Source: Cryobacterium sp. PAMC25264 (GTDB lineage: Bacteria; Actinomycetota; Actinomycetes; Actinomycetales; Microbacteriaceae). From it: 64,000 bases of DNA. Positions 1 to 64,000 of the stretch are shown here, piece after piece. The DNA lies in contig NZ_CP080383.1 in assembly GCF_019443325.1 (NCBI RefSeq), positions 2,232,001-2,296,000 of the forward strand. The letters are read 5' to 3'. The notes under the pieces are model-generated. The model made no database searches. It saw nothing but the letters and a program-made list of their open reading frames with translations, and had not been told where the DNA came from. Every line of letters starts with the position of its first letter. Within the stretch, counting starts at the first letter, position 1. The position numbers and the translations under genes were made by a program.

Positions 1-1496
1 AGGTCGGCACCCCTGCCGACACCGATGTGAAGGTCTTCACCGAGCCCGACGAGCGCTTCTGGGTCGGCGTGGGCCGCTCACGCAGCAACCGCTACCTCAT
101 GATCGAGGCCGGCTCCAGCGTCACCAGCGAGACCTACCTGCTCGAGGCCGCCGACCCCACCGGCGAGTTCACCGTGGTGTGGCCGCGCCGCGACAACGTC
201 GAATACGACGTGGAGCACGCCGTCATCGACGGCGAGGACCGCCTGCTGATCGTGCACAACGACAACGCCGTGAACTTCGAGCTCGTCAGCGTGGCCGCGG
301 GCGACCCGCAGGGCGACAAGCGAGTGGTGCTGCCGCACAACGACCGCATCCGCCTCGAGAGCGTCGACGCGTTCAGGGACTTCGTGGTCGTGGAGTACCG
401 CAAGGACGGCCTCACCCAGGTCGCCTACGCCACCAAGCGTGGCGGCGGGCTCACCGAGCTGAGCTTTGACGAGGCACTCTACTCGGTGGGTATCGGCAGC
501 AACCCGGAGTGGAACCAGCCGACCATCCGGCTCGGCTACACGAGCTTCGTGACCCCGTCCACCGTGTACGACTACGTCGTCGCCACGGGCGAGCTGCGCC
601 TGCTCAAGCAGCAGCCGGTGCTCGGTCACTACGACCCCAGCCTGTTCGAGCAGCGGCGCGAATGGGCCGTCGCCGCCGACGGCACCCGCGTGCCCATCTC
701 GATCGTCTACCGCACCGACCTCGTCGCCCCCGGCACCCCGGCGCCCACCCTGCTCTACGGCTACGGCTCCTACGAGATCAGCATCGATCCGTCCTTCAGC
801 ATCGCCAGGCTCAGCCTGCTCGACCGGGGCATGGTCTTCGCCGTCGCCCACGTGCGCGGCGGCGGCGAGCTCGGCCGAAAGTGGTACGAGAGCGGCAAGA
901 CCCACCATAAGCGCAACTCGTTCACCGACTTCATCGCCTGCGCCGAGCACCTCATCGACTGCGGCTACACCTCCCCCGACCGGCTCGTCGCCGAGGGACG
1001 CAGCGCCGGCGGCCTGCTGATGGGCGCCGTGGCCAACCTGGCCCCTGCCCTGTTCTCCGGCATCCTGGCCGGCGTGCCGTTCGTGGACCCGCTCACCTCC
1101 ATCCTCGACCCGAGCCTGCCGCTCACCGTGATCGAGTGGGACGAGTGGGGCGACCCGCTGCACGACGCCGAGGTGTACTCCTATATGAAGTCGTACTCCC
1201 CGCTCGAGAACGTGCACCAGACGCACTACCCGCGCATCCTCGCCGTCACCAGCCTCAATGACACCCGAGTGCTCTATGTCGAACCAGCCAAGTGGGTGGC
1301 CCGGCTGCGTGAAGTGGGTGCGGATGCCCTGCTCAAGACCGAAATGTCGGCCGGCCATGGCGGCGTGTCCGGCCGCTACGCCGGCTGGCGCGAGCGGGCG
1401 TTCGACTACGCGTGGATCGTCGACGCGGCGGGCGCGCATCCGTCTGGAGAAGGCGAGTTGGCCGCCCTCGGCGCGGACGGCAGCACCAAGGCGTAA
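1..1496 (+). CDS. ptrB: Oligopeptidase B / S9A prolyl-oligopeptidase family protease, 5'-partial
   Basis: Serine peptidase of family S9A, cleaving short peptides after basic residues in the cytoplasm. The frame is already open at base 3 (reading VGTPADTDVKVFTEPDERF), so the true start lies before the window; the GTG at 27 is internal. Counting from that GTG, the nucleophile sits in GRSAGG (Ser about 326) and the catalytic His in SAGHGG (His about 444), with the Asp probably in SLNDTRV between them. The N-terminal part is the end of the beta-propeller (VGVGRSRSNRYLM is typical of the family). It ends at TAA 1494-1496. The next gene is same-strand but about 160 bases away, so it need not be co-transcribed. 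The family call is firm; oligopeptidase B rather than prolyl oligopeptidase rests on motif style. Confidence 0.9.
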   Translation, partial: VGTPADTDVKVFTEPDERFWVGVGRSRSNRYLMIEAGSSVTSETYLLEAADPTGEFTVVWPRRDNVEYDVEHAVIDGEDRLLIVHNDNAVNFELVSVAAGDPQGDKRVVLPHNDRIRLESVDAFRDFVVVEYRKDGLTQVAYATKRGGGLTELSFDEALYSVGIGSNPEWNQPTIRLGYTSFVTPSTVYDYVVATGELRLLKQQPVLGHYDPSLFEQRREWAVAADGTRVPISIVYRTDLVAPGTPAPTLLYGYGSYEISIDPSFSIARLSLLDRGMVFAVAHVRGGGELGRKWYESGKTHHKRNSFTDFIACAEHLIDCGYTSPDRLVAEGRSAGGLLMGAVANLAPALFSGILAGVPFVDPLTSILDPSLPLTVIEWDEWGDPLHDAEVYSYMKSYSPLENVHQTHYPRILAVTSLNDTRVLYVEPAKWVARLREVGADALLKTEMSAGHGGVSGRYAGWRERAFDYAWIVDAAGAHPSGEGELAALGADGSTKA

Positions 1497-1654
1497 GCGC
1501 CCACACTATTCGTTGGGGCGACGGGCCCATCGACCCTGGTTCAGGGCGGTCGGCTTGCCAGTAAAGTGAGCTGATCGCCCAACGCCGCTGGAATGGCGGG
1601 AGCTCCCAGAAGCTCACCTGACGCGACGCAGTGTGTGCTGAGGGGAGCATAGGT

Positions 1655-3953
1655 GTGAAGCTCGCCTCCCTGACCGCCGGACGGCACCCCGCCCTGTCGC
1701 GCACCGATGTGGTGGTGCTGAGCGGCATAGCCCTGGTGCTCGTGGCCAACCTCGTGGGTTTGTCGCTGCACGGCGAGGGTTTCAACATCCTCGTCGACGG
1801 CTGGATGGCGCTCGTCAGCGACTGGGCAGCCGTCGTTCTCGTCTGGCTGGCCGTGCAGCAAGGCACGCCCAGGCGAGCAGACGTCATCCTCGCCGCCGCG
1901 GCTGTGACGGCGCTGGCCGTGGGCGACACCGCCTACCGGCTACTCCCGGCAGCCTCAGCCGGCGACGTGGTACCGACGCTCTCCGACGGCGCCTACCTGA
2001 GCTTCTACCTCCTGATGCTCAGCGTTGTCGCGGTGCTCGCGCGCCGGTCGCTGCGGAAACAGGCCTGGCCGGTGCTGCTCACCAGCGCCGTCGGCGCCCT
2101 CGGTGCCTCCTCGGTGCTGGCTGTGCTGCTCAGCCCGGCCCTGGACGGCGCCAGTGGCGCGCCGCTCTCGGCGCCCATCGTGCTGAGCATCGCCTTCCCC
2201 ATTCTCGACCTGCTGCTCATCGCCGCTCTGGCCGGCATCGCCGCTACGCCCGTGCGGGTGCTGGGCCGGTCTGGCCTGCTGCTGGTGGCCGGGCTGATTC
2301 TCTTCGCCACGGCCGATGTGGTCTACGCCCAGCGGGTGCAGTTCGACCCTATTCTGATCGGCACCGCCCTGAACGGCGCGTGGGCCGTCGGCTTCGCCCT
2401 CATCACGGTCTGGGTGCTCGTGACGGCCCGCGCCCGCCGCCGGCCGGACCACACCACGGTGGCCTCCGCATCCGACGCCTCGGCCTACGCCGCCACGGCC
2501 ATCGCCGCCCCGCTCCTGGCCACCGCCGCCGGCCTGGTCGTGCTCCTCGTCGCCAGCCAGATCGAGGTCTCGGTCCTCGCCGTGAGCCTAGCCGGCAGCG
2601 CGCTGGCCCTCGCCGCGATCCCGCTGGCCTTCCGGCACCGCCTCCTGCACTCCCTCTCGCGCACCGACGAACTCACCGGCCTGCCCAACCGCCGGGCCCT
2701 GGCGATGGATGTCGCCACCCGGCTCCGCGCCATCGACGCGCGCCCCAGCGCCCTCCTGGTGCTCGACCTCGACAGGTTCAAGGAGGTCAACGACAGCCTC
2801 GGCCACGAGGCCGGCGACCGCCTCATCGAACGCATCAGCGCCCGCCTCACCGGTGCCCTGCAGGCCGGGGACTTGCTCGCCCGGCTCGGCGGCGACGAGT
2901 TCGCCGTGCACCTGCACCATGCCGACCGCATGCGCGCAACGGCCATGGCCCGCAGGCTACGCGCGGTGACCGCCCGCCCCATCGTGATCGACGGCCTGAG
3001 TCTGGAGCTCGGGCTGAGCATCGGCATAGCGCTCTCCCCCGAGCACGGCTCAGACCTCAGCGTACTGCTGCGCAAGGCCGACATGGCCATGTACTCGGCC
3101 AAGGCCACTCGGATCGGCCAGCGCATCTACTCCGACGGAGACGACAGTCACGACGGGGCCCGGCTGCGCACCCTGCACGAACTGCGCATCGCCCTGACCG
3201 ACGACCAGCTCGTGCTGCACTACCAGCCCAAGATAGACCTGGCCACGGACACGGTACCCGGCGTGGAGGCCCTGGTGCGCTGGAACCATCCCACCCGCGG
3301 ACTGCTGTACCCGGCCGACTTCCTCGACGTGGCCGAAAAGGGCGGGCTCATGCGCACGCTCACCCGGGTGGTGCTCGAACTCGCGCTCGACCAGCCGCCG
3401 TCTGGCAGAAGCAGGGACGTGAGTTGACCGTCGCGGTGAACCTCTCCTCCCGGTCCCTCGGTGACTACCAGCTCGCCGGGGTGGTCACGCAGATGCTCAC
3501 GGCCAGGGGCTGCCCGGCTCCGCACTCATGCTCGAGGTGACCGAAGAGTTCCTACTCGTGGACCGTGACCGAGCCCGGAACATCCTGATGCGCCTGCGCA
3601 GCGCGGGCGTGCTCATCGCGGTCGATGACTTCGGCACCGGCTACAGTTCGCTGGCCTACCTGCGTGACCTGCCCATCGACGAGCTCAAGCTCGACCAGTC
3701 CTTTGTCATCCCCATGCTCGACGACGATCGAGCCTCCGCACTGGTGGCCTCGTCCATCCACCTGGGCCACAGCCTCGGCATGCGCATCGTGGCGGAGGGC
3801 GTGGAGACCGCGGAGGTTCTCGACCAGTTGGCGCATTTCGCCTGCGACATTGTGCAGGGCTACTTCGTGTCGCACCCGGTCGCCGCGAACCAGCTGGAGC
3901 GCTGGCTCGACGACCGCGCGGTGCTCCCGATCGACGTTCCCGCCGGCCGCTGA
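1655..3953 (+). pseudogene. Membrane GGDEF-EAL cyclic-di-GMP protein, two frameshifts
   Basis: Bifunctional c-di-GMP turnover protein. From the GTG at 1655 (upstream GTG/TTG codons are possible) the first ~320 residues are hydrophobic, with roughly eight membrane helices, followed by a GGDEF domain with an intact GGDEF motif (residues ~412-416) and an EAL domain with EAL at ~538. The frame breaks near 3399-3403, where VWQKQGRELTVAVNLSSRSL continues in another frame, and again near 3505-3512, after which LPGSALMLEVTEEFLLVD continues to the stop at 3953. Both breaks are repaired by adding one base (likely a G at cag-ccg and a C at ggc-tgc). Repaired, the protein is about 765 residues with a complete EAL domain, including DDFGTGYSSL and DELKLDQSFV. 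Either a recent pseudogene or two undercalled bases; I favour the second. Confidence 0.8.
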
Positions 3954-4293
3954 GCTCGCCCAGCAGGGCCTCGCCCCGGCCGGGCCGCCGCTGGCGCTGT
4001 ACCACGGCATGCCGACCGACACCGTGGACGTCACGGCCGGGTTCCCGGTGGCCGGGCCCGCCCACGGCGCCGGTGACGTCGTGGTCACGGACCTGCCCGT
4101 CGGCAAGGCCGTGACGAGTATCTACACGGGCCCCTACGACGGGATGACCCGCACCTACGACGAGATCGCCGTCTGGCTGCGCAAGCACGGCCTGGCAACG
4201 GGCGCCGACATGTGGGAGGAATACCTGACCGGACCCGACGCGGACCCGGACCCCACCACCTGGCAGACCCGGATCGTGCTGCCGCTCGCCTGA
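3949..4293 (+). pseudogene. 5'-truncated GyrI-like small-molecule-binding domain
   Basis: Residues matching the C-terminal two thirds of GyrI-like / AraC effector-binding domains: AELAQQGLAPAGPPLALYHG, then FPVAGP, then IYTGPYDGMTRTYDEIAVWL, ending TWQTRIVLPLA, as in stand-alone GyrI proteins of about 155-160 residues. The first ~45 residues (strand 1 and most of helix 1) are missing, because homology begins inside the last codons of the upstream EAL gene in a different frame. The only convenient ATG (4009) would give 94 residues. Either the 5' half was deleted together with the intergenic region, or a short functional form is made. The frame change from the EAL gene is not the one-base-loss type seen elsewhere in the window, so simple homopolymer error does not restore the missing part. 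Confidence 0.65.
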
Positions 4294-4351
4294 GCGGATG
4301 CGGGGCTCTGCCGTCGCGGGGATGTCGGCGGCTGCGTGAGAACATGGACCC

Positions 4352-7300
4352 ATGCCGCCGCCCCTCCCGCCTTCCCGCCGGGCGGCCGGCGCATCCGACT
4401 GGAAGGCGGCCGTCGCGGCCCTCAGCGGCGGCCTGACCGCGGACGCGCCGTCGCCCGACACTGTCGCGGACTCCCCCGAGGCCCGCACGACACTGGGCCT
4501 GCTCTTCGAGCTGCGCGAGCAGACCCCGCGCAGCGCCGACCGCTGGCGCGGCGCCACAGCCGTGCGCGCCTCCGCCACCCGGCCCCGCGCCGGCGCCTAC
4601 CGGCTCGGCGTGCGTCCGGTGATCCAGAGCAACTCGGGCAAATGGGTCAAGTCCACTATCACGTGGAGCAACGTGGGCTACCAGCTCAACCGGCTCAACC
4701 TCAACGTGGAACAGCACCGCTGGTTCTGCCAGTTCGTGCCGCTTCACCGGGTCGACCGTCCGGTATACAACGGCCAGGACACCGAGTGGCTCTACCTCGA
4801 CGAGTTCGAGAGCCCGTTGCTCTGGCACCTGCTCGCCGAGGCGGCCCGCCTCGGCATCGGCCTGGCGGGCAGCCACAAAGACGCTCAGGTCACCGTGGGC
4901 AGCACCGCGACGGTGCAGCTCGATGCCGCCCTGACCCCCACTGCCCTGACCCTCTCGCCCGTCCTCACCATCGACGGCCGGGCGCATCCGGTGGGCGACG
5001 CGGGTAGCATCGGCGCCCACGGCGTGTACGCCTTCGCGCTCGGCGCCGATCCGGCCATCGTGCTCGCGCCCAGCGCGGCCCCGCTCAGCGCCGAACAGCG
5101 CACCCTGCTCGGAGCCGCCGGTTCCTCCGGCCTGGTCGTGCCGGCCGGTGAGGTCGACGAGTTCCTGCACGGGTACTACCCCACCCTCCGCCGCGGCGTG
5201 CCGGTGACGAGCACGGATGCCTCCATCGAGTTCCCGCCCCCGCCCCCGCCCGTGCTCGTGCACACCGTGAGCTTCGAGCCCAAGCAGGCCGTGCGGCTGG
5301 ACTGGCAGTGGCAGGGCGACCGCGACGAAGAAGCCGAGACCGAACTGCTGGGCCGGGTGGCCGACGCGGTTCCCGGCCTGCCGGTTCCGGCCGACCCTGA
5401 CGCCCCCACCGTGACGCTGACGGGCGTGCCCGCCGCCGAGTACACGGACAAGGCGCTCCCCCGGCTCGGCGAGGTGGCCGGGCTGCGCGTTGACCTGGTC
5501 GGTGCCAAGCCGGACTACCGCGAACTCACCGCCACCCCGCAGCTGATCGTGACCACTGTGGAGACCGAGAAACGCGACTGGTTCGACCTCGGCGTGCTCG
5601 TGAAGATCGACGGCCGCAGCATCCCGTTCGACCCCATCTTTCGGGCTCTGGCGAAGGGGCGCAAGAAGCTGCTGCTGGTCGACAACAGCTACCTCTCGCT
5701 CACCCAGCCCGTGTTCGACCGCTTGCGCGACCTCATCGACGAGGCCAGAGCACTGCAGGAGTGGGAGACCGGCCTGCGGATCAACCGGCACCAGGCCAGT
5801 CTGTGGTCGGACTTCGAGGACCTCGCCGACGAGACCGAACAGGCCGTCTCCTGGCGTGCCGCCGTGGGCGGGCTGTTGCGGCTCGAGGGCGCCGACCCGG
5901 ATTCGGCGGGCGTGACCGGGACGGCAGGCGCGGCGGCGCTGCCCGGCGCCACTCCCCTGCCTGCTGAATTGAACGCCACCCTGCGCCCCTACCAGGTGGC
6001 CGGATTCGAGTGGCTGGCGTTCCTCTGGGACCACGGCCTCGGCGGCATCCTGGCCGACGACATGGGACTCGGCAAGACCCTGCAGACCCTCGCGCTGCTC
6101 AGCCACGCCGTTCAGCACTCGGCGGGCCCCCAGGCCGGCGCCTCAGCGTCCGCAGAGTCCGCGCCGAACCGCCCGTTCCTCATCGTGGCGCCCACCTCGG
6201 TGGTCTCCAACTGGCTTACCGAGGCCGCCCGGTTCACTCCGAACCTGCGGGTCGGGTCGGTGTCGAGCACCCAGGCCACCAGCGGACGCCCTCTGGCCGA
6301 GCAGGCGGAGGGGCTCGACGTGCTCGTCACGTCGTACGCTCTGTTCCGGCTCGACGCCGCGGCCTACCAGGCGCACGGCTGGGCGGGCCTGATCCTCGAT
6401 GAGGCGCAGTTCGTGAAGAACCGCACCTCCCAGCTGCACCGCGCGGCCCGCGACCTCGACGTGCCGTTCAAGCTGGCCGTGACCGGCACGCCCATGGAGA
6501 ACAACCTGCTTGAGCTCTGGGCACTGTTCTCGATCGTCGCGCCGGGCCTGTTCCCCTCGGCCCGCCGCTTCACCGAGGAGTACCTGCGCCCGGCCGAGCG
6601 CAAGGTGCGCTCGCAGGGCGAGCTGATCGAGCGGCTGCGGCGACGCATCCGCCCGCTCATGCTGCGGCGCACCAAGGATGTCGTGGCCCGCGACCTGCCG
6701 GCCAAGCAGGAACAGGTGCTGCGCGTCGAGCTCGACCCACGCCACCGGGAGATCTATGACACGTTCCTGCAGCGGGAGCGCCAGAAGTTGCTCGGGCTCA
6801 TGGAGGATCTCGAGGCCAACCGGTTCATCGTGTTCCGGTCGATCACGCTGCTGCGCATGCTGAGCCTGGATGCGTCGCTGGTCGACGACGAGTACGCCGA
6901 CGTGCCCTCGAGCAAGCTCGACGCTCTGTTCGAGCAGCTCGACGAGGTGGTCGCCGAGGGCCACCGGGCGCTCATCTTCAGCCAGTTCACCTCGTATCTG
7001 GCCCTGGCCGCGGCGCGGCTGGAGAAACGTGGCATCCGTTACAGCTATCTCGATGGCGGTACCACCGACCGCCCTGCCGTCATCGACGAGTTCAAGACCG
7101 GGGACGCCCCAGTGTTCCTGATCAGCCTCAAGGCCGGCGGCTTCGGCCTCAACCTCACGGAGGCCGACTACGTGTTCCTGCTCGACCCCTGGTGGAACCC
7201 GGCCAGCGAGTCGCAGGCCATCGACCGCACCCACCGGATCGGCCAGACCAAGAGTGTGATGGTGTACCGGCTCGTGGCCGCCGACACCATCGAGGAGAAG

Positions 7301-7414
7301 GTGATGGCGCTCAAGGACAGCAAGGCCAAGCTCGTGCAGGCCGTGCTCGACGACGACGCCGCCTTCGCCCAGTCGCTCACGGCCGACGACATCCGGGGCC
7401 TCCTCGAGCCCTAA
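4352..7414 (+). CDS. SNF2/RAD54-family DEAD-like helicase (HepA type)
   Basis: ATP-dependent DNA translocase, 1020 residues. The N-terminal ~480 residues form the bacterial SNF2-associated region, followed by the SNF2 ATPase core with Walker A MGLGKT (residues 571-576), DEAQ box (ILDEAQ, Asp about 683), the VTGTPMENN segment, and a helicase C-terminal domain ending with QAIDRTHRIGQ (motif VI). Many actinobacterial homologs begin with a SWIM zinc finger (CxC...CxH) before a DWKAAL-like segment. Here the protein starts almost at that point (GASDWKAAVAALSGG) and no SWIM cysteines are present; the truncated GyrI gene lies only 58 bases upstream, leaving no room for it. It ends before a strong hairpin that also serves the convergent gene. 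Role is probably DNA repair or transcription recycling; no neighbour narrows it. Confidence 0.9.
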   Translation: MPPPLPPSRRAAGASDWKAAVAALSGGLTADAPSPDTVADSPEARTTLGLLFELREQTPRSADRWRGATAVRASATRPRAGAYRLGVRPVIQSNSGKWVKSTITWSNVGYQLNRLNLNVEQHRWFCQFVPLHRVDRPVYNGQDTEWLYLDEFESPLLWHLLAEAARLGIGLAGSHKDAQVTVGSTATVQLDAALTPTALTLSPVLTIDGRAHPVGDAGSIGAHGVYAFALGADPAIVLAPSAAPLSAEQRTLLGAAGSSGLVVPAGEVDEFLHGYYPTLRRGVPVTSTDASIEFPPPPPPVLVHTVSFEPKQAVRLDWQWQGDRDEEAETELLGRVADAVPGLPVPADPDAPTVTLTGVPAAEYTDKALPRLGEVAGLRVDLVGAKPDYRELTATPQLIVTTVETEKRDWFDLGVLVKIDGRSIPFDPIFRALAKGRKKLLLVDNSYLSLTQPVFDRLRDLIDEARALQEWETGLRINRHQASLWSDFEDLADETEQAVSWRAAVGGLLRLEGADPDSAGVTGTAGAAALPGATPLPAELNATLRPYQVAGFEWLAFLWDHGLGGILADDMGLGKTLQTLALLSHAVQHSAGPQAGASASAESAPNRPFLIVAPTSVVSNWLTEAARFTPNLRVGSVSSTQATSGRPLAEQAEGLDVLVTSYALFRLDAAAYQAHGWAGLILDEAQFVKNRTSQLHRAARDLDVPFKLAVTGTPMENNLLELWALFSIVAPGLFPSARRFTEEYLRPAERKVRSQGELIERLRRRIRPLMLRRTKDVVARDLPAKQEQVLRVELDPRHREIYDTFLQRERQKLLGLMEDLEANRFIVFRSITLLRMLSLDASLVDDEYADVPSSKLDALFEQLDEVVAEGHRALIFSQFTSYLALAAARLEKRGIRYSYLDGGTTDRPAVIDEFKTGDAPVFLISLKAGGFGLNLTEADYVFLLDPWWNPASESQAIDRTHRIGQTKSVMVYRLVAADTIEEKVMALKDSKAKLVQAVLDDDAAFAQSLTADDIRGLLEP

Positions 7415-7420
7415 TCCCCT

Positions 7421-7485
7421 CCCGCGAGCTGTGAGAAAAGCCCCAAAAATACGGGATTCTTGGGGCTTTTCTCACAGTTCGCGGG
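7421..7485. repeat. Long snap-back palindrome, copy 1 (bidirectional terminator-like)
   Basis: Arms of 26 bases (7421-7446 and 7460-7485) pair with one mismatch around a 13-base loop. The arm core reads TGTGAGAAAAGCCCCAA and its complement ends in a run of T on both strands. It lies between the convergent helicase and oxidoreductase genes, so it can stop transcription from both sides. A related element with the same core (TGTGAGTAAAGCCCC) lies at 30832-30897, so this is a repeat family rather than an ordinary terminator. Confidence 0.85.
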
Positions 7486-7497
7486 TGGTTGGGCGGG

Positions 7498-8130
7498 TTA
7501 TTTGACCAGGGCGAAGCCGCCGGTCCAGTTGATGGCGCCACCGGCGGCGAGGGTGAGCTGCAGGAATCCGAGGGCCTCGAGCTCGCGGGCGCGCTTGAGG
7601 GCTCCGGCGTCGACCGCAGCCACGCCACCGGCGGTGATCAGGGCGATCAGGGCCTCTTTGGCAGATGCGTCATCGCCGGCGACCAGCACCGTGGTGGGCT
7701 GGGCGCCGCCGACGGAACCGGTGGCCAGGGTCGCGGCGAAGGTGGTGTTGAAGGCCTTGAGCACGCGGGCGCCGGGAACCGTCTCGGCGATGACCTGCGC
7801 GGCCGAGCCGTCGGCCGGCACGACGAGCGAGTCGAAGGTGGCGAAATCGAGCGGGTTGGTGATGTCCACCACGATCTTGCCGTCGAGCTGGCCCGCGTAG
7901 TGAGCGAGCACACCGGCAACGGCCGGGTAGGGCAGGGCGAGGACGACGATGTCGCCGGTGAGCACGTCGCCGGCTACGCCCGACACGACGGTGGACCCGG
8001 CAGCGGCCGCGGCTGCGGCGGTCTTCTCGGCGTCCTGCGCGAGAAGCTGCACGGTTGCCCCTCCCGTGCCCGCGATCGCTGCGATGGCCGTGCCCATGTT
8101 GCCTGCTCCGATGATGCTGACGCTCGTCAT
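7498..8130 (-). CDS. NADPH-dependent F420 reductase-like oxidoreductase
   Basis: A 210-residue Rossmann protein of the F420-NADP oxidoreductase/ProC-like N-terminal family. The dinucleotide loop is at the extreme N-terminus (VSIIGAGNMG, residues 4-13), followed by DIVVLALPYPAV and KIVVDITNPL, then RVLKAFNTTFA, which is typical of this family. The cofactor pair is inferred from the family; substrate is unknown. Start at 8130 is supported by AAGGAG six to eight bases upstream. It is divergent from a marR gene, with a perfect operator dyad between them, so repression by that MarR protein and induction by a small electrophile or phenolic is likely. Its 3' end meets the helicase gene at the hairpin. 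Confidence 0.85.
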   Translation of the reverse strand: MTSVSIIGAGNMGTAIAAIAGTGGATVQLLAQDAEKTAAAAAAAGSTVVSGVAGDVLTGDIVVLALPYPAVAGVLAHYAGQLDGKIVVDITNPLDFATFDSLVVPADGSAAQVIAETVPGARVLKAFNTTFAATLATGSVGGAQPTTVLVAGDDASAKEALIALITAGGVAAVDAGALKRARELEALGFLQLTLAAGGAINWTGGFALVK

Positions 8131-8161
8131 GACGTGCTCCTTCTCGCCTTCCGGCGATTCA

Positions 8162-8212
8162 TTGGTTGTTGATACAAGTAATGTACCGCACATTACTTGT
8201 CGCGTCAACCAA
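8162..8212. promoter_or_regulatory. MarR-type operator dyad in divergent promoter region
   Basis: A perfect inverted repeat: ACAAGTAATGT (8174-8184), five-base spacer, and its exact complement (8190-8200). Outside it TTGGTTG (8162-8168) and CAACCAA (8206-8212) form a second, concentric perfect dyad at equal distance. It lies in the 111-base gap between the oxidoreductase and marR starts, in place to control both. Binding by the adjacent MarR protein is inferred from position and symmetry. Confidence 0.8.
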
Positions 8213-8241
8213 ACAGTGCAGGTATTGGCTAAGCTGGAGTC

Positions 8242-8748
8242 ATGGACACGAACGAAACAGACACCGTGCAGGGACTCAATCAGGCTCAATTGCAGGCCTG
8301 GATGCGTTTTGTGGCCGTCGTCGAACTCGTCCCCGGTCTGCTCGACTCCCAGTTGCAGCGCGACTCCGATCTCAGCCACTTCGAGTACTACGTGCTGGCG
8401 ATGCTGTCCGAGGCGCCCAACCAGACGCTCCAGATGACCGGGCTCTCCTCGATGACCAACTCCAGCCTCCCGCGCCTGTCCCACGTCGTGCGCCGTCTCG
8501 AAGAACGCGGCCTGGTGCAGCGCAGCCCCTGTCCGACCGACCGCCGGGCCACGAACGCCTCACTCACCGCAGAGGGCTGGGCCGTCGTGCAGGAGGCCGC
8601 CCCCGGACACATCCGCACGGTGCGGGAGAACGTGATCGATCCACTCACCGACGAACAGGTGGCCCAACTCAACGCCATCTCCAACCAGTTGCTGCAGAAG
8701 CTCGACCCCACCAACCGCCTCAACAGCGGGGCACCCGAAGGAGCCTGA
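8242..8748 (+). CDS. MarR-family transcriptional regulator
   Basis: A 168-residue winged-helix regulator. The helix-turn-helix and wing are visible as LSSMTNSSLPRLSHVVRRLE followed by ERGLVQRSPCPTDRRATNASLT, the usual MarR recognition helix and beta-wing (DRRATNASLT at about residues 97-106). The N- and C-terminal helices would form the dimer interface. The ATG at 8242 follows the operator dyad at once, so autoregulation is expected, together with control of the divergent oxidoreductase. The next gene begins two bases after its stop and uses a GAAGGAG ribosome site inside its last codons, so the two are co-translated. Ligand is unknown. Confidence 0.9.
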   Translation: MDTNETDTVQGLNQAQLQAWMRFVAVVELVPGLLDSQLQRDSDLSHFEYYVLAMLSEAPNQTLQMTGLSSMTNSSLPRLSHVVRRLEERGLVQRSPCPTDRRATNASLTAEGWAVVQEAAPGHIRTVRENVIDPLTDEQVAQLNAISNQLLQKLDPTNRLNSGAPEGA

Positions 8749-8750
8749 TC

Positions 8751-9110
8751 GTGCGCATCACCCAGCTGGCGCCCGGCGAGGTCTTCGTCTTCGGGTCGAA
8801 CGCGGCGGGGATGCACGCCGCCGGTGCGGCCGCGATGGCGCACGAACGGTTTGGCGCGGTCTGGGGTCAGGGCCACGGGCTGCACGGGCAGTCCTATGCC
8901 ATCAACTCGATGAGCGGGTTGGCCATTCTGCAGGCCGAGGTGGGCGGATTCGTGGACTTCGCGGCGCAGCATCCTGAGTTCAGGTTTCTCGTCACCGAGA
9001 TCGGCTGTGGCATCGCAGGCTACACGCCCGCCGAGGTCGCGCCGTTCTTCGCCGGCGCGGGCGAGAACGTCGTGTTACCGCCCCGGTTCGCCCAGGAGCT
9101 GGGGCGCTGA
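8751..9110 (+). CDS. A1S_2505-like protein (phage-type, macrodomain-like)
   Basis: A 119-residue protein with the family signature VFVFGSNAAGMHAAGAAAMA at the N-terminus, then GQGHGLHGQSYAI, FLVTEIGCGIAGYTPAEVAP and NVVLPPRF. These match a group named after an Acinetobacter phage non-structural protein and resemble macrodomain-type ADP-ribose pockets (GSN.AG.HGAGAA, IGCG.AGY). The activity of the group is not known to me. GTG at 8751 is chosen because a strong GAAGGAG lies six bases upstream in the end of marR, so it belongs to the marR transcript. A few bases further on the frameshifted nuclease-helicase gene ends convergently. Confidence 0.7.
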   Translation: MRITQLAPGEVFVFGSNAAGMHAAGAAAMAHERFGAVWGQGHGLHGQSYAINSMSGLAILQAEVGGFVDFAAQHPEFRFLVTEIGCGIAGYTPAEVAPFFAGAGENVVLPPRFAQELGR

Positions 9111-9126
9111 GCTCTGCGGGCCGGGA

Positions 9127-12100
9127 TCAGCCCTCGACGAGCTCGATGAACGCGCTCAGCTGCGCCAGGGTGCCGGCGTTGTGCGGCAGGGCATCCGTGA
9201 GCGCGGGCGAGTAGAGCAGGTACGCCGCCCACTGTGCCCGTGAGATGGCCACGTTCAGCCGGTTGGCCAGGAGCAGGAACTCCAGCCCCCGCGGCACCTC
9301 CTCGGCGCTGGAGGCGGCAAGCGACACGATCGCCACCGCGGCCTCGCGGCCCTGGAACTTGTCGACGGTGCCCACGCTGACGTCGTGCCAGCCGGCGAGG
9401 GCGAGCCGTTCGCGGATCACCTCGACCTGGGCGTTGTAGGGCGCCACCACGATGAGATCGCCCTGCCCGAGCGGGGTGCTCACCCCGCCGACGGTCCAGG
9501 CGCGACCCAACAGCGAGCGGATGAGCTCGACTACGGCGTCGGCCTCCTCCGGCGATGAGGTGGAGTTGAGGGTGTGCGGCACGGGCAGCGGGTGCAGGCC
9601 GGGCGGAGCGCCCTCGAGGTGCCTGTCGGCGGCCCGGGATTCGAGCTTGCCCTCGTAGGAGAGCCGCGACACCGGCGCGCACACGGCCGGGTGCATACGC
9701 CAGCTCTTGGCGAGGAAGTAGCCGAACTCGCTCGGCAACACATCGTGGCCGTCGGTGAGCCAGCCGAGCGCCGAGACGTCGACCGGTTCGGGGTGGGACC
9801 CCTGGCTCACCTGCGGCAGCTGCTGCGGGTCGCCGAGAAGGAGAAGCCGCCGGGCCGCGACGGCGGAGGCGATGGTGCTGGCCAGCGAGAACTGGCCGGC
9901 CTCGTCGATCACGAGCAGGTCGAGCGAGCCCGGTTCGATGCGCTGGGCGTTGCTGAAGTCCCAGGCCGTGCCACCGAGCACAAACCCTCCGGCCTGCCCG
10001 GTGAACTCGGCGAACCGGCTGGGCGACAGGGCCGTCCACCCGGTTTCCCGGGATTCCTCCCCCGCCTTGGCCTTCTTGCCCACGTGCCCAGCCGCCAGGC
10101 CCGCCCTGAGGACGGCGGAGAGCATGTTCTCGACGGTCGCGTGCGACTGGGCCACCACGCCGATCTTCCAGCCGTGGTCGCGCACGAGCTCCGCGATGAC
10201 CCGGATCCGGTGTAGGTCTTGCCGGTGCCGGGCGGGCCCTGCACCGCTAGATAGGAGCGGTCGATGCTGAGCAGGCTGTCACGGATGGCCGTGGTGATAT
10301 CCCCCACGGTGGTCGAGCCCGTCGAGACCTCGGGCAGCGCCTCACCGGCGCGGCGCCGCGGCGGAACCCGGCGCAAGACGTCCAGCGCCGCATCGGGCAG
10401 CATCGCCGGCAGGGCGTCGAGCACCTGCTGGCCCCACTCGGCGATAGCGGACACCTGTGTGCCCGGCGGCGGCGGAGTGGCCGGCGCGAGCGCCATCGGC
10501 AGCTGGTCGTAGGGCTCAATGCCGCGGCCGAGCTTCTCGGTGACGTAGAGGACCTCCTCACCGGTGGCCTCGTCGACGAGGCCGGTGATCTCGGTGCGTT
10601 CATGGGCCACCCGGGAGCCGGGCTCGCCGGTCTGTGCGAGCGGCGGGTAGGGCGCGTCGTAGAGCAGGAACGGCCGCTGGCCGAGCTTGAGAGAGCTGCC
10701 CGGCGCGGCTTCGCCCTCGATGCGCAGCACCCGGGAGAGGTTGCGGTCCGGCCCACCAGGGACCAGTCGCGGTCGACCGTGGCGTGCTCCACGATCAGCA
10801 CGTCACGGGTGGCCGACCATTCGTCGGCGGGGTTCCGCAGCCGGTCGAAGTGCTCCTGCCAGAATTCCTTGCCCTCGCGGCGGTGATAGTCGATGGCGGC
10901 GCTGGCCAGGGCGATCGCGGTCTGGTCGGGCGTGCGGTCGCCGGGCGGCGCATCCGCCACCTGGGCCGCCAACGCCAGATAGACCGGGCTGGGCTCCCGC
11001 ACCGGGATGTCGAGTTCGAGGTCGCGGGACGCCGCGCGCGGCACGCCCGCCTCGTCGGCCCTCGCGAGCAACCAGTCGCGCAGCCGCAGCGTAGAGAGGC
11101 AGTCGTACTCGTTGTAGTCGGCGATGGCGTCGAGCTTGGCCTGGGCGCCGTCGAGGTCGCCGTCGCGGTACAGGGCGCGGGAATCGGCGTATTCGGTGAT
11201 CGAGTCCGCCGCGTTGTCGACGCCCTCGCGGTGGTCGTCGCCCATGTACAGCGGCTCGAGCTTCTTGATCGAGTAGCTGTGCGAGCCCACCCGCAGGCTC
11301 TTCTTGACCACCGGGTAGAGGTCGACGAGCACGTTGGCGCGCAGCAGGTCGTCGACGGCGTCTTCGCCCACGCCGTGCCGTGCGGCGAGGGACAGCAGGT
11401 GGGTGCGTTCGTAGGCGGCGTAGTGGTAGATGTGCAGGTTCGGATGCGCGGCACGGCGCTTCGCCACGTAGGCGAGGAAGTCGATGAGGGCCTGACGTTC
11501 CTCGGCGTAGTCGTGCGCCCAGAAAGCCCGGAAGGTGCCGTCCTGCTCGATGAGTCCGAACAGGTAGTCCAGGCCCCACTCCACGGTGTCGTCGCCGAGG
11601 GCCGCCTCGCTGTAGAGCGGGTCACCCTCGAAGTCGAAGAAGATGTCGCCGGCATCCGGTTCGGGCAGCGCGCCGAGCGCGACCGGGTTGTACACCTCGA
11701 AGGCCGGGGCGTCGGCGTGACCGGCCTCACCGGTGGCGAGTTGCCGGGAGACCAACTGCAGCCGCGCCTGTGCCCGGAGGGCGTTGACAGTGGCCTCGAC
11801 GAGTCCGGCGACCGGGCCGCTGCTCGCGGCGAGCTGCTCGATGGTAGTGATGCCGGCCTCGAGCAGGTGCCGCCGCTGGGTGAGCCGCATGCCGGCGACG
11901 AGGAGCACGTCGCGGTGGGCCTCCACTTCGAGGGTGCAGGCCGCACAGCGCCCGCAGGCGGCATAACGCGGGTCGCCCCACGCCGTGGGCTCGGGGTCGG
12001 CCACCCTCTCGTCGATCAGTCGTTCGAGTCGGGCCCGGCGCTTGCGGTAGACCGGCAGGATGTCCCGCAGCCGGTGGGTGCTCGTGCGCCCGTCGCCGAG

Positions 12101-12595
12101 CAGCAGGTGCACATTCTCGCCGGTGGGGATCCCGAGCCGGTCGAGTTGGTCGCTGTACGCGGCCACCTGCAGCAGCGCGGTGATCTTGGCCGAGCGCGCC
12201 AGCTTGGTGTCGAAGACCTCGTAGGAGCCCGACTCGGTACGCATGATGAAGTCGGCGAACCCCACGAACCGGCCGTCGAAGAACGTGGCCTGGAAAAGCA
12301 CATCCGCGCCGGCCCGGAAGGCGTCGGCGGTCTGGGCGGCGGCCTGCGGTAGTTCCCGCATCGACGGCCGGGCGAACTCGACAACCTGGCGGGTGCCGCG
12401 CAGCTTCTCGAGGTAGCGCAGTTCGTGTTCGTCGCCGAGGGAACCGGCCCGACGCAGCATGGCGTCGCCCGCGTCGGGCACGGCCGCGACCCGTCCGAGC
12501 TTGGCGTCGAGGGTGCGCATCACGGCCCACTCGCAGCCCGCGGCGGCGCCGAGGTCGCTGGCGCTGAAGATCACTGTGGAATCGAGCAAGAACAC
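9127..12595 (-). pseudogene. TM0106-family RecB-like nuclease / DNA2-like helicase, two frameshifts
   Basis: A ~1150-residue fusion once two frame breaks are repaired. The N-terminal domain is Cas4/RecB-like: Cys21, then ADFI (Asp115), a DTKLA strand (Asp129, Lys131), and Cys214, Cys217, Cys220, which with Cys21 would bind a 4Fe-4S cluster. A middle RNase-H-like 3'-5' exonuclease domain begins DIFFDFEGDPLY. The C-terminal superfamily 1 helicase has Walker A GPPGTGKT, Walker B VIDEAGQ, GDPQQLPQ, VDKFQGREA and NVAISRAQ. The frame breaks near 10741-10750 (to VLRIEGEAAPGS) and near 10203 (just after Walker A, to VIAELVRDHG). One added base repairs each, in a G/C run. Function is presumably DNA end processing; the family has also been discussed near defence genes. 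Probably intact in the organism. Confidence 0.82.
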
Positions 12596-12701
12596 GCTGA
12601 GCCTCCGGCTACTGGGATGGGGTCAGGTTACCCGACGGCACCGACACCGCACCGCGCGCTGACCGCCGGGTGCAGGCGGCGGGCGGGTCTACGATTATCC
12701 G

Positions 12702-12992
12702 GTGAACACAGTCCTCGCCCACGAACCGGATGCCTCCCGCTACGCCCTCTACCTCGACGGCGAGCTTGCCGCCGTGGCTGACTACGCGGCACACGGCGAC
12801 ACGCTCTCGTTCAACCACACCTTCACCGACCCGGCCCGGCGCGGCCAGGGCCTAGCCGGCCAGGTCGTGACCTTCGCCATGGACGACGTGGAGAAGACGA
12901 GCCACCGGGCCGTCTCACCGGACTGCTGGTATGTGGCCAAGTGGTTCGACAAGCATCCGGAGCGCACCGGCCTGCTGCGGGTGCGCCGCTAA
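12702..12992 (+). CDS. NATD1/YjdJ-type GNAT acetyltransferase domain protein
   Basis: A 96-residue minimal GNAT of the YjdJ/NATD1 type: YALYLDGELAAVADY (strands 1-2), LSFNHTFTDPARRGQGLAGQV (the acetyl-CoA binding RxGxG/A loop) and CWYVAKWFDKHPE at the end. Start GTG at 12702 lies 11 bases after ATTATCC with no strong ribosome site. It diverges from the nuclease-helicase gene. Such proteins are small cytoplasmic acetyltransferases of uncertain substrate. Confidence 0.85.
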   Translation: MNTVLAHEPDASRYALYLDGELAAVADYAAHGDTLSFNHTFTDPARRGQGLAGQVVTFAMDDVEKTSHRAVSPDCWYVAKWFDKHPERTGLLRVRR

Positions 12993-13000
12993 CCGTTCGG

Positions 13001-13741
13001 TCAGATCGAGAACTCGCCCTCCACCGGCGCTGCCGTCTGCTTCGGGCGGAGCACCGCGTCTTCAGCGGTCGCGTCGCCGTACGACGAGGTGACCAGGATC
13101 GGCATGTGGTCGGAGGTGCCACGGGGCAACGTCTCGATGTTGTCGATCGTGAGGCCCACCGACGTGGCCAGGTCGAAGTGGCCGCGGAAGAACTTGTACC
13201 GCGTGTAGGTGCGACTGTCGCTCAGGGTGAGGTCGTACCCGGATTCCTTCACCTCGTTGCTGAGGTGCTTCTTGAAGATCGGGTAGTTGTAGTCGCCCAC
13301 CATCAGCGTCGGCAGGTTGGGGCCGAGCACATTGAGCTCGGCGTGCGCCGACCGGATCTGGTTGCGACGCAGGGAGTTGAGCGCGGTGAGCGGGGCGGCG
13401 TGGAACGACGCCACGACCAGCTCGCGCTGGGCGGCCATGTCGTAGAGGAGCGTTCCGATCAGGCGTTCGTGCGCCGGAGTGAGCACCCTGTCGTGCAGCG
13501 ACTTCTTCAACGCGAAGGTCTGGGTCTTCCGCGCGGTGAACCGGTCCCGCCGGTAGTAGACGGCCAGGCCGAGCCGGTTGCGGGTGGTGGAGTCTGCCAG
13601 GTGCAGCAGACCGACCTCCGCCGGCAGGTCGAGGGTGTCGCATTCCTGCAGGCACAGCAGGTCGGGGTCGTACCGTTCCGCCAGTGCGATGAGCTCTCCG
13701 CTGGCACGGTTCTTGCGGAGGTTGTAGCTGATGACCTTCAC
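13001..13741 (-). CDS. Endonuclease/exonuclease/phosphatase family protein
   Basis: A ~246-residue member of the EEP superfamily (AP endonuclease/DNase I fold), a metal-dependent phosphodiesterase or phosphatase. Motifs in order: VISYNLRKN at the N-terminus, LLCLQECD (metal-binding Glu), VVASFHAAPLT, LMVGDYNY (Asp/Asn pair) and TSDHMPIL (catalytic Asp-His) near the C-terminus. The start was taken at GTG 13741 because VKVISYN is the normal family N-terminus; an ATG at 13774 would add 11 residues. It ends eight bases from the convergent GNAT gene. Substrate (DNA, lipid or nucleotide) cannot be told. Confidence 0.87.
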   Translation of the reverse strand: MKVISYNLRKNRASGELIALAERYDPDLLCLQECDTLDLPAEVGLLHLADSTTRNRLGLAVYYRRDRFTARKTQTFALKKSLHDRVLTPAHERLIGTLLYDMAAQRELVVASFHAAPLTALNSLRRNQIRSAHAELNVLGPNLPTLMVGDYNYPIFKKHLSNEVKESGYDLTLSDSRTYTRYKFFRGHFDLATSVGLTIDNIETLPRGTSDHMPILVTSSYGDATAEDAVLRPKQTAAPVEGEFSI

Positions 13742-13936
13742 GTCAGACCTATCTCTGAGTCGGTGGCTAGACAATAAGCCTACGTTCGCCGGGGCAGAAC
13801 ATGCACATCCGGGATGCCGCCGAGCGCGTCACGCCCGCTGACGAGAGGCCCGCTGGTACCGTGTAACCACCTCGGCGCCCGAACGCCCACGTCACCCGGC
13901 GCCCGAACGCCGACCGCCAGATTGGATGCTTGCCCC

Positions 13937-14161
13937 GTGAAACCCTGGACGTTCACCACCTACACGGTTGCGGCCTTCGCCTGCAGCGGTCTGGCCGTAG
14001 CCCTCTTGATCTTCAACGCCGCAACCGGCAACTCGATGTTGTCGACGCTGCTGCCCGTGGCGATCGCAGCCCTCGTTCTGGGCGGGATCTTCTCGGTGCG
14101 CGCCCGGGTGCTGCGCTACCGCAGCCGCGACATCACCAAGCGCGACAACACCAAACGCTGA
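13937..14161 (+). CDS. Small two-helix membrane protein, unknown
   Basis: A 74-residue protein beginning VKPWTFTTYT at GTG 13937, with hydrophobic segments at about residues 10-28 and 36-52 and a basic tail (RARVLRYRSRDITKRDNTKR), so probably two membrane helices with both ends inside. An upstream ATG (13814) in the same frame would add a low-complexity Pro/Thr/Arg stretch that does not look coding. No family recognised. Confidence 0.6.
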   Translation: MKPWTFTTYTVAAFACSGLAVALLIFNAATGNSMLSTLLPVAIAALVLGGIFSVRARVLRYRSRDITKRDNTKR

Positions 14162-14297
14162 GCCGCTGACCGGCCCAACCAGCCCGGCGTATCGGGCCAC
14201 CGGCAACCCTGCTACCGTGCCCCCAAGAGGGCCCTCGCGCGCACCGGCCTGCCGCCGGACGATCGCGGCGGCCCGTTGATCCTGGGGAGCCCACACC

Positions 14298-15188
14298 ATG
14301 TCCGACACCTCGTCGCCGCCCGGCCGCCCGCGACCGCCGGCCGCAGGGTACGGGTCGGTGCAGCAGCCGCCGGCAGAGCATCCGTCTTCGCAGCAGCCCA
14401 CGCCGGCGGGAGGCCCCCGGCCCACTCCAATGTGGCGCACACTGCTGTACATCCTCGTGCCCATCGTGGGCCTGGGGCTGTTGGTCGCGGCGTTCGTCTT
14501 CGCCCTGTCCGGACGCAGCGGGCCGGTCGACTTCCGGGCTGACCTGGCCGCGGGAACGAGCCTGAGCGTGCAGGTGCCCAACGCAGCCGTCAGCCTCGAG
14601 CCGAGCGCGGACGACCAGGTTCACGTGCGCATGACGGGTTCGTTCTTCGGCAACCAGCCCACCCTGGAGGCCGCCACCACGGGCGGGGTGACCGAGGTGC
14701 GCGGCGGCTGTCGCCCGCAGATCTTCTCGCGCTGCGCCATCGCGGTGGCCGTGCAGCTTCCCCGGTCGCTGCCGGTCACGGTGACGGGACAGAACGGCCG
14801 CATCACCGCATCCGCCCTCACCGGACGCGTCACGCTCACCACCACCAACGGTGCCATCGACACCGACGGAACGGTGGGCCGCGTGGCCCTGCGGACCAGC
14901 AACGGTGATATCCGGGTGAGCGGCGCCACCTCCAAGATCGTCGAGGCCGGCACCACGAACGGCTCCGTCACCCTGGAATTCGCTGATGCGCCCGACTCGG
15001 TGGATGCGTCGAGCACGAACGGGTCGGTCACCGTGCGGGTGCCCGTGGACGGAGTGGATTACCTGGTCACCGCCCGCACCACCAACGGCACCGTGAACAC
15101 CGACTCGGTGCCCTCAGACAGCACCTCCCGGCGGTCGATCACCGCGGAAACCACCAACGGCTCCGTCACGGTGGAGGCCCTTGACTAG
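14298..15188 (+). CDS. Membrane-anchored DUF4097-like beta-solenoid adhesin
   Basis: A 296-residue protein: Pro/Gln-rich cytoplasmic N-terminus (residues 1-45), one membrane helix (TLLYILVPIVGLGLLVAAFV, about 48-68), and an extracytoplasmic domain built from short repeats in which TTNG, TSNG or STNG recurs about every 18-22 residues (TTNGAI, TSNGDI, TTNGSV, STNGSV, TTNGTV, TTNGSV). This is the DUF4097 repeat pattern, thought to form a right-handed beta-helix. It has two Cys (RGGCRP, SRCAIA) that could form a disulfide. Function unknown; perhaps sensing or adhesion at the envelope. The start ATG 14298 is in the conserved position before the Pro-rich part. Confidence 0.85.
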   Translation: MSDTSSPPGRPRPPAAGYGSVQQPPAEHPSSQQPTPAGGPRPTPMWRTLLYILVPIVGLGLLVAAFVFALSGRSGPVDFRADLAAGTSLSVQVPNAAVSLEPSADDQVHVRMTGSFFGNQPTLEAATTGGVTEVRGGCRPQIFSRCAIAVAVQLPRSLPVTVTGQNGRITASALTGRVTLTTTNGAIDTDGTVGRVALRTSNGDIRVSGATSKIVEAGTTNGSVTLEFADAPDSVDASSTNGSVTVRVPVDGVDYLVTARTTNGTVNTDSVPSDSTSRRSITAETTNGSVTVEALD

Positions 15189-15231
15189 ATTCCGCTCGGG
15201 TTCGGCTACCGAGATCTGGCAGGATGGCGGC

Positions 15232-15786
15232 ATGAGCGCACCGCAGATCGGAACCGTCGTGGCTGTGAGCCGGGATGACAAGCACCGGTTCAGCAAGCCC
15301 GTCGTACCGAGCATCAGCCTGCTGGCCGGGCACGGCATCGAGGGTGATTCGCACGCCGGCCCCACCACCCAGCACCGCTACCTGATTCGCACCGACCCGA
15401 CCAGGGCCAACCTCACCCAGGTGCACCTGGTGCGCTCCGAGCTGTTTGCGGAGCTCGAAGACGAGGGATTCACGGTGTCGGCCGGGCAGCTCGGCGAGAA
15501 CATCACCACCGCCGGGATCGACCTGCTGGACCTGCCGGTGGGCACCCGTCTGCACCTCGGCGCCGATGCCGTAGTGGAGGTCACCGGCATGCGCGACCCG
15601 TGCTCGATGATCGACACGTTTCAGCGGGGCCTCAAGAAGACCCTGAAGACGACGGATGCGTCGGGCCGGATCCTGCGCAGGGCCGGCATCATGGGCATCG
15701 TCGTGGCGGACGGCACCGTGGCCCCTGGCGACGAGCTGCGGGTGGAACTGCCCGCCGGCGAGCACGTTCCCCTGGGCGTGGTCTAG
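15232..15786 (+). CDS. MOSC domain-containing protein
   Basis: A 184-residue single MOSC domain (molybdenum cofactor sulfurase C-terminal), related to YiiM. Visible motifs: GTVVAVSRDD at the start, GIEGDSHAG, QLGENITTAGIDL and the conserved Cys in TGMRDPCSMID. Such proteins bind Mo cofactor and either carry sulfur or reduce N-hydroxylated compounds. ATG 15232 (MSAPQIGTVV) is preferred over the open frame from 15181, because AGGATGG lies just upstream and the extra residues are not conserved-looking. Confidence 0.9.
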   Translation: MSAPQIGTVVAVSRDDKHRFSKPVVPSISLLAGHGIEGDSHAGPTTQHRYLIRTDPTRANLTQVHLVRSELFAELEDEGFTVSAGQLGENITTAGIDLLDLPVGTRLHLGADAVVEVTGMRDPCSMIDTFQRGLKKTLKTTDASGRILRRAGIMGIVVADGTVAPGDELRVELPAGEHVPLGVV

Positions 15787-15882
15787 CCCCGCACGTCGCT
15801 CAGCGGGTGACGTGCGCGCATGTCGCGCCCCCGTCGCCGGTCGAGCCTGTCGAAACCCGGCGGGGCCGGTCGAGAATTCGGC

Positions 15883-16749
15883 TTAGAGCTCTTCGGTGGG
15901 GTGGAACCACGGCGGGTAGACGGCGACCTTGGGCTTGTGGCTGGCCGCGGCGAGGATCGGCTTGACCGCATCCCGCACCCGGTCGTTGGCGACGCCGATG
16001 AGGGTGATCAAACCGAACGGCACCTCGCCGGGAACCAGCAGTTCGGCCTTGAGGATCGCGTCGGAGTCCAGGTCGGCGCGCAGCGTGCGCAGCAGGCGGT
16101 CGGCGCTGTCGGCCGTGGCGCCGAAGCGGGTGCTCGCGAAGGCGGCATCGCCATCCGTCACTGCGAAGTGAGTGGCCGTAGGGTCGGCGGCCGTGGCGAT
16201 CTGCTGGTCGAGCACCTTCTTGACCGTGGAGACCAGGATCACGAAGTCGAAGGCCGCGGCGTCGTGCGCGTCCTCGGAGAGGCGGGGGTCGAGCGACTGG
16301 GCGCGGATGTTCTCCCAGACCAGGGCGTTCGGCGACAGGAAGAACGGCACGTGACCGGCGACGGCAGGGCTGTCGGGTCCGGCGACGAGGGCCTCGCGGC
16401 GAGCCTGGCGGTTCTCGGGCGACGAAATGTCGACGACCGGACGCTCATTCCACGCCTCGCTGTTGTCGGCCAGCAGTCGGCCGGTGGCGAGGATACCGGG
16501 CAGGTTGCGGATGTGGGTGAGGTGGTAGATGCGCTGTTCGCCGACGTTGTCGTCGTGGCGCTTGGTCTTGGCGGTGCCCGTCGTGATCGGTGCCACGACG
16601 GTGCGCAGTGCGGTGGGTGCCTCAGGCGTGCGGGCGCGGCTGGCGCGCGGGGCGCGCACGGCGGGAACTGTCGATGCGACGGGGGCGGCGGGTGGAAAAC
16701 ACAGGGCGCACAGCTCCCCGTCCAGTCCGTGGATGCATTCCTCGTTCAC
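15883..16749 (-). CDS. DarT-like (DUF4433) ADP-ribosyltransferase without adjacent DarG
   Basis: A 288-residue protein whose C-terminal two thirds match DarT, the ADP-ribosyltransferase that modifies thymidine in single-stranded DNA. The NAD-binding block YHLTHIRNLPGILATGRLLA (His76, His79, Arg81) and the catalytic-Glu block LKAELLVPGEVP (Glu236) are both intact, as is the PFFLSPNALVWENI segment. The first ~60 residues carry a short Cys/His motif (C-x-H ... C-x-x-C within residues 5-17) and a basic Ala/Pro/Arg linker, which classic DarT toxins lack. No macrodomain antitoxin DarG lies next door: the flanks are MOSC and a lysR gene. Either the antidote is elsewhere or this is a housekeeping or defence variant. 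Confidence 0.8.
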   Translation of the reverse strand: MNEECIHGLDGELCALCFPPAAPVASTVPAVRAPRASRARTPEAPTALRTVVAPITTGTAKTKRHDDNVGEQRIYHLTHIRNLPGILATGRLLADNSEAWNERPVVDISSPENRQARREALVAGPDSPAVAGHVPFFLSPNALVWENIRAQSLDPRLSEDAHDAAAFDFVILVSTVKKVLDQQIATAADPTATHFAVTDGDAAFASTRFGATADSADRLLRTLRADLDSDAILKAELLVPGEVPFGLITLIGVANDRVRDAVKPILAAASHKPKVAVYPPWFHPTEEL

Positions 16750-16903
16750 AACTCAACCTCTCGTGTGCGCGGGCTCGCTGCGCGTCGGGATCGACGGGAG
16801 CATGCCTACCTATCTAAGTTACGGTCATTTCGAGCTCACCGGTGACACAACCGGCACTATCCGGGCCGAACAGCGACAATCCGGACCCAATCGGGTCGTG
16901 ACC

Positions 16904-17784
16904 TCAGCCCAGAATGAGGCCATGCACGTCGCGCAACAACGCGACGGCAGCAGGATTACTCGGTTGTGGTGCTCGGGATACGAGCGCGAGCTCCCGATGC
17001 GGCACGGGCCCCGCGATCCGAATGCTGGCCAGGTCGGTGCCCCGAGCGACCGGTGCCGGGATGATGGCGATTCCGAGTCCGGAACGAACTAGCGAAATGA
17101 GCAGGTCGAGTTGGGTGACCGAGAGCGTGATGTAGCGCTTGAGGTGTGCCTGCTCACAGAAGTGCTCAACAACCTTCTGCAAACCGCTCCCCGCCTGGAA
17201 GTCGACGAAGGGCTCCTTCCCAGATCCGACAGGGAAACCTGCTCCTGTCGGGCGAGGGGATGGTCGCGGGGCGCGATGATGACAAGCTCTTCATCCCAGG
17301 TCGCGAGCATGGCGATGGCTTCGGGCAGTTTGCTGTGATCGCGAGCGATGTACGCGATGTCGAGTTCCCCGGTGATCACGTCCTCGAGGAGTTCGTCCAC
17401 TGTAGCCTCGCGCAGGGCGATCTCCACGTCGGGATGCGTCTGATGAAATCTACTGAGGCTCAGTGGCAGGTCCACCCAGCTGAGCATCTGGATGGTTCCC
17501 ACTGCCAAGCGGCCTCGGAGAACGCCGGTGACGGCCGCCACGGCCTCTTTGGCCGCGTGTATTTCCCGCAGGATGCGCTGCGCCACCGGCAGCAGTGCCC
17601 ATCCGGCCGAGGTAAGGGCCACCGTGCGGGTGGTCCGGTCGAACAACGGGGCACCGAGTTCATGTTCCAGCTTGCTGACGGAGCTGCTCAGCGACGACTG
17701 CACTACAGACATTTCGTGGGCCGCGCGGGTGAAGCTCAGGTGTTTGGCGACCGCGACGAAGTGCTCAAGTTGGCGTAACTCCAT
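16904..17784 (-). pseudogene. LysR-family regulator of the carbamoyl operon, one frameshift
   Basis: LysR-type regulator of ~293 residues after repair. Start ATG 17784 (MELRQLEHFVAVAKHLSF) has AAGGAA upstream. The N-terminal winged helix (SFTRAAHEMSVVQSSLSSSV) and most of the effector domain are in one frame. Near 17213-17222 the frame breaks and continues as EPFVDFQAGSGLQKVVEHF to the stop at 16904, matching the normal second effector subdomain (ISLVRSGLGIAIIPAPVA). Adding one base to the CCC run (giving LGKEPFVDF) repairs it. It diverges from the isochorismatase-allHFG-arcC operon with ~200 bases between, the classic arrangement for a LysR activator. Probably functional, with a sequencing error. 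Confidence 0.83.
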
Positions 17785-17850
17785 GGTTTTCCTTCGTACG
17801 TTATTCATCGAGCATGTCGATTACAGTCTTCTCTTTTACCTGTTGGACAG

Positions 17851-17861
17851 ATTAGCCTAAT
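17851..17861. promoter_or_regulatory. Palindrome candidate for LysR binding
   Basis: ATTAGCCTAAT is a perfect palindrome around one central base, in the AT-richer 199-base gap between the divergent lysR gene and the isochorismatase operon. LysR sites are typically interrupted dyads with T and A at the ends, which this fits. Binding is inferred from position only. Confidence 0.45.
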
Positions 17862-17983
17862 TCGGCGATCATGGTTCATGACGCCCACGACGGTATGTCG
17901 CCGGCGTCACTGCATTACCCCGATAGCGGTCGACGCCACGAGCCTCGCCGCTGCCATATTTGCTAGCGCAGGAGAATTCGAAC

Positions 17984-18652
17984 ATGAGTAGCACCACCAT
18001 CGCCGCCGAGCCGTTTGACCTCGATTTGGACGTCTCGACTACGGCGCTCATCATCATCGACATGCAGCGGGATTTCCTGCAGCCGCACGGCTTCGGGGAG
18101 CTGCTGGGCAATGACGTGTCCTTGCTGCGCTCGGCAATCGAGCCCACGCGCACGGTACTCGATGCAGCGCGTGCCGCCGACATGCTCGTCGTGCACACCC
18201 GCGAGGGCCACCGACCCGACCTCTCCGACTGCCCACCCGCGAAGCTCAACCGGGGCGGCAAGACCTTCATCGGTACGGAAGGTCCGATGGGGCGCATCCT
18301 GGTTCGAGGAGAAGAAGGTCACGACATCATTCCCGAGCTCTACCCCATCGAGGGTGAGCCGGTCATCGACAAGCCCGGAAAGGGCGCTTTCTTCGAAACC
18401 GACCTGCACATCATCCTGCAGAACCGCGGAATCAAGACGCTCATCGTGTGCGGTGTGACCACAGAGGTCTGCGTGCAGTCCACTGTGCGCGAAGGCAATG
18501 ACCGCGGTTACGAGTGCGTCGTGCTCGAAGACTGTGTCGGCTCCTACTTCCCGGAGTTCCAGGCCGCCGGTCTCGAAATGATCAAAGCGCAGGGCGGCAT
18601 CTTGGGCTGGGTCTCCAGCTCGCAGCAGGCGATCGAGGCTATCGCCTCCTAA
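17984..18652 (+). CDS. Isochorismatase-like cysteine amidohydrolase (biuret-hydrolase-like)
   Basis: A 222-residue cysteine hydrolase of the isochorismatase-like family, with the expected catalytic triad: Asp26 (IIIDMQRDF), Lys133 (KPGKGAFF) and Cys163 (CGVTTEVCVQST). The overall shape, including PAKLNRGGK, GRILVRGEEGHDI and the ~220-residue length, resembles biuret hydrolases and ureidoacrylate amidohydrolases (RutB), which release ammonia or carbamate from ureide-type amides. ATG 17984 has AGGAG nine bases upstream. It is the first gene of a seven-gene operon: its TAA overlaps the next ATG (TAATG). In this context it most likely acts on, or produces, the carbamoyl compound handled by the carbamoyltransferase encoded next. 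Exact substrate unproved. Confidence 0.85.
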   Translation: MSSTTIAAEPFDLDLDVSTTALIIIDMQRDFLQPHGFGELLGNDVSLLRSAIEPTRTVLDAARAADMLVVHTREGHRPDLSDCPPAKLNRGGKTFIGTEGPMGRILVRGEEGHDIIPELYPIEGEPVIDKPGKGAFFETDLHIILQNRGIKTLIVCGVTTEVCVQSTVREGNDRGYECVVLEDCVGSYFPEFQAAGLEMIKAQGGILGWVSSSQQAIEAIAS

Positions 18653-19548
18653 TGACCACCCGCTGGGCGGCCTCGGCATCAACCGACCGCGCAGTGTCGA
18701 AGGCTCATCTGGTGCCGTCGTTCGATTGTGACGGCACCATCCACAGTGTCTTCGCCACGTCCTGCAACATCGCCGTCGGGGATGTGCTCGTCACAGTGCA
18801 CGACGCACAGAAACAGCACACTCCCACCTCGGTGCGGGTTGCTACCGTCGGGGACACGTTGTGGACTCCGATCGTGCGCGTGGGCGACCGGGCCAGTTTT
18901 CGATCGGGGTGGCTGTCTTTCGGCAAACACCTTCTGGACCTGCGCCAGGTGCCCATCTGGGCACCTGGCGCCCCAGCCCGTTTCGCGCCACCAGAGGTTG
19001 TTCGCCGGCTCCTGGATGAGTTGATCCGGGTTCACGGGGCTCCCCCGTCCCGCAGCTCGTCGGCACTGACGTTCACTCTCGCTCGCGATGTGACCGCCCT
19101 CCGCGGCATCGTCACGGCCGGGACCGCCTCCGATTCGCGAACCGACGACCTCGACGTGGTTATCGCACGGCTGATCGGCGCCGGCGAAGGGCTCACCCCC
19201 ACCGGTGATGATGTGCTCGTCGGGCTCCTGGCCGGGCTTACTCGCGGCGGCCAGACGGCCAAGGCAACGGCCGTCGTCTCCCGCATTGCCGACAGCGTCC
19301 TCCGTAACACCCACCGCACCACAGATATCAGCGCGCACTACCTCCGACTCGCAACGCGGGGCTCCTTCAGCGAACCCCTCACAAATCTGGTCGATTCCGT
19401 CTTCACCGGTTCCTCGGTTGACGACGTGCACGCCCGCACCCGCGAGGTGTTGAGCGTTGGAGCTACTTCCGGCGCCGACGCTCTCCTGGGTGTGCTTGTC
19501 GGTGTGGAAGCCGCACTCGATTTCTCCGATAGTAAGAAGGCCGTATGA
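18652..19548 (+). CDS. allH: DUF2877 protein, AllH-like subunit of oxamate/oxalurate carbamoyltransferase
   Basis: A 298-residue DUF2877 protein with the family signature GAGEGLTPTGDDVLVGLLAGL (about residues 172-192) and the closing RTTDISAHYLRLATRG. In E. coli the homolog YlbF (AllH) works with FdrA (AllF) and YlbE (AllG) as the oxamic transcarbamylase that ends anaerobic allantoin use. All three homologs are present here in the order H-F-G. ATG 18652 overlaps the upstream TAA, and the stop overlaps the next start (ATGA), so translation is coupled. Subunit role is inferred from the family and the conserved gene set. Confidence 0.85.
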   Translation: MTTRWAASASTDRAVSKAHLVPSFDCDGTIHSVFATSCNIAVGDVLVTVHDAQKQHTPTSVRVATVGDTLWTPIVRVGDRASFRSGWLSFGKHLLDLRQVPIWAPGAPARFAPPEVVRRLLDELIRVHGAPPSRSSSALTFTLARDVTALRGIVTAGTASDSRTDDLDVVIARLIGAGEGLTPTGDDVLVGLLAGLTRGGQTAKATAVVSRIADSVLRNTHRTTDISAHYLRLATRGSFSEPLTNLVDSVFTGSSVDDVHARTREVLSVGATSGADALLGVLVGVEAALDFSDSKKAV

Positions 19549-21161
19549 CCACCCAACAGCACCGCGTATATGCCAACCTGTACAAGGATTCCGTCTCCCT
19601 GATGGCCGTTTCTTCTGCCCTGATGGCGGTGCCGGACATCGAGGCAGCCTCGGTTGTCATGGCAACAAACACCAACAGGGAAAACCTTCGGAATGCCGGA
19701 CTCGCCGACGTCACCGATGCCAAAGTCAACGATCTTCTCGTTGTCGTTCGCGGTGAAGCAACAGCGTGCGAGGAAGCACTCGCGCTCGCCGACAGGCTGT
19801 TGGCCGAACAGCCGGTCGATGACTCCGGCGACGGCACCGACAAGGGCCGACCCTCCACCAGCCTCCGACTCGCCGTGGCCGCTGACCCGAGCGCCAACCT
19901 GGCCTTGATTTCAGTGCCGGGCCCGTACGCCGCCGCCGAAGCTCTCAAGGCCCTCAAGCTGGGCTTGAACGCGATGATCTTCAGCGACAACATGCCCATC
20001 GAGAGCGAGGTCGAGGTCAAGCGGTATGCCACGGACCACGAGTTGCTGGTGATGGGCCCCGACTGCGGTACCGCACTGATCAACGGGATCCCGTTGGGCT
20101 TCGCCAACGTGGTTCGCCGAGGCCGTATCGGAGTCGTCGGCGCATCGGGAACGGGGATGCAGGAGATCACCTCCCGAATCCACCAGCTCGGTGCCGGCGT
20201 GTCACAGGCCATTGGAACGGGTGGCCACGATCTGTCCAGCCGGGTTGGCGGACTGTCCACCCTGCACTCACTGCGTGCCCTGGGCGCTGACGACGACACC
20301 GACGTCATCGTGTTGGTCTCCAAGCCCCCGGCGCCCGAGGTCGCCTCCGTGGTTCTGGAGGTGGCCCGCAACCTGTCCACGCCAGTGGTGGTCATGTTCG
20401 TCGGCGCCGGCGACGGCGCAGCCGTGGACGAGCAACTCCACACGGCGTCGACCCTGGCCGAGGCTGCGGATCTCGCCGTGGCCCTCCTCACCGGAACCCC
20501 CGCAGAAGCTGGTGCCACTCCGGCCGCTCAGCTCCCCCTCCCTGTGGAGTTGCAGGAGAGACTTCGCGACGCCGCAAGCCGAGTGAGCGACTCGCAACTC
20601 TCCCTTCGCGGCATCTACTCTGGTGGCACATTCTGTTACGAGGCCCAGGCGCTCAGCCAGGCGTACGGCATCTACGCCCATTCCAACACTCCGGTCGCGG
20701 GTAACCCCGTACTCGAAGACATCTGGACCAGCCGCGAACACACCATCATCGATATGGGAGACGACGACTTCACCCGCGGGCGTCCCCACCCCATGATCGA
20801 CCCGACCCTCCGCGACGAACGCCTCCTGGCGGAGGCCGAGGACCCATCCGCCGCGGTTCTGCTTTTCGACGTGGTCCTGGGATACGGCGCGGCAGACGAC
20901 CCGACCAGCCACTTGCTGGAGGTTCTTGAGCAGGCCCGATCGCTGGCCTCGGCCGCTGGGCGTTCTTTGCCTCTGATCGCACACGTCTGTGGCACTGACG
21001 AAGATCCCCAGTCCCGCAAAACCGTCGTGGCCGCCCTCGAAGCGGCCGGGGTTTTCGTCTCAGACAGCAACGCCCAAGCCGCACAGATGGCCGGCTTTCT
21101 CGTATCGCAGATCGCTGCCTCCGCAAATTCAGGCGAGCTCACCGAGCCCGGAAAGAAGTGA
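19545..21161 (+). CDS. fdrA: FdrA / AllF, acyl-CoA-synthetase-like carbamoyltransferase subunit
   Basis: A 538-residue FdrA-family protein, related to the alpha subunit of succinyl-CoA ligase: an N-terminal ACT-like half (VYANLYKDSVSLMAVSSAL), a CoA-binding-like fold with VMGPDCGTALINGIPLGFAN (about residues 170-190) and VGASGTGMQEI, and a C-terminal ligase-like half (RGIYSGGTFCYEAQ). In E. coli FdrA is the AllF subunit of oxamic transcarbamylase. Start ATG 19545 overlaps the allH stop, and its TGA overlaps the GTG of allG. It presumably forms a phosphohistidine- or carbamoyl-handling subunit; I cannot see a certain catalytic residue. Confidence 0.9.
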   Translation: MTTQQHRVYANLYKDSVSLMAVSSALMAVPDIEAASVVMATNTNRENLRNAGLADVTDAKVNDLLVVVRGEATACEEALALADRLLAEQPVDDSGDGTDKGRPSTSLRLAVAADPSANLALISVPGPYAAAEALKALKLGLNAMIFSDNMPIESEVEVKRYATDHELLVMGPDCGTALINGIPLGFANVVRRGRIGVVGASGTGMQEITSRIHQLGAGVSQAIGTGGHDLSSRVGGLSTLHSLRALGADDDTDVIVLVSKPPAPEVASVVLEVARNLSTPVVVMFVGAGDGAAVDEQLHTASTLAEAADLAVALLTGTPAEAGATPAAQLPLPVELQERLRDAASRVSDSQLSLRGIYSGGTFCYEAQALSQAYGIYAHSNTPVAGNPVLEDIWTSREHTIIDMGDDDFTRGRPHPMIDPTLRDERLLAEAEDPSAAVLLFDVVLGYGAADDPTSHLLEVLEQARSLASAAGRSLPLIAHVCGTDEDPQSRKTVVAALEAAGVFVSDSNAQAAQMAGFLVSQIAASANSGELTEPGKK

Positions 21162-22576
21162 ACGTGAAACTATTTACTGAGAACCTCAACGTGGTCAACC
21201 TCGGACTGGCCTCCTTCGGCGACAACATCACTCGGGCGGGCGGTACGTCGACGTCACTGGACTGGCGACCCCCCGCCGGCGGTGACGTCGACCTCGGAAT
21301 GGATCTGGCCCGGCTGATGGCTCATCCCGATGTGGAGCAGGCCAATGCCATCGCCTTCGATCGCTACCTGTCGGCTCAGCCCAGGCTCGTGGACGTGCAG
21401 ATCGCCCGAGAGGCCATTCCGGCCATGGGCCGGCAACGTCTGATCCTGCACGCAGGGCCCCCCATCGACTGGGCAGACATGTGCGGCCCCATGCAGGGCG
21501 CCATCATCGGTGCCATCCTCTACGAGGACTGGGCTGACACACCCGAGCAGGCCGAGAAACTGGCCGAAGACGGCCAGGTGGAGTTCGCGCCCTGCCACCA
21601 CCACGGCGCCGTGGGTCCGATGGCCGGAGTCATCAGCCCCTCAATGCCGTTATGGGTCGTGGAGAACACCGCCGGCACCAACCGGGCCTTCAGCAACTTC
21701 AACGAGGGTCTGGGCAAGGTTCTGCGCTTCGGTGCCAACAGCCCCGAGGTACTGGACCGGCTGCGCTGGATGGGCCACGAACTTTTCGAAAGCGTTCGAG
21801 CCGCCGTGCGTGCGCTCGGTGGGCTGGACCTCAAGCCGCTGATGGCGCAGGCCCTGCACATGGGTGACGAGGTGCACAACCGCAACTCGGCCGCGACCGG
21901 CCTGTTGTTCAAGCAGCTGGTGCCGGCCCTGCTGGCGGCAGATCTCCTCGCTGAGGCCCTGCGGAAGAGCGTCGAGTTCATAGCGGGGAACGACCACTTC
22001 TTCCTGAACCTGTCCATGGCCGCCAGCAAGACCATGCTGGACGCCACCGGTGTGGTGCCGCACAGCTCCATGGTGACCGCGATGTCCCGCAATGGCGTGA
22101 ACTTCGGGATCCGCCTCGCCAGCACCGGAGACCGGTGGTTCCAGGCGCCCGCCAACCCCGTTGACGGGCTGTTCTTCCCCGGCTACTCCGTCGCCGACGC
22201 TGCGGCAGACCTCGGCGACAGCGCCATCACTGAGACGGCCGGGCTGGGCGGTTTTGCCATGGCCGCCTCCCCCGCCATCGTGCAGTTCGTCGGCGGCACG
22301 CCGGCCGACGCCACCGAAAACAGCCGGCGGATGCGCTCCATCACATTGGGAACCAACCCTGTGTTCACCCTCCCCGCATTGAACTTCGGCGGCACCGCGG
22401 CCGGAATCGATGCCCGCGCCGTGATCGACACCGGAATCCTCCCGATCATCAACAGCGGTATCGCACACAAGGAGGCTGGAGTGGGCCAGATCGGCGCGGG
22501 AATCACCACGGCTCCGCTGGAGTGCTTCACCCAGGCCGTCGCCGCGCTCGCCGTCGAGCTGCAGGTTGCCCCGTGA
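21158..22576 (+). CDS. allG: DUF1116 protein, AllG-like carbamoyltransferase subunit
   Basis: A 472-residue DUF1116 protein (E. coli YlbE/AllG family). It opens KLFTENLNVVNLGLASFGDN and carries the family blocks GGTSTSLDWRPPAGGD, GPMQGAIIGAI, FAPCHHHGAVGPMAGV (a conserved His cluster), DEVHNRNSAATGLLF and VMTAMSRNG-like VTAMSRNGVNFGIR. GTG 21158 overlaps the fdrA stop; its own stop overlaps the GTG of carbamate kinase. With AllH and AllF it should transfer a carbamoyl group to phosphate. About 50 residues longer than the E. coli protein. Confidence 0.88.
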   Translation: MNVKLFTENLNVVNLGLASFGDNITRAGGTSTSLDWRPPAGGDVDLGMDLARLMAHPDVEQANAIAFDRYLSAQPRLVDVQIAREAIPAMGRQRLILHAGPPIDWADMCGPMQGAIIGAILYEDWADTPEQAEKLAEDGQVEFAPCHHHGAVGPMAGVISPSMPLWVVENTAGTNRAFSNFNEGLGKVLRFGANSPEVLDRLRWMGHELFESVRAAVRALGGLDLKPLMAQALHMGDEVHNRNSAATGLLFKQLVPALLAADLLAEALRKSVEFIAGNDHFFLNLSMAASKTMLDATGVVPHSSMVTAMSRNGVNFGIRLASTGDRWFQAPANPVDGLFFPGYSVADAAADLGDSAITETAGLGGFAMAASPAIVQFVGGTPADATENSRRMRSITLGTNPVFTLPALNFGGTAAGIDARAVIDTGILPIINSGIAHKEAGVGQIGAGITTAPLECFTQAVAALAVELQVAP

Positions 22577-23574
22577 GCGCCGGAATCGCCGTGGTCGCCT
22601 TCGGCGGGAATGCCCTGGTTCGTGACGACACCCACCAGTCGATCGCGGACCAGTACGCGACCGTCGTGGACACCGTACCGGCCATCGTCGACATGATCGC
22701 GGAAGGCTGGAACGTCGTGGTGACCCACGGAAACGGTCCGCAGGTGGGCTATATCCTGCGACGCTCCGAGCTGGCACGCGACGAGGTGTCGCCGGTACCC
22801 CTGGACTACGCCGTCGGCGACACTCAGGGCGCCATCGGTTACATGTTCAGCAAAGCCCTGCACAATGAGTTGGCCCGCCGCGGCCTCCAGCGGCCTGTGG
22901 TCTCTGTGGTCACCCAAACCGTGGTCGACAGCCAGGACCCGGCCTTCAGCCGGCCGACCAAGCCGGTCGGCGCGTTCTTCACCGAAGCCGAGGCTCGCCG
23001 TCACGAGCGCGAACTGGGCTGGACTGTCGCCCAAGATGGTTCCCGAGGCTGGCGGCGCACCGTTCCCTCGCCGCAGCCGCAGGAGATCGTCGAACTGGAG
23101 ACGATCCGCTCTCTGGCGACTTCCGGGACTCTCGTCATAGCCTCAGGAGGCGGCGGCATCCCGGTCACCCGGGCAACCGACGGCCAGCTCGCCGGTGTGG
23201 AAGCCGTCATCGACAAAGACCGCTCCTCTGCCCTGCTCGCCGTGCAGCTGAAGGCCAATCTACTGGTCATCCCCACCGGGGTGGACCAGGTCGCGATCCA
23301 CTTCGGCACGCCCCAGGAGCAGTGGCTCAGCCAGCTCTCGCCCGAACTCGCCGAGGAGTACGGCGCGGCGGGACATTTCGGGGAAGGCAGCATGCAACCC
23401 AAGGTCGAGGCAATTCTCGACTTTCTGCGGGAGCGACCCATGGCGGCCGGTCTGATCACCTCGCCCGCCTGCATCGCTGCGGCGCTCGAGCGCCGCAGCG
23501 GCACCTGGATTGAGAACGACGGCCCGCGCAATGCAGCGGCCGCAAGCCACACCACCAAGGAGAACCAGTCATGA
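22573..23574 (+). CDS. arcC: Carbamate kinase
   Basis: A 333-residue amino-acid-kinase-fold enzyme converting ADP and carbamoyl phosphate to ATP, ammonia and CO2. Visible motifs: VAFGGNALVR (residues 6-15), VTHGNGPQVGYILRR, PLDYAVGDTQGAIGY, VVSVVTQTVVD, ASGGGGIPV, VIDKDRSSALLA (nucleotide-binding) and IPTGVDQV. Start GTG 22573 overlaps the allG stop. Co-translated with the carbamoyltransferase genes, so it probably recovers ATP from the carbamoyl phosphate they make; no ornithine carbamoyltransferase or arginine deiminase is nearby, so this is not an arginine deiminase operon. Call is firm; symbol follows the family name. Confidence 0.93.
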   Translation: MSAGIAVVAFGGNALVRDDTHQSIADQYATVVDTVPAIVDMIAEGWNVVVTHGNGPQVGYILRRSELARDEVSPVPLDYAVGDTQGAIGYMFSKALHNELARRGLQRPVVSVVTQTVVDSQDPAFSRPTKPVGAFFTEAEARRHERELGWTVAQDGSRGWRRTVPSPQPQEIVELETIRSLATSGTLVIASGGGGIPVTRATDGQLAGVEAVIDKDRSSALLAVQLKANLLVIPTGVDQVAIHFGTPQEQWLSQLSPELAEEYGAAGHFGEGSMQPKVEAILDFLRERPMAAGLITSPACIAAALERRSGTWIENDGPRNAAAASHTTKENQS

Positions 23575-23969
23575 CCCAGACCACCCAACTCGCCGTGAAC
23601 GGCACCCTCATGCGCGGCCTCGTTCTCAACCCCAACCTCATCAATGTGGGTGCCACCTTCGTTCGCGAGGATGAGACAGCACCCTGCTACCGCCTGTGGA
23701 GCATCGGCGACCGGCACCCGGCCATGATCCGCACCACCGACGGAAGCGGGACCTCCGTTCTGCTCGAGATCTGGGAGATCCCACTCGCCGGTCTTGCCGA
23801 TGTACTGGCCAAGGAACCGGCCGGGCTCACCATCGGCAAGGTCCTCCTGGCCGACTCCTCCGAGGTCCTCGGCGTGGTCGGAGAACCGTTTCTCGTGGAA
23901 AACCAGCGGGAGATCACCGAGTTCGCGGGATGGCGCCCGTACGTGGACGCCCTCCCCCAGGGGAACTGA
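23571..23969 (+). CDS. Stand-alone allophanate-hydrolase C-terminal (AtzF_C/GGCT-like) domain
   Basis: A 132-residue protein matching the domain usually fused to the C-terminus of allophanate hydrolase: VNGTLMRGLVLNPNLINVGA, then TAPCYRLWSIGD, SVLLEIWEIPLAGLADVL, TIGKVLLADSSEVLGVVGE and FAGWRPYV. The fold is related to gamma-glutamylcyclotransferases. In a yeast allophanate hydrolase this domain finishes the reaction by splitting N-carboxycarbamate; in Pseudomonas AtzF it is described as mainly structural. Here the amidase half is absent and the domain is encoded alone, between carbamate kinase (ATGA overlap) and the permease. A role in handling an unstable carbamoyl or carboxy intermediate is inferred. 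Confidence 0.78.
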   Translation: MTQTTQLAVNGTLMRGLVLNPNLINVGATFVREDETAPCYRLWSIGDRHPAMIRTTDGSGTSVLLEIWEIPLAGLADVLAKEPAGLTIGKVLLADSSEVLGVVGEPFLVENQREITEFAGWRPYVDALPQGN

Positions 23970-23972
23970 GTC

Positions 23973-25238
23973 GTGTCCCTCAAGGTCGAAGCCCCCGCCG
24001 ACCGGGGTGCTGCGGCTGCCGGTGCGCCCGGCTACCGCATCGCCCTGATCCTGCTCGGGATCGTCGTCACCCCGGTCATGCTGTCCGCCTCCACCCTGGG
24101 CAGTTCACTGCCCCTCGGCAGAGCCGTTTCGGCCATCATCGTGGGCTCGGTCATTCTGCTGGTTGTCGGGGCCACGACCTTGTCCATCGGCCAACACGCG
24201 CGTCAGACGACGTACGACATCGTGCGGTTCCCGTTTGGTTCCACGGGTGCAAAGGCGATCAACGTCTTGCTGGCGGTGAGCCTGTTCGGCTGGACGGCGG
24301 TCACGGCCAACGGATTCGGAGTCGCCGTTCAGAGCCTGCTCGTCCAGCTCGTCGATGTGACGGTGCCGCTGCCCGTTCTCGTTGTCGTGGGTTGTGTCAT
24401 CTTTGTGGCCTCGACGGCGTTCGGGTTCAAGATCCTCGGCAATGTCGCGCAGTTCGCCGTACCCGTGATTGCGCTCATCCTGGCTTTCCTGGTCTACCAG
24501 GCGTTGAGCTCCGCCGACACGCTGCTGGATCCGGTCGAACCCATTCGCTGGGGCGTGGCCGTGTCATCGGTGGTCGGCACCGCCATTGTTCTGGTCGTTA
24601 CCGCGGCCGACTTCGGGAGCTTCACCCGCAACCGTCGACAGGCCATCCTGGCTGCTGTTTTCGCCTTCGGCATCGCCTATCCCTGCCTGTACATCGGCGC
24701 CGCGATCCCCAGCGCGTTCACCGGCGAGAGCACCCTCATCAATGCCATGTCCGTCATCGCTTCCAGCCTTCCGGCCATCGTGCTGCTGATGGTCGCTGCC
24801 GTCACCGCCAACGCCGGAAACATCTTCCAGGGAACGCTGGCCATCTCCACCCTGGTCACTGCGCTACGGAAGTGGCAGATCACCGTCGGGATCGGCGTGG
24901 CCGCCGCCATCGTCGGCAGCTTTGACCTCGTGGCCTGGTTGCCGAGCTTCCTGCTCTTCCTGGGAATCGCCGCTCCTCCCGTTGCCGGGATCTTCGTTGC
25001 GGACTTTTTCCTGCATCGCCGCACCGGCTACGACAACGCCGTGCTGACCAGCCAGCCCGCGATCAGACTCCAGACCTTCGCTGCCTGGTTCATCGGCTGC
25101 GTGATCGGCTACCTCACCGCTTACAACGTCTTCAGCCTCACCGGCATCTCGTCCATCGACTCGATGCTGATCAGCGCGGTGGTCTACGTGGTGGCAAGCA
25201 AGGTCATGAAGACAACACGCAACTCGATCGCGAAGTAG
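23973..25238 (+). CDS. NCS1-type cytosine/purine/ureide permease
   Basis: A 421-residue integral membrane protein with about 12 hydrophobic helices, of the nucleobase:cation symporter-1 family (CodB/cytosine-permease branch). Visible features: TLGSSLPLGRAVSAIIVGS near the first helices, GQHARQTTYDIVRFPFGSTGAK, FGWTAVTANGFGVAV and the loop DFGSFTRNRRQAI typical of CodB-like members. GTG 23973 lies three bases after the previous stop, so it is the last gene of the operon. It likely imports the nitrogen compound broken down by the enzymes upstream. Family members carry cytosine, allantoin, hydantoins or similar rings; the substrate here is unknown. Confidence 0.9.
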   Translation: MSLKVEAPADRGAAAAGAPGYRIALILLGIVVTPVMLSASTLGSSLPLGRAVSAIIVGSVILLVVGATTLSIGQHARQTTYDIVRFPFGSTGAKAINVLLAVSLFGWTAVTANGFGVAVQSLLVQLVDVTVPLPVLVVVGCVIFVASTAFGFKILGNVAQFAVPVIALILAFLVYQALSSADTLLDPVEPIRWGVAVSSVVGTAIVLVVTAADFGSFTRNRRQAILAAVFAFGIAYPCLYIGAAIPSAFTGESTLINAMSVIASSLPAIVLLMVAAVTANAGNIFQGTLAISTLVTALRKWQITVGIGVAAAIVGSFDLVAWLPSFLLFLGIAAPPVAGIFVADFFLHRRTGYDNAVLTSQPAIRLQTFAAWFIGCVIGYLTAYNVFSLTGISSIDSMLISAVVYVVASKVMKTTRNSIAK

Positions 25239-25258
25239 AGCCCGCTTCGACTTCGCCG

Positions 25259-25762
25259 CTACTCCATCGAGAAGTCGGCGAAGTCGAAGCCGGGTGACAC
25301 TAGGCAGCTCACCAGGGCGTCCTCCTCGCTCGGCACTGTGCGCTGCCAGACATCGGCGGGGATGATCACCTGGCTGCGTTCGTCGCGGAGCAGTCGGCCG
25401 CCCAGGATGGCGGTCTCCTCGGATTCCGGCTCGTCGCCGTCGCCGCCCAGTTCGAGCTCCACGGTGCCTTGGCCGTTCCAGATCCAGATCTCACTGGAGG
25501 CGACGCGGTGCCACGCGGAGAACTCCCCCGCCGGCAGCAGGAAGTGGATGAGAGTGGCCGCGGGACGAGTGCGCTCGGAGCCGTCGGTATCCGTGAGCGT
25601 CACCGGCACGGGTGACGTCCAGGTGCGCCGGTACCAGCCACCTTCCGGATGCGGCTCGAGGCCAAGCTCCACGGCGAGAACCGGGCGCACCAACCGTTCG
25701 ATGAACTCGCCGGAGGCCGTGCGTCGGGTGGCCAGGCGGGTGTCCGAAGGATTTGTTGTCAT
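25259..25762 (-). CDS. DUF985-family cupin
   Basis: A 167-residue cupin of the DUF985 family, marked by LGLEPHPEGGWYRRTW at residues ~34-49, ATLIHFLLPAGEFSAWHRV, EIWIWNGQG and the C-terminal LVSCLVSPGFDFADF. The His and Glu residues (SAWHRV, SEIW) would sit in the metal/ligand pocket of the beta-barrel. It converges on the permease gene, with 20 bases between. ATG 25762 has GGGAGAAA upstream. Function is not established for the family. Confidence 0.9.
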   Translation of the reverse strand: MTTNPSDTRLATRRTASGEFIERLVRPVLAVELGLEPHPEGGWYRRTWTSPVPVTLTDTDGSERTRPAATLIHFLLPAGEFSAWHRVASSEIWIWNGQGTVELELGGDGDEPESEETAILGGRLLRDERSQVIIPADVWQRTVPSEEDALVSCLVSPGFDFADFSME

Positions 25763-25894
25763 CGAGTTTCTCCCGAAGTAGTGGGGGGCGGAGAACGTGG
25801 TGTCACACAGACAATCTCTCTGTCTAGCAGCAGTATCGCAGCTAAGAAAAATCCCCAGCGTGGGATGACGCGGTGCCTGTGTCGCACCGTCTCT

Positions 25895-26581
25895 CTAGGA
25901 CAGCGCCTGTCGCAACCCCTCCCCCAGCCCGGCGAGCACCAGGAAGATACCCAGCACAAGCACCGTCAACACCGTGATCAGCGGCATGTTGCGCACCAGC
26001 CACTCCCGCAGCCGCACCAGGCGCCCGCGCACCACGGCGCCGCCGAACGCATAGGCGAGCACGGGCCCGAGCATCGTGACGGAGGCCAACGCGGTGAACA
26101 CCCCCACCGACAGCAGGATCCCGGTGGGATCGGTATGCGCGCCCAGGATCACCACACCGGCCGCGGCCGCCATCACCAGGTTCTTCGGCCGGAACGCCGC
26201 GTAGCCCACCCCGATCAGGGTGGCCCGGGCCGGGCTCAGCCGGTCGAGCGCCATCAGCCACCGCGGCAGCGGCACCTCCGCGCCTCGCTCGGGCCGGTCG
26301 TGCCACTGCACGATGCCCAGCACGATCAGGGCGACACCGAGCAACAGTGGCACCAGCACCTGCAACAAACGGGTGCCGGCCGCCCTGTCGTGCGGCAGCA
26401 GCGACGACAGCAGCGCCAGCAGGGTGGCGGAACAGAGCACTCCGATGAACCAGCCGATGCTGAACCCGGCCGCGGCCTTGAAGCCGTCGGGCGCAAGCAG
26501 CATCAGCAGCAGGCCTGCCAACGGCAGCGGGCTGAGCGCGATGGTCAGCGCCAGCGGCAGCAGCTGCCCCCACTCGGTCAT
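25895..26581 (-). CDS. GAP-family (LysE-like) membrane protein
   Basis: A 228-residue membrane protein with about six helices: LLPLALTIALSPLPLAGLLL first, then GFSIGWFIGVL, and GYAAFRPKNLVMAAAAGVVI, the latter carrying the RPKN motif typical of the GAP/Sap family related to LysE exporters. It begins 19 bases after the cardiolipin synthase stop, with GAGGAG before the ATG, so both are probably one transcript. The mycobacterial members help export glycolipids, which would fit a membrane-lipid operon. Specific cargo is inference. Confidence 0.8.
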   Translation of the reverse strand: MTEWGQLLPLALTIALSPLPLAGLLLMLLAPDGFKAAAGFSIGWFIGVLCSATLLALLSSLLPHDRAAGTRLLQVLVPLLLGVALIVLGIVQWHDRPERGAEVPLPRWLMALDRLSPARATLIGVGYAAFRPKNLVMAAAAGVVILGAHTDPTGILLSVGVFTALASVTMLGPVLAYAFGGAVVRGRLVRLREWLVRNMPLITVLTVLVLGIFLVLAGLGEGLRQALS

Positions 26582-26600
26582 GCCCGCTCCTCACCGGCCT

Positions 26601-28055
26601 CTACTGCAGGGACGAGGTCAGTCTGGCCAGGTTGTCGAACACCTTCGCACCCACAGGCCGGTCGAGCCAGTCGGCCAGCTCGACCCGACGGCTGTTGGAC
26701 CGGTATTCGTCCTGCACCGCCCGCATCCGCTGCACGAATTCGGCGCCATGAACGAGCACCGACACCTCCATGTTCAAGCTGAACGAGCGGATGTCCATAT
26801 TGCTCGACCCCACCACCGCCACGTCGTCGTCGATGGTGAAGTGTTTCGCGTGCAGCACCGTGGGCTCCCGGTAGAGGTAGATGGCCACGCCGGCACGCAG
26901 CAGCTCCTCGTAGTACGAACGCTGGGCGTGATAGACCAGCGCTTGATCGCCGATGGCCGACGCGAACAGCTCCACCTGCACGCCGCGGGACGCGGCCGTG
27001 ACAATGGCCAGCATGGTGGATTCCTCGGGCACGAAGTACGGGCTGGTGATGCTCACCCGGCGTTCGGCCTTGTGGATGAGCATCGCGTAGAGCTTGAGGT
27101 TGTTGTCGTTGTCGAAGCTCGGTCCGCTCGGCAGCACCTGGGCGTCGAGCAGGTCTGTGGCGGCCGGCAGCACCACCGGGCTGGTGTCGATGCGGAGCAT
27201 CTCGTCGGTCTCGCTGTACCAGTCGGCCAGGAAGACCGCGTTGAGCTCCCGCACGGCCGGCCCCTCAAGGCGCATCATCAGCTCGTGCCAGTGCAGCCCG
27301 CGCTTGAGGTTGCCGGGCTTGAGGTAGGTGGAGTCGATCATGTTCTGGGAGCCGGTGAACCCGACCCGCCCGTCGACGATGAGCAGCTTGCGGTGGTTGC
27401 GCATGTCGGGGCGGCGCCATTGGCCGCGCCAGAATCGCAACGGCAGCAGCGCCCGCCACTCCGCGCCTATCTCCGCGAAGGCGGCGATGGTCTCCTTGCG
27501 GCGCGGCAGCATCAGGCAGGCCAGGTAGTCGGAGAGCACGTGCACCGAGACGCCGCGCTGGATGGCCCGGGCCAGGGCGTCGAAGAACGGCTGGGTGACG
27601 GTGTCGAGCACCAGGATGTAGAACTGCACGTGCACGAACTCGGTCGCTTCGTCGACGGCCGCGACCATGCTGGCGATCGACCCCTCGTAGTCGGGCAGCA
27701 GCTCGATGCGGTTGCCGCCCACCATCGGCAGGGCGCCGAGGTTGCGGTTCAGCCGGGCCGCAGAGCCGAGCCACTCCGGCCACTCCTCGCGATGACTGAC
27801 CTGATCGAGCCCGTCGGTGCGCGCCAGGATCAACTCGTTCACCTCGCGCTGCTTCTCACGGCGGGAGCGCGGCAACCGGCCCACGCCGATCAGCAGGAAG
27901 ACCAGAGCGCCCAGATACGGGATGAAGATGATCGCCAATACCCAGGCGATGGCCGCGGAGGGGCGCCGGTTGGCGGAGAGATACACCGTGGCGATGAACA
28001 CGATCACGGCGTGCAGCGCCACGAGCAGCAGCGTGCCGGCCTGGACATCCACCAT
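26601..28055 (-). CDS. cls: Cardiolipin synthase (two HKD motifs)
   Basis: A 484-residue phospholipase-D-fold enzyme that joins two phosphatidylglycerols into cardiolipin. Two N-terminal membrane helices (residues ~7-26 and ~34-57) anchor it, followed by two catalytic domains with intact HKD motifs: HRKLLIVDG (His221, Lys223, Asp228) and LHAKHFTIDDD (His402, Lys404, Asp409), both followed by GS-N (TGSQN, GSSN). ATG 28055 has GGGAGGAG upstream. It is followed by the GAP-family gene 19 bases later, suggesting a lipid-related operon. Confidence 0.93.
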   Translation of the reverse strand: MVDVQAGTLLLVALHAVIVFIATVYLSANRRPSAAIAWVLAIIFIPYLGALVFLLIGVGRLPRSRREKQREVNELILARTDGLDQVSHREEWPEWLGSAARLNRNLGALPMVGGNRIELLPDYEGSIASMVAAVDEATEFVHVQFYILVLDTVTQPFFDALARAIQRGVSVHVLSDYLACLMLPRRKETIAAFAEIGAEWRALLPLRFWRGQWRRPDMRNHRKLLIVDGRVGFTGSQNMIDSTYLKPGNLKRGLHWHELMMRLEGPAVRELNAVFLADWYSETDEMLRIDTSPVVLPAATDLLDAQVLPSGPSFDNDNNLKLYAMLIHKAERRVSITSPYFVPEESTMLAIVTAASRGVQVELFASAIGDQALVYHAQRSYYEELLRAGVAIYLYREPTVLHAKHFTIDDDVAVVGSSNMDIRSFSLNMEVSVLVHGAEFVQRMRAVQDEYRSNSRRVELADWLDRPVGAKVFDNLARLTSSLQ

Positions 28056-28244
28056 CCGCTCCTCCCATCGCTCTGACGTATCAGGGTGACTCGACGTGAA
28101 CGTACACCTCCTCGACCCACGCGCGGGCCACGCCGTTGCCCCGGTGTGCGGGTCGCACTAGATTGCGTTGTGCGGCGAGCGCCGCACTCGGCAGCACACC
28201 GCGGCCGAGCGCTCCGCCGGCACACTCGTCGAAGAGGTGATCCA

Positions 28245-28988
28245 ATGGCCATGCACTCCCCCGTGCGACAGCTGCTGACCGCGGCGGCCGTGCTCCTGGT
28301 TCTGGCCGGATGCACCGTGCTCACTCCCAACGCGTCGTCGTCACCCAGCCCCGGACAGTCCGGCTCGCTGCAGCCCGGAGCCCTCGTGGGCACCTGGGTG
28401 CTCGATCGCACGTTCGACAGCCCGGAGCAGCCCTACGTCTCGTTCGTGCAGGACAACACCTGGAGCGCTTCTGACGGCTGCAACCGGGTGCAGGGCACCT
28501 GGACGCTCGCAGCCGACGGGAGCCTCCGCACGACGTCGGGCCCGCAGACGTTGATGGCCTGCGACGGAGCCCAACTGCCGTTGGCGGTCAGCCGCGGCAC
28601 CTCGGTGGAGGTGAACGGCGACACCCTCGTCATCCACAGCTCGTTCGACTCGACCGAGACCACACTGGTGCGTTCCACCGACCCAACCGTGGGCCCGCAG
28701 GGGCTGCCGATCGGCTACTGGGTCGAATCCAACACCCCCACGGCACCGTTCTTGTCGATCCAGGCCGACGGCACCTACTCGGGAAACGACGGCTGCAACG
28801 CACTCACCGGCAGCTGGGAGCAGGCCGACGACGACGCCATCCGTTTCACCGGAGGCGCCCAGACGCTGCGGGCCTGCGAGGGTGTGGATCAGTGGCTGAG
28901 CCAGGCCGCCCAGGGCAGGGTACGGGCCGGGGTGATGACCCTGCAATCCGCCGACGGCACCACGATCGGGCAGCTGACCGCCCGGTGA
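28245..28988 (+). CDS. Lipoprotein with two META domains
   Basis: A 247-residue secreted lipoprotein: signal peptide with lipobox LAGC (Cys ~22), then a Ser/Pro linker and two META/HslJ-like repeats. Each repeat has the GTW/GYW start, an FxxDNTWSASDGCN or QADGTYSGNDGCN core and an ACDG or ACEG end with paired Cys (likely disulfides). ATG 28245 follows GAAGAGGTG; a second ATG at 28251 is possible. META domains occur in envelope or stress proteins of uncertain activity. It diverges from cls. Confidence 0.87.
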   Translation: MAMHSPVRQLLTAAAVLLVLAGCTVLTPNASSSPSPGQSGSLQPGALVGTWVLDRTFDSPEQPYVSFVQDNTWSASDGCNRVQGTWTLAADGSLRTTSGPQTLMACDGAQLPLAVSRGTSVEVNGDTLVIHSSFDSTETTLVRSTDPTVGPQGLPIGYWVESNTPTAPFLSIQADGTYSGNDGCNALTGSWEQADDDAIRFTGGAQTLRACEGVDQWLSQAAQGRVRAGVMTLQSADGTTIGQLTAR

Positions 28989-29028
28989 GGCGCGGGTCGG
29001 CCCGGGACACTACGGAAAGGAACGAACG

Positions 29029-29361
29029 ATGGGCGTCTACCCGATCACCATCATCGTCATCCTCGCCGGTGCCGTCGCACTGGTCTTCCTGCTGAGGCTG
29101 GGCATCCGGCAGAACGCCGCGGCGGCGGCGGTCGACCCCGACCCCGACGCCACCAGCGCGCTGTCGGTGCTGAGCTTCATCGTGGCTCTGATCCTGCCGG
29201 TGATCGGGGTGATCCTGGCACATGTGACGCTCGCGCGCATCGCCGAGGGCCGGGCCACCGGCCGGGCGTTTGCCTACGCGGCCCTGTGGGTGGGTTACCT
29301 GCTGATCGCCCTCGAACTGGCGGTGATCATCTGGGCGTACCAGAGCAACTACTGGCAATAG
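29029..29361 (+). CDS. DUF4190-like small membrane protein
   Basis: A 110-residue protein with an N-terminal helix (ITIIVILAGAVALVFLL), a short acidic loop, and two more hydrophobic segments (ALSVLSFIVALILPVIGVIL and YAALWVGYLLIALELAVII) separated by a Gly/Arg loop (LARIAEGRATGRA), the DUF4190 pattern. A good ribosome site (GGAAAGGAACG) precedes ATG 29029. It follows the META lipoprotein gene by 40 bases on the same strand and may share its transcript. Function unknown. Confidence 0.78.
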   Translation: MGVYPITIIVILAGAVALVFLLRLGIRQNAAAAAVDPDPDATSALSVLSFIVALILPVIGVILAHVTLARIAEGRATGRAFAYAALWVGYLLIALELAVIIWAYQSNYWQ

Positions 29362-29388
29362 CGCATGCGTCGGCCGAGCGGAACCGGA

Positions 29389-30273
29389 TCAGTACCAGTT
29401 CACGGCCTGAGAGTGCGACCACGCGGAGCACGGCGTGCCGTAGGCGGACTTGATGTAGTCCAGGCCCCAGGAGATCTGCGTGGTGGCGTTGGTGGCCCAG
29501 TCGGAACCGGCCGAGGCCATCTTGCTGCCGGGCAGCGCCTGCGGGATGCCGGTGGCGCCGCCGCTGTTGTTGTAGGCCGTGTACGACCAGCCGGATTCCT
29601 TCTGCCAGAGCTGGCTCAGGCAGGAGAACTGGGCGTCACCCCAGCCGTAGCGGGAGGCAGCAAGGCTGGCAGCGGTCGCCTTGGCGCCGGAGGGGGTGTT
29701 GCCCGCGGCCAGGGCCTCGGCGGCAGCCTGGGCTTCCGCGGCGGCCTGCGCTTCGGCGGCGGCCTGCGCGGCCGCGGCTTCCACTGCGGCCCGGTCGGCC
29801 TCGGCCGTGGCGGCCTGCACGGCGGCCGCCTGCTCCTTGACCTGGGACGTGAGCTGGGAGACGTCCTCGAGCGGCAACGAGATGTAGTCGGAGAGGGAGG
29901 CGGTGGTGCTGGACAGGGCGGACGCATCCACCTTGTTCGCGGCCGCGTCGAGCGCGGTGTCGGCTTCGTAGAGGGCAACGGATGCGGCCAGGTGAGTCTT
30001 GCTGACCTCGGCGGCATGGGCGGCGGCGCGTTCATCGCGCACCTGCTGGGCCTGCTGTTCCTGTTCGGCTACCGCGGACTGCACGGTGAAGCCGGTACCG
30101 GCCACGACTCCGGCGAGCACGAGCCCGCCGGCGAGGAGGGTGAGGCGCTTGGTGCGCGGCCGGCGGGTCTTCCGGGCGGCGCGGGTGGACAGTGCAGCGA
30201 GGTTCGGGGTGGTGCTGGTGTTCTCGGGTGTGCTGTTTTCAGGCTTGGAGTTCATAGGGTTTGTGGGGCGCAT
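29389..30273 (-). CDS. Secreted transglycosylase-like cell-wall hydrolase with Ala-rich coiled coil
   Basis: A 294-residue secreted protein. A basic N-terminus (RKTRRPRTKRL) and a hydrophobic signal helix (LLAGGLVLAGVVAGTGFTV, ~residues 46-64) precede a long Ala/Glu/Gln coiled-coil (~70-200) with a decaying AAAEAQ repeat, then a C-terminal lysozyme-like domain with the presumed catalytic Glu in LWQKESGW and the NNSGGATGIPQALP and WGLDYI blocks typical of aggregation-promoting-factor/Rpf-like transglycosylases. It should remodel peptidoglycan at the surface. ATG 30273 is chosen because GGAAG sits six bases upstream; the internal ATG 30255 has no site. The leader upstream is unusually structured. 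Confidence 0.87.
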   Translation of the reverse strand: MRPTNPMNSKPENSTPENTSTTPNLAALSTRAARKTRRPRTKRLTLLAGGLVLAGVVAGTGFTVQSAVAEQEQQAQQVRDERAAAHAAEVSKTHLAASVALYEADTALDAAANKVDASALSSTTASLSDYISLPLEDVSQLTSQVKEQAAAVQAATAEADRAAVEAAAAQAAAEAQAAAEAQAAAEALAAGNTPSGAKATAASLAASRYGWGDAQFSCLSQLWQKESGWSYTAYNNSGGATGIPQALPGSKMASAGSDWATNATTQISWGLDYIKSAYGTPCSAWSHSQAVNWY

Positions 30274-30300
30274 AAGCTTCCGGTCGGGTGAGTGCGCGCC

Positions 30301-30369
30301 GGATGGGCGGCAGAATCACAGAGAGGTGGGGCCGACGCGCGCGGGTCGGCGCAGGCAAGTCGCCCATCC
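30301..30369 (-). promoter_or_regulatory. Structured 5' leader of the transglycosylase gene
   Basis: Ahead of the gene the RNA can fold with a perfect 9-bp closing stem (GGATGGGCG at 30361-30369 read on the minus strand, with its complement at 30301-30309) enclosing a 6-bp stem-loop (GCCGAC/GTCGGC, 30331-30350). Cell-wall hydrolase leaders in actinobacteria often carry c-di-AMP (ydaO) riboswitches. I cannot match that consensus here, so only a structured leader is claimed. Confidence 0.5.
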
Positions 30370-30541
30370 TGCACAAAGTTTCTGCATGAATCCTCATATA
30401 GTTCTGGCAATCCCATGTGAACGCATCTTCTCGCCGTTGCCGCCCCACCGCCAAGGTCGGTCATCGAATGCCCGGTCAGCGCGCAATCTGCGGGGGCCCG
30501 TGGAGCGCGCCCGGGTTGCGCTCCTGGAGTAGCGTTAAAAG

Positions 30542-30802
30542 ATGCCCACTCCAGATGAGACCACCCCGACAGACCACGAGGCCGCCGATCAGGCCGCTGC
30601 CGACCACGCTGCGCCGGCCGCGGCATCCACCAGCGTGGCGCGCCTGATGGCCGCCATCGAGAGCATCAACGCGATCGAGGTCATCAACTCCCCCGTCGAC
30701 GACCAGTCCGCGTTGCTGCAACTGCTCGATGTCACCACCGACGACCAACGCTCCAACATGCTGTTCGCCCTGCTCCTGGAGCGCATGCGGGCCAAGCCCT
30801 GA
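30542..30802 (+). CDS. Small acidic protein, unknown
   Basis: An 86-residue protein: a Thr/Asp/Ala-rich N-terminus (residues 1-28) likely disordered, then an amphipathic helical part (VARLMAAIESINAIEVINS and ALLQLLDVTTDDQRSNMLFALLLERMRAK). No family recognised. Start ATG 30542 is the first codon after an AAAAG stretch; no clear Shine-Dalgarno sequence. The coding look of the second half (helical periodicity, no rare codons) supports a real gene. A hairpin repeat follows 30 bases after the stop and probably ends the transcript. Confidence 0.6.
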   Translation: MPTPDETTPTDHEAADQAAADHAAPAAASTSVARLMAAIESINAIEVINSPVDDQSALLQLLDVTTDDQRSNMLFALLLERMRAKP

Positions 30803-30831
30803 CGCCCGCTCCCTCTCGCGAACCGCCCCCT

Positions 30832-30897
30832 CTCGCGAACTGTGAGTAAAGCCCCAAAATCCCCCCCGATTCTGGTGCTTTACTCACAGTTCGCGGG
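30832..30897. repeat. Long snap-back palindrome, copy 2
   Basis: Arms 30832-30861 and 30868-30897 (30 bases, about three mismatches, six-base loop). The arms share TCGCGAACTGTGAG and AAAGCCCC with the element at 7421-7485 but differ in loop and detail, so the two are diverged members of one family. It separates two same-strand genes, where it can act as a terminator for the upstream one. Confidence 0.82.
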
Positions 30898-30947
30898 AGG
30901 GTCAGGGCGCGCAGGGCGCGTGCAGGGGGTGTGCATAGGATGGCGGG

Positions 30948-31925
30948 ATGCGCGCACTCGTCGTCACCGTTCCCGGGGGCCCGGAGGCCCTCACCCTGCA
31001 GACCGTTCCCGACCTCACCGTCGGTGCCGGCGACATCCGGATCGAGGTTGCCGCCGCCGGGGTCAACCGGGCCGACGTGCAACAGCGGCTCGGGCTCTAC
31101 CCCTCCCCGCCGGGCTCCCCCGCCTGGCCCGGCCTCGAGGTGTCGGGCATCGTCGCCGAGATCGGCACAGCCGTGACCCGTTTCGCCGTGGGCGACCGGG
31201 TTTGCGCCCTGCTGGCCGGCGGCGGATACGCCACCGAGGCCGTGGTGCACCAGGACCTGGCCCTGCCGGTGCCAGCCGCCCTCGATCTGGTCGACGCGGC
31301 CGCCTTGCCGGAGGCGCTGGCCACGGTGTGGTCGAACGTCTTCATGAGTGCCGGGCTCACGGCCGGACAGACCCTTCTTGTGCACGGCGGCGCCAGCGGC
31401 ATCGGCACCACGGCGATTCAGCTGGCCCGACTGGCCGGCGCGCGCGTGCTCGTGACGGCCGGGTCGGCCGAGAAACTCGCGGTGTGTGGGGAACTGGGCG
31501 CTGAGGTGCTGATCAACTACCGGGAGCAGGACTTCGTGGCCGAGGTACTCGCGGCAACCGGCGGGCACGGCGCCGACGTGATCCTGGACATCATGGGCGG
31601 CTCCTACGCCGCCCGCAACGTGGCGGCGCTGGCCCTGGGCGGCACCATCATGGTGATCGCGAACCAGAGCGGCGAAGACGCCGTGTTCAACCCCTTCCAC
31701 CTCATGCAGAAGCGCGGCCGGTACTGGGGCACCACCCTGCGGGCCCGCCCCGCGGTGGAGAAGGCGGCCATCATGGCCGAGCTGCAGGCCGTGGTGTGGC
31801 CGTGGCTCGAGTCCGGCGGACTGCGTCCTGTGGTCGACAGCCGTTACTCCTTCGCCGACGCGGCGGATGCGCACCGGCGGCTCGAGGCATCCGCTCACGT
31901 GGGCAAGATCGTGCTGGTGCCGTAG
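30948..31925 (+). CDS. PIG3-type NAD(P)H quinone oxidoreductase (zinc-free MDR)
   Basis: A 325-residue medium-chain dehydrogenase/reductase of the quinone oxidoreductase (PIG3/TP53I3-like) branch: GVNRADVQQRLGLYP near residue 40, PGLEVSGIVAEIG, VGDRVCALLAGGGYAT, the nucleotide-binding VHGGASGIGTTAIQLA (~residues 147-162) and HVGKIVLVP at the end. The structural and catalytic zinc Cys clusters of alcohol dehydrogenases are absent, as in this subgroup. It is the only gene between the hairpin and a convergent cyclase gene. Probably reduces quinones or alpha,beta-unsaturated carbonyls in the cytoplasm. Confidence 0.9.
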   Translation: MRALVVTVPGGPEALTLQTVPDLTVGAGDIRIEVAAAGVNRADVQQRLGLYPSPPGSPAWPGLEVSGIVAEIGTAVTRFAVGDRVCALLAGGGYATEAVVHQDLALPVPAALDLVDAAALPEALATVWSNVFMSAGLTAGQTLLVHGGASGIGTTAIQLARLAGARVLVTAGSAEKLAVCGELGAEVLINYREQDFVAEVLAATGGHGADVILDIMGGSYAARNVAALALGGTIMVIANQSGEDAVFNPFHLMQKRGRYWGTTLRARPAVEKAAIMAELQAVVWPWLESGGLRPVVDSRYSFADAADAHRRLEASAHVGKIVLVP

Positions 31926-31934
31926 GACGACCGG

Positions 31935-33809
31935 TCAAGCGACGGTTGCGGCCAGTCCTACCCGGTTGCGACCGGCGGCCTTGGCCTCGTAGAGGGCGGC
32001 GTCGGCGCGCCCGAGCCAACGCGACACACTCTCGCCGCGCTTGAGCAGCGCCACGCCCACGCTCGCGGTGCAGCGCAGCCCGCTGGTCACGACGCCCCAC
32101 GGGTGGCTGCGCACTTCGCCGAGCAGCCGTTCGCAGATCTGCGTGGCCTGGTCGATGGAGGTGTTGCCGAGCACGAGCAGGAATTCCTCGCCGCCGACCC
32201 GCACGGCCAGGTCGGTCTCCCGGCTGGCCGCGCCGAGGATGCCCGCCATGGTGGTGAGCACTCGGTCGCCGGCCGCGTGCCCGTGCTCGTCGTTGACCTC
32301 CTTGAAGTGGTCCATGTCGATCATGACGGCGCAGAGCGGCTCGGCCCGGTCGAGCGCGCTGCGCATCATGGCGGGCAACTGCCGGTCGAGCGCCCGCCGG
32401 TTGGGCAGCCGGGTGAGCGGGTCGGTGTTGGCCTGTTCGTCGAGTTCTTCGGCGCGGATGCGTTGCATGTCGGCTTCGAGCTGCGATCGCTGCGCCTCGT
32501 GGCGGGCCTGTTCGATCTCGAGCGAGTTGATCAGCATGCGCGACTGTAGCCCGGCAGTCTGCCGGGTGAGGCCGAGCATCAGCACGTGCAGTTCCTCGTG
32601 GTGCCGCAGCGCCTCCTCGAACCGGCCGGCGTTGCGGTGCATCTCGTAGAGTTCCCGGTTCAGCCGCACGTTGAGCGCGGCATCCTCGGCGATGGACGGG
32701 TCGGCGAGCTGGGCGTTCATCATGTCGCAGGCGAGGTCGAGCCGGCCCTCGGCGCGGGCCACCTCGGCTAGCTGCACGTCGTTGTTGACCACGAGATTGC
32801 GATAGCCGTTGGTGATGGCGATGGTCTTGGACCGCACGGCTTGACGGCGGGCATCCGCGTACTCGCCGAGTTCGATGAGGATGTCGACGAGGTTGGTGCG
32901 TGCGATGGTCTCGTAGAAAGCGTGCCGTTGCTGCACGGCCAGCGCCACGGCGGCAAGCGTGAGGGTGAGGCCGTCCTGCAGAGTCTCGGTGGTGCTCTCG
33001 CCCCTCGCCCGCTGCCCCCGGGCGATCTCCAGGCAGGCGTCGCCGAGGTTGTTGCGGGACGCGAACCGGGCCTCGGGGTCGTCGAGGGTGTCGGCCAGCG
33101 CTATCGCCTGCTGGCCCAGCTCGATGCTGCGTTCGGCATCGCCGAGCGCCTGATGCACCATCGACGACCGCGACAGCGCCCAGAACTCCGCCGTACGGCT
33201 GCCGCAGGCGCGTGCCGCCTCGAGGGCACCGAGCACATGGCTGAGCGCCGGCTCTTCGAGCGCGGTCTCGTGGAAGGCCAACGCCAGGGTGCAGTGCACG
33301 TTCGACTGGCCCAGAAGATCGCCGCTGGCGGTGAGGTAGTCCAGGGCCAGCAGGCCGTGACGAACGGATGCCTCGAACTCGCCCAGCCGTAACCGGTGTC
33401 CGGAGAGCAGCTGCCGGGCCCTGGCCTCCTGGGCCGGGGTGATGAACGGGTCGGTGAGAACCTGTTCGGCCTGGGCCGCGCCCACGATGTGCTGACCGTC
33501 CCGGTTGGCCGTCGCGCTGTCTTCGAGCAGCCGATCGATCGCCATGCGGCGGGCCGGCGCCGTGGTCAGCCCGGGAGCCGGCGGAACCGGGACCGGAAGC
33601 TCGGCGGAGTCGACCGGAAGCGGTAGGTCGGCCAGCTCGACGAACCCGCCGGGCAGGTCTACGTCACGGCCGCCGTCCGCTGGCAGGAGGTCGGCGATGC
33701 CGTCGGCCAGCGCATCGGCCGCGGCCAGCGCCTCATCGGGAGTGGAGTCCTCGGCGGGCACTGTCGTTCCGGAGGGAAGAGGGGCGACGGAGTTGCTCGG
33801 GGTCGTCAT
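31935..33809 (-). CDS. TPR-repeat diguanylate cyclase (GGEEF)
   Basis: A ~624-residue cytoplasmic protein. Residues ~90-440 contain TPR-like helix pairs (GQSNVHCTLALAFHETALEE, GDAERSIELGQQAIALADTL), followed by a coiled coil (SLEIEQARHEAQRSQLEADMQ) and a GGDEF domain with NTDPLTRLPNRRALDRQLP and the active-site motif VGGEEFLLVLGN, consistent with c-di-GMP synthesis. The start was set at ATG 33809 (MTTPSNSVAPL); an upstream GTG at 33887 would add 26 residues that look non-coding, and neither has a strong ribosome site. It converges on the quinone oxidoreductase. Second GGDEF protein in the window. Confidence 0.87.
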   Translation of the reverse strand: MTTPSNSVAPLPSGTTVPAEDSTPDEALAAADALADGIADLLPADGGRDVDLPGGFVELADLPLPVDSAELPVPVPPAPGLTTAPARRMAIDRLLEDSATANRDGQHIVGAAQAEQVLTDPFITPAQEARARQLLSGHRLRLGEFEASVRHGLLALDYLTASGDLLGQSNVHCTLALAFHETALEEPALSHVLGALEAARACGSRTAEFWALSRSSMVHQALGDAERSIELGQQAIALADTLDDPEARFASRNNLGDACLEIARGQRARGESTTETLQDGLTLTLAAVALAVQQRHAFYETIARTNLVDILIELGEYADARRQAVRSKTIAITNGYRNLVVNNDVQLAEVARAEGRLDLACDMMNAQLADPSIAEDAALNVRLNRELYEMHRNAGRFEEALRHHEELHVLMLGLTRQTAGLQSRMLINSLEIEQARHEAQRSQLEADMQRIRAEELDEQANTDPLTRLPNRRALDRQLPAMMRSALDRAEPLCAVMIDMDHFKEVNDEHGHAAGDRVLTTMAGILGAASRETDLAVRVGGEEFLLVLGNTSIDQATQICERLLGEVRSHPWGVVTSGLRCTASVGVALLKRGESVSRWLGRADAALYEAKAAGRNRVGLAATVA

Positions 33810-34341
33810 CGGACGACCGGTGGTGTCTGTGGGTCCGGCCCCGGCTCGTGCCCGTACGCCGGGGTGCGGGAGGGGGCAGATGAGCACAGGCTGAGCGCAC
33901 CGCCCGCTCGTCTCGGCGGGAAGCGAAGTGATGGTACGCCAAATGCGATCACGGCTCAGTCCCCAAACTGCTCGTTGCTCTTGAACCTAGCAGCGTCTGG
34001 CCAGCTGCCAGGGGCATCCGGGATTCGGGACACACCCCGTTCACGGGTAATTTTCGCGATAAATGATCGCGCTCTCATGCAGTGCCCACAGCCTACCCAC
34101 AGCACGCTCTGAGCGCGAAGCGGTGGGATGCCTCGGCTCTGGGACACCGGGAAGCTCGGCTGGCGTTTCCATCGATGACTCCCGCCGATCCCTGGTCCAC
34201 CGCCGCCGGGTGCACGCCATGGACCTCCGGTCACTCAGTCAGTGGCACGTCGGCGATTGAGCCGACCCGGTGAGGCTGGGGCGGTGGTTTGAGGCGGCGG
34301 TTCGAGTCGGCGGTTCGTAGGCCGCCGTCAGTGGGCGGCGG
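33810..34341. other. Intergenic region, no gene seen
   Basis: Spacer between the divergently arranged upstream part of the cyclase gene and the 3' end of the luciferase-like gene. I see no coding pattern with a plausible start. A short dyad CGCGAT-5-ATCGCG lies at 34055-34071, and TATCCACAG-like TACCCACAG at ~34094; too few copies to call a DnaA-box cluster. Confidence 0.5.
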
Positions 34342-35361
34342 TCAGCGCCAGCCCAGGCCGGGCGCCACGAATCGCAGCACCGAATCGAGCAATCGGGCGT
34401 TGTAATCGACGCCCAGTTGGTTCGGCACCGTGATGTGCACGGTATCGGCGGCCTGCACCGCGGCATCCTGCGCCAGCTGCTCGACGAGCGCATCCGGTTC
34501 GCCGATGTAGCTCTTGCCGAAGCGGGCCAAGCCGCCGTCGAGGTGACCCACTTGGTCGCGGTTGTCGGCCTGGGCACGCAGCCCGAAGTAACGGCGGTCC
34601 TCGTCGGTGACCAGGGGCAGGATGCTACGGCTCACCGCCACCCGCGGGGTACCGGGGTGCCCGGCCTCCGCCCACGCCGCGCGGAAGATCGCGATCTGCT
34701 CGGCCTGCAGGTCGCCGAAGTCCACCCCGGTGTCTTCGGTGAGCAGCGTCGAACTCATCAGGTGCATGCCCTGCTCACCGGTCCATTTCGCGGTCGCGCG
34801 GGTGCCGGAACCCCACCAGATGCGCTCGGCGAGTCCGGGCGACTGCGGCTCGATGGACAGCGGCCCACTGTGTCCGGTGAACTGCGGGTTGGCGTTCGCC
34901 ATGCCGGCCCCGGCGATGGCCAGGCGGAAGCGTGCGGTGCGTTCGCGGGCGTCATCCGCGTCGGTCTGTCCGGGCGCCGGTACGTGGCCGAACGCCTCGG
35001 CGCCGCGCAGTGCGGTCTCGGGTGAGCCGCGGCTCAGGCCGAGCTGCAGGCGCCCGTGGCTGATCAGGTCGGTGATGGCCGCTTCTTCGGCCATATAAAG
35101 CGGGTTCTCATAACGCATGTCGATCACGCCGGTGCCAAGTTCGATGCGGCTGGTGCGAGCGGCCATGGCGGCGAGCAGTGGGAACGGGGACGCCAGCTGC
35201 CGGGCGAAGTGGTGCACGCGCACGGACGCGCTGTCGACGCCGAGTTCCTCGGCGGCCACCGCGAGCTCAACGGTCTGCAGGAGGGCGTCTTGTGCGGTGC
35301 GAACGAGCGACCCCGGCACCGCCTGATAGTGGCCGAAGGAGAGGAACCCGATGTGTTTCAT
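34342..35361 (-). CDS. Luciferase-like (LLM class) flavin monooxygenase
   Basis: A 339-residue member of the bacterial luciferase superfamily: KHIGFLSFGHYQ at the start, VRVHHFARQLASPFPLLAA, RTSRIELGTGVIDMRYENP (the canonical LGTGV...NP segment), GRLQLGLSRGSP and the C-terminal GLARFGKSYIGEPDALVEQL. It should use reduced FMN and oxygen, or possibly F420; the neighbours do not reveal a substrate. ATG 35361 has AGG upstream. It stands alone between the cyclase gene region and the GC-rich repeat block. Confidence 0.88.
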   Translation of the reverse strand: MKHIGFLSFGHYQAVPGSLVRTAQDALLQTVELAVAAEELGVDSASVRVHHFARQLASPFPLLAAMAARTSRIELGTGVIDMRYENPLYMAEEAAITDLISHGRLQLGLSRGSPETALRGAEAFGHVPAPGQTDADDARERTARFRLAIAGAGMANANPQFTGHSGPLSIEPQSPGLAERIWWGSGTRATAKWTGEQGMHLMSSTLLTEDTGVDFGDLQAEQIAIFRAAWAEAGHPGTPRVAVSRSILPLVTDEDRRYFGLRAQADNRDQVGHLDGGLARFGKSYIGEPDALVEQLAQDAAVQAADTVHITVPNQLGVDYNARLLDSVLRFVAPGLGWR

Positions 35362-35478
35362 ACCTGGGCAAGCGTTCCCCGTGGCCCAGCTATTCCCGCC
35401 CCCATCCCCGGTTCTGGTGTACTGCGGGTTACCGGGTGCCGCGCGGGACGCGCGCCTCTTCGGGACCGAGCTGCGCGG

Positions 35479-35718
35479 GAGCGGCGCCGCTACGCGGGTG
35501 GCACGCCCCGGGCGAAGCGGCGCGTGACCCGCGCTCCTCGTCGGGACCGCGCTACGCCGGGAGCGGCGCCGCTACGCGGGAGCGGCGCCGCTACGCGGGT
35601 GGCACGCCCCGGGCGAAGCGGCGCGTGACCCGCGCTCCTCGTCGGGACCGCGCTACGCCGGGAGCGGCGCCGCTACGCGGGTGGCACGCCCCGGGCGAAG
35701 CGGCGCGTGACCCGCGCT
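35479..35718. repeat. GC-rich tandem repeat, ~82-bp unit, three copies
   Basis: A unit beginning GAGCGGCGCCGCTACGCGG starts at 35479, 35580 and 35662. The second and third are 82 bases apart; the first-to-second step is 101 because a 19-base partial copy (35561-35579) is inserted. Copies are nearly identical over their length. The unit resembles the dispersed palindromic elements at 35840, 36445, 50638 and 52369, so this is a local amplification of that family. No promoter or ORF seen inside. Confidence 0.85.
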
Positions 35719-36299
35719 CAACGGCGACGAGGGTGAGCGCGGGCACCGCGCCGCTGCGCGGGCGGGCCGCCACCCGCGCGGCAGTACCGCGAAGCGGCGC
35801 CCACCCCGCGCAACGCGTTACGCGGGATAGGCGCCGTTTCGCGGGTGGCGCGCCACCCGCGGACGGGCGCGTGACCCGCGCGCCGGCGGGATCGCGTTTC
35901 ACACCCTCGTCGAATCCGCCGGGACGATGCCCCTCGGCAACAGCACCCGCCCCGGCGTCCCAGCACGGTGCCGACGGGCCAGAGCGCGGCCTGCGCGATG
36001 AGGTTGTCGATCGCGGTGGTGTACGAGTGCTCATCGCAGCAGAACAGGTCGCGCCTGGCCCGGACGAAGCCCCGCATCGCACGTTCGAGATCCTCCCGAG
36101 TCAGGCCGGGAACTTCCGAGACGACCGCGGTGGATGTTTCCCGGAACGAGCTCAGACCCGAGAACATGCGGCCACACGTGCATCGACCGTCGGGATAACA
36201 CCAGCATGCCTGGCACGGTTCCAGCAACCACACCAGCTCACCGTCGATGCCGTTCATTCGATCGTGCACGTGGGCGCCCTGGGTCGCATCCGTAGCCAC
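35718..36299 (-). CDS. DUF7715-like protein, paralog 1, with damaged start and run-on C-terminus
   Basis: Homologous over ~110 residues to the protein at 40103-40507: VATDATQGAHVHDR, GELVWLLEPC, RCTCGRMFSGLSSFRETSTA, GLTREDLERAMRGF, and paired Cys (CTCG, FCCDE) that may bind metal. The family N-terminus ATG-x-GTATTCGTGGC is present at 36311, but codon 2 is TAG (ATG TAG GTA TTC GTG), so only the GTG at 36299 can start an open frame. Its C-terminus, past ~residue 115, runs into the GC-rich repeats as low-complexity Arg/Gly sequence, whereas the paralog ends soon after this point. A one-base change near 35945 would give a natural stop shortly after. Probably a partly degraded gene. Confidence 0.6.
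   Translation of the reverse strand: MATDATQGAHVHDRMNGIDGELVWLLEPCQACWCYPDGRCTCGRMFSGLSSFRETSTAVVSEVPGLTREDLERAMRGFVRARRDLFCCDEHSYTTAIDNLIAQAALWPVGTVLGRRGGCCCRGASSRRIRRGCETRSRRRAGHAPVRGWRATRETAPIPRNALRGVGAASRYCRAGGGPPAQRRGARAHPRRR
35840..35861. repeat. 22-bp perfect palindrome of the GC-rich dispersed family
   Basis: The half-site CGCGGGTGGCG is followed directly by its exact complement. The same 22 bases recur at 36445-36466, with near-copies at 50638 and 52369 and inside the 82-bp tandem. Flanks (GGCGCCG upstream, ACCCGCG downstream) are shared too, giving an element of ~57 bases. Confidence 0.8.
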
Positions 36300-36444
36300 G
36301 AATACCTACATGAGTAACTCCATCTCTCGGCACGAGGAGATTCCGCCACGGTAACTGCCACCCCCGACACCGCCCCGGGCGAGCGCATCCGCCGCGCGAC
36401 CAACCGGCACGGTGAGTGTGCGGAGCGCGGGGTGGGCGCCGCTG

Positions 36445-36466
36445 CGCGGGTGGCGCGCCACCCGCG
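36445..36466. repeat. 22-bp perfect palindrome, second identical copy
   Basis: Identical to the palindrome at 35840-35861 (half-site CGCGGGTGGCG), with a matching GGCGCCGCTG upstream flank. It lies in the 338-base space between the DUF7715-like gene and the HAD hydrolase gene, which otherwise holds only the 9-bp repeat below and no gene. Confidence 0.8.
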
Positions 36467-36558
36467 GTGCGGCGCGCTACCCGCCCATCCGAATTTCGGT
36501 GGCGCGTGGCACACGCTGCGGCGGTCGGGACCGCACACGCGGCCGGCCGGCCGCATAT

Positions 36559-36600
36559 GCGGCGGATGCGGCGGATGCGGCGGATGCGGCGGATGCGGCG
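36559..36600. repeat. 9-bp tandem repeat (GCGGCGGAT)
   Basis: Four exact units plus six bases of a fifth, 50 bases upstream of the HAD hydrolase start. A multiple of three in length, so read through it would encode a repeated tripeptide. It sits in the likely 5' leader of the hydrolase gene. Confidence 0.85.
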
Positions 36601-36649
36601 AGTCGGGTCGTTGCGGGCCGCAAGGTCCGGGTGCTGCCAAGCTGGGGAC

Positions 36650-37384
36650 ATGCGTCATCTGTTCCTCGACTTCTTCGGCACCCTCGTCAACTACGCGGAC
36701 TCCCGCGCCGGGCAGGGTTACGCCGACACGCACGCCAGCATGCAGGCCATGGGCGCGCGCGGCACCGAGCAGGAGACCGCCAGAGCCTGGCTGGATGCCT
36801 TCCATCGGCTGAACACGGAATCCGATGTGGACCACCGTGAGTTCACCATGGAGGAGTTGTCCCGGCGAGCGATCCTGGAGCTGCTCGGCCGCGAACCCGA
36901 TACCGCGGAGATCGCCCATGGCGCCGAGAGCAACATGGCGGACTGGGAGCGCGGCGTGGTGCTCATTCCCGGCATGGCTGAGACGCTGAAGGAACTGGGC
37001 CAGACGTTCACCCTCACGATCGTGTCCAACACGCACAGCGCATCCGTCGTGCCCCGGCAGCTCGCGGCCATGGGCGCCACCGACCACATCGCTCACATCG
37101 TGACGTCGCTCGAGGTGGGCTACCGCAAACCGCACACCGCGATCTACCAGGCGGCCCTCGACCGGGCGGAGGCCGACCCGGCCCGGGTGATTTTCGTCGG
37201 CGATACCTGGGATGCCGACTTCGACGGCCCCCGCGCACACGGCATGGAGGCCGTGCTGGTGGCCGCCGCGCCGCGGGACGGCGTGCCGGATACCCGCCGG
37301 GTCGCCTCCGTGCTCGACCTGCCCGACCTGCTCTCATTCCGCTACCCGAGCACCCGCCCCGTCAGCACCCGCGGCGTCGCATAA
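36650..37384 (+). CDS. HAD-superfamily hydrolase
   Basis: A 244-residue haloacid-dehalogenase-like phosphatase of subfamily IA: nucleophile motif FLDFFGTLVNY (Asp6) at the N-terminus, motif II in TIVSNTHSA (Ser), motif III Lys in VGYRKPHTAIY and motif IV VGDTWDADFDG with the metal-binding Asp pair. A helical cap domain lies between motifs I and II (GYADTHASMQAM ... ELLGREPDTAEI). ATG 36650 is chosen since motif I must be at the start; the open frame continues upstream through the repeats. Substrate unknown. Confidence 0.9.
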   Translation: MRHLFLDFFGTLVNYADSRAGQGYADTHASMQAMGARGTEQETARAWLDAFHRLNTESDVDHREFTMEELSRRAILELLGREPDTAEIAHGAESNMADWERGVVLIPGMAETLKELGQTFTLTIVSNTHSASVVPRQLAAMGATDHIAHIVTSLEVGYRKPHTAIYQAALDRAEADPARVIFVGDTWDADFDGPRAHGMEAVLVAAAPRDGVPDTRRVASVLDLPDLLSFRYPSTRPVSTRGVA

Positions 37385-37441
37385 CTCCTGCGCGGGCTCG
37401 TCCTACGGCCCCGGGGCGCGGGGAATCGGTAAGCTCGGCGA

Positions 37442-37951
37442 ATGGTTACAGAGGGGTACCGCATCCAGCGCACCGTGGCGAGCGATTGGCGCGAGGTGCG
37501 GACACTCCGCCTGGAGATGCTCGCCGACACCCCGATCGCGTTCGGTGAGACCCTGCAGAACGCCCTGAGCGACACCGAGAGCGAATGGCGGATGCGCGCC
37601 GCGCGCGGCACCGCCGAGCACGGAACGGTGCTGGTCGCGATCGACCCGGCCGGCACCTGGGTGGGCACCATGGGCGGCTACGTGCCGGATCCCACCTCAG
37701 GCGCCCTGCTCGTGGGCGTGTACGTGTCGCCGGGTCACCGCGGCCGCGACGCCGGCGTCTTCGACAGCCTGCTGGGCGCGATCGAGGAGTGGGCGCGCGG
37801 CGAGGGCGAGGTGCTGACCCTGCACGTGCACGAGGACAACGCCCGTGCCCGCGCCGCCTACCTGCGTCGCGGGTTCATCGAAACCGGGCACCGGGTGCAG
37901 TACGTGTTGGATGCCACCTCCGAGGAGATCGAGATGGTCAAGCGGCTCTAA
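37442..37951 (+). CDS. GNAT-family N-acetyltransferase
   Basis: A 169-residue GNAT: YRIQRTVASDWREVRTLRLEML at the N-terminus, GTWVGTMGGYV, LLVGVYVSPGHRGRDAGVFDSLL (motif A, acetyl-CoA loop HRGRDAG) and LTLHVHEDNARARAAYLRRGF (motif B). It follows the HAD gene by ~57 bases on the same strand. Its stop overlaps the 3' end of the convergent DUF2207 gene by four bases. Substrate cannot be told. Confidence 0.9.
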   Translation: MVTEGYRIQRTVASDWREVRTLRLEMLADTPIAFGETLQNALSDTESEWRMRAARGTAEHGTVLVAIDPAGTWVGTMGGYVPDPTSGALLVGVYVSPGHRGRDAGVFDSLLGAIEEWARGEGEVLTLHVHEDNARARAAYLRRGFIETGHRVQYVLDATSEEIEMVKRL

Positions 37952-40106
37952 CGGCCGCCTCCACCACCACCACCGCCACCACCGCCGGAGAAACCGCCGC
38001 CGAAGGAGCCGCCGGAGAAGCTTCCGCCGCCGCTGCCCGACCAGGAGGTCGGCGGGGGCGTGGGCGTTTCGGTGGTGTGCACCGAATTGACGATGCCGTT
38101 CAGCGCCGAAGCCAGGTAGATGCCGTTGAACGCGTTCTGCGACACGAACCAGCCCGGCGGGGTGGCGTCCTGCTCGTAGTAGACCGCCAGCTCGGCCGCC
38201 CACTCGCGTTCGACCCCCCAGAGCACCGCGTAGGGCAGCAGCTTCTCGTACAGCTTTACAAGCTCCACGGTGTCGACACCGTTGGCACTGCCCGCAGCCG
38301 CGGAGCCGTTCGAGGCATGAGCGGTTGAAGCGGGAACAGCACTGGGCACGGTGACCCGCAACGCGCCATCCGGGCTCTGCAACATGCGGAACCGGTCGGC
38401 CTCGGCCAGGTCGAGATAGACCTTCATGCCGGTGAGGTAGTCGCGCTGCTCCACCCCGGCGGTGCTCAGCTGCACGGGCCGCTGGGACGCGACGACAGCC
38501 ACGATCACGGCCGCCACGGCGAGAACGAGCACCGGAAACCACCATCCGGCCGGCGGTTGGAGGACCCCGAGAGCGCCCAGGCTGAGCAGCGCGAAGGCGC
38601 CGAGGCCGAGGATCAGGCGCTTGCGGGCGACAGACATGGTGGGCCGCGTGCGCCAGCCGCGGGCGATGTTGCGGCGATTCGCATCGGCGGTCGCGGCGGT
38701 CAGGGCTCGTGCCAGGGGGTCGTTGGTGACGCCGAGCGCGCACACAGCACCCGCGGTGAGCCCGGGGAAGAAGGTGGCCAGCAGCGTCAGTTCCTGGTCG
38801 TCGACACCGTCGGTGCGCAGCAGCTGTAGCGTGTAGTCGCCGCCCGAGGCGCTGACCGGGTAGTCCAGGATGCGCACCTTGCCGCGCACCGCCAGGCTCA
38901 CGATCTCCGCGGCGACGCCCGAGCGGGTGCGGCCGATGAGGTCGGCCGCCTCGAGCAGGTTGTAGCCGGCGGGCACGGTGTACTGGGCGATGATGGTGCC
39001 GCGTCCGCGGGGCTCCCGCGGGTAGGCGAAGACTCGGGCGAGCACGAAGACTCCGCCGAGCAGGGCCAGGCCGATCAGGCCGAACGGGATGCCGCCAGCG
39101 TCGATCGGGGCGCTGAACCCGGGCTGGTAACCGGATCCCGACTGGGACTCGGCGGGTACCTGCACGAAGGTACCCGCCGTGAAGCCGATGGCCACGGTGA
39201 GGTTCTCGCGCGGGCCCAGGTCGGTGGCCTCGGCGGTGAACATCTGGCCGGCCGGGAGAGCGCCGGATGGGTCGGTCGCGGCGGGCTCGGTCGCGGCGGG
39301 GTCGGTAGCGGCGGGGTCGGTCGCGGCCGAGTCTGTGGCCGCGGGATCGGCAGCGGACGGTTCAGCGGCGGCAGGGTCGCCGGCCGCGGTGGCCGGCGCA
39401 TCCGGATCGTCCTCCTGCAGGATGGTGCAGTCGCCGCTCTCGCCCTGCGCACCGGTGTAGCAGGCGTTGTTGCCCGTGAGGAACCCGGCGATCGCCGGGG
39501 CCACGTGCACCCGGGCGGCGACGGAGCCGAACGACTGGTCGAAGCCGGTGCCGTTCGTGTCCCAGTAGAGCTCGTCGTCGTTCGTGTCGGCGAACGCGCG
39601 CACGACGTTCTGCTGGGTGTAGCTGATGACATAGGTCTGGGTGCCGCGCACGAACTCGTCGGTGCCGAGGGCGAGCTCGGTGAATCCGCCGGTGTCCGTG
39701 GACTCGAAGGAGACCGGCGCTCCCCGGCGTCGGTGACGGACTCGACGGTGGTGTTCAGCGGCACACCGTCGTAGTCGTTGGGGATGGCCCGGATGATGCC
39801 CCTGTTCTGGTCGAAGTCGGGAAACTGGGCGACGAAGGTCTCGACGGTGCGCAGCGTGGAGTGACCGGTCGTATCCCGGTCGAGGTAGTACTCCCCCGCA
39901 TAGAGCGCGAAGCTGAAGTCCGACGTGTCCGCCGGCACGGCGGCACGCGCGCTCCCGGCCAGGCCGTACACCCCGCCTGGCACCGTCGAGGCCGACCGTC
40001 CGGCCTCCATGGGAGCCGGCGCGACGGCGTTCGCCGCCAGCGGCGCACCGAGCGTCAGCACGGCGGTCACGGCAAGGGAGGACAGGACCTTCAGAAGACG
40101 AGTCAC
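37948..40106 (-). pseudogene. DUF2207 membrane protein with Gly-rich tail, one frameshift
   Basis: A ~718-residue predicted membrane protein of the DUF2207 family. It has an N-terminal signal peptide (LLKVLSSLAVTAVLTLGAPLA, cleavage after AANA), a large extracytoplasmic beta-rich domain (FSFALYAGEYYLDRD, TYVISYTQQNVVRAF), a Pro/Ala/Thr spacer with repeated ATDPAATD, membrane helices (GLIGLALLGGVFVLARVFAY; ILGLGAFALLSLGALGVL; FPVLVLAVAAVIVAVVA), and a tail of Gly and Ser (GGSFGGGFSGGGGGGG). The frame breaks near 39715-39728: after TESVTDAGE the sequence continues PVSFESTDTGGF in another frame. One base added to the GG run repairs it. GTG 40106 overlaps the DUF7715 stop (GTGA). Confidence 0.82.
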
Positions 40107-40507
40107 GTCTCCGAGCCTAGCGACCCCCTCAGATTGAGCTCGTCGACCCGTCGTTCGACGACCGCCCCGGCTGAAAAGACCCCGGCCAGCGCCACGAGCT
40201 CGTCGATGACATCCGCGACCGGCCGGGCGGTGCAACACCGGCACCATTCCTGCAGGTCGAAACTCGCGACCAGGGCGGACTCGTATTCCGACCGGGTGAG
40301 TCCGGCGATATCCACCACACGAGCCGTCGTGGTGTTCCTATTCGAACTCATCCCGGCGAACGATCTCCCGCACGGGCAGGGACCGTCTGGACGGCGCCTG
40401 CTCGCCGGACACACATCCCGGAGCCAGACAAGCTCCCCTTCCACGCACGCGTTTGAATCGCTGGCCCGAACGCCCTGGCCGGCCGACGTCGCCACAAATA
40501 CCCTCAT
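40103..40507 (-). CDS. DUF7715-like protein, paralog 2
   Basis: A 134-residue protein, intact homolog of the damaged gene at 36299: MRVFVATSAGQGVRASD, CVEGELVWLRDVCP, GPCPCGRSFAGMSSNRNTTTARV, IAGLTRSEYESALVAS and EWCRCCTARPV. The Cys pairs (CPCG, CRCC) suggest metal binding. The leader CTCGTGCCGAGA ... GGAG before the ATG is nearly identical in the two genes, so the duplication includes the ribosome site. Its stop overlaps the DUF2207 start, implying coupled expression. Such genes are frequent in Microbacteriaceae; function unknown. Confidence 0.78.
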   Translation of the reverse strand: MRVFVATSAGQGVRASDSNACVEGELVWLRDVCPASRRRPDGPCPCGRSFAGMSSNRNTTTARVVDIAGLTRSEYESALVASFDLQEWCRCCTARPVADVIDELVALAGVFSAGAVVERRVDELNLRGSLGSET

Positions 40508-40605
40508 GATCTGCTCCGTTTTCTCGGCACGAGGGTGAGTGAGTAGGTGGCGCCAAGCTACGCGACACCACCGACATTCGGCGGGCCGCTCGCCCGAGTG
40601 GACGG

Positions 40606-41583
40606 CTAGAACCCCTCGGGGGCGTGCGGCCGGTACGGCGCGGCGAGCCGGGCCAGTTCCTCGTCGGTGAGGGTGAGGTCAACCGAGGCGACGGCATCCG
40701 TGAGGTGGTGAGCCTGGGTGGCGCCCACGATCGGCGAGGTCACTGCGGGCTGCTGCCGCACCCAGGCCAGGGCCACCTGCGCCCGCGGCACCCCACGCTC
40801 AGCCGCCACCTGGGCGACGACCGCGGCGATCTCCCGGTCGTCCGACTCCTGCTGCTTGTAGAGGGTCTGGCCGAAGGTGTCGGTTTCGGAGCGGTTGGTG
40901 GATGCATCCCACTCGCGGGTGAGCTTGCCGCGCGCCAACGGGCTCCAGGGCAGCACGCCCACGCCCTGGTCGAGGCAGAACGGGTGCATCTCCCGCTCTT
41001 CCTCCCGGTTGATCAGGTTGTACTGGTCCTGCATCGATACGAAGCGGGTGAACCCGCCCAGGTCGGCGGTGTACTGCGCCTGGGCGAACTGCCACGCGAA
41101 CATCGACGACGCTCCGATGTACCGGGCCTTCCCCGCCTTGACCACGTCGTGCAGGGCCTCCATGGTTTCCAGAATGGGCGTCAGCGGGTCCCAGCGGTGG
41201 ATCTGGTACAGGTCGACGTGGTCGGTGCCGAGCCGGGTGAGGCTGTGGTCGATCTCGGCCAGGATGGCGCGGCGCGAGAGCCCGGCACCGTTCGGGCCCG
41301 GCCGCATCCGCCCGTGCACCTTGGTGGCGAGCACGTAGTCATCGCGGCTGCTGAAGTCCCGCAGGGCCCGGCCGAGGATCTCCTCGCTGCTGCCGTCGGA
41401 GTACACATTGGCGGTGTCGAAAGTGGTGATGCCGGCTTCCAACGCCTGCCGGATCAGCGGGCGGCTCTGTTCCTCGGGCAGGGTCCAGGCGTGGTTGCCG
41501 CGCATCGGGTTGCCGAAGCTCATGCAGCCCAGCGTGATCGCCGACACGTCGAGACCGGTGGTGCCCAGGCGGGTGTACTTCAT
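40606..41583 (-). CDS. Aldo/keto reductase
   Basis: A 325-residue NADPH-dependent oxidoreductase of the aldo/keto reductase superfamily, (beta/alpha)8 barrel. The catalytic tetrad is visible as FDTANVYSDGSSEEILGRAL (Asp, Tyr), VLATKVHG (Lys) and LYQIHRWD (His). Also GCMSFGNPM at the start and the C-terminal ALAWVRQQPAVTSPIVGA cofactor segment. ATG 41583 has GAAAGGAA upstream. Related to YajO/Gfo-type reductases; substrate unknown. Confidence 0.92.
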   Translation of the reverse strand: MKYTRLGTTGLDVSAITLGCMSFGNPMRGNHAWTLPEEQSRPLIRQALEAGITTFDTANVYSDGSSEEILGRALRDFSSRDDYVLATKVHGRMRPGPNGAGLSRRAILAEIDHSLTRLGTDHVDLYQIHRWDPLTPILETMEALHDVVKAGKARYIGASSMFAWQFAQAQYTADLGGFTRFVSMQDQYNLINREEEREMHPFCLDQGVGVLPWSPLARGKLTREWDASTNRSETDTFGQTLYKQQESDDREIAAVVAQVAAERGVPRAQVALAWVRQQPAVTSPIVGATQAHHLTDAVASVDLTLTDEELARLAAPYRPHAPEGF

Positions 41584-41615
41584 GGGTTTCCTTTCGACGG
41601 CGGCGGCCGATCGGC

Positions 41616-41819
41616 CTAGAGGCCGGCGCCCCTGCCGGTGGTGCGGATCTTGGTGCCCTGGGCAGCTTCGAGTTGGGTGCGAGCGTCGCGTTCGGCCCGT
41701 TCCTGTTCGGTCAGCTGGGTCGACTGCGAGCGGCGTGATGTCACGTATAGGAACAGCGAAACGGCGATGGCTCCGAGCACAAGTACGGTACCGAGTACAA
41801 GCGTGAAGGTGTCGGACAT
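41616..41819 (-). CDS. Small single-pass membrane protein
   Basis: A 67-residue protein with one hydrophobic helix (TLVLGTVLVLGAIAVSLFLYV, residues 6-26), then a charged cytoplasmic helix (LTEQERAERDARTQLEAAQG). Strong GGAGG precedes ATG 41819. No family recognised. It lies 32 bases upstream of the aldo/keto reductase start on the same strand and may be co-transcribed with it. Confidence 0.75.
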   Translation of the reverse strand: MSDTFTLVLGTVLVLGAIAVSLFLYVTSRRSQSTQLTEQERAERDARTQLEAAQGTKIRTTGRGAGL

Positions 41820-42018
41820 GAGTCCTCCAAACGTTGCGAACCGGCCGACGGATGGGTCACACGGGGCGGCCGACCCTTCCCTCGTGTCTACCGCTGAGAG
41901 GCGGTGCAGTCAATCAGGCGACCTCGCTGACCCTCGCGGTACGCTCGGCCCATGGCTGATCGCTTCGGTTCGGTTCCGCAATTCCTCGCCGCCCGAAAAG
42001 AGGACTTCGGAAGCTTAT

Positions 42019-42045
42019 GAGGACGTTTTGGCGCAGGGCGTCCTC
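42019..42045. repeat. Hairpin GAGGACG/CGTCCTC, member of a two-copy family
   Basis: Seven-base perfect stem with a 13-base loop, preceded by TTATGAGGA. A similar hairpin with the same TTATGAGGA flank lies at 62539-62565. Both are near the 3' end of a minus-strand gene. It lacks a clear U-run, so a simple terminator is not certain. Confidence 0.5.
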
Positions 42046-42061
42046 CTAACCTCGCTAGTGC

Positions 42062-42841
42062 CTATCTATCTGCTGACACGGATGCGTCTGCGCCCAGCCG
42101 CCCGTCCGCCCGCACCCGCACGGTGCGCCAGGTGTCGAGGGCGATGATGCCGCCGAGGATCGCGAGCGCAAGGGCGATGGAGGCCAGCGCATCCGTTGGC
42201 CAGTGATAACCGAGGTAAACACGGCTGAGGGCGGCCAGGCCCACGGCAATCACGAGCAGCACTCCCACGACGATGACCGCTCGTCGGCTCGCGGCGCGCC
42301 GGGAGTAGATGAGGTACGTGAGCAGCAGCAGGAAATTTGTGGCACCCGACACATGCCCAGAGGGGAATGAGTAGGTGGTGTCGACGCCGAAGAGCATGAG
42401 TTCAACCGGCGGACGGTGCCGCTCGACAAGCCTGGTGATCACCTGCACCAGGACCAGGCCGGTGAGTGTGCCCAGGGCCAGCAACACCGGCCGCCACAGG
42501 TGCTTGGCGAGCACGCCCCACACCACGATCGTGCCGAAGATGATCACGGGCAACGCCACCGGTCCGAACCCGATGGCCAGGCCGATCATGATCGTGGTCA
42601 TGGCACCGGTGCGGGTCTGCATGAGCCAAGCGTTCATCGGGATATCGATGCCGGCCACGTCATCGCGCTGCACGATGTCGGCGAGGATGATCATGAACCC
42701 CGCCACCCCGATGACGATCAACGCCGCCGACAGCAGGTAGAGCCGGGTACGCTCGCCGGCCGTGCGCCACCGGTCCTCCACAATGAATTTGTCGTGCAAT
42801 GCCCGCAGGCGCTCCCGCGTGCCGAGCGATGATTGGCTCAC
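42062..42841 (-). CDS. PAP2-family membrane phosphatase
   Basis: A 259-residue membrane protein with about six helices and the PAP2 (phosphatidic acid phosphatase type 2) signature: RHRPPVELML, SFPSGHVSG with the catalytic His, and SRVYLGYHWPTD. It probably removes phosphate from lipid phosphates such as undecaprenyl diphosphate or phosphatidic acid at the outer face. Start GTG 42839-42841 has no strong ribosome site, so a slightly different start is possible. Confidence 0.9.
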   Translation of the reverse strand: MSQSSLGTRERLRALHDKFIVEDRWRTAGERTRLYLLSAALIVIGVAGFMIILADIVQRDDVAGIDIPMNAWLMQTRTGAMTTIMIGLAIGFGPVALPVIIFGTIVVWGVLAKHLWRPVLLALGTLTGLVLVQVITRLVERHRPPVELMLFGVDTTYSFPSGHVSGATNFLLLLTYLIYSRRAASRRAVIVVGVLLVIAVGLAALSRVYLGYHWPTDALASIALALAILGGIIALDTWRTVRVRADGRLGADASVSADR

Positions 42842-43016
42842 AGGGCTGAGCCGAACGAGATGCGGATGCGTCGGTGCATGTGGAGCCTTTCAGGTACGGG
42901 TGCCGGCCGCCGTTCGGTCGTGGTGCGGATCGTGGTTGGCCGGAGACCGACGTTACACAGCGGCAAAGATGAAATCCACTCGACTCGCCCAGGAGCGTCG
43001 GTGCCAAGATGAGGGC

Positions 43017-43559
43017 ATGACAACGGATCGATCCGATGCTCCTCACGTGCTGTCCCCCGGCCCGGCCCACCGCACCGGCATCGACTCTCGCTGCTCCATC
43101 GCTCGCACCATGCAGGTGCTCGGAGACAAGTGGACCGTTCTGATCGTGCGGGAAGCGTTTCGTGGCCACACCCGGTTCAGCGACTTCCGCCGCATCCTCG
43201 GCATCCCCACCGATATCCTCACCTCACGACTGTGCGGCCTCGTGGATGCGGGTGTGCTCGAGCGGCGCGGCTACCGGGAGCCCGGCGCCCGGGAACGCTT
43301 CGACTACCACCTCACCGCGGCCGGCGACGCGCTGCTGCCCGTGCTCGGTGCGCTCGCCCAGTGGGGCAATGTGTACCGGCCCTCGGGGCACGGCCCGAGC
43401 CGCCTGTACCAGTACGCCGACACCGGCGAGGCGGCCTCGATCGCCTTCGTCACCGCCGCGGGCAGTGTGATCGCGCCGGAGGACATCGCCATCGTGCCGG
43501 GCCCGGGCGAGAACGACCCGGAGATCTTCGCCATCCGCCCTGTCGGCGGGGTGCACTGA
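43017..43559 (+). CDS. HxlR-family transcriptional regulator
   Basis: A 180-residue winged-helix protein of the HxlR family: CSIARTMQVLGDKWTVLIVREAFRG (residues ~26-50), RFSDFRRILGIPTDILTSRL as recognition helix, LVDAGVLERRGY and RERFDYHLTAAGDALLPVL as the wing. A ~50-residue C-terminal extension (TGEAASIAFVTAAGSVIAPED) is longer than in minimal members. HxlR proteins often sense redox-active electrophiles through Cys26-type residues; Cys26 is present. ATG 43017 was chosen after GATGAGGG. Divergent from the PAP2 gene; target unknown. Confidence 0.9.
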   Translation: MTTDRSDAPHVLSPGPAHRTGIDSRCSIARTMQVLGDKWTVLIVREAFRGHTRFSDFRRILGIPTDILTSRLCGLVDAGVLERRGYREPGARERFDYHLTAAGDALLPVLGALAQWGNVYRPSGHGPSRLYQYADTGEAASIAFVTAAGSVIAPEDIAIVPGPGENDPEIFAIRPVGGVH

Positions 43560-43639
43560 CCTGGGCGGCTGCGCTGACCCACGCCGGTTACTGGCTTCGC
43601 CGTGGACCATCCGGGCACCCCGAGTAAGGTTGCGTCACC

Positions 43640-43836
43640 ATGAAACGATCTACTCCGCGGTTCCTTGTCTTCCTGGCCGTGCTCGTAATTGTGAGCTGCG
43701 CGCTGATCCTGATTCTTCCGTCCAGCCTCGGGCGGGCGCCTCGATTCGAGCGTGGATTCCGATCACACTGGGTGCGCTCGCGGGCGTGAGCGCCGTGCTG
43801 GCCTGGTTGGTTCGACCGAAATGGAACGCCGGTTGA
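43640..43836 (+). pseudogene. Small two-helix membrane protein, one frameshift
   Basis: Starting at ATG 43640 the frame gives MKRSTPRFLVFLAVLVIVSCALILILPSSLG, a clear membrane helix. After about 43735 the sensible continuation ASIRAWIPITLGALAGVSAVLAWLVR, with a second helix, is in the frame one base back. Adding one base near GCG-CC restores a ~66-residue protein ending at the TGA at 43834-43836. No family recognised. The two matching helices make a repaired reading more likely than chance. Confidence 0.55.
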
Positions 43837-44028
43837 TCACGGCTGTCCCGTCCCGATTCGGCTCAGTGGTGCCGGCGGTCACGGGCTGACCGGGCGGATT
43901 CCGACCCCAGCTACGAGTCTAGGTAGCCCGCCGCCACCTGATCTTGCTGGGGATCTCGGGTTTCGACGCGCTGATCGAATCGGCGAACTCGAATCTTGAT
44001 CCTGAGGTGCCCCGAAAGGTCTCGTCGG

Positions 44029-44763
44029 TCACGGGGACGGTGGCGCAAGAGGGCGCTTCCGGGGCTGGTGGACGTGAATGTCTCGCTCGGTCAGCTCCAC
44101 GTGAAGCGGCTCTCCGCCGCGCAGACCGAGATCCACGAGGCAGGCGTGAACCTCACACGGCCCGGGATGCGCGTCCCGCCATTGTCCGGAATCGACAACC
44201 ACTCGCACCCGCGCATACTCTCCCGGATCGAGCGGCAGTGCTGGGGATTGGCCGGCGACATAGGCGAAAGACACGCCCGGGGCAGGCGCACCTGGTTCGC
44301 CCAGCGCTGCGAACACTGTGAATGAGTCCCCGTGGGGATGCCACCGTTCCTCGCCAGCGTTGACGATATCGATCCCGAGCAGGTCCAGATCGGGCGCCGA
44401 TCGAGTGACAGCCGGCCACCGCAGAACGAGGCCGCCAGCCCGGTCTTTCTTGCTGGGCCGGCGACGTTGTGAAGTGGGATGCAGCTCGAGAAGATGCGGC
44501 ATGCCCTCGCCCTGGTCGCGCCTGATGAGGCCGATCCGCCACCACTGACCATCGAAATCGGTCGGAGCGCCAACGGTCTGGGCCGCACCGTTCTGTGCGG
44601 TGAGCACACGCCACCCCACGCGAGGAGTGTCCGCAGGTATCTCCCCGGCGAGGGCTACCTGCAGTTCAGCGAGCATCGCGTCGAGCTCAATGCCACTCTG
44701 TGCAAGCACATCGGCTTCGACCGCGATCGTTCCAAGTTCGTCTCTCTCGTCCAACGAATCCAT
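44029..44763 (-). CDS. Hypothetical protein with beta-rich C-terminal domain
   Basis: A 244-residue protein (from ATG 44763; GTG 44781 is also possible). N-terminal third mixed alpha, Ala/Glu-rich (LDAMLAELQVALAGEIPADTP), then alternating short strands: GQWWRIGLIRRDQGEG, GGLVLRWPAVTRS, DLLGIDIVNAGEERW, DSFTVFAALGEPGAP, YARVRVVVDSGQWRD and CEVHACLVDLGLRGGEPLHVELT. This looks like an immunoglobulin-like or cupredoxin-like beta-sandwich. No signal peptide or membrane segment. Not recognised; likely single gene. Confidence 0.6.
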   Translation of the reverse strand: MDSLDERDELGTIAVEADVLAQSGIELDAMLAELQVALAGEIPADTPRVGWRVLTAQNGAAQTVGAPTDFDGQWWRIGLIRRDQGEGMPHLLELHPTSQRRRPSKKDRAGGLVLRWPAVTRSAPDLDLLGIDIVNAGEERWHPHGDSFTVFAALGEPGAPAPGVSFAYVAGQSPALPLDPGEYARVRVVVDSGQWRDAHPGPCEVHACLVDLGLRGGEPLHVELTERDIHVHQPRKRPLAPPSP

Positions 44764-44959
44764 CTCCACATGGTCACACACGGCCAGGTGTCCTGTCGTT
44801 GAGCCCGACGAAGCCGGTTAGCCGGCCGTCTTACCGAGACGCGGTGAGCTTCCCCCTTTGGTCGGATACGCATCGCACACCCGATATTGCACACGTAGTA
44901 CAGCAAGAGTTCCTGGGTACCTCATCCATACGACGACGGCCCTGCACTGACCGAAGAAG

Positions 44960-45169
44960 TTAGGTGAAGGTGATCCTGCGAGCGATAACGTCTGCGGCCA
45001 CGGCGTCCACGGGGACACGTGTGGATTGGGCATGTTCCACCAGGAGTCGCAACGCTTCATCTGCATCCGCGTGGGTTTGCGCGATGATCACTCCGGTTGC
45101 CTGATGTATCTCGGGGTTGTACCACGCGGTGGATTGTCTGATCTGGCTTTCATGGGTCACGTCGTGCAC
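44960..45169 (-). CDS. ANTAR-domain fragment
   Basis: A ~69-residue reading frame ending with EIHQATGVIIAQTHADADEALRLLVEHAQSTRVPVDAVAADVIARRI, the ANTAR RNA-binding domain of antiterminators; the usual preceding sensor domain (GAF or receiver) is missing. A start at GTG 45169 (VHDVTHESQ) is one choice; the open frame extends further upstream with no sensible homology. It could be a short stand-alone ANTAR protein or the surviving end of a larger gene. Confidence 0.5.
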   Translation of the reverse strand: MHDVTHESQIRQSTAWYNPEIHQATGVIIAQTHADADEALRLLVEHAQSTRVPVDAVAADVIARRITFT

Positions 45170-45341
45170 GGCTTCCCGCCTCGATTCGGGTGGTGAGGCT
45201 TGGTTTTCATTCTCAACCGTGTACCCCGAACGGGTCAAGATTTTTGTTCGTAGCGAGCCATGCCTTCCGCGGTCGGCGCACCGGCAGTACCGTGTGCGGC
45301 GAAGGGCGGATGCGCGCCTCGCTTCGAGAAAGGAATCGCCA

Positions 45342-45778
45342 GTGAGCACCACCCACGTTCATCAGGGCGGCTACCTAGCGCCCAGCCCCTTCTGCAGCAC
45401 GTCGTCAACCCCGTCGCACGTACCCTCGGCGCCCCCACGCTCATCGTGCGCGGCCGGACCAGCGGACGCACGATCGGCACGCCCCTAGCTCCGTTCGACA
45501 TCGAGGGCGACCGCTATGTGATCGCCGGCCGCGGGGAAACCCAGTGGGTCCGCAACCTCCGCATCGCCGGACGGTGCGAGCTGCGCGTCCACTGGCGTCG
45601 GCACCCGTACCGGGCCACAGAGTTGCGCGGCGACGAACATGCCCGGATCGCGGCTGCGTACCTCAAACGGCTCGGCCGGCGGGCCGACGCCTTCCTCGCC
45701 GGGCTGCCGGATGTGACGGACCATCCGATCTTCCGGCTCGACCCGTGCGCCCTGGTCTTCTCACCGGCCGAGCACTGA
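45342..45778 (+). pseudogene. DDN-type deazaflavin (F420)-dependent nitroreductase-family protein, one frameshift
   Basis: A ~145-residue protein of the deazaflavin-dependent nitroreductase (DDN) family: VNPVARTLGAPTLIVRGRTSGR, TPLAPFDIEGDRYVIAGRGE, TQWVRNLRIAGRCELRV and the C-terminal DHPIFRLDP. The natural start is GTG 45342 (VSTTHVHQGGYLAPSP, GAAAGGAA upstream), but at the CCCC run near 45390 the frame must shift by one to reach LLQHVVNP. One added C (CCCCC) repairs it. Such proteins use reduced F420 on quinones or nitro compounds. Probably intact in the organism. Confidence 0.75.
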
Positions 45779-45791
45779 GCCCGCAGCTGGC

Positions 45792-47396
45792 TCAGCTGAC
45801 GAGCAGGCCCACCATCCGCAGCCACGCGGCGAGGTTCGGCTCGTCGACAACGGGAGCACGCAGCGCCACGTACCCGTCGGGTCTCACGACGAGCATGCCG
45901 GTGCCCGGCCGGTCGGCGAGCCGATAGGCGTGCGTCAGCGCACCGAGCAGCCGCTCCGGCACCGGTCGGGCGTTCGCCTGCAGCAGGATATGCACCCCCG
46001 GCCCCGCAAGAAGTTCGTGCAACCGCACCCGGCGGCCCTCACAGCGCACCAGGGTGTCGGCCACGCGGGACCCGGGCCGCAGCACGCGCCGGGCCAGGCC
46101 GCCACGCACCGGGGTGAGTGAAGCGTGCACCTCCACCGACAGCGGACTGTGCCGGTACCGCAGCCGGAACGCAGCCAGCGTGCGGACCCCCGCGGCCGTG
46201 AGACGGCGGCGGCGAAGCAGCCAGGGCACCAACGGTGCGGCCATCGGCACGAGCACGCCGCGGGCCAGTTGGGCCACCGGATTGAGGCTCGCCTCGGCCC
46301 AGTAGATGGCGTGCGTCAGGCGTAGCACGGCGGCATCCGCGCGGCGGCGCTCAACGGCGTAGGAATCCAGCAGCGCCGATCCGGGCAGGGCGGCCAGTGA
46401 CCCGGCGGGGCCGGCGGCCGCCGCGAAGGCCAGTTTCCAGCCGAGGTTGACGGCGTCGTGGATGCCCGCATTCATGCCCTGCGCTCCCGCCGGCGAGTGC
46501 GCGTGGGCGGCGTCGCCGGCCAGGAACAGGGGCCCGCGGCTGAACCGGCTGGCGAGGCGGTGTTGCAGCCGCACCTGGGTCGACCAGGCCACTGACACGA
46601 TCCGGGCCGGCAGCCCGGCCTCGTCGAGCAGGCTCTGCAGGGCCGTGGCTGGCACGGTCGGTCCCGGCTGGCCGAACGGCTGCCGGTCGGCGCCGGCGGG
46701 GCGGGTGGCGAGCATGCGCCAGCCGGCCCGCTCCCCGATGGTGAACAGGAAGACCAGCCCGCGCCGCCCCACGACCACCTGCGCCACCCCCGGCTCGAGC
46801 GCCGTGGATGCTCCCAGCTCCAGGTCGGCCAGCACCATCTCCTGGGCGTAGTCGCTGCCCAGCCAACCGCCCACCGACCGGCGCACCAGACTGGCCGGTC
46901 CGTCGCAGCCGGCCAGGTACCGGCAGCGCACCTCCCGCTCGGGCCGGTCGTCCCCGCGCAGCACGGCCCGCGCTCCGCCGCCACCCAACCGGGCCACGCG
47001 CACCACCTCGCTGCCGCGCTCCACGAGTATGCCTCGCTCGGCGAGCGCCGCGGACAGCACCGCCTCCACATCCGCCTGCCGGATCAGCAGCAGGTGCGGG
47101 AAGGCCGTACCCGGCAGGTCGAACCGGTCCACAGACACCGCGACCTTGCGCGAACCCAGGTGCAGCCGCACGGACGGCGAGGTGTCGCCGAGGCCGAGCA
47201 GGGCATCCGTCACCCCCAGCGGACGCAGCAGCTCCAGTGTGCGCGGATGCACTACCATCGCCCGTGACGGCCGGAACGGCTCCGGCCGCCGTTCCAGGAT
47301 TCGTACCCGGGCCCCGTGGTCGTGCGCCTGCAGCGCGAGAGTAAGCCCCGTGGTGCCGGCGCCCACCACGAGCACATCCGTGTCGAAGCCGGTCAT
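45792..47396 (-). CDS. FAD-dependent (PHBH-fold) aromatic monooxygenase
   Basis: A 534-residue class A flavoprotein monooxygenase: VLVVGAGTTGLTLALQAHDH (Rossmann GxGxxG, residues ~8-27), RAMVVHPRTLELL, CDGPASLVRRS (the DG motif), and FLAGDAAHAHSPAGAQGMN (GD motif binding FAD ribitol). A C-terminal thioredoxin-like extension (LVRCEGRRVRLHELLAGPGV) is typical of the aromatic-ring hydroxylases. ATG 47396 overlaps the stop of the next gene upstream (47393), so the two are coupled. Likely hydroxylates a phenolic or polyketide. Confidence 0.9.
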   Translation of the reverse strand: MTGFDTDVLVVGAGTTGLTLALQAHDHGARVRILERRPEPFRPSRAMVVHPRTLELLRPLGVTDALLGLGDTSPSVRLHLGSRKVAVSVDRFDLPGTAFPHLLLIRQADVEAVLSAALAERGILVERGSEVVRVARLGGGGARAVLRGDDRPEREVRCRYLAGCDGPASLVRRSVGGWLGSDYAQEMVLADLELGASTALEPGVAQVVVGRRGLVFLFTIGERAGWRMLATRPAGADRQPFGQPGPTVPATALQSLLDEAGLPARIVSVAWSTQVRLQHRLASRFSRGPLFLAGDAAHAHSPAGAQGMNAGIHDAVNLGWKLAFAAAAGPAGSLAALPGSALLDSYAVERRRADAAVLRLTHAIYWAEASLNPVAQLARGVLVPMAAPLVPWLLRRRRLTAAGVRTLAAFRLRYRHSPLSVEVHASLTPVRGGLARRVLRPGSRVADTLVRCEGRRVRLHELLAGPGVHILLQANARPVPERLLGALTHAYRLADRPGTGMLVVRPDGYVALRAPVVDEPNLAAWLRMVGLLVS

Positions 47397-48046
47397 ACCG
47401 GTTCGCGCAGTCGGGCCTTCGGCAGCATCGGCCGGGCCGGACGCCACCAGCCCGCCGGGCCGATCACCCTCACGGTCGGCGGCCCTGTCAGAGCCGGCGC
47501 GGCCCCGGGCAGGTACGCGGCCGGATCGGCGAGGAACTCGTCCCGGTGCGCCCCGGGCAGCACGCGGTAATGGATCGAGCCGGGCACGCTGCCCAGCGCC
47601 AGCACCCGCCACAGGGTGCGCGCGTAGGTCTCGGCGCGCTCCGGGCCGTCCCACTCGTAGATGCCCCGGTACACACCGTGTTCGTCGTGGGTCATCCAGA
47701 GCTTGGACACGTAGCCGGGAAAACCGACGAACAGGGGTGTGTTGAGGATGCTCTGCACCCGGAACCAGCGGTGCGCGCGGCCCCGCAGCACCCGCAACCT
47801 GAACCCCACGACGAGCACCGCCGGGTCATGGGTCACCCCGCGGTCCACCTCGGTCTCGCGGTACACCACCGCCTGGCTGCCGTCGCCGAAGCTCAGCTGT
47901 CGGCCGGTGTTCTCCCGGGGCAGGTGGATACGCCGCTCCGCCAACAGCACCGCCGTACGGGCTGCACACCCGGCCAGCCCCCGCACCGCCGGGCCTACCG
48001 CCACCGGCGGCTTCTCGGGGCGCCCGTCGAGATTGGTGAACGTCAT
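47393..48046 (-). CDS. Protein of unknown function coupled to the FAD monooxygenase
   Basis: A 217-residue protein starting at ATG 48046 with GGGAGGAA upstream. Features: AVVYRETEVDRGVTHDPAVLVVGFRLRVL, FVGFPGYVSKLWMTHDEHGVYRGIYEWDGPERAETYAR and SIHYRVLPG. The middle segment resembles YdhR/monooxygenase-like proteins with a ferredoxin-type alpha/beta core. I do not recognise a named family. It overlaps the monooxygenase start by four bases and is its operon partner. Confidence 0.65.
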   Translation of the reverse strand: MTFTNLDGRPEKPPVAVGPAVRGLAGCAARTAVLLAERRIHLPRENTGRQLSFGDGSQAVVYRETEVDRGVTHDPAVLVVGFRLRVLRGRAHRWFRVQSILNTPLFVGFPGYVSKLWMTHDEHGVYRGIYEWDGPERAETYARTLWRVLALGSVPGSIHYRVLPGAHRDEFLADPAAYLPGAAPALTGPPTVRVIGPAGWWRPARPMLPKARLREPV

Positions 48047-48249
48047 GGGGTTCCTCCCTGGCTCCGCGCGCGCAGACCACGGACGCACCGCCGGCCTGCG
48101 CAGACCCTGCCAGCATAGGCAGCCATTCGGTGGCCGGAAAGGGCCACCCCTGGGCGGTGGCGCGCCCACCGTCGCCGGCATCCGTGCCAAGCTGGAACCC
48201 TGTGCCCCGCACCGGATTCGCGACCTCCACCGGAAAGACCCCTGACGCA

Positions 48250-49512
48250 ATGACGCCTCCCGCTCGCTCCAGCATCCGCCCCGCCGTGGAGGTGCGTCGC
48301 GCGCGCGTGGCCGTCGCCGTTTTGTTCTTCACCAACGGCGCGCTGTTCGCGAACCTGATCCCCCGGTATCCGGCGATCAAGTCGGAGTTGGGCCTGAGCA
48401 ACGCCGAGTTCGGGCTGGCCGTGGCGGCGTTCCCGCTTGGTGCGCTCATCGCCGGACTCGCCGCGGGCATGCTCATCCGCCGGTTCCGCTCGTCGCGGGT
48501 GGCCATCGCCTCCACCATCCTCACCTCGGTAGGCCTGATCGTGGCCGGCATCGCCCCCAGCTGGATCGCCCTGGCGGCCGGCATCTTCCTCGCCGGCGCC
48601 ATGGACTCCATCACCGACGTGGCCCAGAACTCACACGGTCTGCGGGTTCAGCGACTGTATAAGAGGAGCATCCTCAACTCCTTCCACGCGGTGTGGAGCA
48701 TCGGCGCGGTCACCGGTGGTCTGCTCGGCGCCGCGGCCGCCCAGCTCGACGTGCCACGCGGCACCCACCTGGTGGTCTCGGCCGTCACGTTCAGTCTGTT
48801 CGCGCTCTACACCTACCGGTTCCTGCTGGCCGGCCCCGAACCGCTGGAGCCGGAGGCCGCCGCACCGATCGCCACCACGGTACCCACCCGCTCCCCCGCC
48901 CGGCTGGGCAAGTGGCTGGTGCTCGGAGCACTCGTGGTGATCGCCGCGTCCGGCGCCGTCGTTGAGGACGCCGGGGCGTCATGGTCGGCCATCTACCTCA
49001 CCGACACGCTCGAGACATCCGCTCTGGTGGCCGGCCTGGGCTTCATCGCCCTGCAGGGCATGCAGTTCATCGGCCGGATGCTGGGCGACGGCCTGGTCGA
49101 CAGGTTCGGCCAGCGCGCCGTGGCCCGCGCCGGCGGCGCCATCGTGTTCCTGGGCATGGGCAGCGCTCTGGCGTTCCCGTCCATCCCTGGCACCATCGTG
49201 GGCTTCGGCCTCGCCGGGCTGGGCGTGGCCACGCTGATCCCCGCGGCTATGCACGCCGCCGATGAGCTGCCCGGGTTCCGGGCCGGCACCGGGCTCACCA
49301 TCGTGGCTTGGTTGCTGCGGCTGGGCTTCCTGGTGTCCCCGCCCATCGTGGGCGCCATCGCGGACCTCACCGCGCTCCGCTACGGGCTGCTCGTGGTCCC
49401 GATGGCGGGGCTGCTCGTGGTACTGTTCGCGCCGGTGCTGGCCACCCGGGTGCGGCCAGGAACGACGGATGTGGCGCCCTCCGACGAACCGGAACTCACC
49501 TCAGCTGGTTGA
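48250..49512 (+). CDS. MFS transporter
   Basis: A 420-residue major facilitator protein with about 12 hydrophobic helices: RVAVAVLFFTNGALFANLIPRYPAI (helix 1), the loop RFRSSRVAIAST (motif A-like), GAMDSITDVAQNSHGLRVQ after helix 4, and AAMHAADELPGFRAGTGLTIVAW. It resembles the YbjJ/inner-membrane transporter group. ATG 48250 is the choice, with GGAAAG upstream. It diverges from the monooxygenase pair and could export their product; that is inference. Confidence 0.9.
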   Translation: MTPPARSSIRPAVEVRRARVAVAVLFFTNGALFANLIPRYPAIKSELGLSNAEFGLAVAAFPLGALIAGLAAGMLIRRFRSSRVAIASTILTSVGLIVAGIAPSWIALAAGIFLAGAMDSITDVAQNSHGLRVQRLYKRSILNSFHAVWSIGAVTGGLLGAAAAQLDVPRGTHLVVSAVTFSLFALYTYRFLLAGPEPLEPEAAAPIATTVPTRSPARLGKWLVLGALVVIAASGAVVEDAGASWSAIYLTDTLETSALVAGLGFIALQGMQFIGRMLGDGLVDRFGQRAVARAGGAIVFLGMGSALAFPSIPGTIVGFGLAGLGVATLIPAAMHAADELPGFRAGTGLTIVAWLLRLGFLVSPPIVGAIADLTALRYGLLVVPMAGLLVVLFAPVLATRVRPGTTDVAPSDEPELTSAG

Positions 49513-49621
49513 GCCGTTTCATCCACCGGCCGGGCCTTTCTCTCGCCGAGGACGGTCGTGCTGGGCCGGCACGGCGGGGCGCTCAGGATCCTCCAAGCCG
49601 GCCCGCGCCTAAGCTCGACCC

Positions 49622-49903
49622 ATGACCGCACCCGCAACGCCCGCCGCCGCCGCCGCCGCCGACCTGACCATGTTCGGCGCCGAATGGTGCAAGGACTGCC
49701 GCCGCTCCAAGAAACTGCTCGACGGCCTGGGCGTCGCCTACGACTACGTAGACCTGGAGAGCGTCGAGGACGGCGCCGACCGGGCCAGGGCCATCAGCGG
49801 CCGCACCCAGATTCCCGTGCTCGTGTTCGCCGACAACACCCACATGGTCGAGCCCAGCGACGCGGATGTGCGCGCCAAGCTCACGGCACTCGGCACGATC
49901 TAG
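49622..49903 (+). CDS. Glutaredoxin/mycoredoxin-like protein
   Basis: A 93-residue thioredoxin-fold protein with Ala-rich start, strand LTMFGAEWCKDCRRSKKLL (active-site CKDC, Cys23 and Cys26), LESVEDGADRARAISGRTQIPVLVFAD (cis-Pro in IPVL) and PSDADVRAKLTAL. Matches mycoredoxin-type glutaredoxins that reduce mycothiol mixed disulfides; CxxC with K-D between the Cys is unusual compared with CPYC. Stands alone after the MFS gene. Confidence 0.85.
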   Translation: MTAPATPAAAAAADLTMFGAEWCKDCRRSKKLLDGLGVAYDYVDLESVEDGADRARAISGRTQIPVLVFADNTHMVEPSDADVRAKLTALGTI

Positions 49904-50018
49904 GCACCACCCTCGGGCCCGGTGGCGCTGATGCCCAGTTCGGCGGGGTCGGCGACCAGAGGCCGTGGGCGCTCACCCGGCCGATCGACAGTGGCGTGCG
50001 CAGGCCTCAACGGCAGAC

Positions 50019-50492
50019 CTACCGGGGCACCCCGAGCAGGCCGGCCAGGGTGTGCAGCGCGTCGAGTTCGTGGTCTCCGATGACCCGCCTGTCGCCGGGA
50101 GAGCCCTCGGCCGATGCCCGGGCCACGTGCTCGGCGACCCGGAAGAGCCAGGCCCGGAACGCGGAGTCCAGGCCGGGCGAGTGCGTCTTCACGAGCGCCA
50201 GCGCCAGGGTCAGCTCGCCGAGCACCCGGGCCTGGGTCTCGTCGGAGCCGTCGATCAGGCCGAAGTCCCTCGTCAGCACCTCCGCCACGAGGTCCGCCTC
50301 GATCTCCTGCACGATGGGCAGCCCGTCTGGCTGGGATGCCTCGAGGGTGACCGCCTTCTCCGCGGCCAGCATCTCCGTGACGATCCCCATCGGACCGCAC
50401 TGCGACGCCCCCACCAGGTACAGGCCGACCAGGAACGGCGCGGCGCTGACCGTGCGCCACTCCTCCGTGCTGAACGCATCCCTGACGGCCAT
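50019..50492 (-). CDS. Hypothetical helical protein
   Basis: A 157-residue protein starting at ATG 50492: AVRDAFSTEEWRTVSAAPFLVGLYLVGASQ, then EMLAAEKAVTLEASQ, ADLVAEVLTRDFGLIDGSDETQ, LTLALALVKTHSPGLDSAFRAWLFRVAEHVARAS and a charged end LDALHTLAGLLGV. All-helical pattern with alternating hydrophobic residues, no membrane span. No family recognised with confidence. Upstream open frame (to 50696) runs into repeat sequence and is not coding-like. Confidence 0.6.
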   Translation of the reverse strand: MAVRDAFSTEEWRTVSAAPFLVGLYLVGASQCGPMGIVTEMLAAEKAVTLEASQPDGLPIVQEIEADLVAEVLTRDFGLIDGSDETQARVLGELTLALALVKTHSPGLDSAFRAWLFRVAEHVARASAEGSPGDRRVIGDHELDALHTLAGLLGVPR

Positions 50493-50637
50493 GTGAGCTC
50501 CCGATCGGCGCCGGCCCCCGACGCTGGGTGTCGAAGCATCCCCTCCTGTGCCATCCACGCTACGCCCGCGCATCCGCTGCCCGAAAGCCCCACGGGCCCG
50601 GTCCGTGAACCGGTGCCGCCGAGCTGCGCTGGCCCGG

Positions 50638-50700
50638 CGCCGCTGCGCCGGGAGCACGCCACCCGCGAACCGGCGCCCCACCCGCGCAGCGGTCACAGCG
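50638..50700. repeat. Diverged copy of the GC-rich dispersed element
   Basis: Reads GGCGCCGCTGCGCCGGGAGC then CACGCCACCCGCG, close to the element at 36430-36466 but with the palindrome broken by changes. Lies between two hypothetical genes and contains no coding pattern. Confidence 0.65.
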
Positions 50701-50754
50701 CACCCCGACGCCTACCCGTTGAACCGCACCTGCGGCCGGAGTACCGTATGCGCC

Positions 50755-51054
50755 ATGACCACCGTCACCCAATACTGGGCACCGCACGACAACCAGAACG
50801 GCCTCTACCAGGCCAGGGGCCAGCTCATCTGGTCGTGGCCGCTTGGCGACAACTCGCACTACTGGAGCTTCGCCTTGCGCCCGTACCAGGGCAACATGCA
50901 GGTGGAGGTCGAACGCCAGTGGACCACCTCGGACAACGAGATGCGGTTCGTCGAGAACTTTCTGGTCACCGTGTCCGACCCGGTCGGCCGGGAATTCCGG
51001 CCGTCGGGCAACGGCGGACTGCTTATGTTCACCGCCATCAGAGTGGAATCCTGA
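50755..51054 (+). CDS. Hypothetical small protein
   Basis: A 99-residue protein starting at ATG 50755: VTQYWAPHDNQNGLYQARGQLIWSWPLGDN, WSFALRPYQGNMQVEVERQWTTSDNEMRF, FLVTVSDPVGREFRPSGNGGLLMFTAI. Aromatic- and Gly-rich strands suggest a small beta barrel. No family recognised. Its TGA overlaps the ATG of the next gene (TGATG), so they are a translational pair. Confidence 0.55.
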   Translation: MTTVTQYWAPHDNQNGLYQARGQLIWSWPLGDNSHYWSFALRPYQGNMQVEVERQWTTSDNEMRFVENFLVTVSDPVGREFRPSGNGGLLMFTAIRVES

Positions 51055-51281
51055 TGCTGCTTCTCGCCGTGCACGACCATGCCGGAACCATCATCGGCGC
51101 CGTCATCGACGACGGTAGGTATCCGACACCCACGCCGCTTCCGCCCGAGGACTACACGTTGGCGCGCATCGAACTCAGCGATGAGCAGGCCCGGCTCTCG
51201 CTCGACGAGTTGTGCACGCGGATGCGCGTGGACGCGCGCTCCAACACCCTCACCGCACTCGACGACGACTCGGCTGTGTGA
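51054..51281 (+). CDS. Hypothetical small protein, coupled to previous gene
   Basis: A 75-residue protein: LLLAVHDHAGTIIGAVIDDGRYPTPTPL and a charged helical end ELSDEQARLSLDELCTRMRVDARSN. The start ATG 51054 overlaps the upstream TGA. The second half looks helical and regular, supporting a real gene. No family recognised. Confidence 0.5.
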   Translation: MLLLAVHDHAGTIIGAVIDDGRYPTPTPLPPEDYTLARIELSDEQARLSLDELCTRMRVDARSNTLTALDDDSAV

Positions 51282-51334
51282 GCCCGGGCCGGCCGCGGAG
51301 ACCAGGCACCTGTAGTCTTCCCCCGGGGGTACAG

Positions 51335-51574
51335 ATGAGCACGCCAGAGCAGAACACGACCGCAGCCGAGAACACCGGCCTCGCCGACGGACTGGCGATC
51401 TTCGCCGATGAGCACGAGGTGGCCAGCCCGCCCGCAGGCGTGGTGGGGCTGCAGCTGCTGGCCGTGGTGCTCTCCTACGCGGTGATCCTCGGCCTCGCGG
51501 TCCTCGTGGTGGTGGTCATCGTGCTGTTCGTGTCGCTGCTCTGGCCGGTGCTGCAGGCCATGCCCCTGCCGTAG
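51335..51574 (+). CDS. Small membrane protein
   Basis: A 79-residue protein with a polar N-terminus (residues 1-34, TAAENTGLADGLAIFADEHE) and one or two hydrophobic helices over residues ~36-75 (GLQLLAVVLSYAVILGLAVL, VVVVIVLFVSLLWPVLQAM). ATG 51335 precedes this; GGGGGT upstream is a weak site. No family recognised. Confidence 0.6.
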   Translation: MSTPEQNTTAAENTGLADGLAIFADEHEVASPPAGVVGLQLLAVVLSYAVILGLAVLVVVVIVLFVSLLWPVLQAMPLP

Positions 51575-51661
51575 CCGGCGTTCCGCAGGACCGCAGGACA
51601 GGCTTTGCGACTCGCGAGGCACCCGGGCATCCGCGTCACGGACGCTCGGTAGGTTGGTGGC

Positions 51662-52225
51662 ATGAGACGCTCCGTAGTTCCCGCGTGTGTGGCCCTTGTC
51701 CTTGCGCTGACCGGATGCGCGGCCGGGAACGATACTCAACCATCGCCGACACCGACTCGAACCGCCACCGTTGCCCCGACACCGACCGCCACGCCGACCG
51801 CGACCGCGCCTGAGCCGGAGCCGGAGGCATCCGCGGCCACGGACAGCTGCGACACCGTGCTGACCGCCGAGGAGTACTCGTCGTTGGAGGAGGACGGTCT
51901 CACCCTGAACCCGGACACCCGCGCGTTCGACGCCACGATGCAGTCGCTCATGGACGCGGGCTTCGGCTGCTACTGGAAACGCGACGGCGGCGACGTTCAG
52001 GTCTGGTACGCCCAAGCCACGCAGGATGACGCCAGCTGGGCCGCGCAGAAGCAGCAGCTGCTCGACGAGGGCTGGACCCAGACCGATGATCCCTTCGCGG
52101 GCGTCTTGCGCGCGCCGTCCGACTACGACCCGAGTTACCTGCCCGTGGTGGTCAACAGCGACGGCGTCACCTATTACGCGAGCTACCCCGAGTTCTTCGG
52201 TTCGGTGACGGCGCTGCAGGGCTGA
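51662..52225 (+). CDS. Putative lipoprotein with Pro/Thr linker
   Basis: A 187-residue secreted lipoprotein: signal peptide ending LALTGCAAG (lipobox LTGC, Cys ~19), a long Thr/Pro/Ala/Glu linker (residues ~26-60) and a globular domain with DSCDTVLTAEEYSSLEEDG, MDAGFGCYWKRDGGDVQVWYA and QTDDPFAGVLRAP. Two Cys in the domain may pair. No family recognised. Downstream lies a block of GC-rich repeats. Confidence 0.8.
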   Translation: MRRSVVPACVALVLALTGCAAGNDTQPSPTPTRTATVAPTPTATPTATAPEPEPEASAATDSCDTVLTAEEYSSLEEDGLTLNPDTRAFDATMQSLMDAGFGCYWKRDGGDVQVWYAQATQDDASWAAQKQQLLDEGWTQTDDPFAGVLRAPSDYDPSYLPVVVNSDGVTYYASYPEFFGSVTALQG

Positions 52226-52264
52226 GCGAGGGCCCGGATCCGCGTCCCCTCCCAACGGCGCAGT

Positions 52265-52321
52265 ACCCGCGAAACGGCGCCGCACCCGCGAAACGGCGCC
52301 ACACCCGCGAAACGGCGCCAC
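52265..52321. repeat. 19-bp tandem repeat (ACCCGCGAAACGGCGCC + 2)
   Basis: Three exact or one-base-different units at 52265, 52284 and 52303, followed by a truncated fourth. Downstream, 52369-52500, diverged copies of the dispersed GC-rich element (GGCGCCGCTGCGCGGGAGGC, CACCCGCCAAACGGCGCC) continue almost to the lacI gene. Whole stretch 52226-52505 holds no gene. Confidence 0.8.
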
Positions 52322-52505
52322 ACCCGCGCGTAGCATCCGCCCTCGGCTAAGCGCGGGCCAGGCGCCGCTGCGCGGGAGGCACGCCACCCGCCAAACGGCG
52401 CCGCACCCGCGCTCGGGCCACGAGGGGCCGCCCGGGAACCCCGCAGGACGGAGCACCCGTCGATGAATCTCCCGCGAAACGGCGCTGCACCCGCGCTCGG
52501 GCAGC

Positions 52506-53560
52506 TCAGGCCGGGGCCGAGGCCTCCATAGGGATGGCGGCGAACTCGCGCACCACCAGCCGGGGCTTCACCATGCGGTGGCGAGGCTCCACCGACTCGG
52601 GGGCGCCGTGTACCTTGCCGCCGAACTCGCCCGTCAGCAGCTCGAGCACCCCCGCGGCCACCTCGTCCACGGACTGATCGACGCTGGAGAGCCCGATCGC
52701 CGCGGCGACGGGCGTGTTGTCGTAGCCGGTGACCGGCACCCGCTCGGGTTGGCGATCATGGCGCCGAGGGCCAGGGAGTCGCTCGCGCAGAGCACCGCGT
52801 CGAGACGCCCCGCGCTGCGACGCAACTCCTGCATGGCCGCGGTTCCCTCGGCCACTCCGTCCACGGTGACCACCTCGAGCTGGGCCAGTTCGTCCTCGGT
52901 GACGTCGCCGCGCTCGAGCATCGCGTCGCGCCAGCCGCGCCGCCGGTCGTCGCCCGTGCCCGACGGGCTCGGCCAGCCGATGTACCCGATGCGGCGGGCG
53001 CCGGCATCCTGCTGAGCCCGGGTCGCATCGTGCAGGCCGGTCCAGCCGTCCACGTCCACCCAGAGATGCTGCGGGTCGTCCATGTCGTCCACGCCCCACG
53101 GGCGGCCGAAGGTCACGAACGAAATCCCGTTCTCAAGCAGCCAGGTCGTGCGGGGGTCGCCGGCGAACGTCGAGGTGAGCACGAAGCCGTCCACATCGGC
53201 GCCGTCGTTCAGGCGCTTGAGCTGGGTGATCTCGTCTTCGGGGCCGGTCGCGGTGAACAGCAGCACCCGCAGGCCCTGCCGGTCTGCCTGCTCGGTGAGG
53301 GCGTGCAGAAAGCTGTCCAGCACCGAGCCGGAGATGCCGTCGATCATCGGGTCGAGCCGGATGCCGATGGTGGAACTGCGCCGGGTGCGCAGCCGCCTCG
53401 CCGACGCGTGTGGGCGGTAGCCCAGCTCGGCGATCGCAGCCTGCACCCGCTCCCGGGTGTCGGCGCGCACGATGTCGGGCGAGTTCATCACGTTCGAGAC
53501 GGTCTGGCGGGAGACGCCGGCGGCCAGCGCGACATCCGTCACGGTCGGAAATGTAGTCAA
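52506..53560 (-). pseudogene. LacI-family repressor of the sugar ABC operon, one frameshift
   Basis: A ~351-residue LacI/GalR repressor after repair. The N-terminal HTH reads VTDVALAAGVSRQTVSNVMN, then hinge ARRLRTRRSSTIGIRLD, and a periplasmic-binding-like sugar domain. TTG 53560 is the likely start: GGAGGAG lies seven bases upstream and TTFPTVTDVALA is the normal N-terminus; an ATG at 53587 lacks a site. Near 52738-52746 the frame shifts: ANP continues as ERVPVTGYDNTPVAAAIGLSSVDQ, typical LacI effector sequence. One base missing from the GGG run (plus strand) explains it. It diverges from the ABC operon with three palindromic operators between. Probably functional. Confidence 0.83.
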
Positions 53561-53612
53561 GGCCGCTCCTCCCCCCGAGTCCCACATCGACCGGGCCCAT
53601 TGACCCCGTCAG

Positions 53613-53624
53613 TGGATCGATCCA
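53613..53624. promoter_or_regulatory. LacI operator 1 (perfect 12-bp palindrome)
   Basis: TGGATCGATCCA, centre at 53618.5, near the lacI start. Shares the GATCGATC core with the two operators downstream, and lies 63 bases (six helical turns) from operator 2. Confidence 0.7.
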
Positions 53625-53674
53625 ACACCGATCTCCCACAGAGTACCGCGTTTGACACCACAAAATAGGCAATA

Positions 53675-53688
53675 TTTGATCGATCCAA
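53675..53688. promoter_or_regulatory. LacI operator 2 (near-perfect palindrome)
   Basis: TTTGATCGATCCAA: symmetric about 53681.5 with a single mismatched pair. Centre is 21 bases (two helical turns) from operator 3. Confidence 0.7.
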
Positions 53689-53694
53689 GAAAAC

Positions 53695-53710
53695 ATTTGA
53701 TCGATCAAAT
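53695..53710. promoter_or_regulatory. LacI operator 3 (perfect 16-bp palindrome)
   Basis: ATTTGATCGATCAAAT, a perfect dyad about 53702.5, the best of the three sites. It overlaps the proposed -35 of the ABC operon, so binding would block RNA polymerase. Confidence 0.75.
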
Positions 53711-53725
53711 TAATTCGGCTACTGT
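53697..53725 (+). promoter_or_regulatory. Candidate promoter of the ABC operon
   Basis: TTGATC (53697-53702) and TACTGT (53720-53725) are separated by 17 bases, close to -35/-10 spacing for the primary sigma factor. The first ATG of the operon is 52 bases further on. Position inferred from sequence only. Confidence 0.5.
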
Positions 53726-53776
53726 GACCACTACACAAGCAAGCGCGCACCGTAGCGCGACAGAAGGAGCATCAAG

Positions 53777-55036
53777 ATGCAACGACGCAACTCCCGCTGG
53801 CTGATCGGCGCAGGCCTTACCGTGGTCGGCGCCCTCACGCTCAGCGCGTGTGGTTCCGGCTCGGGTTTCGGCGACACCGCCGCACCCGCTGACGGCGAAC
53901 TCACCAGCGATTCCTCGAAGGGCCTCACCGTCCTCATCGGCTCCAGCGGCGACGCTGAGACCGCATCCGTCAACGCCGCCGTGGACGCCTGGTCCACGGA
54001 CTCGGGCACCGAGGCCAAGGTCAGCGTCGCCAGCGACCTCAACCAGCAGCTCGCCCAGGGCTTTGCCGCCCAGAAGCCCGCCGACGTCTTCTACCTGTCC
54101 ACGGATGCCCTCGCCGGCTACGCGTCGAACGGTTCGCTCCTCGCCTACGGCGACCAGCTGGCCAACAAGGACGACTTCTACCCGAGCCTGGTCAAGTCCT
54201 TCACCTACGACGGCGACTTCTACTGCGCGCCCAAGGACTTCTCCACCCTGCAGCTGATCATCAACACCGACCTCTGGGCCCAGGCCGGGCTCACGGATGC
54301 CGACATCCCCACCACCTGGGACCAGCTGGCCGCCGTGAGCAAGACCCTGACCACCCCCGAGCACGTGGGCCTGGCCATCGGCGGCGAGTACGCCCGCATC
54401 GGCGCGTTCATGGCGCAGGCCGGCGGCAACCTGATGAACGACGACAACACCGAGGCCACCGCGAACAGCGCCGGCAGCGTGGCCGGACTGGATTACGCCC
54501 AGACCCTCCTCAACGACGGGGTCATGAGCTACGCCAGCGAGATCGGGGCCGGCTGGGGCGGCGAGGCGTTCGGCAAGCAGCTGTCCGCCATGACCATCGA
54601 GGGCAACTGGATCACGGGAGCGATGAAGAGCGACTTCCCCGACGTGAAGTACACCGTCGCCGAGCTGCCCGCCGGCCCAGAGGGCAAGGGCACCCTGCAG
54701 TTCACCAACTGCTGGGGCATCGCCGCCGACAGCCCCAACCAGGCCGCCGCGCTCGACCTCGTTGAGCAGCTCACCAGCAAGGATGCCCAGTTGACCTTCT
54801 CCGAGGAGTTCGGCCCGATGCCGTCGATCCAGTCGGCCGCCGACGACTGGAAGAGCGCCAACCCCAACCTGGTCGCCTTCCTCGACGGCGCGGACTACGC
54901 CAAGGGTGTGCCCAACGTGAAGGGCGCCGCGGATGTCGTGAGCGACCTCAATGCACAGCTCGAGTCGCTGAAGACCGGGGACGCCCAGGCGATCCTCGAC
55001 TCCACGCAGAAGAACCTCGAAGCACTGCTGAAGTAG
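53777..55036 (+). CDS. ABC transporter sugar-binding lipoprotein
   Basis: A 419-residue extracellular solute-binding lipoprotein (family 1, maltose-binding-like): signal peptide with lipobox LSAC (Cys ~24) at the N-terminus, then GLTVLIGSSGDAETASVNAAVDAW, AQGFAAQKPADVFYLSTDALAGYA, DFYCAPKDFSTLQLIINTDLW and the C-terminal ALDLVEQLTSKDAQLTFSEEFG. ATG 53777 has AAGGAG upstream. It is the first gene after the operator cluster and delivers sugar, probably an alpha-glucan-derived oligosaccharide given the debranching-type enzyme below. Confidence 0.92.
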   Translation: MQRRNSRWLIGAGLTVVGALTLSACGSGSGFGDTAAPADGELTSDSSKGLTVLIGSSGDAETASVNAAVDAWSTDSGTEAKVSVASDLNQQLAQGFAAQKPADVFYLSTDALAGYASNGSLLAYGDQLANKDDFYPSLVKSFTYDGDFYCAPKDFSTLQLIINTDLWAQAGLTDADIPTTWDQLAAVSKTLTTPEHVGLAIGGEYARIGAFMAQAGGNLMNDDNTEATANSAGSVAGLDYAQTLLNDGVMSYASEIGAGWGGEAFGKQLSAMTIEGNWITGAMKSDFPDVKYTVAELPAGPEGKGTLQFTNCWGIAADSPNQAAALDLVEQLTSKDAQLTFSEEFGPMPSIQSAADDWKSANPNLVAFLDGADYAKGVPNVKGAADVVSDLNAQLESLKTGDAQAILDSTQKNLEALLK

Positions 55037-55042
55037 TCCACC

Positions 55043-56137
55043 ATGACGACACCTTCTCGCACGTCTCGCCGCTCCGGAATCCGGGGCGGCGAGGCCGCCT
55101 CGGGGTGGCTGTTCACCGCCCCGATGATCATCCTCCTCGGCATGTTCCTGGTCATCCCGGTGCTGATGGCCCTCTGGGTCAGCTTCTCCGACTGGAACGG
55201 CCGCGGCAGCCCCTTCGCCGGCACGGTGTCGTTCGTGGGCATGGACAACTACTCGGCCCTGCTGGGCGGCGGCGGCCTGGCCGAACAGGACTTCGGGACG
55301 GCCCTGCGCAACAACGCCTGGTACGTGCTCCTTGTCGTGCCGATCCAGACCATGCTCTCGTTGTTCCTGGCTGTGCTGGTGAACCGGGCGATCCTGCGCG
55401 GCCGCGGGTTCTTCCGCACCGCGTTCTATTTCCCGTCGGTCACCAGCTCGGTCGCCATCACGGTGCTCTGGTTGTTCCTGTTCAGCTCCACCGGCGCGGT
55501 GAACAAGCTGCTCTCCTTCATCGGTGTCAACGGGCCGAACTGGTTCAACGACCCCAGCGGCGTGCTGCACAACATCCTCCGGGTGTTCGGCGTGACGACC
55601 GGGCCCGCGGCACTCACCGGCAATTCCTTCCTCGGCATCTCGTTCTGGGAGTGGCTCGCCGGCCCATCCGTTGCCATGAGCGCGTTCATCCTGATGGCCG
55701 TGTTCACCACCAGTGGCACGTTCATGCTGCTCTTCATCGCGGCCCTGCAGAACCTCAGCGGCGACGTCGTGGAGGCGGCCATGATGGACGGCGCCAACGG
55801 CTGGCAACGGTTCTGGCGGGTCACCCTCCCCCAGCTGCGGCCGACACTGTTCACCGTGCTCACCCTGGGCCTGATCGGCGCCTGGCAGGTATTCGACCAG
55901 ATCTACACCGGCACCCAGGGCGGGCCGGGCAAGACCACGCTCACCCCGGCGTACCTGTCCTACCAAACCGCGTTCACCAACCAGGCGTGGGGCCAGGGCG
56001 CCGCGATCGCGTTCATCCTGTTCGTGATCATCGTGGTCTTCACCCTGTTCCAGCGTTGGCTGCTGGCCGAACGCAAGGTCTCCGCCCGGCGGATGCGCCT
56101 GTACGTGCAGACCCCCACCCCCGGAGGTTCCAAATGA
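55043..56137 (+). CDS. ABC transporter permease (MalF-type)
   Basis: A 364-residue permease of the binding-protein-dependent sugar group (MalF/UgpA-like) with about six helices. Helix 1 is WLFTAPMIILLGMFLVIPVL; the EAA loop reads VVEAAMMDGANGWQRFWRVTLPQLRPTL. A long insert (~residues 165-200) with GVNGPNWFNDPSGVL is larger than usual. It follows the binding protein by six bases, and its stop overlaps the next start (ATGA). Confidence 0.92.
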   Translation: MTTPSRTSRRSGIRGGEAASGWLFTAPMIILLGMFLVIPVLMALWVSFSDWNGRGSPFAGTVSFVGMDNYSALLGGGGLAEQDFGTALRNNAWYVLLVVPIQTMLSLFLAVLVNRAILRGRGFFRTAFYFPSVTSSVAITVLWLFLFSSTGAVNKLLSFIGVNGPNWFNDPSGVLHNILRVFGVTTGPAALTGNSFLGISFWEWLAGPSVAMSAFILMAVFTTSGTFMLLFIAALQNLSGDVVEAAMMDGANGWQRFWRVTLPQLRPTLFTVLTLGLIGAWQVFDQIYTGTQGGPGKTTLTPAYLSYQTAFTNQAWGQGAAIAFILFVIIVVFTLFQRWLLAERKVSARRMRLYVQTPTPGGSK

Positions 56138-57042
56138 GCACCACCGCACGCGCCCGGGTGCAGCCCCGCTCCCCCTCCCAGCGGCTGCGCACCCTGAGTC
56201 GGCCGCAGCTGCCCACGTCCGCCATCGCCGGCCGGTCGCTGCTCTACGCCATCCTGATCGTGCTCGCGATCATCTACATCGCCCCGTTCCTGGTGCAGGT
56301 CGCCACGTCGTTCAAGACGGATGCCGAGGCCGCGAGCAATCCGATGTCGCTGATTCCGGCCACCTGGTCGTTGGCCGCGTACGAGAGGTTGTTTCTCAAC
56401 TCGGACTTCCCGGTCTGGTTCCAGAACTCCGCCATCGTCACGGTCTTCGTCACCCTCGGCCGGGTGTTCTTCAACTCCCTGGCCGGGTATGCGCTGGCCC
56501 GGCTGCATTTCCGCGGCCGCAACGTGATCTTCGCGCTGCTCATCGCGGTGATGAGCGTGCCCGGGGTGGTGCTGCTGATTCCCAAGTTCCTGGTGATCAA
56601 CCAGTTGGGCATCTACGACACCTACGTGGCCATGATCGTGCCGCTGCTCACGGATGCCGCGGGCGTCTTCATCATGAAGAACTTCTTCGAGTCCATCCCC
56701 GCCAGCGTCGAGGAGCAGGCCCGCATCGACGGGGCCGGCACCTTCCGGGTGTTCTGGTCGATTGTGCTGCCGATGGCCAGGCCGGCGCTGGTGACCATCA
56801 TCATCCTGTCGTTCCAGGGCTCCTGGAATGAGTTGTCGCACTTCATCGTGGCCACCCAATCACCCGAACTGACCACGCTCACCAAGGGCGTCGCGTCGCT
56901 GGCGTCCGGGCAGCTGAGCCAGGGCACGCAGTACCCGCTCAAGCTCGCCGCGGCGGCGATCATGACCATCCCGGTGGCGGTGATGTTCTTCATCTTCCAG
57001 AAACGCATCATGAACACCACCGACGGGGCCGTGAAGGAGTAG
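56134..57042 (+). CDS. ABC transporter permease (MalG-type)
   Basis: A 302-residue permease of the MalG/UgpE type: helix 1 AILIVLAIIYIAPFLVQVATSF, the periplasmic and inner loops VWFQNSAIVTVFVTLGRVFFNSL, and the EAA loop SVEEQARIDGAGTFRVFWSIVLPMARPAL. ATG 56134 overlaps the upstream TGA. The ATPase gene is not in the operon: in this class of high-GC bacteria a shared MsiK-like ATPase often serves several such systems. Confidence 0.92.
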   Translation: MSTTARARVQPRSPSQRLRTLSRPQLPTSAIAGRSLLYAILIVLAIIYIAPFLVQVATSFKTDAEAASNPMSLIPATWSLAAYERLFLNSDFPVWFQNSAIVTVFVTLGRVFFNSLAGYALARLHFRGRNVIFALLIAVMSVPGVVLLIPKFLVINQLGIYDTYVAMIVPLLTDAAGVFIMKNFFESIPASVEEQARIDGAGTFRVFWSIVLPMARPALVTIIILSFQGSWNELSHFIVATQSPELTTLTKGVASLASGQLSQGTQYPLKLAAAAIMTIPVAVMFFIFQKRIMNTTDGAVKE

Positions 57043-57106
57043 CCGCTCCCGAACGCACTGTTCCCCCAGATCCGCACCACAACACCACTGGAGTCGTACC
57101 TCACTC

Positions 57107-59185
57107 ATGCTTTCCCACCCCGTCCAGCCCCTGCTCCACGATTCCGCCATTGTTCTGGCCGCGCCCACCCAGGCGTGGTCAGGCTCCGACGGGCGCACGA
57201 GTCTGCCGATCCACGGCCTGTATCACGCCGACACCCGCATCCTCTCCGGGTGGACCCTCCTGGTCGGCGGCGCGATTGGTGAACCCATCGGCTCGGCCGC
57301 TCGCGGGGCCGGCGAGATGACGTTCAACGCGCTGCTCCGGCACCTCGACGACCGCACCGCCGACCCCCGGCTGCGGCTGCACGTCACCCGCACGGTCACC
57401 GCCGGGCGGTTCACCGAGCAGATCACCATCGAGTCCGGGCTGGCCGAGCCGGTCGACACCACAGTATCGGTGCGTCTGTCGGCCGACTTCGCCGATATGC
57501 AGACCGTCAAGGCCGGGCTGGCCAGCGCGGCCGACCGGGCCGCGTTCCCGGCAGCAGAGCTGCCCGAGACGCCGGCGGTCGATGTGCAGACCAGCGACGC
57601 GGGCATCCGCCTGGCCACCGCCAGCGTGGCGGCGCTCGTGCAGGTGAGCGGCGACGGGGTGCTGGGCACGGATGCCGCCGCGCTCGGCCGCCACTCGGCC
57701 GACCCCGTCGGCGCCCCCGACCGGCCCACCGAACTCGGCGCCAACTGGGCGGTCACCGTGCCGGCCCGCGGCAGCGTCACCGTCACCTGGACCGTCGACA
57801 TCGACCACTCCGCGACCGTCGTGCAGGCGGCCCCCGGGCTGCCCGAGTGGGCCGGAGTGTCGGTGCAGTCCGGCGACGCCCGGCTGGGCCGCTGGGTGCA
57901 GAAGGCGCTGGAGGACCTCTCCGGCCTGCGGATGGCAACCACCGCGCGGCCGGAGGAGCCGTTCCTCGCCGCCGGCGCCCCGTGGTTCTTCACCTTGTTC
58001 GGCCGGGACTCGATCTGGGCCGCCCGGTTCATGTTGCCGCTGGGCACCGAGCTCGCCGCCTCCACCCTGCGCATCCTGGCCGAGCTGCAGGGCACGTCGA
58101 CCAACGACGAGACCGCTGAGCAGCCCGGCAAGATCATGCACGAACTGCGGCCGGCCGCGTTCACCATCCCCGGCGAAGACGTCTCGCTGCCGCCGCTGTA
58201 CTACGGCACCGTCGACGCCACCCCGCTGTGGATCTGCCTGCTCGCCGACGCACACCGTTGGGGCATGGCCGACGCCGAGGTCGAGGCCCTGCTGCCACAC
58301 CTCGAGGCGGCCCTGGCCTGGATGCGTGACTTCGGCGACAGCGACGGCGACGGGTTCCTCGAGTACGTCGACAGCACCGGCCACGGCCTGGCCAACCAGG
58401 GCTGGAAGGACTCCGGCGACTCCATCCAATGGCGCGACGGTAGCCTCGCCGACGGCCCCATCGCGCTCTGCGAGGTGCAGGCCTACGCCTACCAGGCCGC
58501 CATCGGCGGCGCCGACCTGCTCGACGCGTTCGGCCGGCCCGGCGGCGATATCTGGCGGGCCTGGGCCGAGAAGCTCAAGACCCGGTTCCGTGAATCGTTC
58601 TGGATCGACTCCCCCGCGGGCCGCTACCCGGCCGTCGCACTGGATGCGTTCAAGCGTCCGGTCGACACCGTCACCAGCAACATCGGCCACCTGCTCGGCA
58701 CCGGCCTGCTCTCGGCCGAGGAAGCCGCCCTCGTCGCCGCCCGGCTGGTCTCCCCCGAGCTCAACTCCGGGTACGGCCTGCGCACCATGTCCACCGACTC
58801 GGCCGGCTACTGGCCGGTGAGTTACCACGGCGGCTCGGTGTGGACCCATGACACAGCCATCGCGATCACCGGCCTGGGCCGCGACGGCTTCGGTGCCGAG
58901 GCGGGCACCCTGATCGAGGGCCTGCTCGCGGCGGCCGAGTCGTTCGACTACCGGATGCCCGAGCTGCATTCCGGCGACGATGCCACCGCCGTGACCGCCG
59001 CCGGGCCCTACCCGGCCGCCTGCCGCCCGCAGGCGTGGTCCGCCGCCGCAGCGGTGGCGGTGCTGGGCACCGTGCTCGGCCTGGAGCCCGACCCGGCCAC
59101 CGGCGAGATCACCTCCGCCCCGATCACGCCCGCGATCGTCGGCGACGTCAACCTGCACGGGCTGCCCGCTCGCAGCATCCGCTGA
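57107..59185 (+). CDS. Glycogen-debranching-type amylo-alpha-1,6-glucosidase
   Basis: A 692-residue two-domain glycosidase. The N-terminal domain (residues ~1-240) is the glycogen-debranching N-terminal beta-sandwich (LPIHGLYHADTRILSGWTLL). The rest is an (alpha/alpha)6 barrel of GH63/MGH1 type, with APWFFTLFGRDSIWAARFML, ELRPAAFTIPGEDVSLPPLYYGTVD, NQGWKDSGDSIQWRDG and GYGLRTMSTDSAGYWPVSYHGGSVWTHD. Substrate is likely an alpha-linked or trehalose-like glucan. It follows the transporter by 64 bases and completes the LacI-controlled operon. No signal peptide, so cytoplasmic. Confidence 0.87.
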   Translation: MLSHPVQPLLHDSAIVLAAPTQAWSGSDGRTSLPIHGLYHADTRILSGWTLLVGGAIGEPIGSAARGAGEMTFNALLRHLDDRTADPRLRLHVTRTVTAGRFTEQITIESGLAEPVDTTVSVRLSADFADMQTVKAGLASAADRAAFPAAELPETPAVDVQTSDAGIRLATASVAALVQVSGDGVLGTDAAALGRHSADPVGAPDRPTELGANWAVTVPARGSVTVTWTVDIDHSATVVQAAPGLPEWAGVSVQSGDARLGRWVQKALEDLSGLRMATTARPEEPFLAAGAPWFFTLFGRDSIWAARFMLPLGTELAASTLRILAELQGTSTNDETAEQPGKIMHELRPAAFTIPGEDVSLPPLYYGTVDATPLWICLLADAHRWGMADAEVEALLPHLEAALAWMRDFGDSDGDGFLEYVDSTGHGLANQGWKDSGDSIQWRDGSLADGPIALCEVQAYAYQAAIGGADLLDAFGRPGGDIWRAWAEKLKTRFRESFWIDSPAGRYPAVALDAFKRPVDTVTSNIGHLLGTGLLSAEEAALVAARLVSPELNSGYGLRTMSTDSAGYWPVSYHGGSVWTHDTAIAITGLGRDGFGAEAGTLIEGLLAAAESFDYRMPELHSGDDATAVTAAGPYPAACRPQAWSAAAAVAVLGTVLGLEPDPATGEITSAPITPAIVGDVNLHGLPARSIR

Positions 59186-59300
59186 CCGGCGCCGTATCGG
59201 GACGGCGCACTAGGGCGGGCAGCATCAATGGATGCGGCCCGCCCGCCGCCTCATCGGCCGAGCCGGGCTGTAGGGTGACTCTCAACAGCAGAGGAGCCAC

Positions 59301-59495
59301 ATGAACCGGGTCCACCTGACATTGCGCACCGTGCCCGCCATCGCCGTGCTTCTCGCGTCGGCCGTGCTGCTCCTCGGTCAGATCCCGGCGTTCTCGGGTT
59401 TCGCGGCCGTGTTCTGGCTCCTGAGCCTCGCCCTCATCATTGTCGCGCTGGTTACGAGCATCATGGTCGTCGTCCGAAAGCGCACGAACACCTAA
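59301..59495 (+). CDS. Small membrane protein
   Basis: A 64-residue protein with two hydrophobic helices (VPAIAVLLASAVLLLGQIPAF, residues ~12-32, and FAAVFWLLSLALIIVALVTSIMVVV, ~34-57) and a basic C-terminus (RKRTN). GAGGAG precedes ATG 59301 by six bases. No family recognised. Confidence 0.72.
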   Translation: MNRVHLTLRTVPAIAVLLASAVLLLGQIPAFSGFAAVFWLLSLALIIVALVTSIMVVVRKRTNT

Positions 59496-59706
59496 GTCTG
59501 CACCGCACCAGCCCTCCCGACTGCGGCCGCGGCGCCCGTACCTGCACGTGTGCACCGAATGTCAGGCAATTCCGTGACGATTGGGCCGCTGCTCCCCTCT
59601 CAGTAGTGAGGGCGGGCCAATCGCGGCACTGCACCGACCCCGCCCGTCCTCACCACACGCTTGCGTTGACACGTCCGCGCACTCCGCACCCAGAAAGCAG
59701 GCCCCC

Positions 59707-59913
59707 ATGACCGCTCTACGCCTCCTCGTCACCGCCGCCATCGCCTTTGCCGCGTACTTCATCGGAGCCAAGGCAGGTCGCGGCCGCTACAAGCAGATCC
59801 GTCGCAACGCCAAGAAGGCGTGGAACGACCCGACCGTGAAGAAGGCTCGCGCCCGCACGCACAAGCTCGCCAGCCGCAACGCGAAGAAGATCACCAAGGC
59901 CGTTCACCGCTAA
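59707..59913 (+). CDS. Small basic protein, YtxH-like
   Basis: A 68-residue protein: one N-terminal membrane helix (ALRLLVTAAIAFAAYFIGAKAG, residues 3-24) followed by a strongly basic helix (RYKQIRRNAKKAWNDPTVKKARARTHKLASRNAKKITKAVH). Similar in style to short YtxH-type membrane-anchored proteins. ATG 59707 has AGAAAGCAG upstream. It is followed 59 bases on by another small helical membrane protein, probably co-transcribed. Confidence 0.68.
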   Translation: MTALRLLVTAAIAFAAYFIGAKAGRGRYKQIRRNAKKAWNDPTVKKARARTHKLASRNAKKITKAVHR

Positions 59914-59972
59914 GCCATTCGCCGCTTGGCCCTGAACCACCAGATCCCGATCCCCTCGCCCGAAAGGACACC

Positions 59973-60272
59973 ATGACTGACAACACCGCACAGCAGGCCC
60001 AGCACCTCGCCGAGGACGCCGCCGACACTGCCGCTACGAAGGCCACCGACCTCGCCGAGCAGGCCCGCCACGCCATCGACGACACCGTCTCCACCGTCAA
60101 GTCGGCCGTCAGTGACCTCGACCTCGACAAGACCGCAGACAGCGTCATCGCGACGGCGCACGAGACGCTCGACAAGATCACCACGGCCTACAAGCGCAAC
60201 CCCGCGCTGGTGCTCACCATCGCGTCGGTCGCCCTCGCGATCGTCGGCACGATCGTCTCCCGCCGCCGCTAG
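59973..60272 (+). CDS. Small helical protein with C-terminal membrane anchor (DUF883/ElaB-like style)
   Basis: A 99-residue protein: long amphipathic helix rich in Ala/Asp/Thr (TAQQAQHLAEDAADTAATKATDLAEQARHAIDDTVSTVKSAV, residues 4-46), then a KRNPALVLTIASVALAIVGTIV hydrophobic tail near residues 73-95 and a final RRR. This ElaB/DUF883-like layout suggests an inner-membrane-associated, ribosome- or stress-related protein. CGAAAGGA precedes ATG 59973. Followed by a 17-bp tandem repeat. Confidence 0.65.
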   Translation: MTDNTAQQAQHLAEDAADTAATKATDLAEQARHAIDDTVSTVKSAVSDLDLDKTADSVIATAHETLDKITTAYKRNPALVLTIASVALAIVGTIVSRRR

Positions 60273-60362
60273 CCGGCCCCAGTCCGCCACGGCGGCCCGT
60301 CACCGAACCGGGTGGCCGCATTCGCTACCCACGGATGCTGCCACCCGTTTTTTCTGTGCCTT

Positions 60363-60464
60363 CACGTTCGGTGTGCGCTCACGTTCGGTGTGCGCTCACG
60401 TTCTGTGTGTGCTGGTGTTCTGTGTGTGCTGGTGTTCTGTGTGCGATGGTGTTCTGTGTGCGCT
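60363..60464. repeat. 17-bp tandem repeat, six units
   Basis: Six consecutive 17-base units from CACGTTCGGTGTGCGCT, the first two identical, later ones drifting (CACGTTCTGTGTGTGCT, GGTGTTCTGTGTGTGCT). The last unit ends exactly at the last base of the NUDIX stop codon on the opposite strand. No internal coding sense: 17 is not a multiple of three. Confidence 0.9.
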
Positions 60465-60931
60465 CAGCGGCCTAGCAACTCGGCGAGCGCCCCGAGCACC
60501 GCCACCTGCCCCTTCACGAGCTTCTCCCGCGCCTCCGGGATACTCACCCAACGGGCGTCGTCGATCTCGGGGAACTGTTTGAGAGCCCCGGACCCTCTGG
60601 GCCACTCGAGGTCGAAGGTGTTGCTCGTCACCCTCTCCACGGCGAGGTCAGCGCGGGCGGTGAACACCGTGACCACCTTCCCCGAGGGCTGCCGGAACAC
60701 GCCCAGCTGCGCGTAGTCCGCGGCCGGAGCCGGAACGCCGATCTCCTCCTCGAACTCACGGCGGGCTGCCGTGAACGGATCCTCTCCCGGCTCGTACTCC
60801 CCCTTGGGGATCGACCAGGCCGCGGCATCCTTGCGCGCCCAGAACGGGCCGCCCATGTGCGCGATCCACACCTGCAGCTCCCCGGCATCCGTCACCCGAT
60901 ACAGCAGGATGCCCGCACTGAACACGGTCAC
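60464..60931 (-). CDS. NUDIX hydrolase
   Basis: A 155-residue NUDIX enzyme with the box GEYEPGEDPFTAARREFEEEIG (only the ends quoted: GEYEPGEDPF ... RREFEEEIG, matching GX5EX7REUXEEXGU) at about residues 45-67. GTG 60931 (VTVFSAGILLYR) is chosen because GGGGAGGAG lies five bases upstream; an upstream ATG at 61006 adds 25 non-conserved residues. AWSIPKGEY before the box suggests a diadenosine or nucleotide-sugar pyrophosphatase of the AP4A group. The stop overlaps the tandem repeat. Confidence 0.9.
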   Translation of the reverse strand: MTVFSAGILLYRVTDAGELQVWIAHMGGPFWARKDAAAWSIPKGEYEPGEDPFTAARREFEEEIGVPAPAADYAQLGVFRQPSGKVVTVFTARADLAVERVTSNTFDLEWPRGSGALKQFPEIDDARWVSIPEAREKLVKGQVAVLGALAELLGR

Positions 60932-61358
60932 TTCGCTCCTCCCCGCATCAGGGCCGCCACGGTGCACGCCCGCGCAATCCTGCGCTTCACTCCGTCCATA
61001 CTCCAAGTGTCACCCCGCGCGCCACGCGTTCGCGGCACAGCCCCTGGCGGTGCCGCAAGAAAGGAAAAAGTGAGTTTAGGGGGACTCCCGCGGCCGGGGA
61101 GTCCTAGAAAACTTCCGAAGTCCTTCTATCCGTGCGTCTGCGCGGATTCTTCAAGCACTCCTGCTCCGGGCTCTTGAGCACGGCCGCCACTTTTACGCGG
61201 CGCTCTAGAAACACGGCGTCACTGCTGGCCAAGACGATCACCTCAGGAAGACGGCCCCGCGAATCGGAGACACTCGATGCAGACATGCTCAACGTGTGCC
61301 TCTCGAACATTCACGTGTACATGAGTATCAGGGCGCGTGAGATCAACTCGGTGCGCGG
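60932..61358. other. Intergenic, hairpin but no gene seen
   Basis: No convincing gene. A strong hairpin GGACTCCC (61082-61089) with GGGAGTCC (61097-61104) lies at a T/A-poor spot and may act as a terminator or a barrier between the NUDIX gene and the XRE gene, which are both on the minus strand. Short open frames here (to 61380) have no start-site or codon support. Confidence 0.5.
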
Positions 61359-61658
61359 TCAGCAGGCCAGGCGCTCCTGAGGCGCGCGGGCGCCGACAGG
61401 GTCAGTCTCGCGTTCGGGTTCGGAGATCTCGGCCCACACGGCGTCGAGGGAGAGGCCCACGACCTCGGCGATCGCAGCGATGGTCGGGAACGCGGGGGTG
61501 GCGACGCGGCCCGACTCGATCTTGCGCAGGGTTTCCGGTGAGACGCCGGCAGCCAGGGCGGTGTCGAGCATCGAGCGCGCTCCCCTGGCCCGGCGCAGCA
61601 GGGCGCCGAGGCGCGCTCCGCGCTCGACTTCAGCGGCTGTGAGCGGCAATCTGACCAT
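61359..61658 (-). CDS. XRE-family helix-turn-helix regulator
   Basis: A 99-residue HTH protein: LGALLRRARGARSMLDTALAAGVSPETLRKIESGRVATP is the Cro/C1-type HTH (helices 1-4, residues ~18-56), then FPTIAAIAEVVGLSLDAVW. It diverges from the methionine aminopeptidase gene with a 65-base gap that contains a short dyad, so it may control that gene and itself. Confidence 0.83.
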   Translation of the reverse strand: MVRLPLTAAEVERGARLGALLRRARGARSMLDTALAAGVSPETLRKIESGRVATPAFPTIAAIAEVVGLSLDAVWAEISEPERETDPVGARAPQERLAC

Positions 61659-61666
61659 GCCGCCCA

Positions 61667-61688
61667 GTCTAACCCGGGATAATTAGAC
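61667..61688. promoter_or_regulatory. Short dyad between XRE regulator and aminopeptidase
   Basis: GTCTAA (61667-61672), ten-base spacer and TTAGAC (61683-61688) form a perfect six-base inverted repeat in the divergent promoter region. Binding by the adjacent XRE protein is inferred from position only. Confidence 0.4.
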
Positions 61689-61723
61689 CGGTATAGTTAT
61701 TGGTTCCAGACGAAAGGCGCCGC

Positions 61724-62494
61724 ATGATCGAGATCCTGAACCCCACCGAGGTGGCCCGAGCCCGCGAAACCGGCGCGCTGGTCGCCACCATCCTGCAGAC
61801 CATGAAGAGCCGCAGCACCGTGGGCACCAACCTGCTCGACATCGACCGGTGGGCCCAGGCCATGATCCTCGAGGCCGGTGCCGAGTCCTGCTACGTGGAC
61901 TACGCGCCGTCGTTCGGCCGCGGGCCGTTCGGTCACTACATCTGCACCTCCGTCAACGAGGCTGTGCTGCACGGCCTGCCGCACGACTACGCCCTGGCCG
62001 ACGGCGACCTGGTCTCGCTTGACCTCGCCGTGCTGCTGGGCGGCATCGCCGCCGACTCGGCCATCAGCTTCATCGTGGGCGACACCAAGCCGCCGGAGAG
62101 CGTCGCGCTGATCGACGCGACCGAGCGCGCGCTGCAGGCCGGCATCGCCGCCGCCGGGCCCGGCGCCCGCATCGGAGATATCTCGCATGCCATCGGCACG
62201 GTGCTCGACGCCGCCGGCTACCCCGTCAACGTCGAGTTCGGCGGCCACGGCATCGGCTCGACCATGCATCAGGACCCGCACGTCTCGAACACCGGCCGCC
62301 CCGGTCGCGGCTACACGCTGCGCCCCGGGCTGCTGCTGGCCCTCGAGCCGTGGGTGATGGTCGACACCGACAAGCTCGTGACGGATGCCGATGGCTGGAC
62401 CCTCCGCAGCGCCACCGGCTGCCGCACCGCCCACAGCGAGCACACCATCGCCATCACCGACGATGGCGCCGAGATCCTCACTCTCGCCCGCTAG
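61724..62494 (+). CDS. map: Type I methionine aminopeptidase
   Basis: A 256-residue metallopeptidase that removes the N-terminal Met from new proteins. Metal ligands in the expected order: SLDLAVLLGG (Asp) and AADSAISF (Asp), GGHGIGSTMHQDP (His), LALEPWV (Glu) and AHSEHTIAIT (Glu); substrate His in ICTSVNEAVLHGLP. ATG 61724 has GAAAGG upstream; the open frame from TTG 61700 is not needed. It lacks the N-terminal zinc-finger of longer MAPs. Actinobacteria often have more than one map; this may be the second copy. Confidence 0.92.
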   Translation: MIEILNPTEVARARETGALVATILQTMKSRSTVGTNLLDIDRWAQAMILEAGAESCYVDYAPSFGRGPFGHYICTSVNEAVLHGLPHDYALADGDLVSLDLAVLLGGIAADSAISFIVGDTKPPESVALIDATERALQAGIAAAGPGARIGDISHAIGTVLDAAGYPVNVEFGGHGIGSTMHQDPHVSNTGRPGRGYTLRPGLLLALEPWVMVDTDKLVTDADGWTLRSATGCRTAHSEHTIAITDDGAEILTLAR

Positions 62495-62538
62495 CGGCAC
62501 CCTAGCGGCGACGGATAAAGGGGAGAAAGTGATTTTAT

Positions 62539-62565
62539 GAGGATGCAATCGCGCATCGCGTCCTC
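62539..62565. repeat. Hairpin GAGGATGC/GCGTCCTC, second member of two-copy family
   Basis: Eight-base stem (one G-T pair) with an 11-base loop, preceded by TTATGAGGA like the element at 42019-42045. It overlaps the final codons and stop of the minus-strand permease gene, so it lies in or just after its mRNA end. Confidence 0.5.
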
Positions 62566-64000
62566 AGTTGCGACCGTTGTCCTGATAAACGTTCGTCGCG
62601 CCCGCCGCGGGGACCACACCGGCTGCGGTCATGGGGCCGACTCCGGTACCGGCCGACGAGCCGGCACCACCGGACACCGGCTTGCGACGGCGCCGGTTGC
62701 GCGCCCCGCCGCGGCCGTAGACCAGGTACATGGTGAAGCTCATGATGATCATCAGCAGCACCGTGTACACGAACGTGATCGACATGGCGTCGAGGTTGTT
62801 CTCCCCCTCGGTGCTCGCCCGGATCGCGAGACCCAACGGCTGGTAGAGCGGGTGGTAGAGGAACACGGCCGCGTCGTAGTCATCCAGGAGGCTGTTGAAG
62901 TTGAGCGCCGTGATCGCCGCGGCTGTGGGCAGCACCAGCGGCACCAGCACCGTGCGCAGCGTGAACAGCGGTCCGGCACCCAGGATGCGCGCGGCATCCT
63001 CGAGCGATTCGGGCACCGACGCGAACGCCGCCTTGAGCAGCCGCAGGGTGAACGGGATCTTGATGATCACGTACGCCACCAGGAGAAGCAGCGTGGTGCC
63101 GGTGAGGACCTGCCCGCCGATCAGCGGGTTGGGCCGGTCGAAGGTCATCACCAGGGCCAGCGCGATCAGGATGGTCGGCAGGATCCACGGGATGTGCAGC
63201 AGGTACTCCAGCAGCGACGTGACCGGGTTGCGGTGTTTGTGCAGCACCCGGGCCACGAACAGCATGCCGAGCACCACGATCAGTGACGCCAGAGCACTGT
63301 AGACCACGCTCACCACGAAGGGTTTGAGCACCTCGGGGCTGCCGAACACTGTGGCGTAGTTGGCCAGCGTGAACGCGTCCCAGGTGATGGTGCCCGTGCT
63401 GATCGCCGTGGCTTCGAGGAACGAGAACAGCACGATCAGCAGCACCGGCAGCGCGTAGATCACAAACAGGACGTACGCGGCCACGTGCACGAGCACGTTG
63501 GCCACAGGGTTCTGGATGCGCTGCTTCTGCAGCGGCGTGGCCACCTTCGCCACCGAGAAGTAGGTGCCGCTCTTCTCCACCCGGTTCATCAGAGCGAGCA
63601 GCACTATCGTGGCCAGGCCCAGGATGATGGCCAGCAGCGCCGCCAGGTCGCGCGAACCGCTGCTCTTGGAGAACGTGAGGATCATCGGGGCGATGGTCTG
63701 GAAATCGGTGCCGCCGAGCACCAGCGGCGCGGTGAGGGCGCCGAGGCCGGTGAGGAAGGTGAGCACCGTGACGGCGAAGATCATCGGGCGAAGCGCCGGC
63801 AAAACGATGCGCCAGAGGATGCGCCAGGTCGACGCGCCCATATTGCGGGCGGCTTCGATGGTCTGGTAGTCGATCTTCGCCAGCGACGAGCCGAGGAACA
63901 GCATGTGGTTCGTGGTGGTGGCCAGGGTCATCACCACAACCACGGCGAAGTAGCCGGAGAACCAGTTGGGGTCGATGTCGGGGAACACGTTGCGCACCGC
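62564..64000 (-). CDS. ABC transporter permease, two fused permease domains, 5'-partial
   Basis: A fused permease of the iron/thiamine/phosphonate type (FbpB-like), at least 479 residues, running past the window end. Two permease halves are visible, each with an EAA-type loop: ARNMGASTWRILWRIVLPALRP in the first and DAARILGAGPLFTLRTVLVPL in the second. About ten helices are seen. The C-terminal ~50 residues are a basic, Gly-rich tail. The GTG at 63997 is internal; the true start lies beyond 64000, where the first helices would be. Such permeases import ferric iron, 2-aminoethylphosphonate or spermidine-like substrates. Confidence 0.87.
   Translation of the reverse strand, partial: AVRNVFPDIDPNWFSGYFAVVVVMTLATTTNHMLFLGSSLAKIDYQTIEAARNMGASTWRILWRIVLPALRPMIFAVTVLTFLTGLGALTAPLVLGGTDFQTIAPMILTFSKSSGSRDLAALLAIILGLATIVLLALMNRVEKSGTYFSVAKVATPLQKQRIQNPVANVLVHVAAYVLFVIYALPVLLIVLFSFLEATAISTGTITWDAFTLANYATVFGSPEVLKPFVVSVVYSALASLIVVLGMLFVARVLHKHRNPVTSLLEYLLHIPWILPTILIALALVMTFDRPNPLIGGQVLTGTTLLLLVAYVIIKIPFTLRLLKAAFASVPESLEDAARILGAGPLFTLRTVLVPLVLPTAAAITALNFNSLLDDYDAAVFLYHPLYQPLGLAIRASTEGENNLDAMSITFVYTVLLMIIMSFTMYLVYGRGGARNRRRRKPVSGGAGSSAGTGVGPMTAAGVVPAAGATNVYQDNGRN

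What the first reader, a model, noticed from the sequence alone, without database searches (positions are those of the whole stretch)
17984..25238. Seven-gene carbamoyl-compound catabolic operon: amidohydrolase + AllHFG + carbamate kinase + allophanate-hydrolase-type domain + NCS1 permease
Seen: every gene from 17984 to 23969 overlaps the next start (TAATG, ATGA, GTGA), and the permease follows by three bases, so seven genes form one coupled unit behind a divergent LysR. Known: FdrA/DUF1116/DUF2877 homologs in E. coli are the oxamic transcarbamylase AllFGH, feeding carbamate kinase in allantoin use. Inference: the usual allantoin enzymes are absent here and instead an isochorismatase-like (biuret-hydrolase-like) enzyme and a stand-alone allophanate-hydrolase C-terminal domain are built in, so the substrate is probably not allantoin but another ureide (biuret-, oxalurate- or hydantoin-like), imported by the NCS1 permease and broken down with ATP gain. 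I know of no description of this exact combination.
Basis: partly seen in the sequence, partly recalled or inferred. Interest (0 to 1): 0.85.

Follow-up and report, generated by a model that had tools for sequence, protein, structure and literature searches.

The report
Triuret-breakdown operon with ATP recovery
This is a mobile gene cassette that probably lets bacteria use triuret, a breakdown product of uric acid and a fertilizer impurity, as a nitrogen source while saving part of its energy as ATP; the same gene set sits in E. coli BL21 and in more than a quarter of complete E. coli genomes.

Summary
In detail: seven tightly coupled genes (17984-25238) encode an isochorismatase-like hydrolase, AllH, AllF, AllG, carbamate kinase (CK), a stand-alone allophanate-hydrolase C-domain (AH_C) and an NCS1 permease. 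With the divergent LysR (frameshifted here) they form an 8.4-kb insertion that four congeners lack at that site. The same seven genes occur in the same order in E. coli BL21, not at that site in K-12; 1542 of 5426 complete E. coli genomes have a place covering at least 80% of the E. coli set. The hydrolase fails the biuret-hydrolase model and residues. It carries the triuret-hydrolase (TrtA) signature, as do 39 of 44 full-length hydrolases in 80 related loci; 3 more differ at one residue. In two AllG lineages AllHFG-CK is paired with cyanuric acid hydrolase, which, like TrtA, makes 1-carboxybiuret. Best reading: triuret becomes 1-carboxybiuret, AllFGH phosphorolyses it (or biuret or allophanate) to carbamoyl phosphate, and CK makes ATP. 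This is inferred, not assayed. A 2025 paper noted triuret genes beside allFGHK in nitrifiers but read two pathways. AH_C's role is unsolved.

The parts
16896..25251 (.). Inserted cassette (about 8.4 kb): LysR plus the seven-gene operon
   Evidence: In four congeners homology to the window stops at 16895 and resumes at 25252-25261; one of them (L151) has only about 25 bp between the flanks, the other three about 570-585 bp. GC is 0.64-0.67 here against mostly 0.68-0.72 around it, though a few other stretches of the window are also 0.66-0.67.
16904..17808 (-). Divergent LysR regulator, split by a frameshift into 17089-17808 and 16904-17182
   Evidence: Pfam HTH_1 and LysR_substrate on the first ORF, LysR_substrate on the second
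17984..18652 (+). Isochorismatase-like cysteine hydrolase of TrtA (triuret hydrolase) type, 222 aa
   Evidence: Best solved relatives 6xix/6xj4 (262/258 bits; TrtA by PMC7948467), ahead of biuret hydrolase 6xjm (237); D26/K130/C163 triad and F37/N43/E161/Q203/I206
18652..19548 (+). AllH (PF11392, formerly DUF2877), 298 aa
19545..21161 (+). AllF/FdrA, 538 aa
   Evidence: NF004760 479 bits, cut-off 433; solved FdrA 3dmy
21158..22576 (+). AllG (PF06545, formerly DUF1116), 472 aa
   Evidence: tree
22573..23574 (+). Carbamate kinase, 333 aa
   Evidence: NF009007 (subfamily) 354.9 bits, cut-off 266; just under the arcC equivalog cut-off (353.8 against 358.25)
23571..23969 (+). Stand-alone AH_C domain protein, 132 aa
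   Evidence: PF21986 128.6 bits; solved relative 5c5z 156.8 bits; NGTLMRG motif, no His at the KlAH-492 position
23973..25238 (+). NCS1-family permease, 421 aa
   Evidence: PF02133 over cut-off; below the cytosine-permease equivalog cut-off (138.9 against 326)
25241..25293 (.). Inverted repeat (18-nt arms, 94% complementary) between the convergent ends of the permease and the next gene, possibly a shared terminator
   Evidence: I15

Best explanation
A horizontally acquired triuret-use cassette. The NCS1 permease imports the ureide (inferred). The TrtA-type hydrolase removes ammonia from triuret to give 1-carboxybiuret (shown for TrtA of Herbaspirillum, inferred here). AllFGH, whose E. coli relative phosphorolyses oxalurate to oxamate and carbamoyl phosphate, here phosphorolyses the ureide made from triuret. 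1-Carboxybiuret is favoured because it resembles oxalurate extended by one NH; biuret or allophanate are possible (inferred). Carbamate kinase turns carbamoyl phosphate plus ADP into ATP and carbamate, which falls apart to ammonia and CO2. AH_C works somewhere between the hydrolase and kinase steps, perhaps as a decarboxylase of an N-carboxy intermediate (weakly inferred). So carbamoyl groups that other bacteria hydrolyse with allophanate hydrolase are cashed in as ATP.
For: (1) Hydrolase: best solved match is TrtA; the TrtA-defining first- and second-shell residues checked are kept; in a quick tree it lies in the TrtA-side clade (SH-aLRT 98-100), apart from BiuH. (2) Of 44 full-length hydrolase ORFs in the 80 AllG loci, 39 are FNEQI, 2 FNHQI, 1 FNELI and 2 BiuH-type. 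(3) Reverse test from the hydrolase alone in 396 Actinomycetota genomes (E <= 1e-50): of 14 places besides the window, 5 of 7 TrtA-type have AllF or AllG within about 1.5 kb, 0 of 7 BiuH-type; with the genus hit 0 of 8, one-sided p = 0.007, relatedness not corrected. (4) Swap: AllHFG-CK is paired with cyanuric acid hydrolase (equivalog, 537-580 bits, cut-off 360) in an enterobacterial lineage nested inside the TrtA-paired AllG clade and in three Amphibacillus; L058 has it (435 bits) beside AllF-AllG. TrtA and AtzD share the product 1-carboxybiuret (PMC7948467, passages). (5) Fusions: CK-AH_C in 9 loci of 8 genomes, AH_C-hydrolase in 1. (6) The host has no urease alpha and no amidase joined to AH_C, only a truncated C-domain. 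(7) AllFGH+CK chemistry is experimental in E. coli (PMC11326118, abstract and passages).
Against: No assay. The characterised TrtA sits in a sister sub-clade (support 86) of most AllFGH-linked hydrolases, not among them, so specificity may differ. AH_C is absent from all 6 AtzD-paired loci and from 12 of 45 hydrolase loci, some of them cut by contig ends, so it is not obviously required after 1-carboxybiuret. The residue at the KlAH His492 position is Leu (its catalytic role is recalled, not read). Two loci have BiuH-type hydrolases near AllFGH (L040, L053). Some TrtA/AllFGH loci also hold a full allophanate hydrolase (L054, L066). Two Actinomycetota TrtA-type places have an AtzF-like amidase instead of AllFGH (L130, L131). 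In two of the five positive places (L127, L128) only an AllG-like frame was found, and L127 also has a full AtzF. The own-genome search did not cover urea carboxylase, and the four amidases were not identified further. PMC7558591 cites the c4763 structure paper as showing a role in urea breakdown; I could not read that paper.
Confidence: 0.62

Rival explanations
1. Oxalurate route: AllFGH keeps its known substrate, and the hydrolase makes oxalurate from an amide such as oxaluramide; the operon serves oxidised purine ureides.
For: AllFGH of E. coli is oxamic transcarbamylase (PMC11326118); the 2025 nitrifier paper reads allFGHK beside triuret genes as oxalurate degradation (PMC12625717).
Against: No allantoin genes in the operon. 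[quoted passage not shown] The cyanuric-acid-hydrolase pairing is hard to explain with oxalurate.
Confidence: 0.13
2. Decarboxylate first: AH_C turns 1-carboxybiuret into biuret, AllFGH splits biuret into urea and carbamoyl phosphate, and urea is lost. (A branch of the best explanation, held apart because it changes the ATP and nitrogen yield.)
For: AH_C is fused to the hydrolase in L048 and to CK in nine loci; the AH C-domain is believed to be a decarboxylase (recalled); no urease alpha was found in the host.
Against: AH_C is absent where AtzD supplies the same carboxybiuret; the KlAH His492 position is Leu.
Confidence: 0.2
3. Ordinary hydrolytic biuret/triuret or urea-related pathway with AllFGH as an unrelated passenger.
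For: Hydrolase family known for biuret/triuret; some TrtA-type loci have an AtzF-type amidase; PMC7558591 cites a urea-breakdown role for c4763.
Against: Not BiuH by cut-off or residues; no AtzF (amidase + AH_C) or urease alpha found in this genome; a stand-alone AH_C lacks the amidase domain; the coupled gene set recurs across distant bacteria.
Confidence: 0.08
4. Pyrimidine-type ureide (ureidomalonate or similar) as substrate, the hydrolase acting like RutB.
For: NCS1 permease related to cytosine permease; ureidomalonate is close in shape to carboxybiuret; other AllFG loci sit with xanthine-dehydrogenase-like and cyclase genes.
Against: RutB score 116.8 against cut-off 378; 10 of the 11 loci with the xanthine-dehydrogenase-like gene lack the TrtA-type hydrolase (L043 has both).
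Confidence: 0.05

Closest known systems
E. coli allFGHK (oxamic transcarbamylase plus catabolic carbamate kinase; PMC11326118)
   Same: Same three subunits and a carbamate kinase in one operon
   Different: Sits with allantoin genes; here with a TrtA-type hydrolase, AH_C and NCS1. YlbE-type AllG is about 46% identical to the window's and served as the outgroup, on a long branch
TrtA-BiuH-AtzF triuret pathway (Herbaspirillum, Rhizobium; PMC7948467)
   Same: TrtA-type hydrolase that would make 1-carboxybiuret
   Different: No BiuH and no AtzF in this operon; AllFGH + CK in their place
E. coli 7-gene island between ysgA and metE (BL21)
   Same: Same seven families in the same order; hydrolase 71% and AH_C 62% identical (strain DETEC-S792)
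   Different: LysR downstream and annotated as intact; I found no description of its function (searches), apart from the cited urea role of c4763
Comammox/AOA biuH-trtA-allFGHK neighbourhoods (PMC12625717)
   Same: Co-location of triuret/biuret and allFGHK genes, in some cases codB
   Different: Authors propose separate triuret and oxalurate pathways; atzF present in comammox; no stand-alone AH_C in the passages read
Enterobacterial AtzD-NCS2-AllHFG-CK operon (plasmid L004, contig L036)
   Same: AllG 70-71% identical to the window's, CK, a LysR gene nearby
   Different: Cyanuric acid hydrolase, a further membrane protein and an NCS2 permease; no hydrolase, AH_C or NCS1 found in the stretch

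Membership tests
Triuret hydrolase TrtA | Asp-Lys-Cys triad of isochorismatase-like hydrolases | tested here: met
   D26, K130, C163
Triuret hydrolase TrtA | Second-shell residues F35, N41, E160, Q202, I205 (TrtA numbering) | tested here: met
   F37, N43, E161, Q203, I206
Triuret hydrolase TrtA | Groups with characterised TrtA rather than BiuH in a tree | tested here: met
   Clade of 52 rows at 100 and 50 rows at 98, TrtA 6xix inside; but TrtA itself lies in a sister sub-clade (quick tree)
Triuret hydrolase TrtA | Hydrolyses triuret far better than biuret | not testable with these tools
   needs assay
Biuret hydrolase BiuH | NF050097 equivalog cut-off 370 bits | tested here: not met
   268.8 bits; a BiuH-type control (L053) scores 406.7
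Biuret hydrolase BiuH | Y/Y/D/Q/V at the discriminating positions | tested here: not met
   F/N/E/Q/I
Oxamic transcarbamylase AllFGH | AllF, AllG and AllH all present and linked to a carbamate kinase | tested here: met
Oxamic transcarbamylase AllFGH | Allantoin-pathway genes beside it | tested here: not met
   none among the seven genes; compare L093
Oxamic transcarbamylase AllFGH | Oxalurate/oxamate activity | not testable with these tools
   needs assay
Allophanate hydrolase AtzF | Amidase-signature domain joined to AH_C | tested here: not met
   132 aa, AH_C only
Allophanate hydrolase AtzF | His at the KlAH-492 position of the C-domain (role recalled) | tested here: not met
   Leu13; NGTLMRG where AtzF C-domains have GAHxSG

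The most novel reading that the evidence does not exclude
A previously unrecognised phosphorolytic pathway for polyureides. AllFGH of this clade is a carboxybiuret (or biuret/allophanate) transcarbamylase, so triuret, and in sister operons cyanuric acid, is broken down with capture of carbamoyl groups as ATP. The route is spread by insertion and on plasmids through Actinomycetota, Pseudomonadota, Bacillota, Chloroflexi and others, including more than a quarter of complete E. coli genomes, and a stand-alone AH_C with its own active-site motif serves it.
Probability: 0.5. Interest if true: 0.82.

Novelty: new variant of a known kind. Interest (0 to 1): 0.68.

Why it matters
If true, it gives a substrate and a mechanism to an operon present in a very common protein-expression host (E. 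coli BL21) and, at 80% coverage or more, in 1542 of 5426 complete E. coli genomes. It places the stand-alone AH_C proteins in a pathway, and makes a 'waste' nitrogen compound of urine and fertilizer an energy source. It shows that the new AllFGH transcarbamylase family is used beyond allantoin, and that cyanuric acid breakdown may exist in an ATP-yielding form on enterobacterial plasmids. It can be tested with two laboratory strains.

Tried and rejected
Considered and set aside: biuret hydrolase (fails cut-off and residues); RutB/pyrimidine reading (weak score); reading AH_C as a broken AtzF (the 20 stand-alone and 9 CK-fused domains next to AllG share a motif that the 7 AtzF C-domains lack; one search found 3014 proteins of 0.55-1.75 times its length, 120 listed, so stand-alone AH_C is common); Rfam elements in 15500-26000 (none); promoter scan (2 found, 1.0 expected). 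Two paper look-ups needed for the AH C-domain and c4763 were not held, so the role of KlAH His492 and the identity of 5c5z with c4763 rest on recall. The six same-order actinobacterial AllG relatives were checked for context in 5 cases (L102-L106; G052 not): none has the TrtA-type hydrolase or AH_C by my models. The first AllG alignment (A1) held two rows read on the wrong strand and was replaced by A4. In the Mycobacterium-type loci no AllH was found by my models, and the one upstream 279-aa ORF tested had no Pfam hit; left open.
Full report
WHAT IS THERE. The seven genes lie at 17984-25238 on the + strand, as reported, with one- to four-base overlaps at five junctions and a 3-base gap before the permease. 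Pfam and NCBIfam identify an isochorismatase-like hydrolase, AllH, AllF/FdrA, AllG, carbamate kinase, a stand-alone allophanate-hydrolase C-domain and an NCS1 permease. The divergent LysR is split into two frames. No Rfam family reached its gathering score in 15500-26000.

IT IS AN INSERTED CASSETTE. The genome is one 4.06-Mb contig; names of near relatives of the AH_C protein point to Cryobacterium. AllG is absent from all 36 other same-genus genomes searched. Of 57 same-genus genomes including the window's own, only one other has a hydrolase hit at E <= 1e-60; it is 50% identical and BiuH-type. AH_C proteins 91-92% identical to the window's are nevertheless named from two Cryobacterium, so some congeners outside my sample probably have the cassette. 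A gene just right of the operon has homologues in 6 other of 41 genus genomes, seven places; in five of these seven the gene just left of the cassette lies within the fetched 1.5 kb. Aligning four of the five to the window, homology stops at 16895 in all four and resumes at 25252-25261. One relative has about 25 bp in between; the other three have about 570-585 bp. GC dips across the segment, though not uniquely in the window. So LysR plus operon came in, or replaced a short stretch, as one unit; loss in the relatives is less likely but not excluded.

THE SAME UNIT ELSEWHERE. E. coli DETEC-S792 and BL21(DE3) have hydrolase-AllH-FdrA-AllG-CK-AH_C-permease-LysR in this order. K-12 MG1655 has metE next to ysgA, with nothing between. 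With the E. coli unit as query, 1542 of 5426 complete genomes have a place covering at least 80%; 127 of 1616 places are on plasmids. By my own profile models, 77 of 80 have AllF, 50 AllH, 56 CK, 45 the hydrolase, 38 AH_C in some form, 15 NCS1 and 5 AtzD; 12 have all seven families. Many loci are cut by contig ends; among the 49 with at least 6 kb on both sides, 33 have the hydrolase and 36 CK.

THE HYDROLASE IS OF THE TRIURET TYPE. TrtA and BiuH differ in second-shell residues (PMC7948467: results part 1 and the section on Q202 read; passages). The window, E. coli and nearly all AllFGH-linked enzymes carry the TrtA set: 39 FNEQI, 2 FNHQI and 1 FNELI of 44 full-length ORFs in L013-L092, against 2 BiuH-type; L015, L020 and L064 were cut short and are not counted. 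In a quick tree they fall with TrtA and away from BiuH (support 98-100), although TrtA itself belongs to a sister sub-clade. Starting instead from the hydrolase in 396 Actinomycetota genomes (E <= 1e-50; in many genomes only 7 first-look candidates were scored) gave 14 places besides the window: 7 TrtA-type, 5 of them beside AllF or AllG; 7 BiuH-type (two of these with one odd residue), none. With up to 18 kb of context (15 regions), the two other TrtA-type places have an AtzF-like amidase. In L127 and L128 only an AllG-like frame is seen, with a full AtzF in L127. Of the 8 BiuH-type places, 3 have an AtzF-like amidase, one has AtzD, one an AH_C, and 3 none of my models besides the hydrolase. 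Relatedness among rows was not corrected for.

THE SWAP. In L004 (plasmid) and L036, AllHFG-CK follows a cyanuric acid hydrolase and an NCS2 permease, with no TrtA-type hydrolase and no AH_C in the stretch. The L004 enzyme passes the cyanuric-acid-hydrolase equivalog at 580 bits; L036 was not scanned but scores the same against it. Their AllG is nested inside a TrtA-paired clade (16 rows, support 99). 47 of 72,556 plasmid records hold at least 80% of the L004 unit. Three Amphibacillus have AtzD with AllHFG-CK in another part of the tree, whose deep forks are weak; one of them also has a TrtA-type hydrolase. L058 adds AtzD beside AllF-AllG, without CK. TrtA and AtzD make the same product, 1-carboxybiuret (PMC7948467). 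The simplest common substrate for AllFGH is therefore that compound or what it becomes (biuret, allophanate). That is my inference.

AH_C. It is fused behind carbamate kinase in nine loci of eight genomes (Mycobacterium, Mycolicibacterium, and Acidobacteria, Rhodobacterales and Hyphomicrobiales MAGs) and in front of the hydrolase in one Deltaproteobacteria MAG, so it belongs to this pathway. It forms a group with NGTLMRG and HPGM/HPAM motifs; allophanate-hydrolase C-domains have GAHxSGLPL instead, and the residue matching KlAH His492 is Leu. Since AtzD-paired loci lack it, its step is unclear.

THE HOST. No urease alpha subunit was found. There are four amidase-family hits, none joined to AH_C. 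The second AH_C in the genome is a truncated AtzF-type fragment near an integrase-domain ORF. So the hydrolytic end of the classical pathway was not found; urea carboxylase was not searched for.

WHAT IS KNOWN. AllFGH is oxamic transcarbamylase in E. coli (PMC11326118; abstract and passages). Co-location of trtA/biuH with allFGHK in comammox and AOA was reported and read as triuret plus oxalurate degradation (PMC12625717; abstract, passages and part 1 of 2 of one section). PMC7558591 (passages) cites the c4763 structure paper for a role in urea breakdown; I could not read that source. Full-text searches for triuret with carbamate kinase, for cyanuric acid hydrolase with carbamate kinase, and for at least three of allophanate, carbamoyl phosphate, phosphorolysis and biuret each returned only PMC12625717. 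The library holds open-licence papers only.

VERDICT. A real, mobile, widely conserved operon; probable function triuret breakdown with phosphorolytic ATP gain. Shown here: gene content, order, signatures, fusions, swaps, presence/absence at the site. Inferred: every substrate.

Noticed in passing
window 16904-17808 (-): LysR regulator in two frames (17089-17808 and 16904-17182): frameshift or base error in an otherwise complete genome
   Followed up: partly
L101 5398-5781 (own genome C1:3811499): Truncated AtzF-type C-domain near an integrase-domain ORF: probable remnant of an allophanate hydrolase
   Followed up: partly
L004, L036, L069, L075, L079: Cyanuric acid hydrolase + 411-422-aa membrane protein + NCS2 permease + AllHFG + CK in Enterobacterales and Amphibacillus; 36 of 50 plasmid records with a match to the L004 unit are predicted conjugative
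   Followed up: partly
L068, L073, L076, L078, L081, L083, L086, L088, L090, L091 (and L043): AllF-AllG with xanthine-dehydrogenase-like genes, often a PF04199 cyclase, some with carboxyltransferase and OAD-beta genes (one member of each cluster scanned): possibly a phosphorolytic barbiturate/ureidomalonate route
   Followed up: no
18 loci, among them L037, L039, L043, L044, L050, L054, L063, L066, L071, L079, L080, L084: A roughly 520-aa protein with 9-12 predicted membrane segments in the five full-length copies looked at, sometimes in tandem, often where the NCS1 permease would be; the one tested had no Pfam or NCBIfam hit
   Followed up: partly
L014, L017, L018, L023, L025, L030, L031, L045, L067: Carbamate kinase and AH_C fused in one ORF
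   Followed up: yes
L123 (BL21) and L124 (MG1655): The 7-gene island is present in BL21 between ysgA and metE and absent there in K-12: a ready laboratory comparison
   Followed up: yes
window 25241-25293: 18-nt inverted repeat between convergent genes at the right edge of the cassette
   Followed up: no
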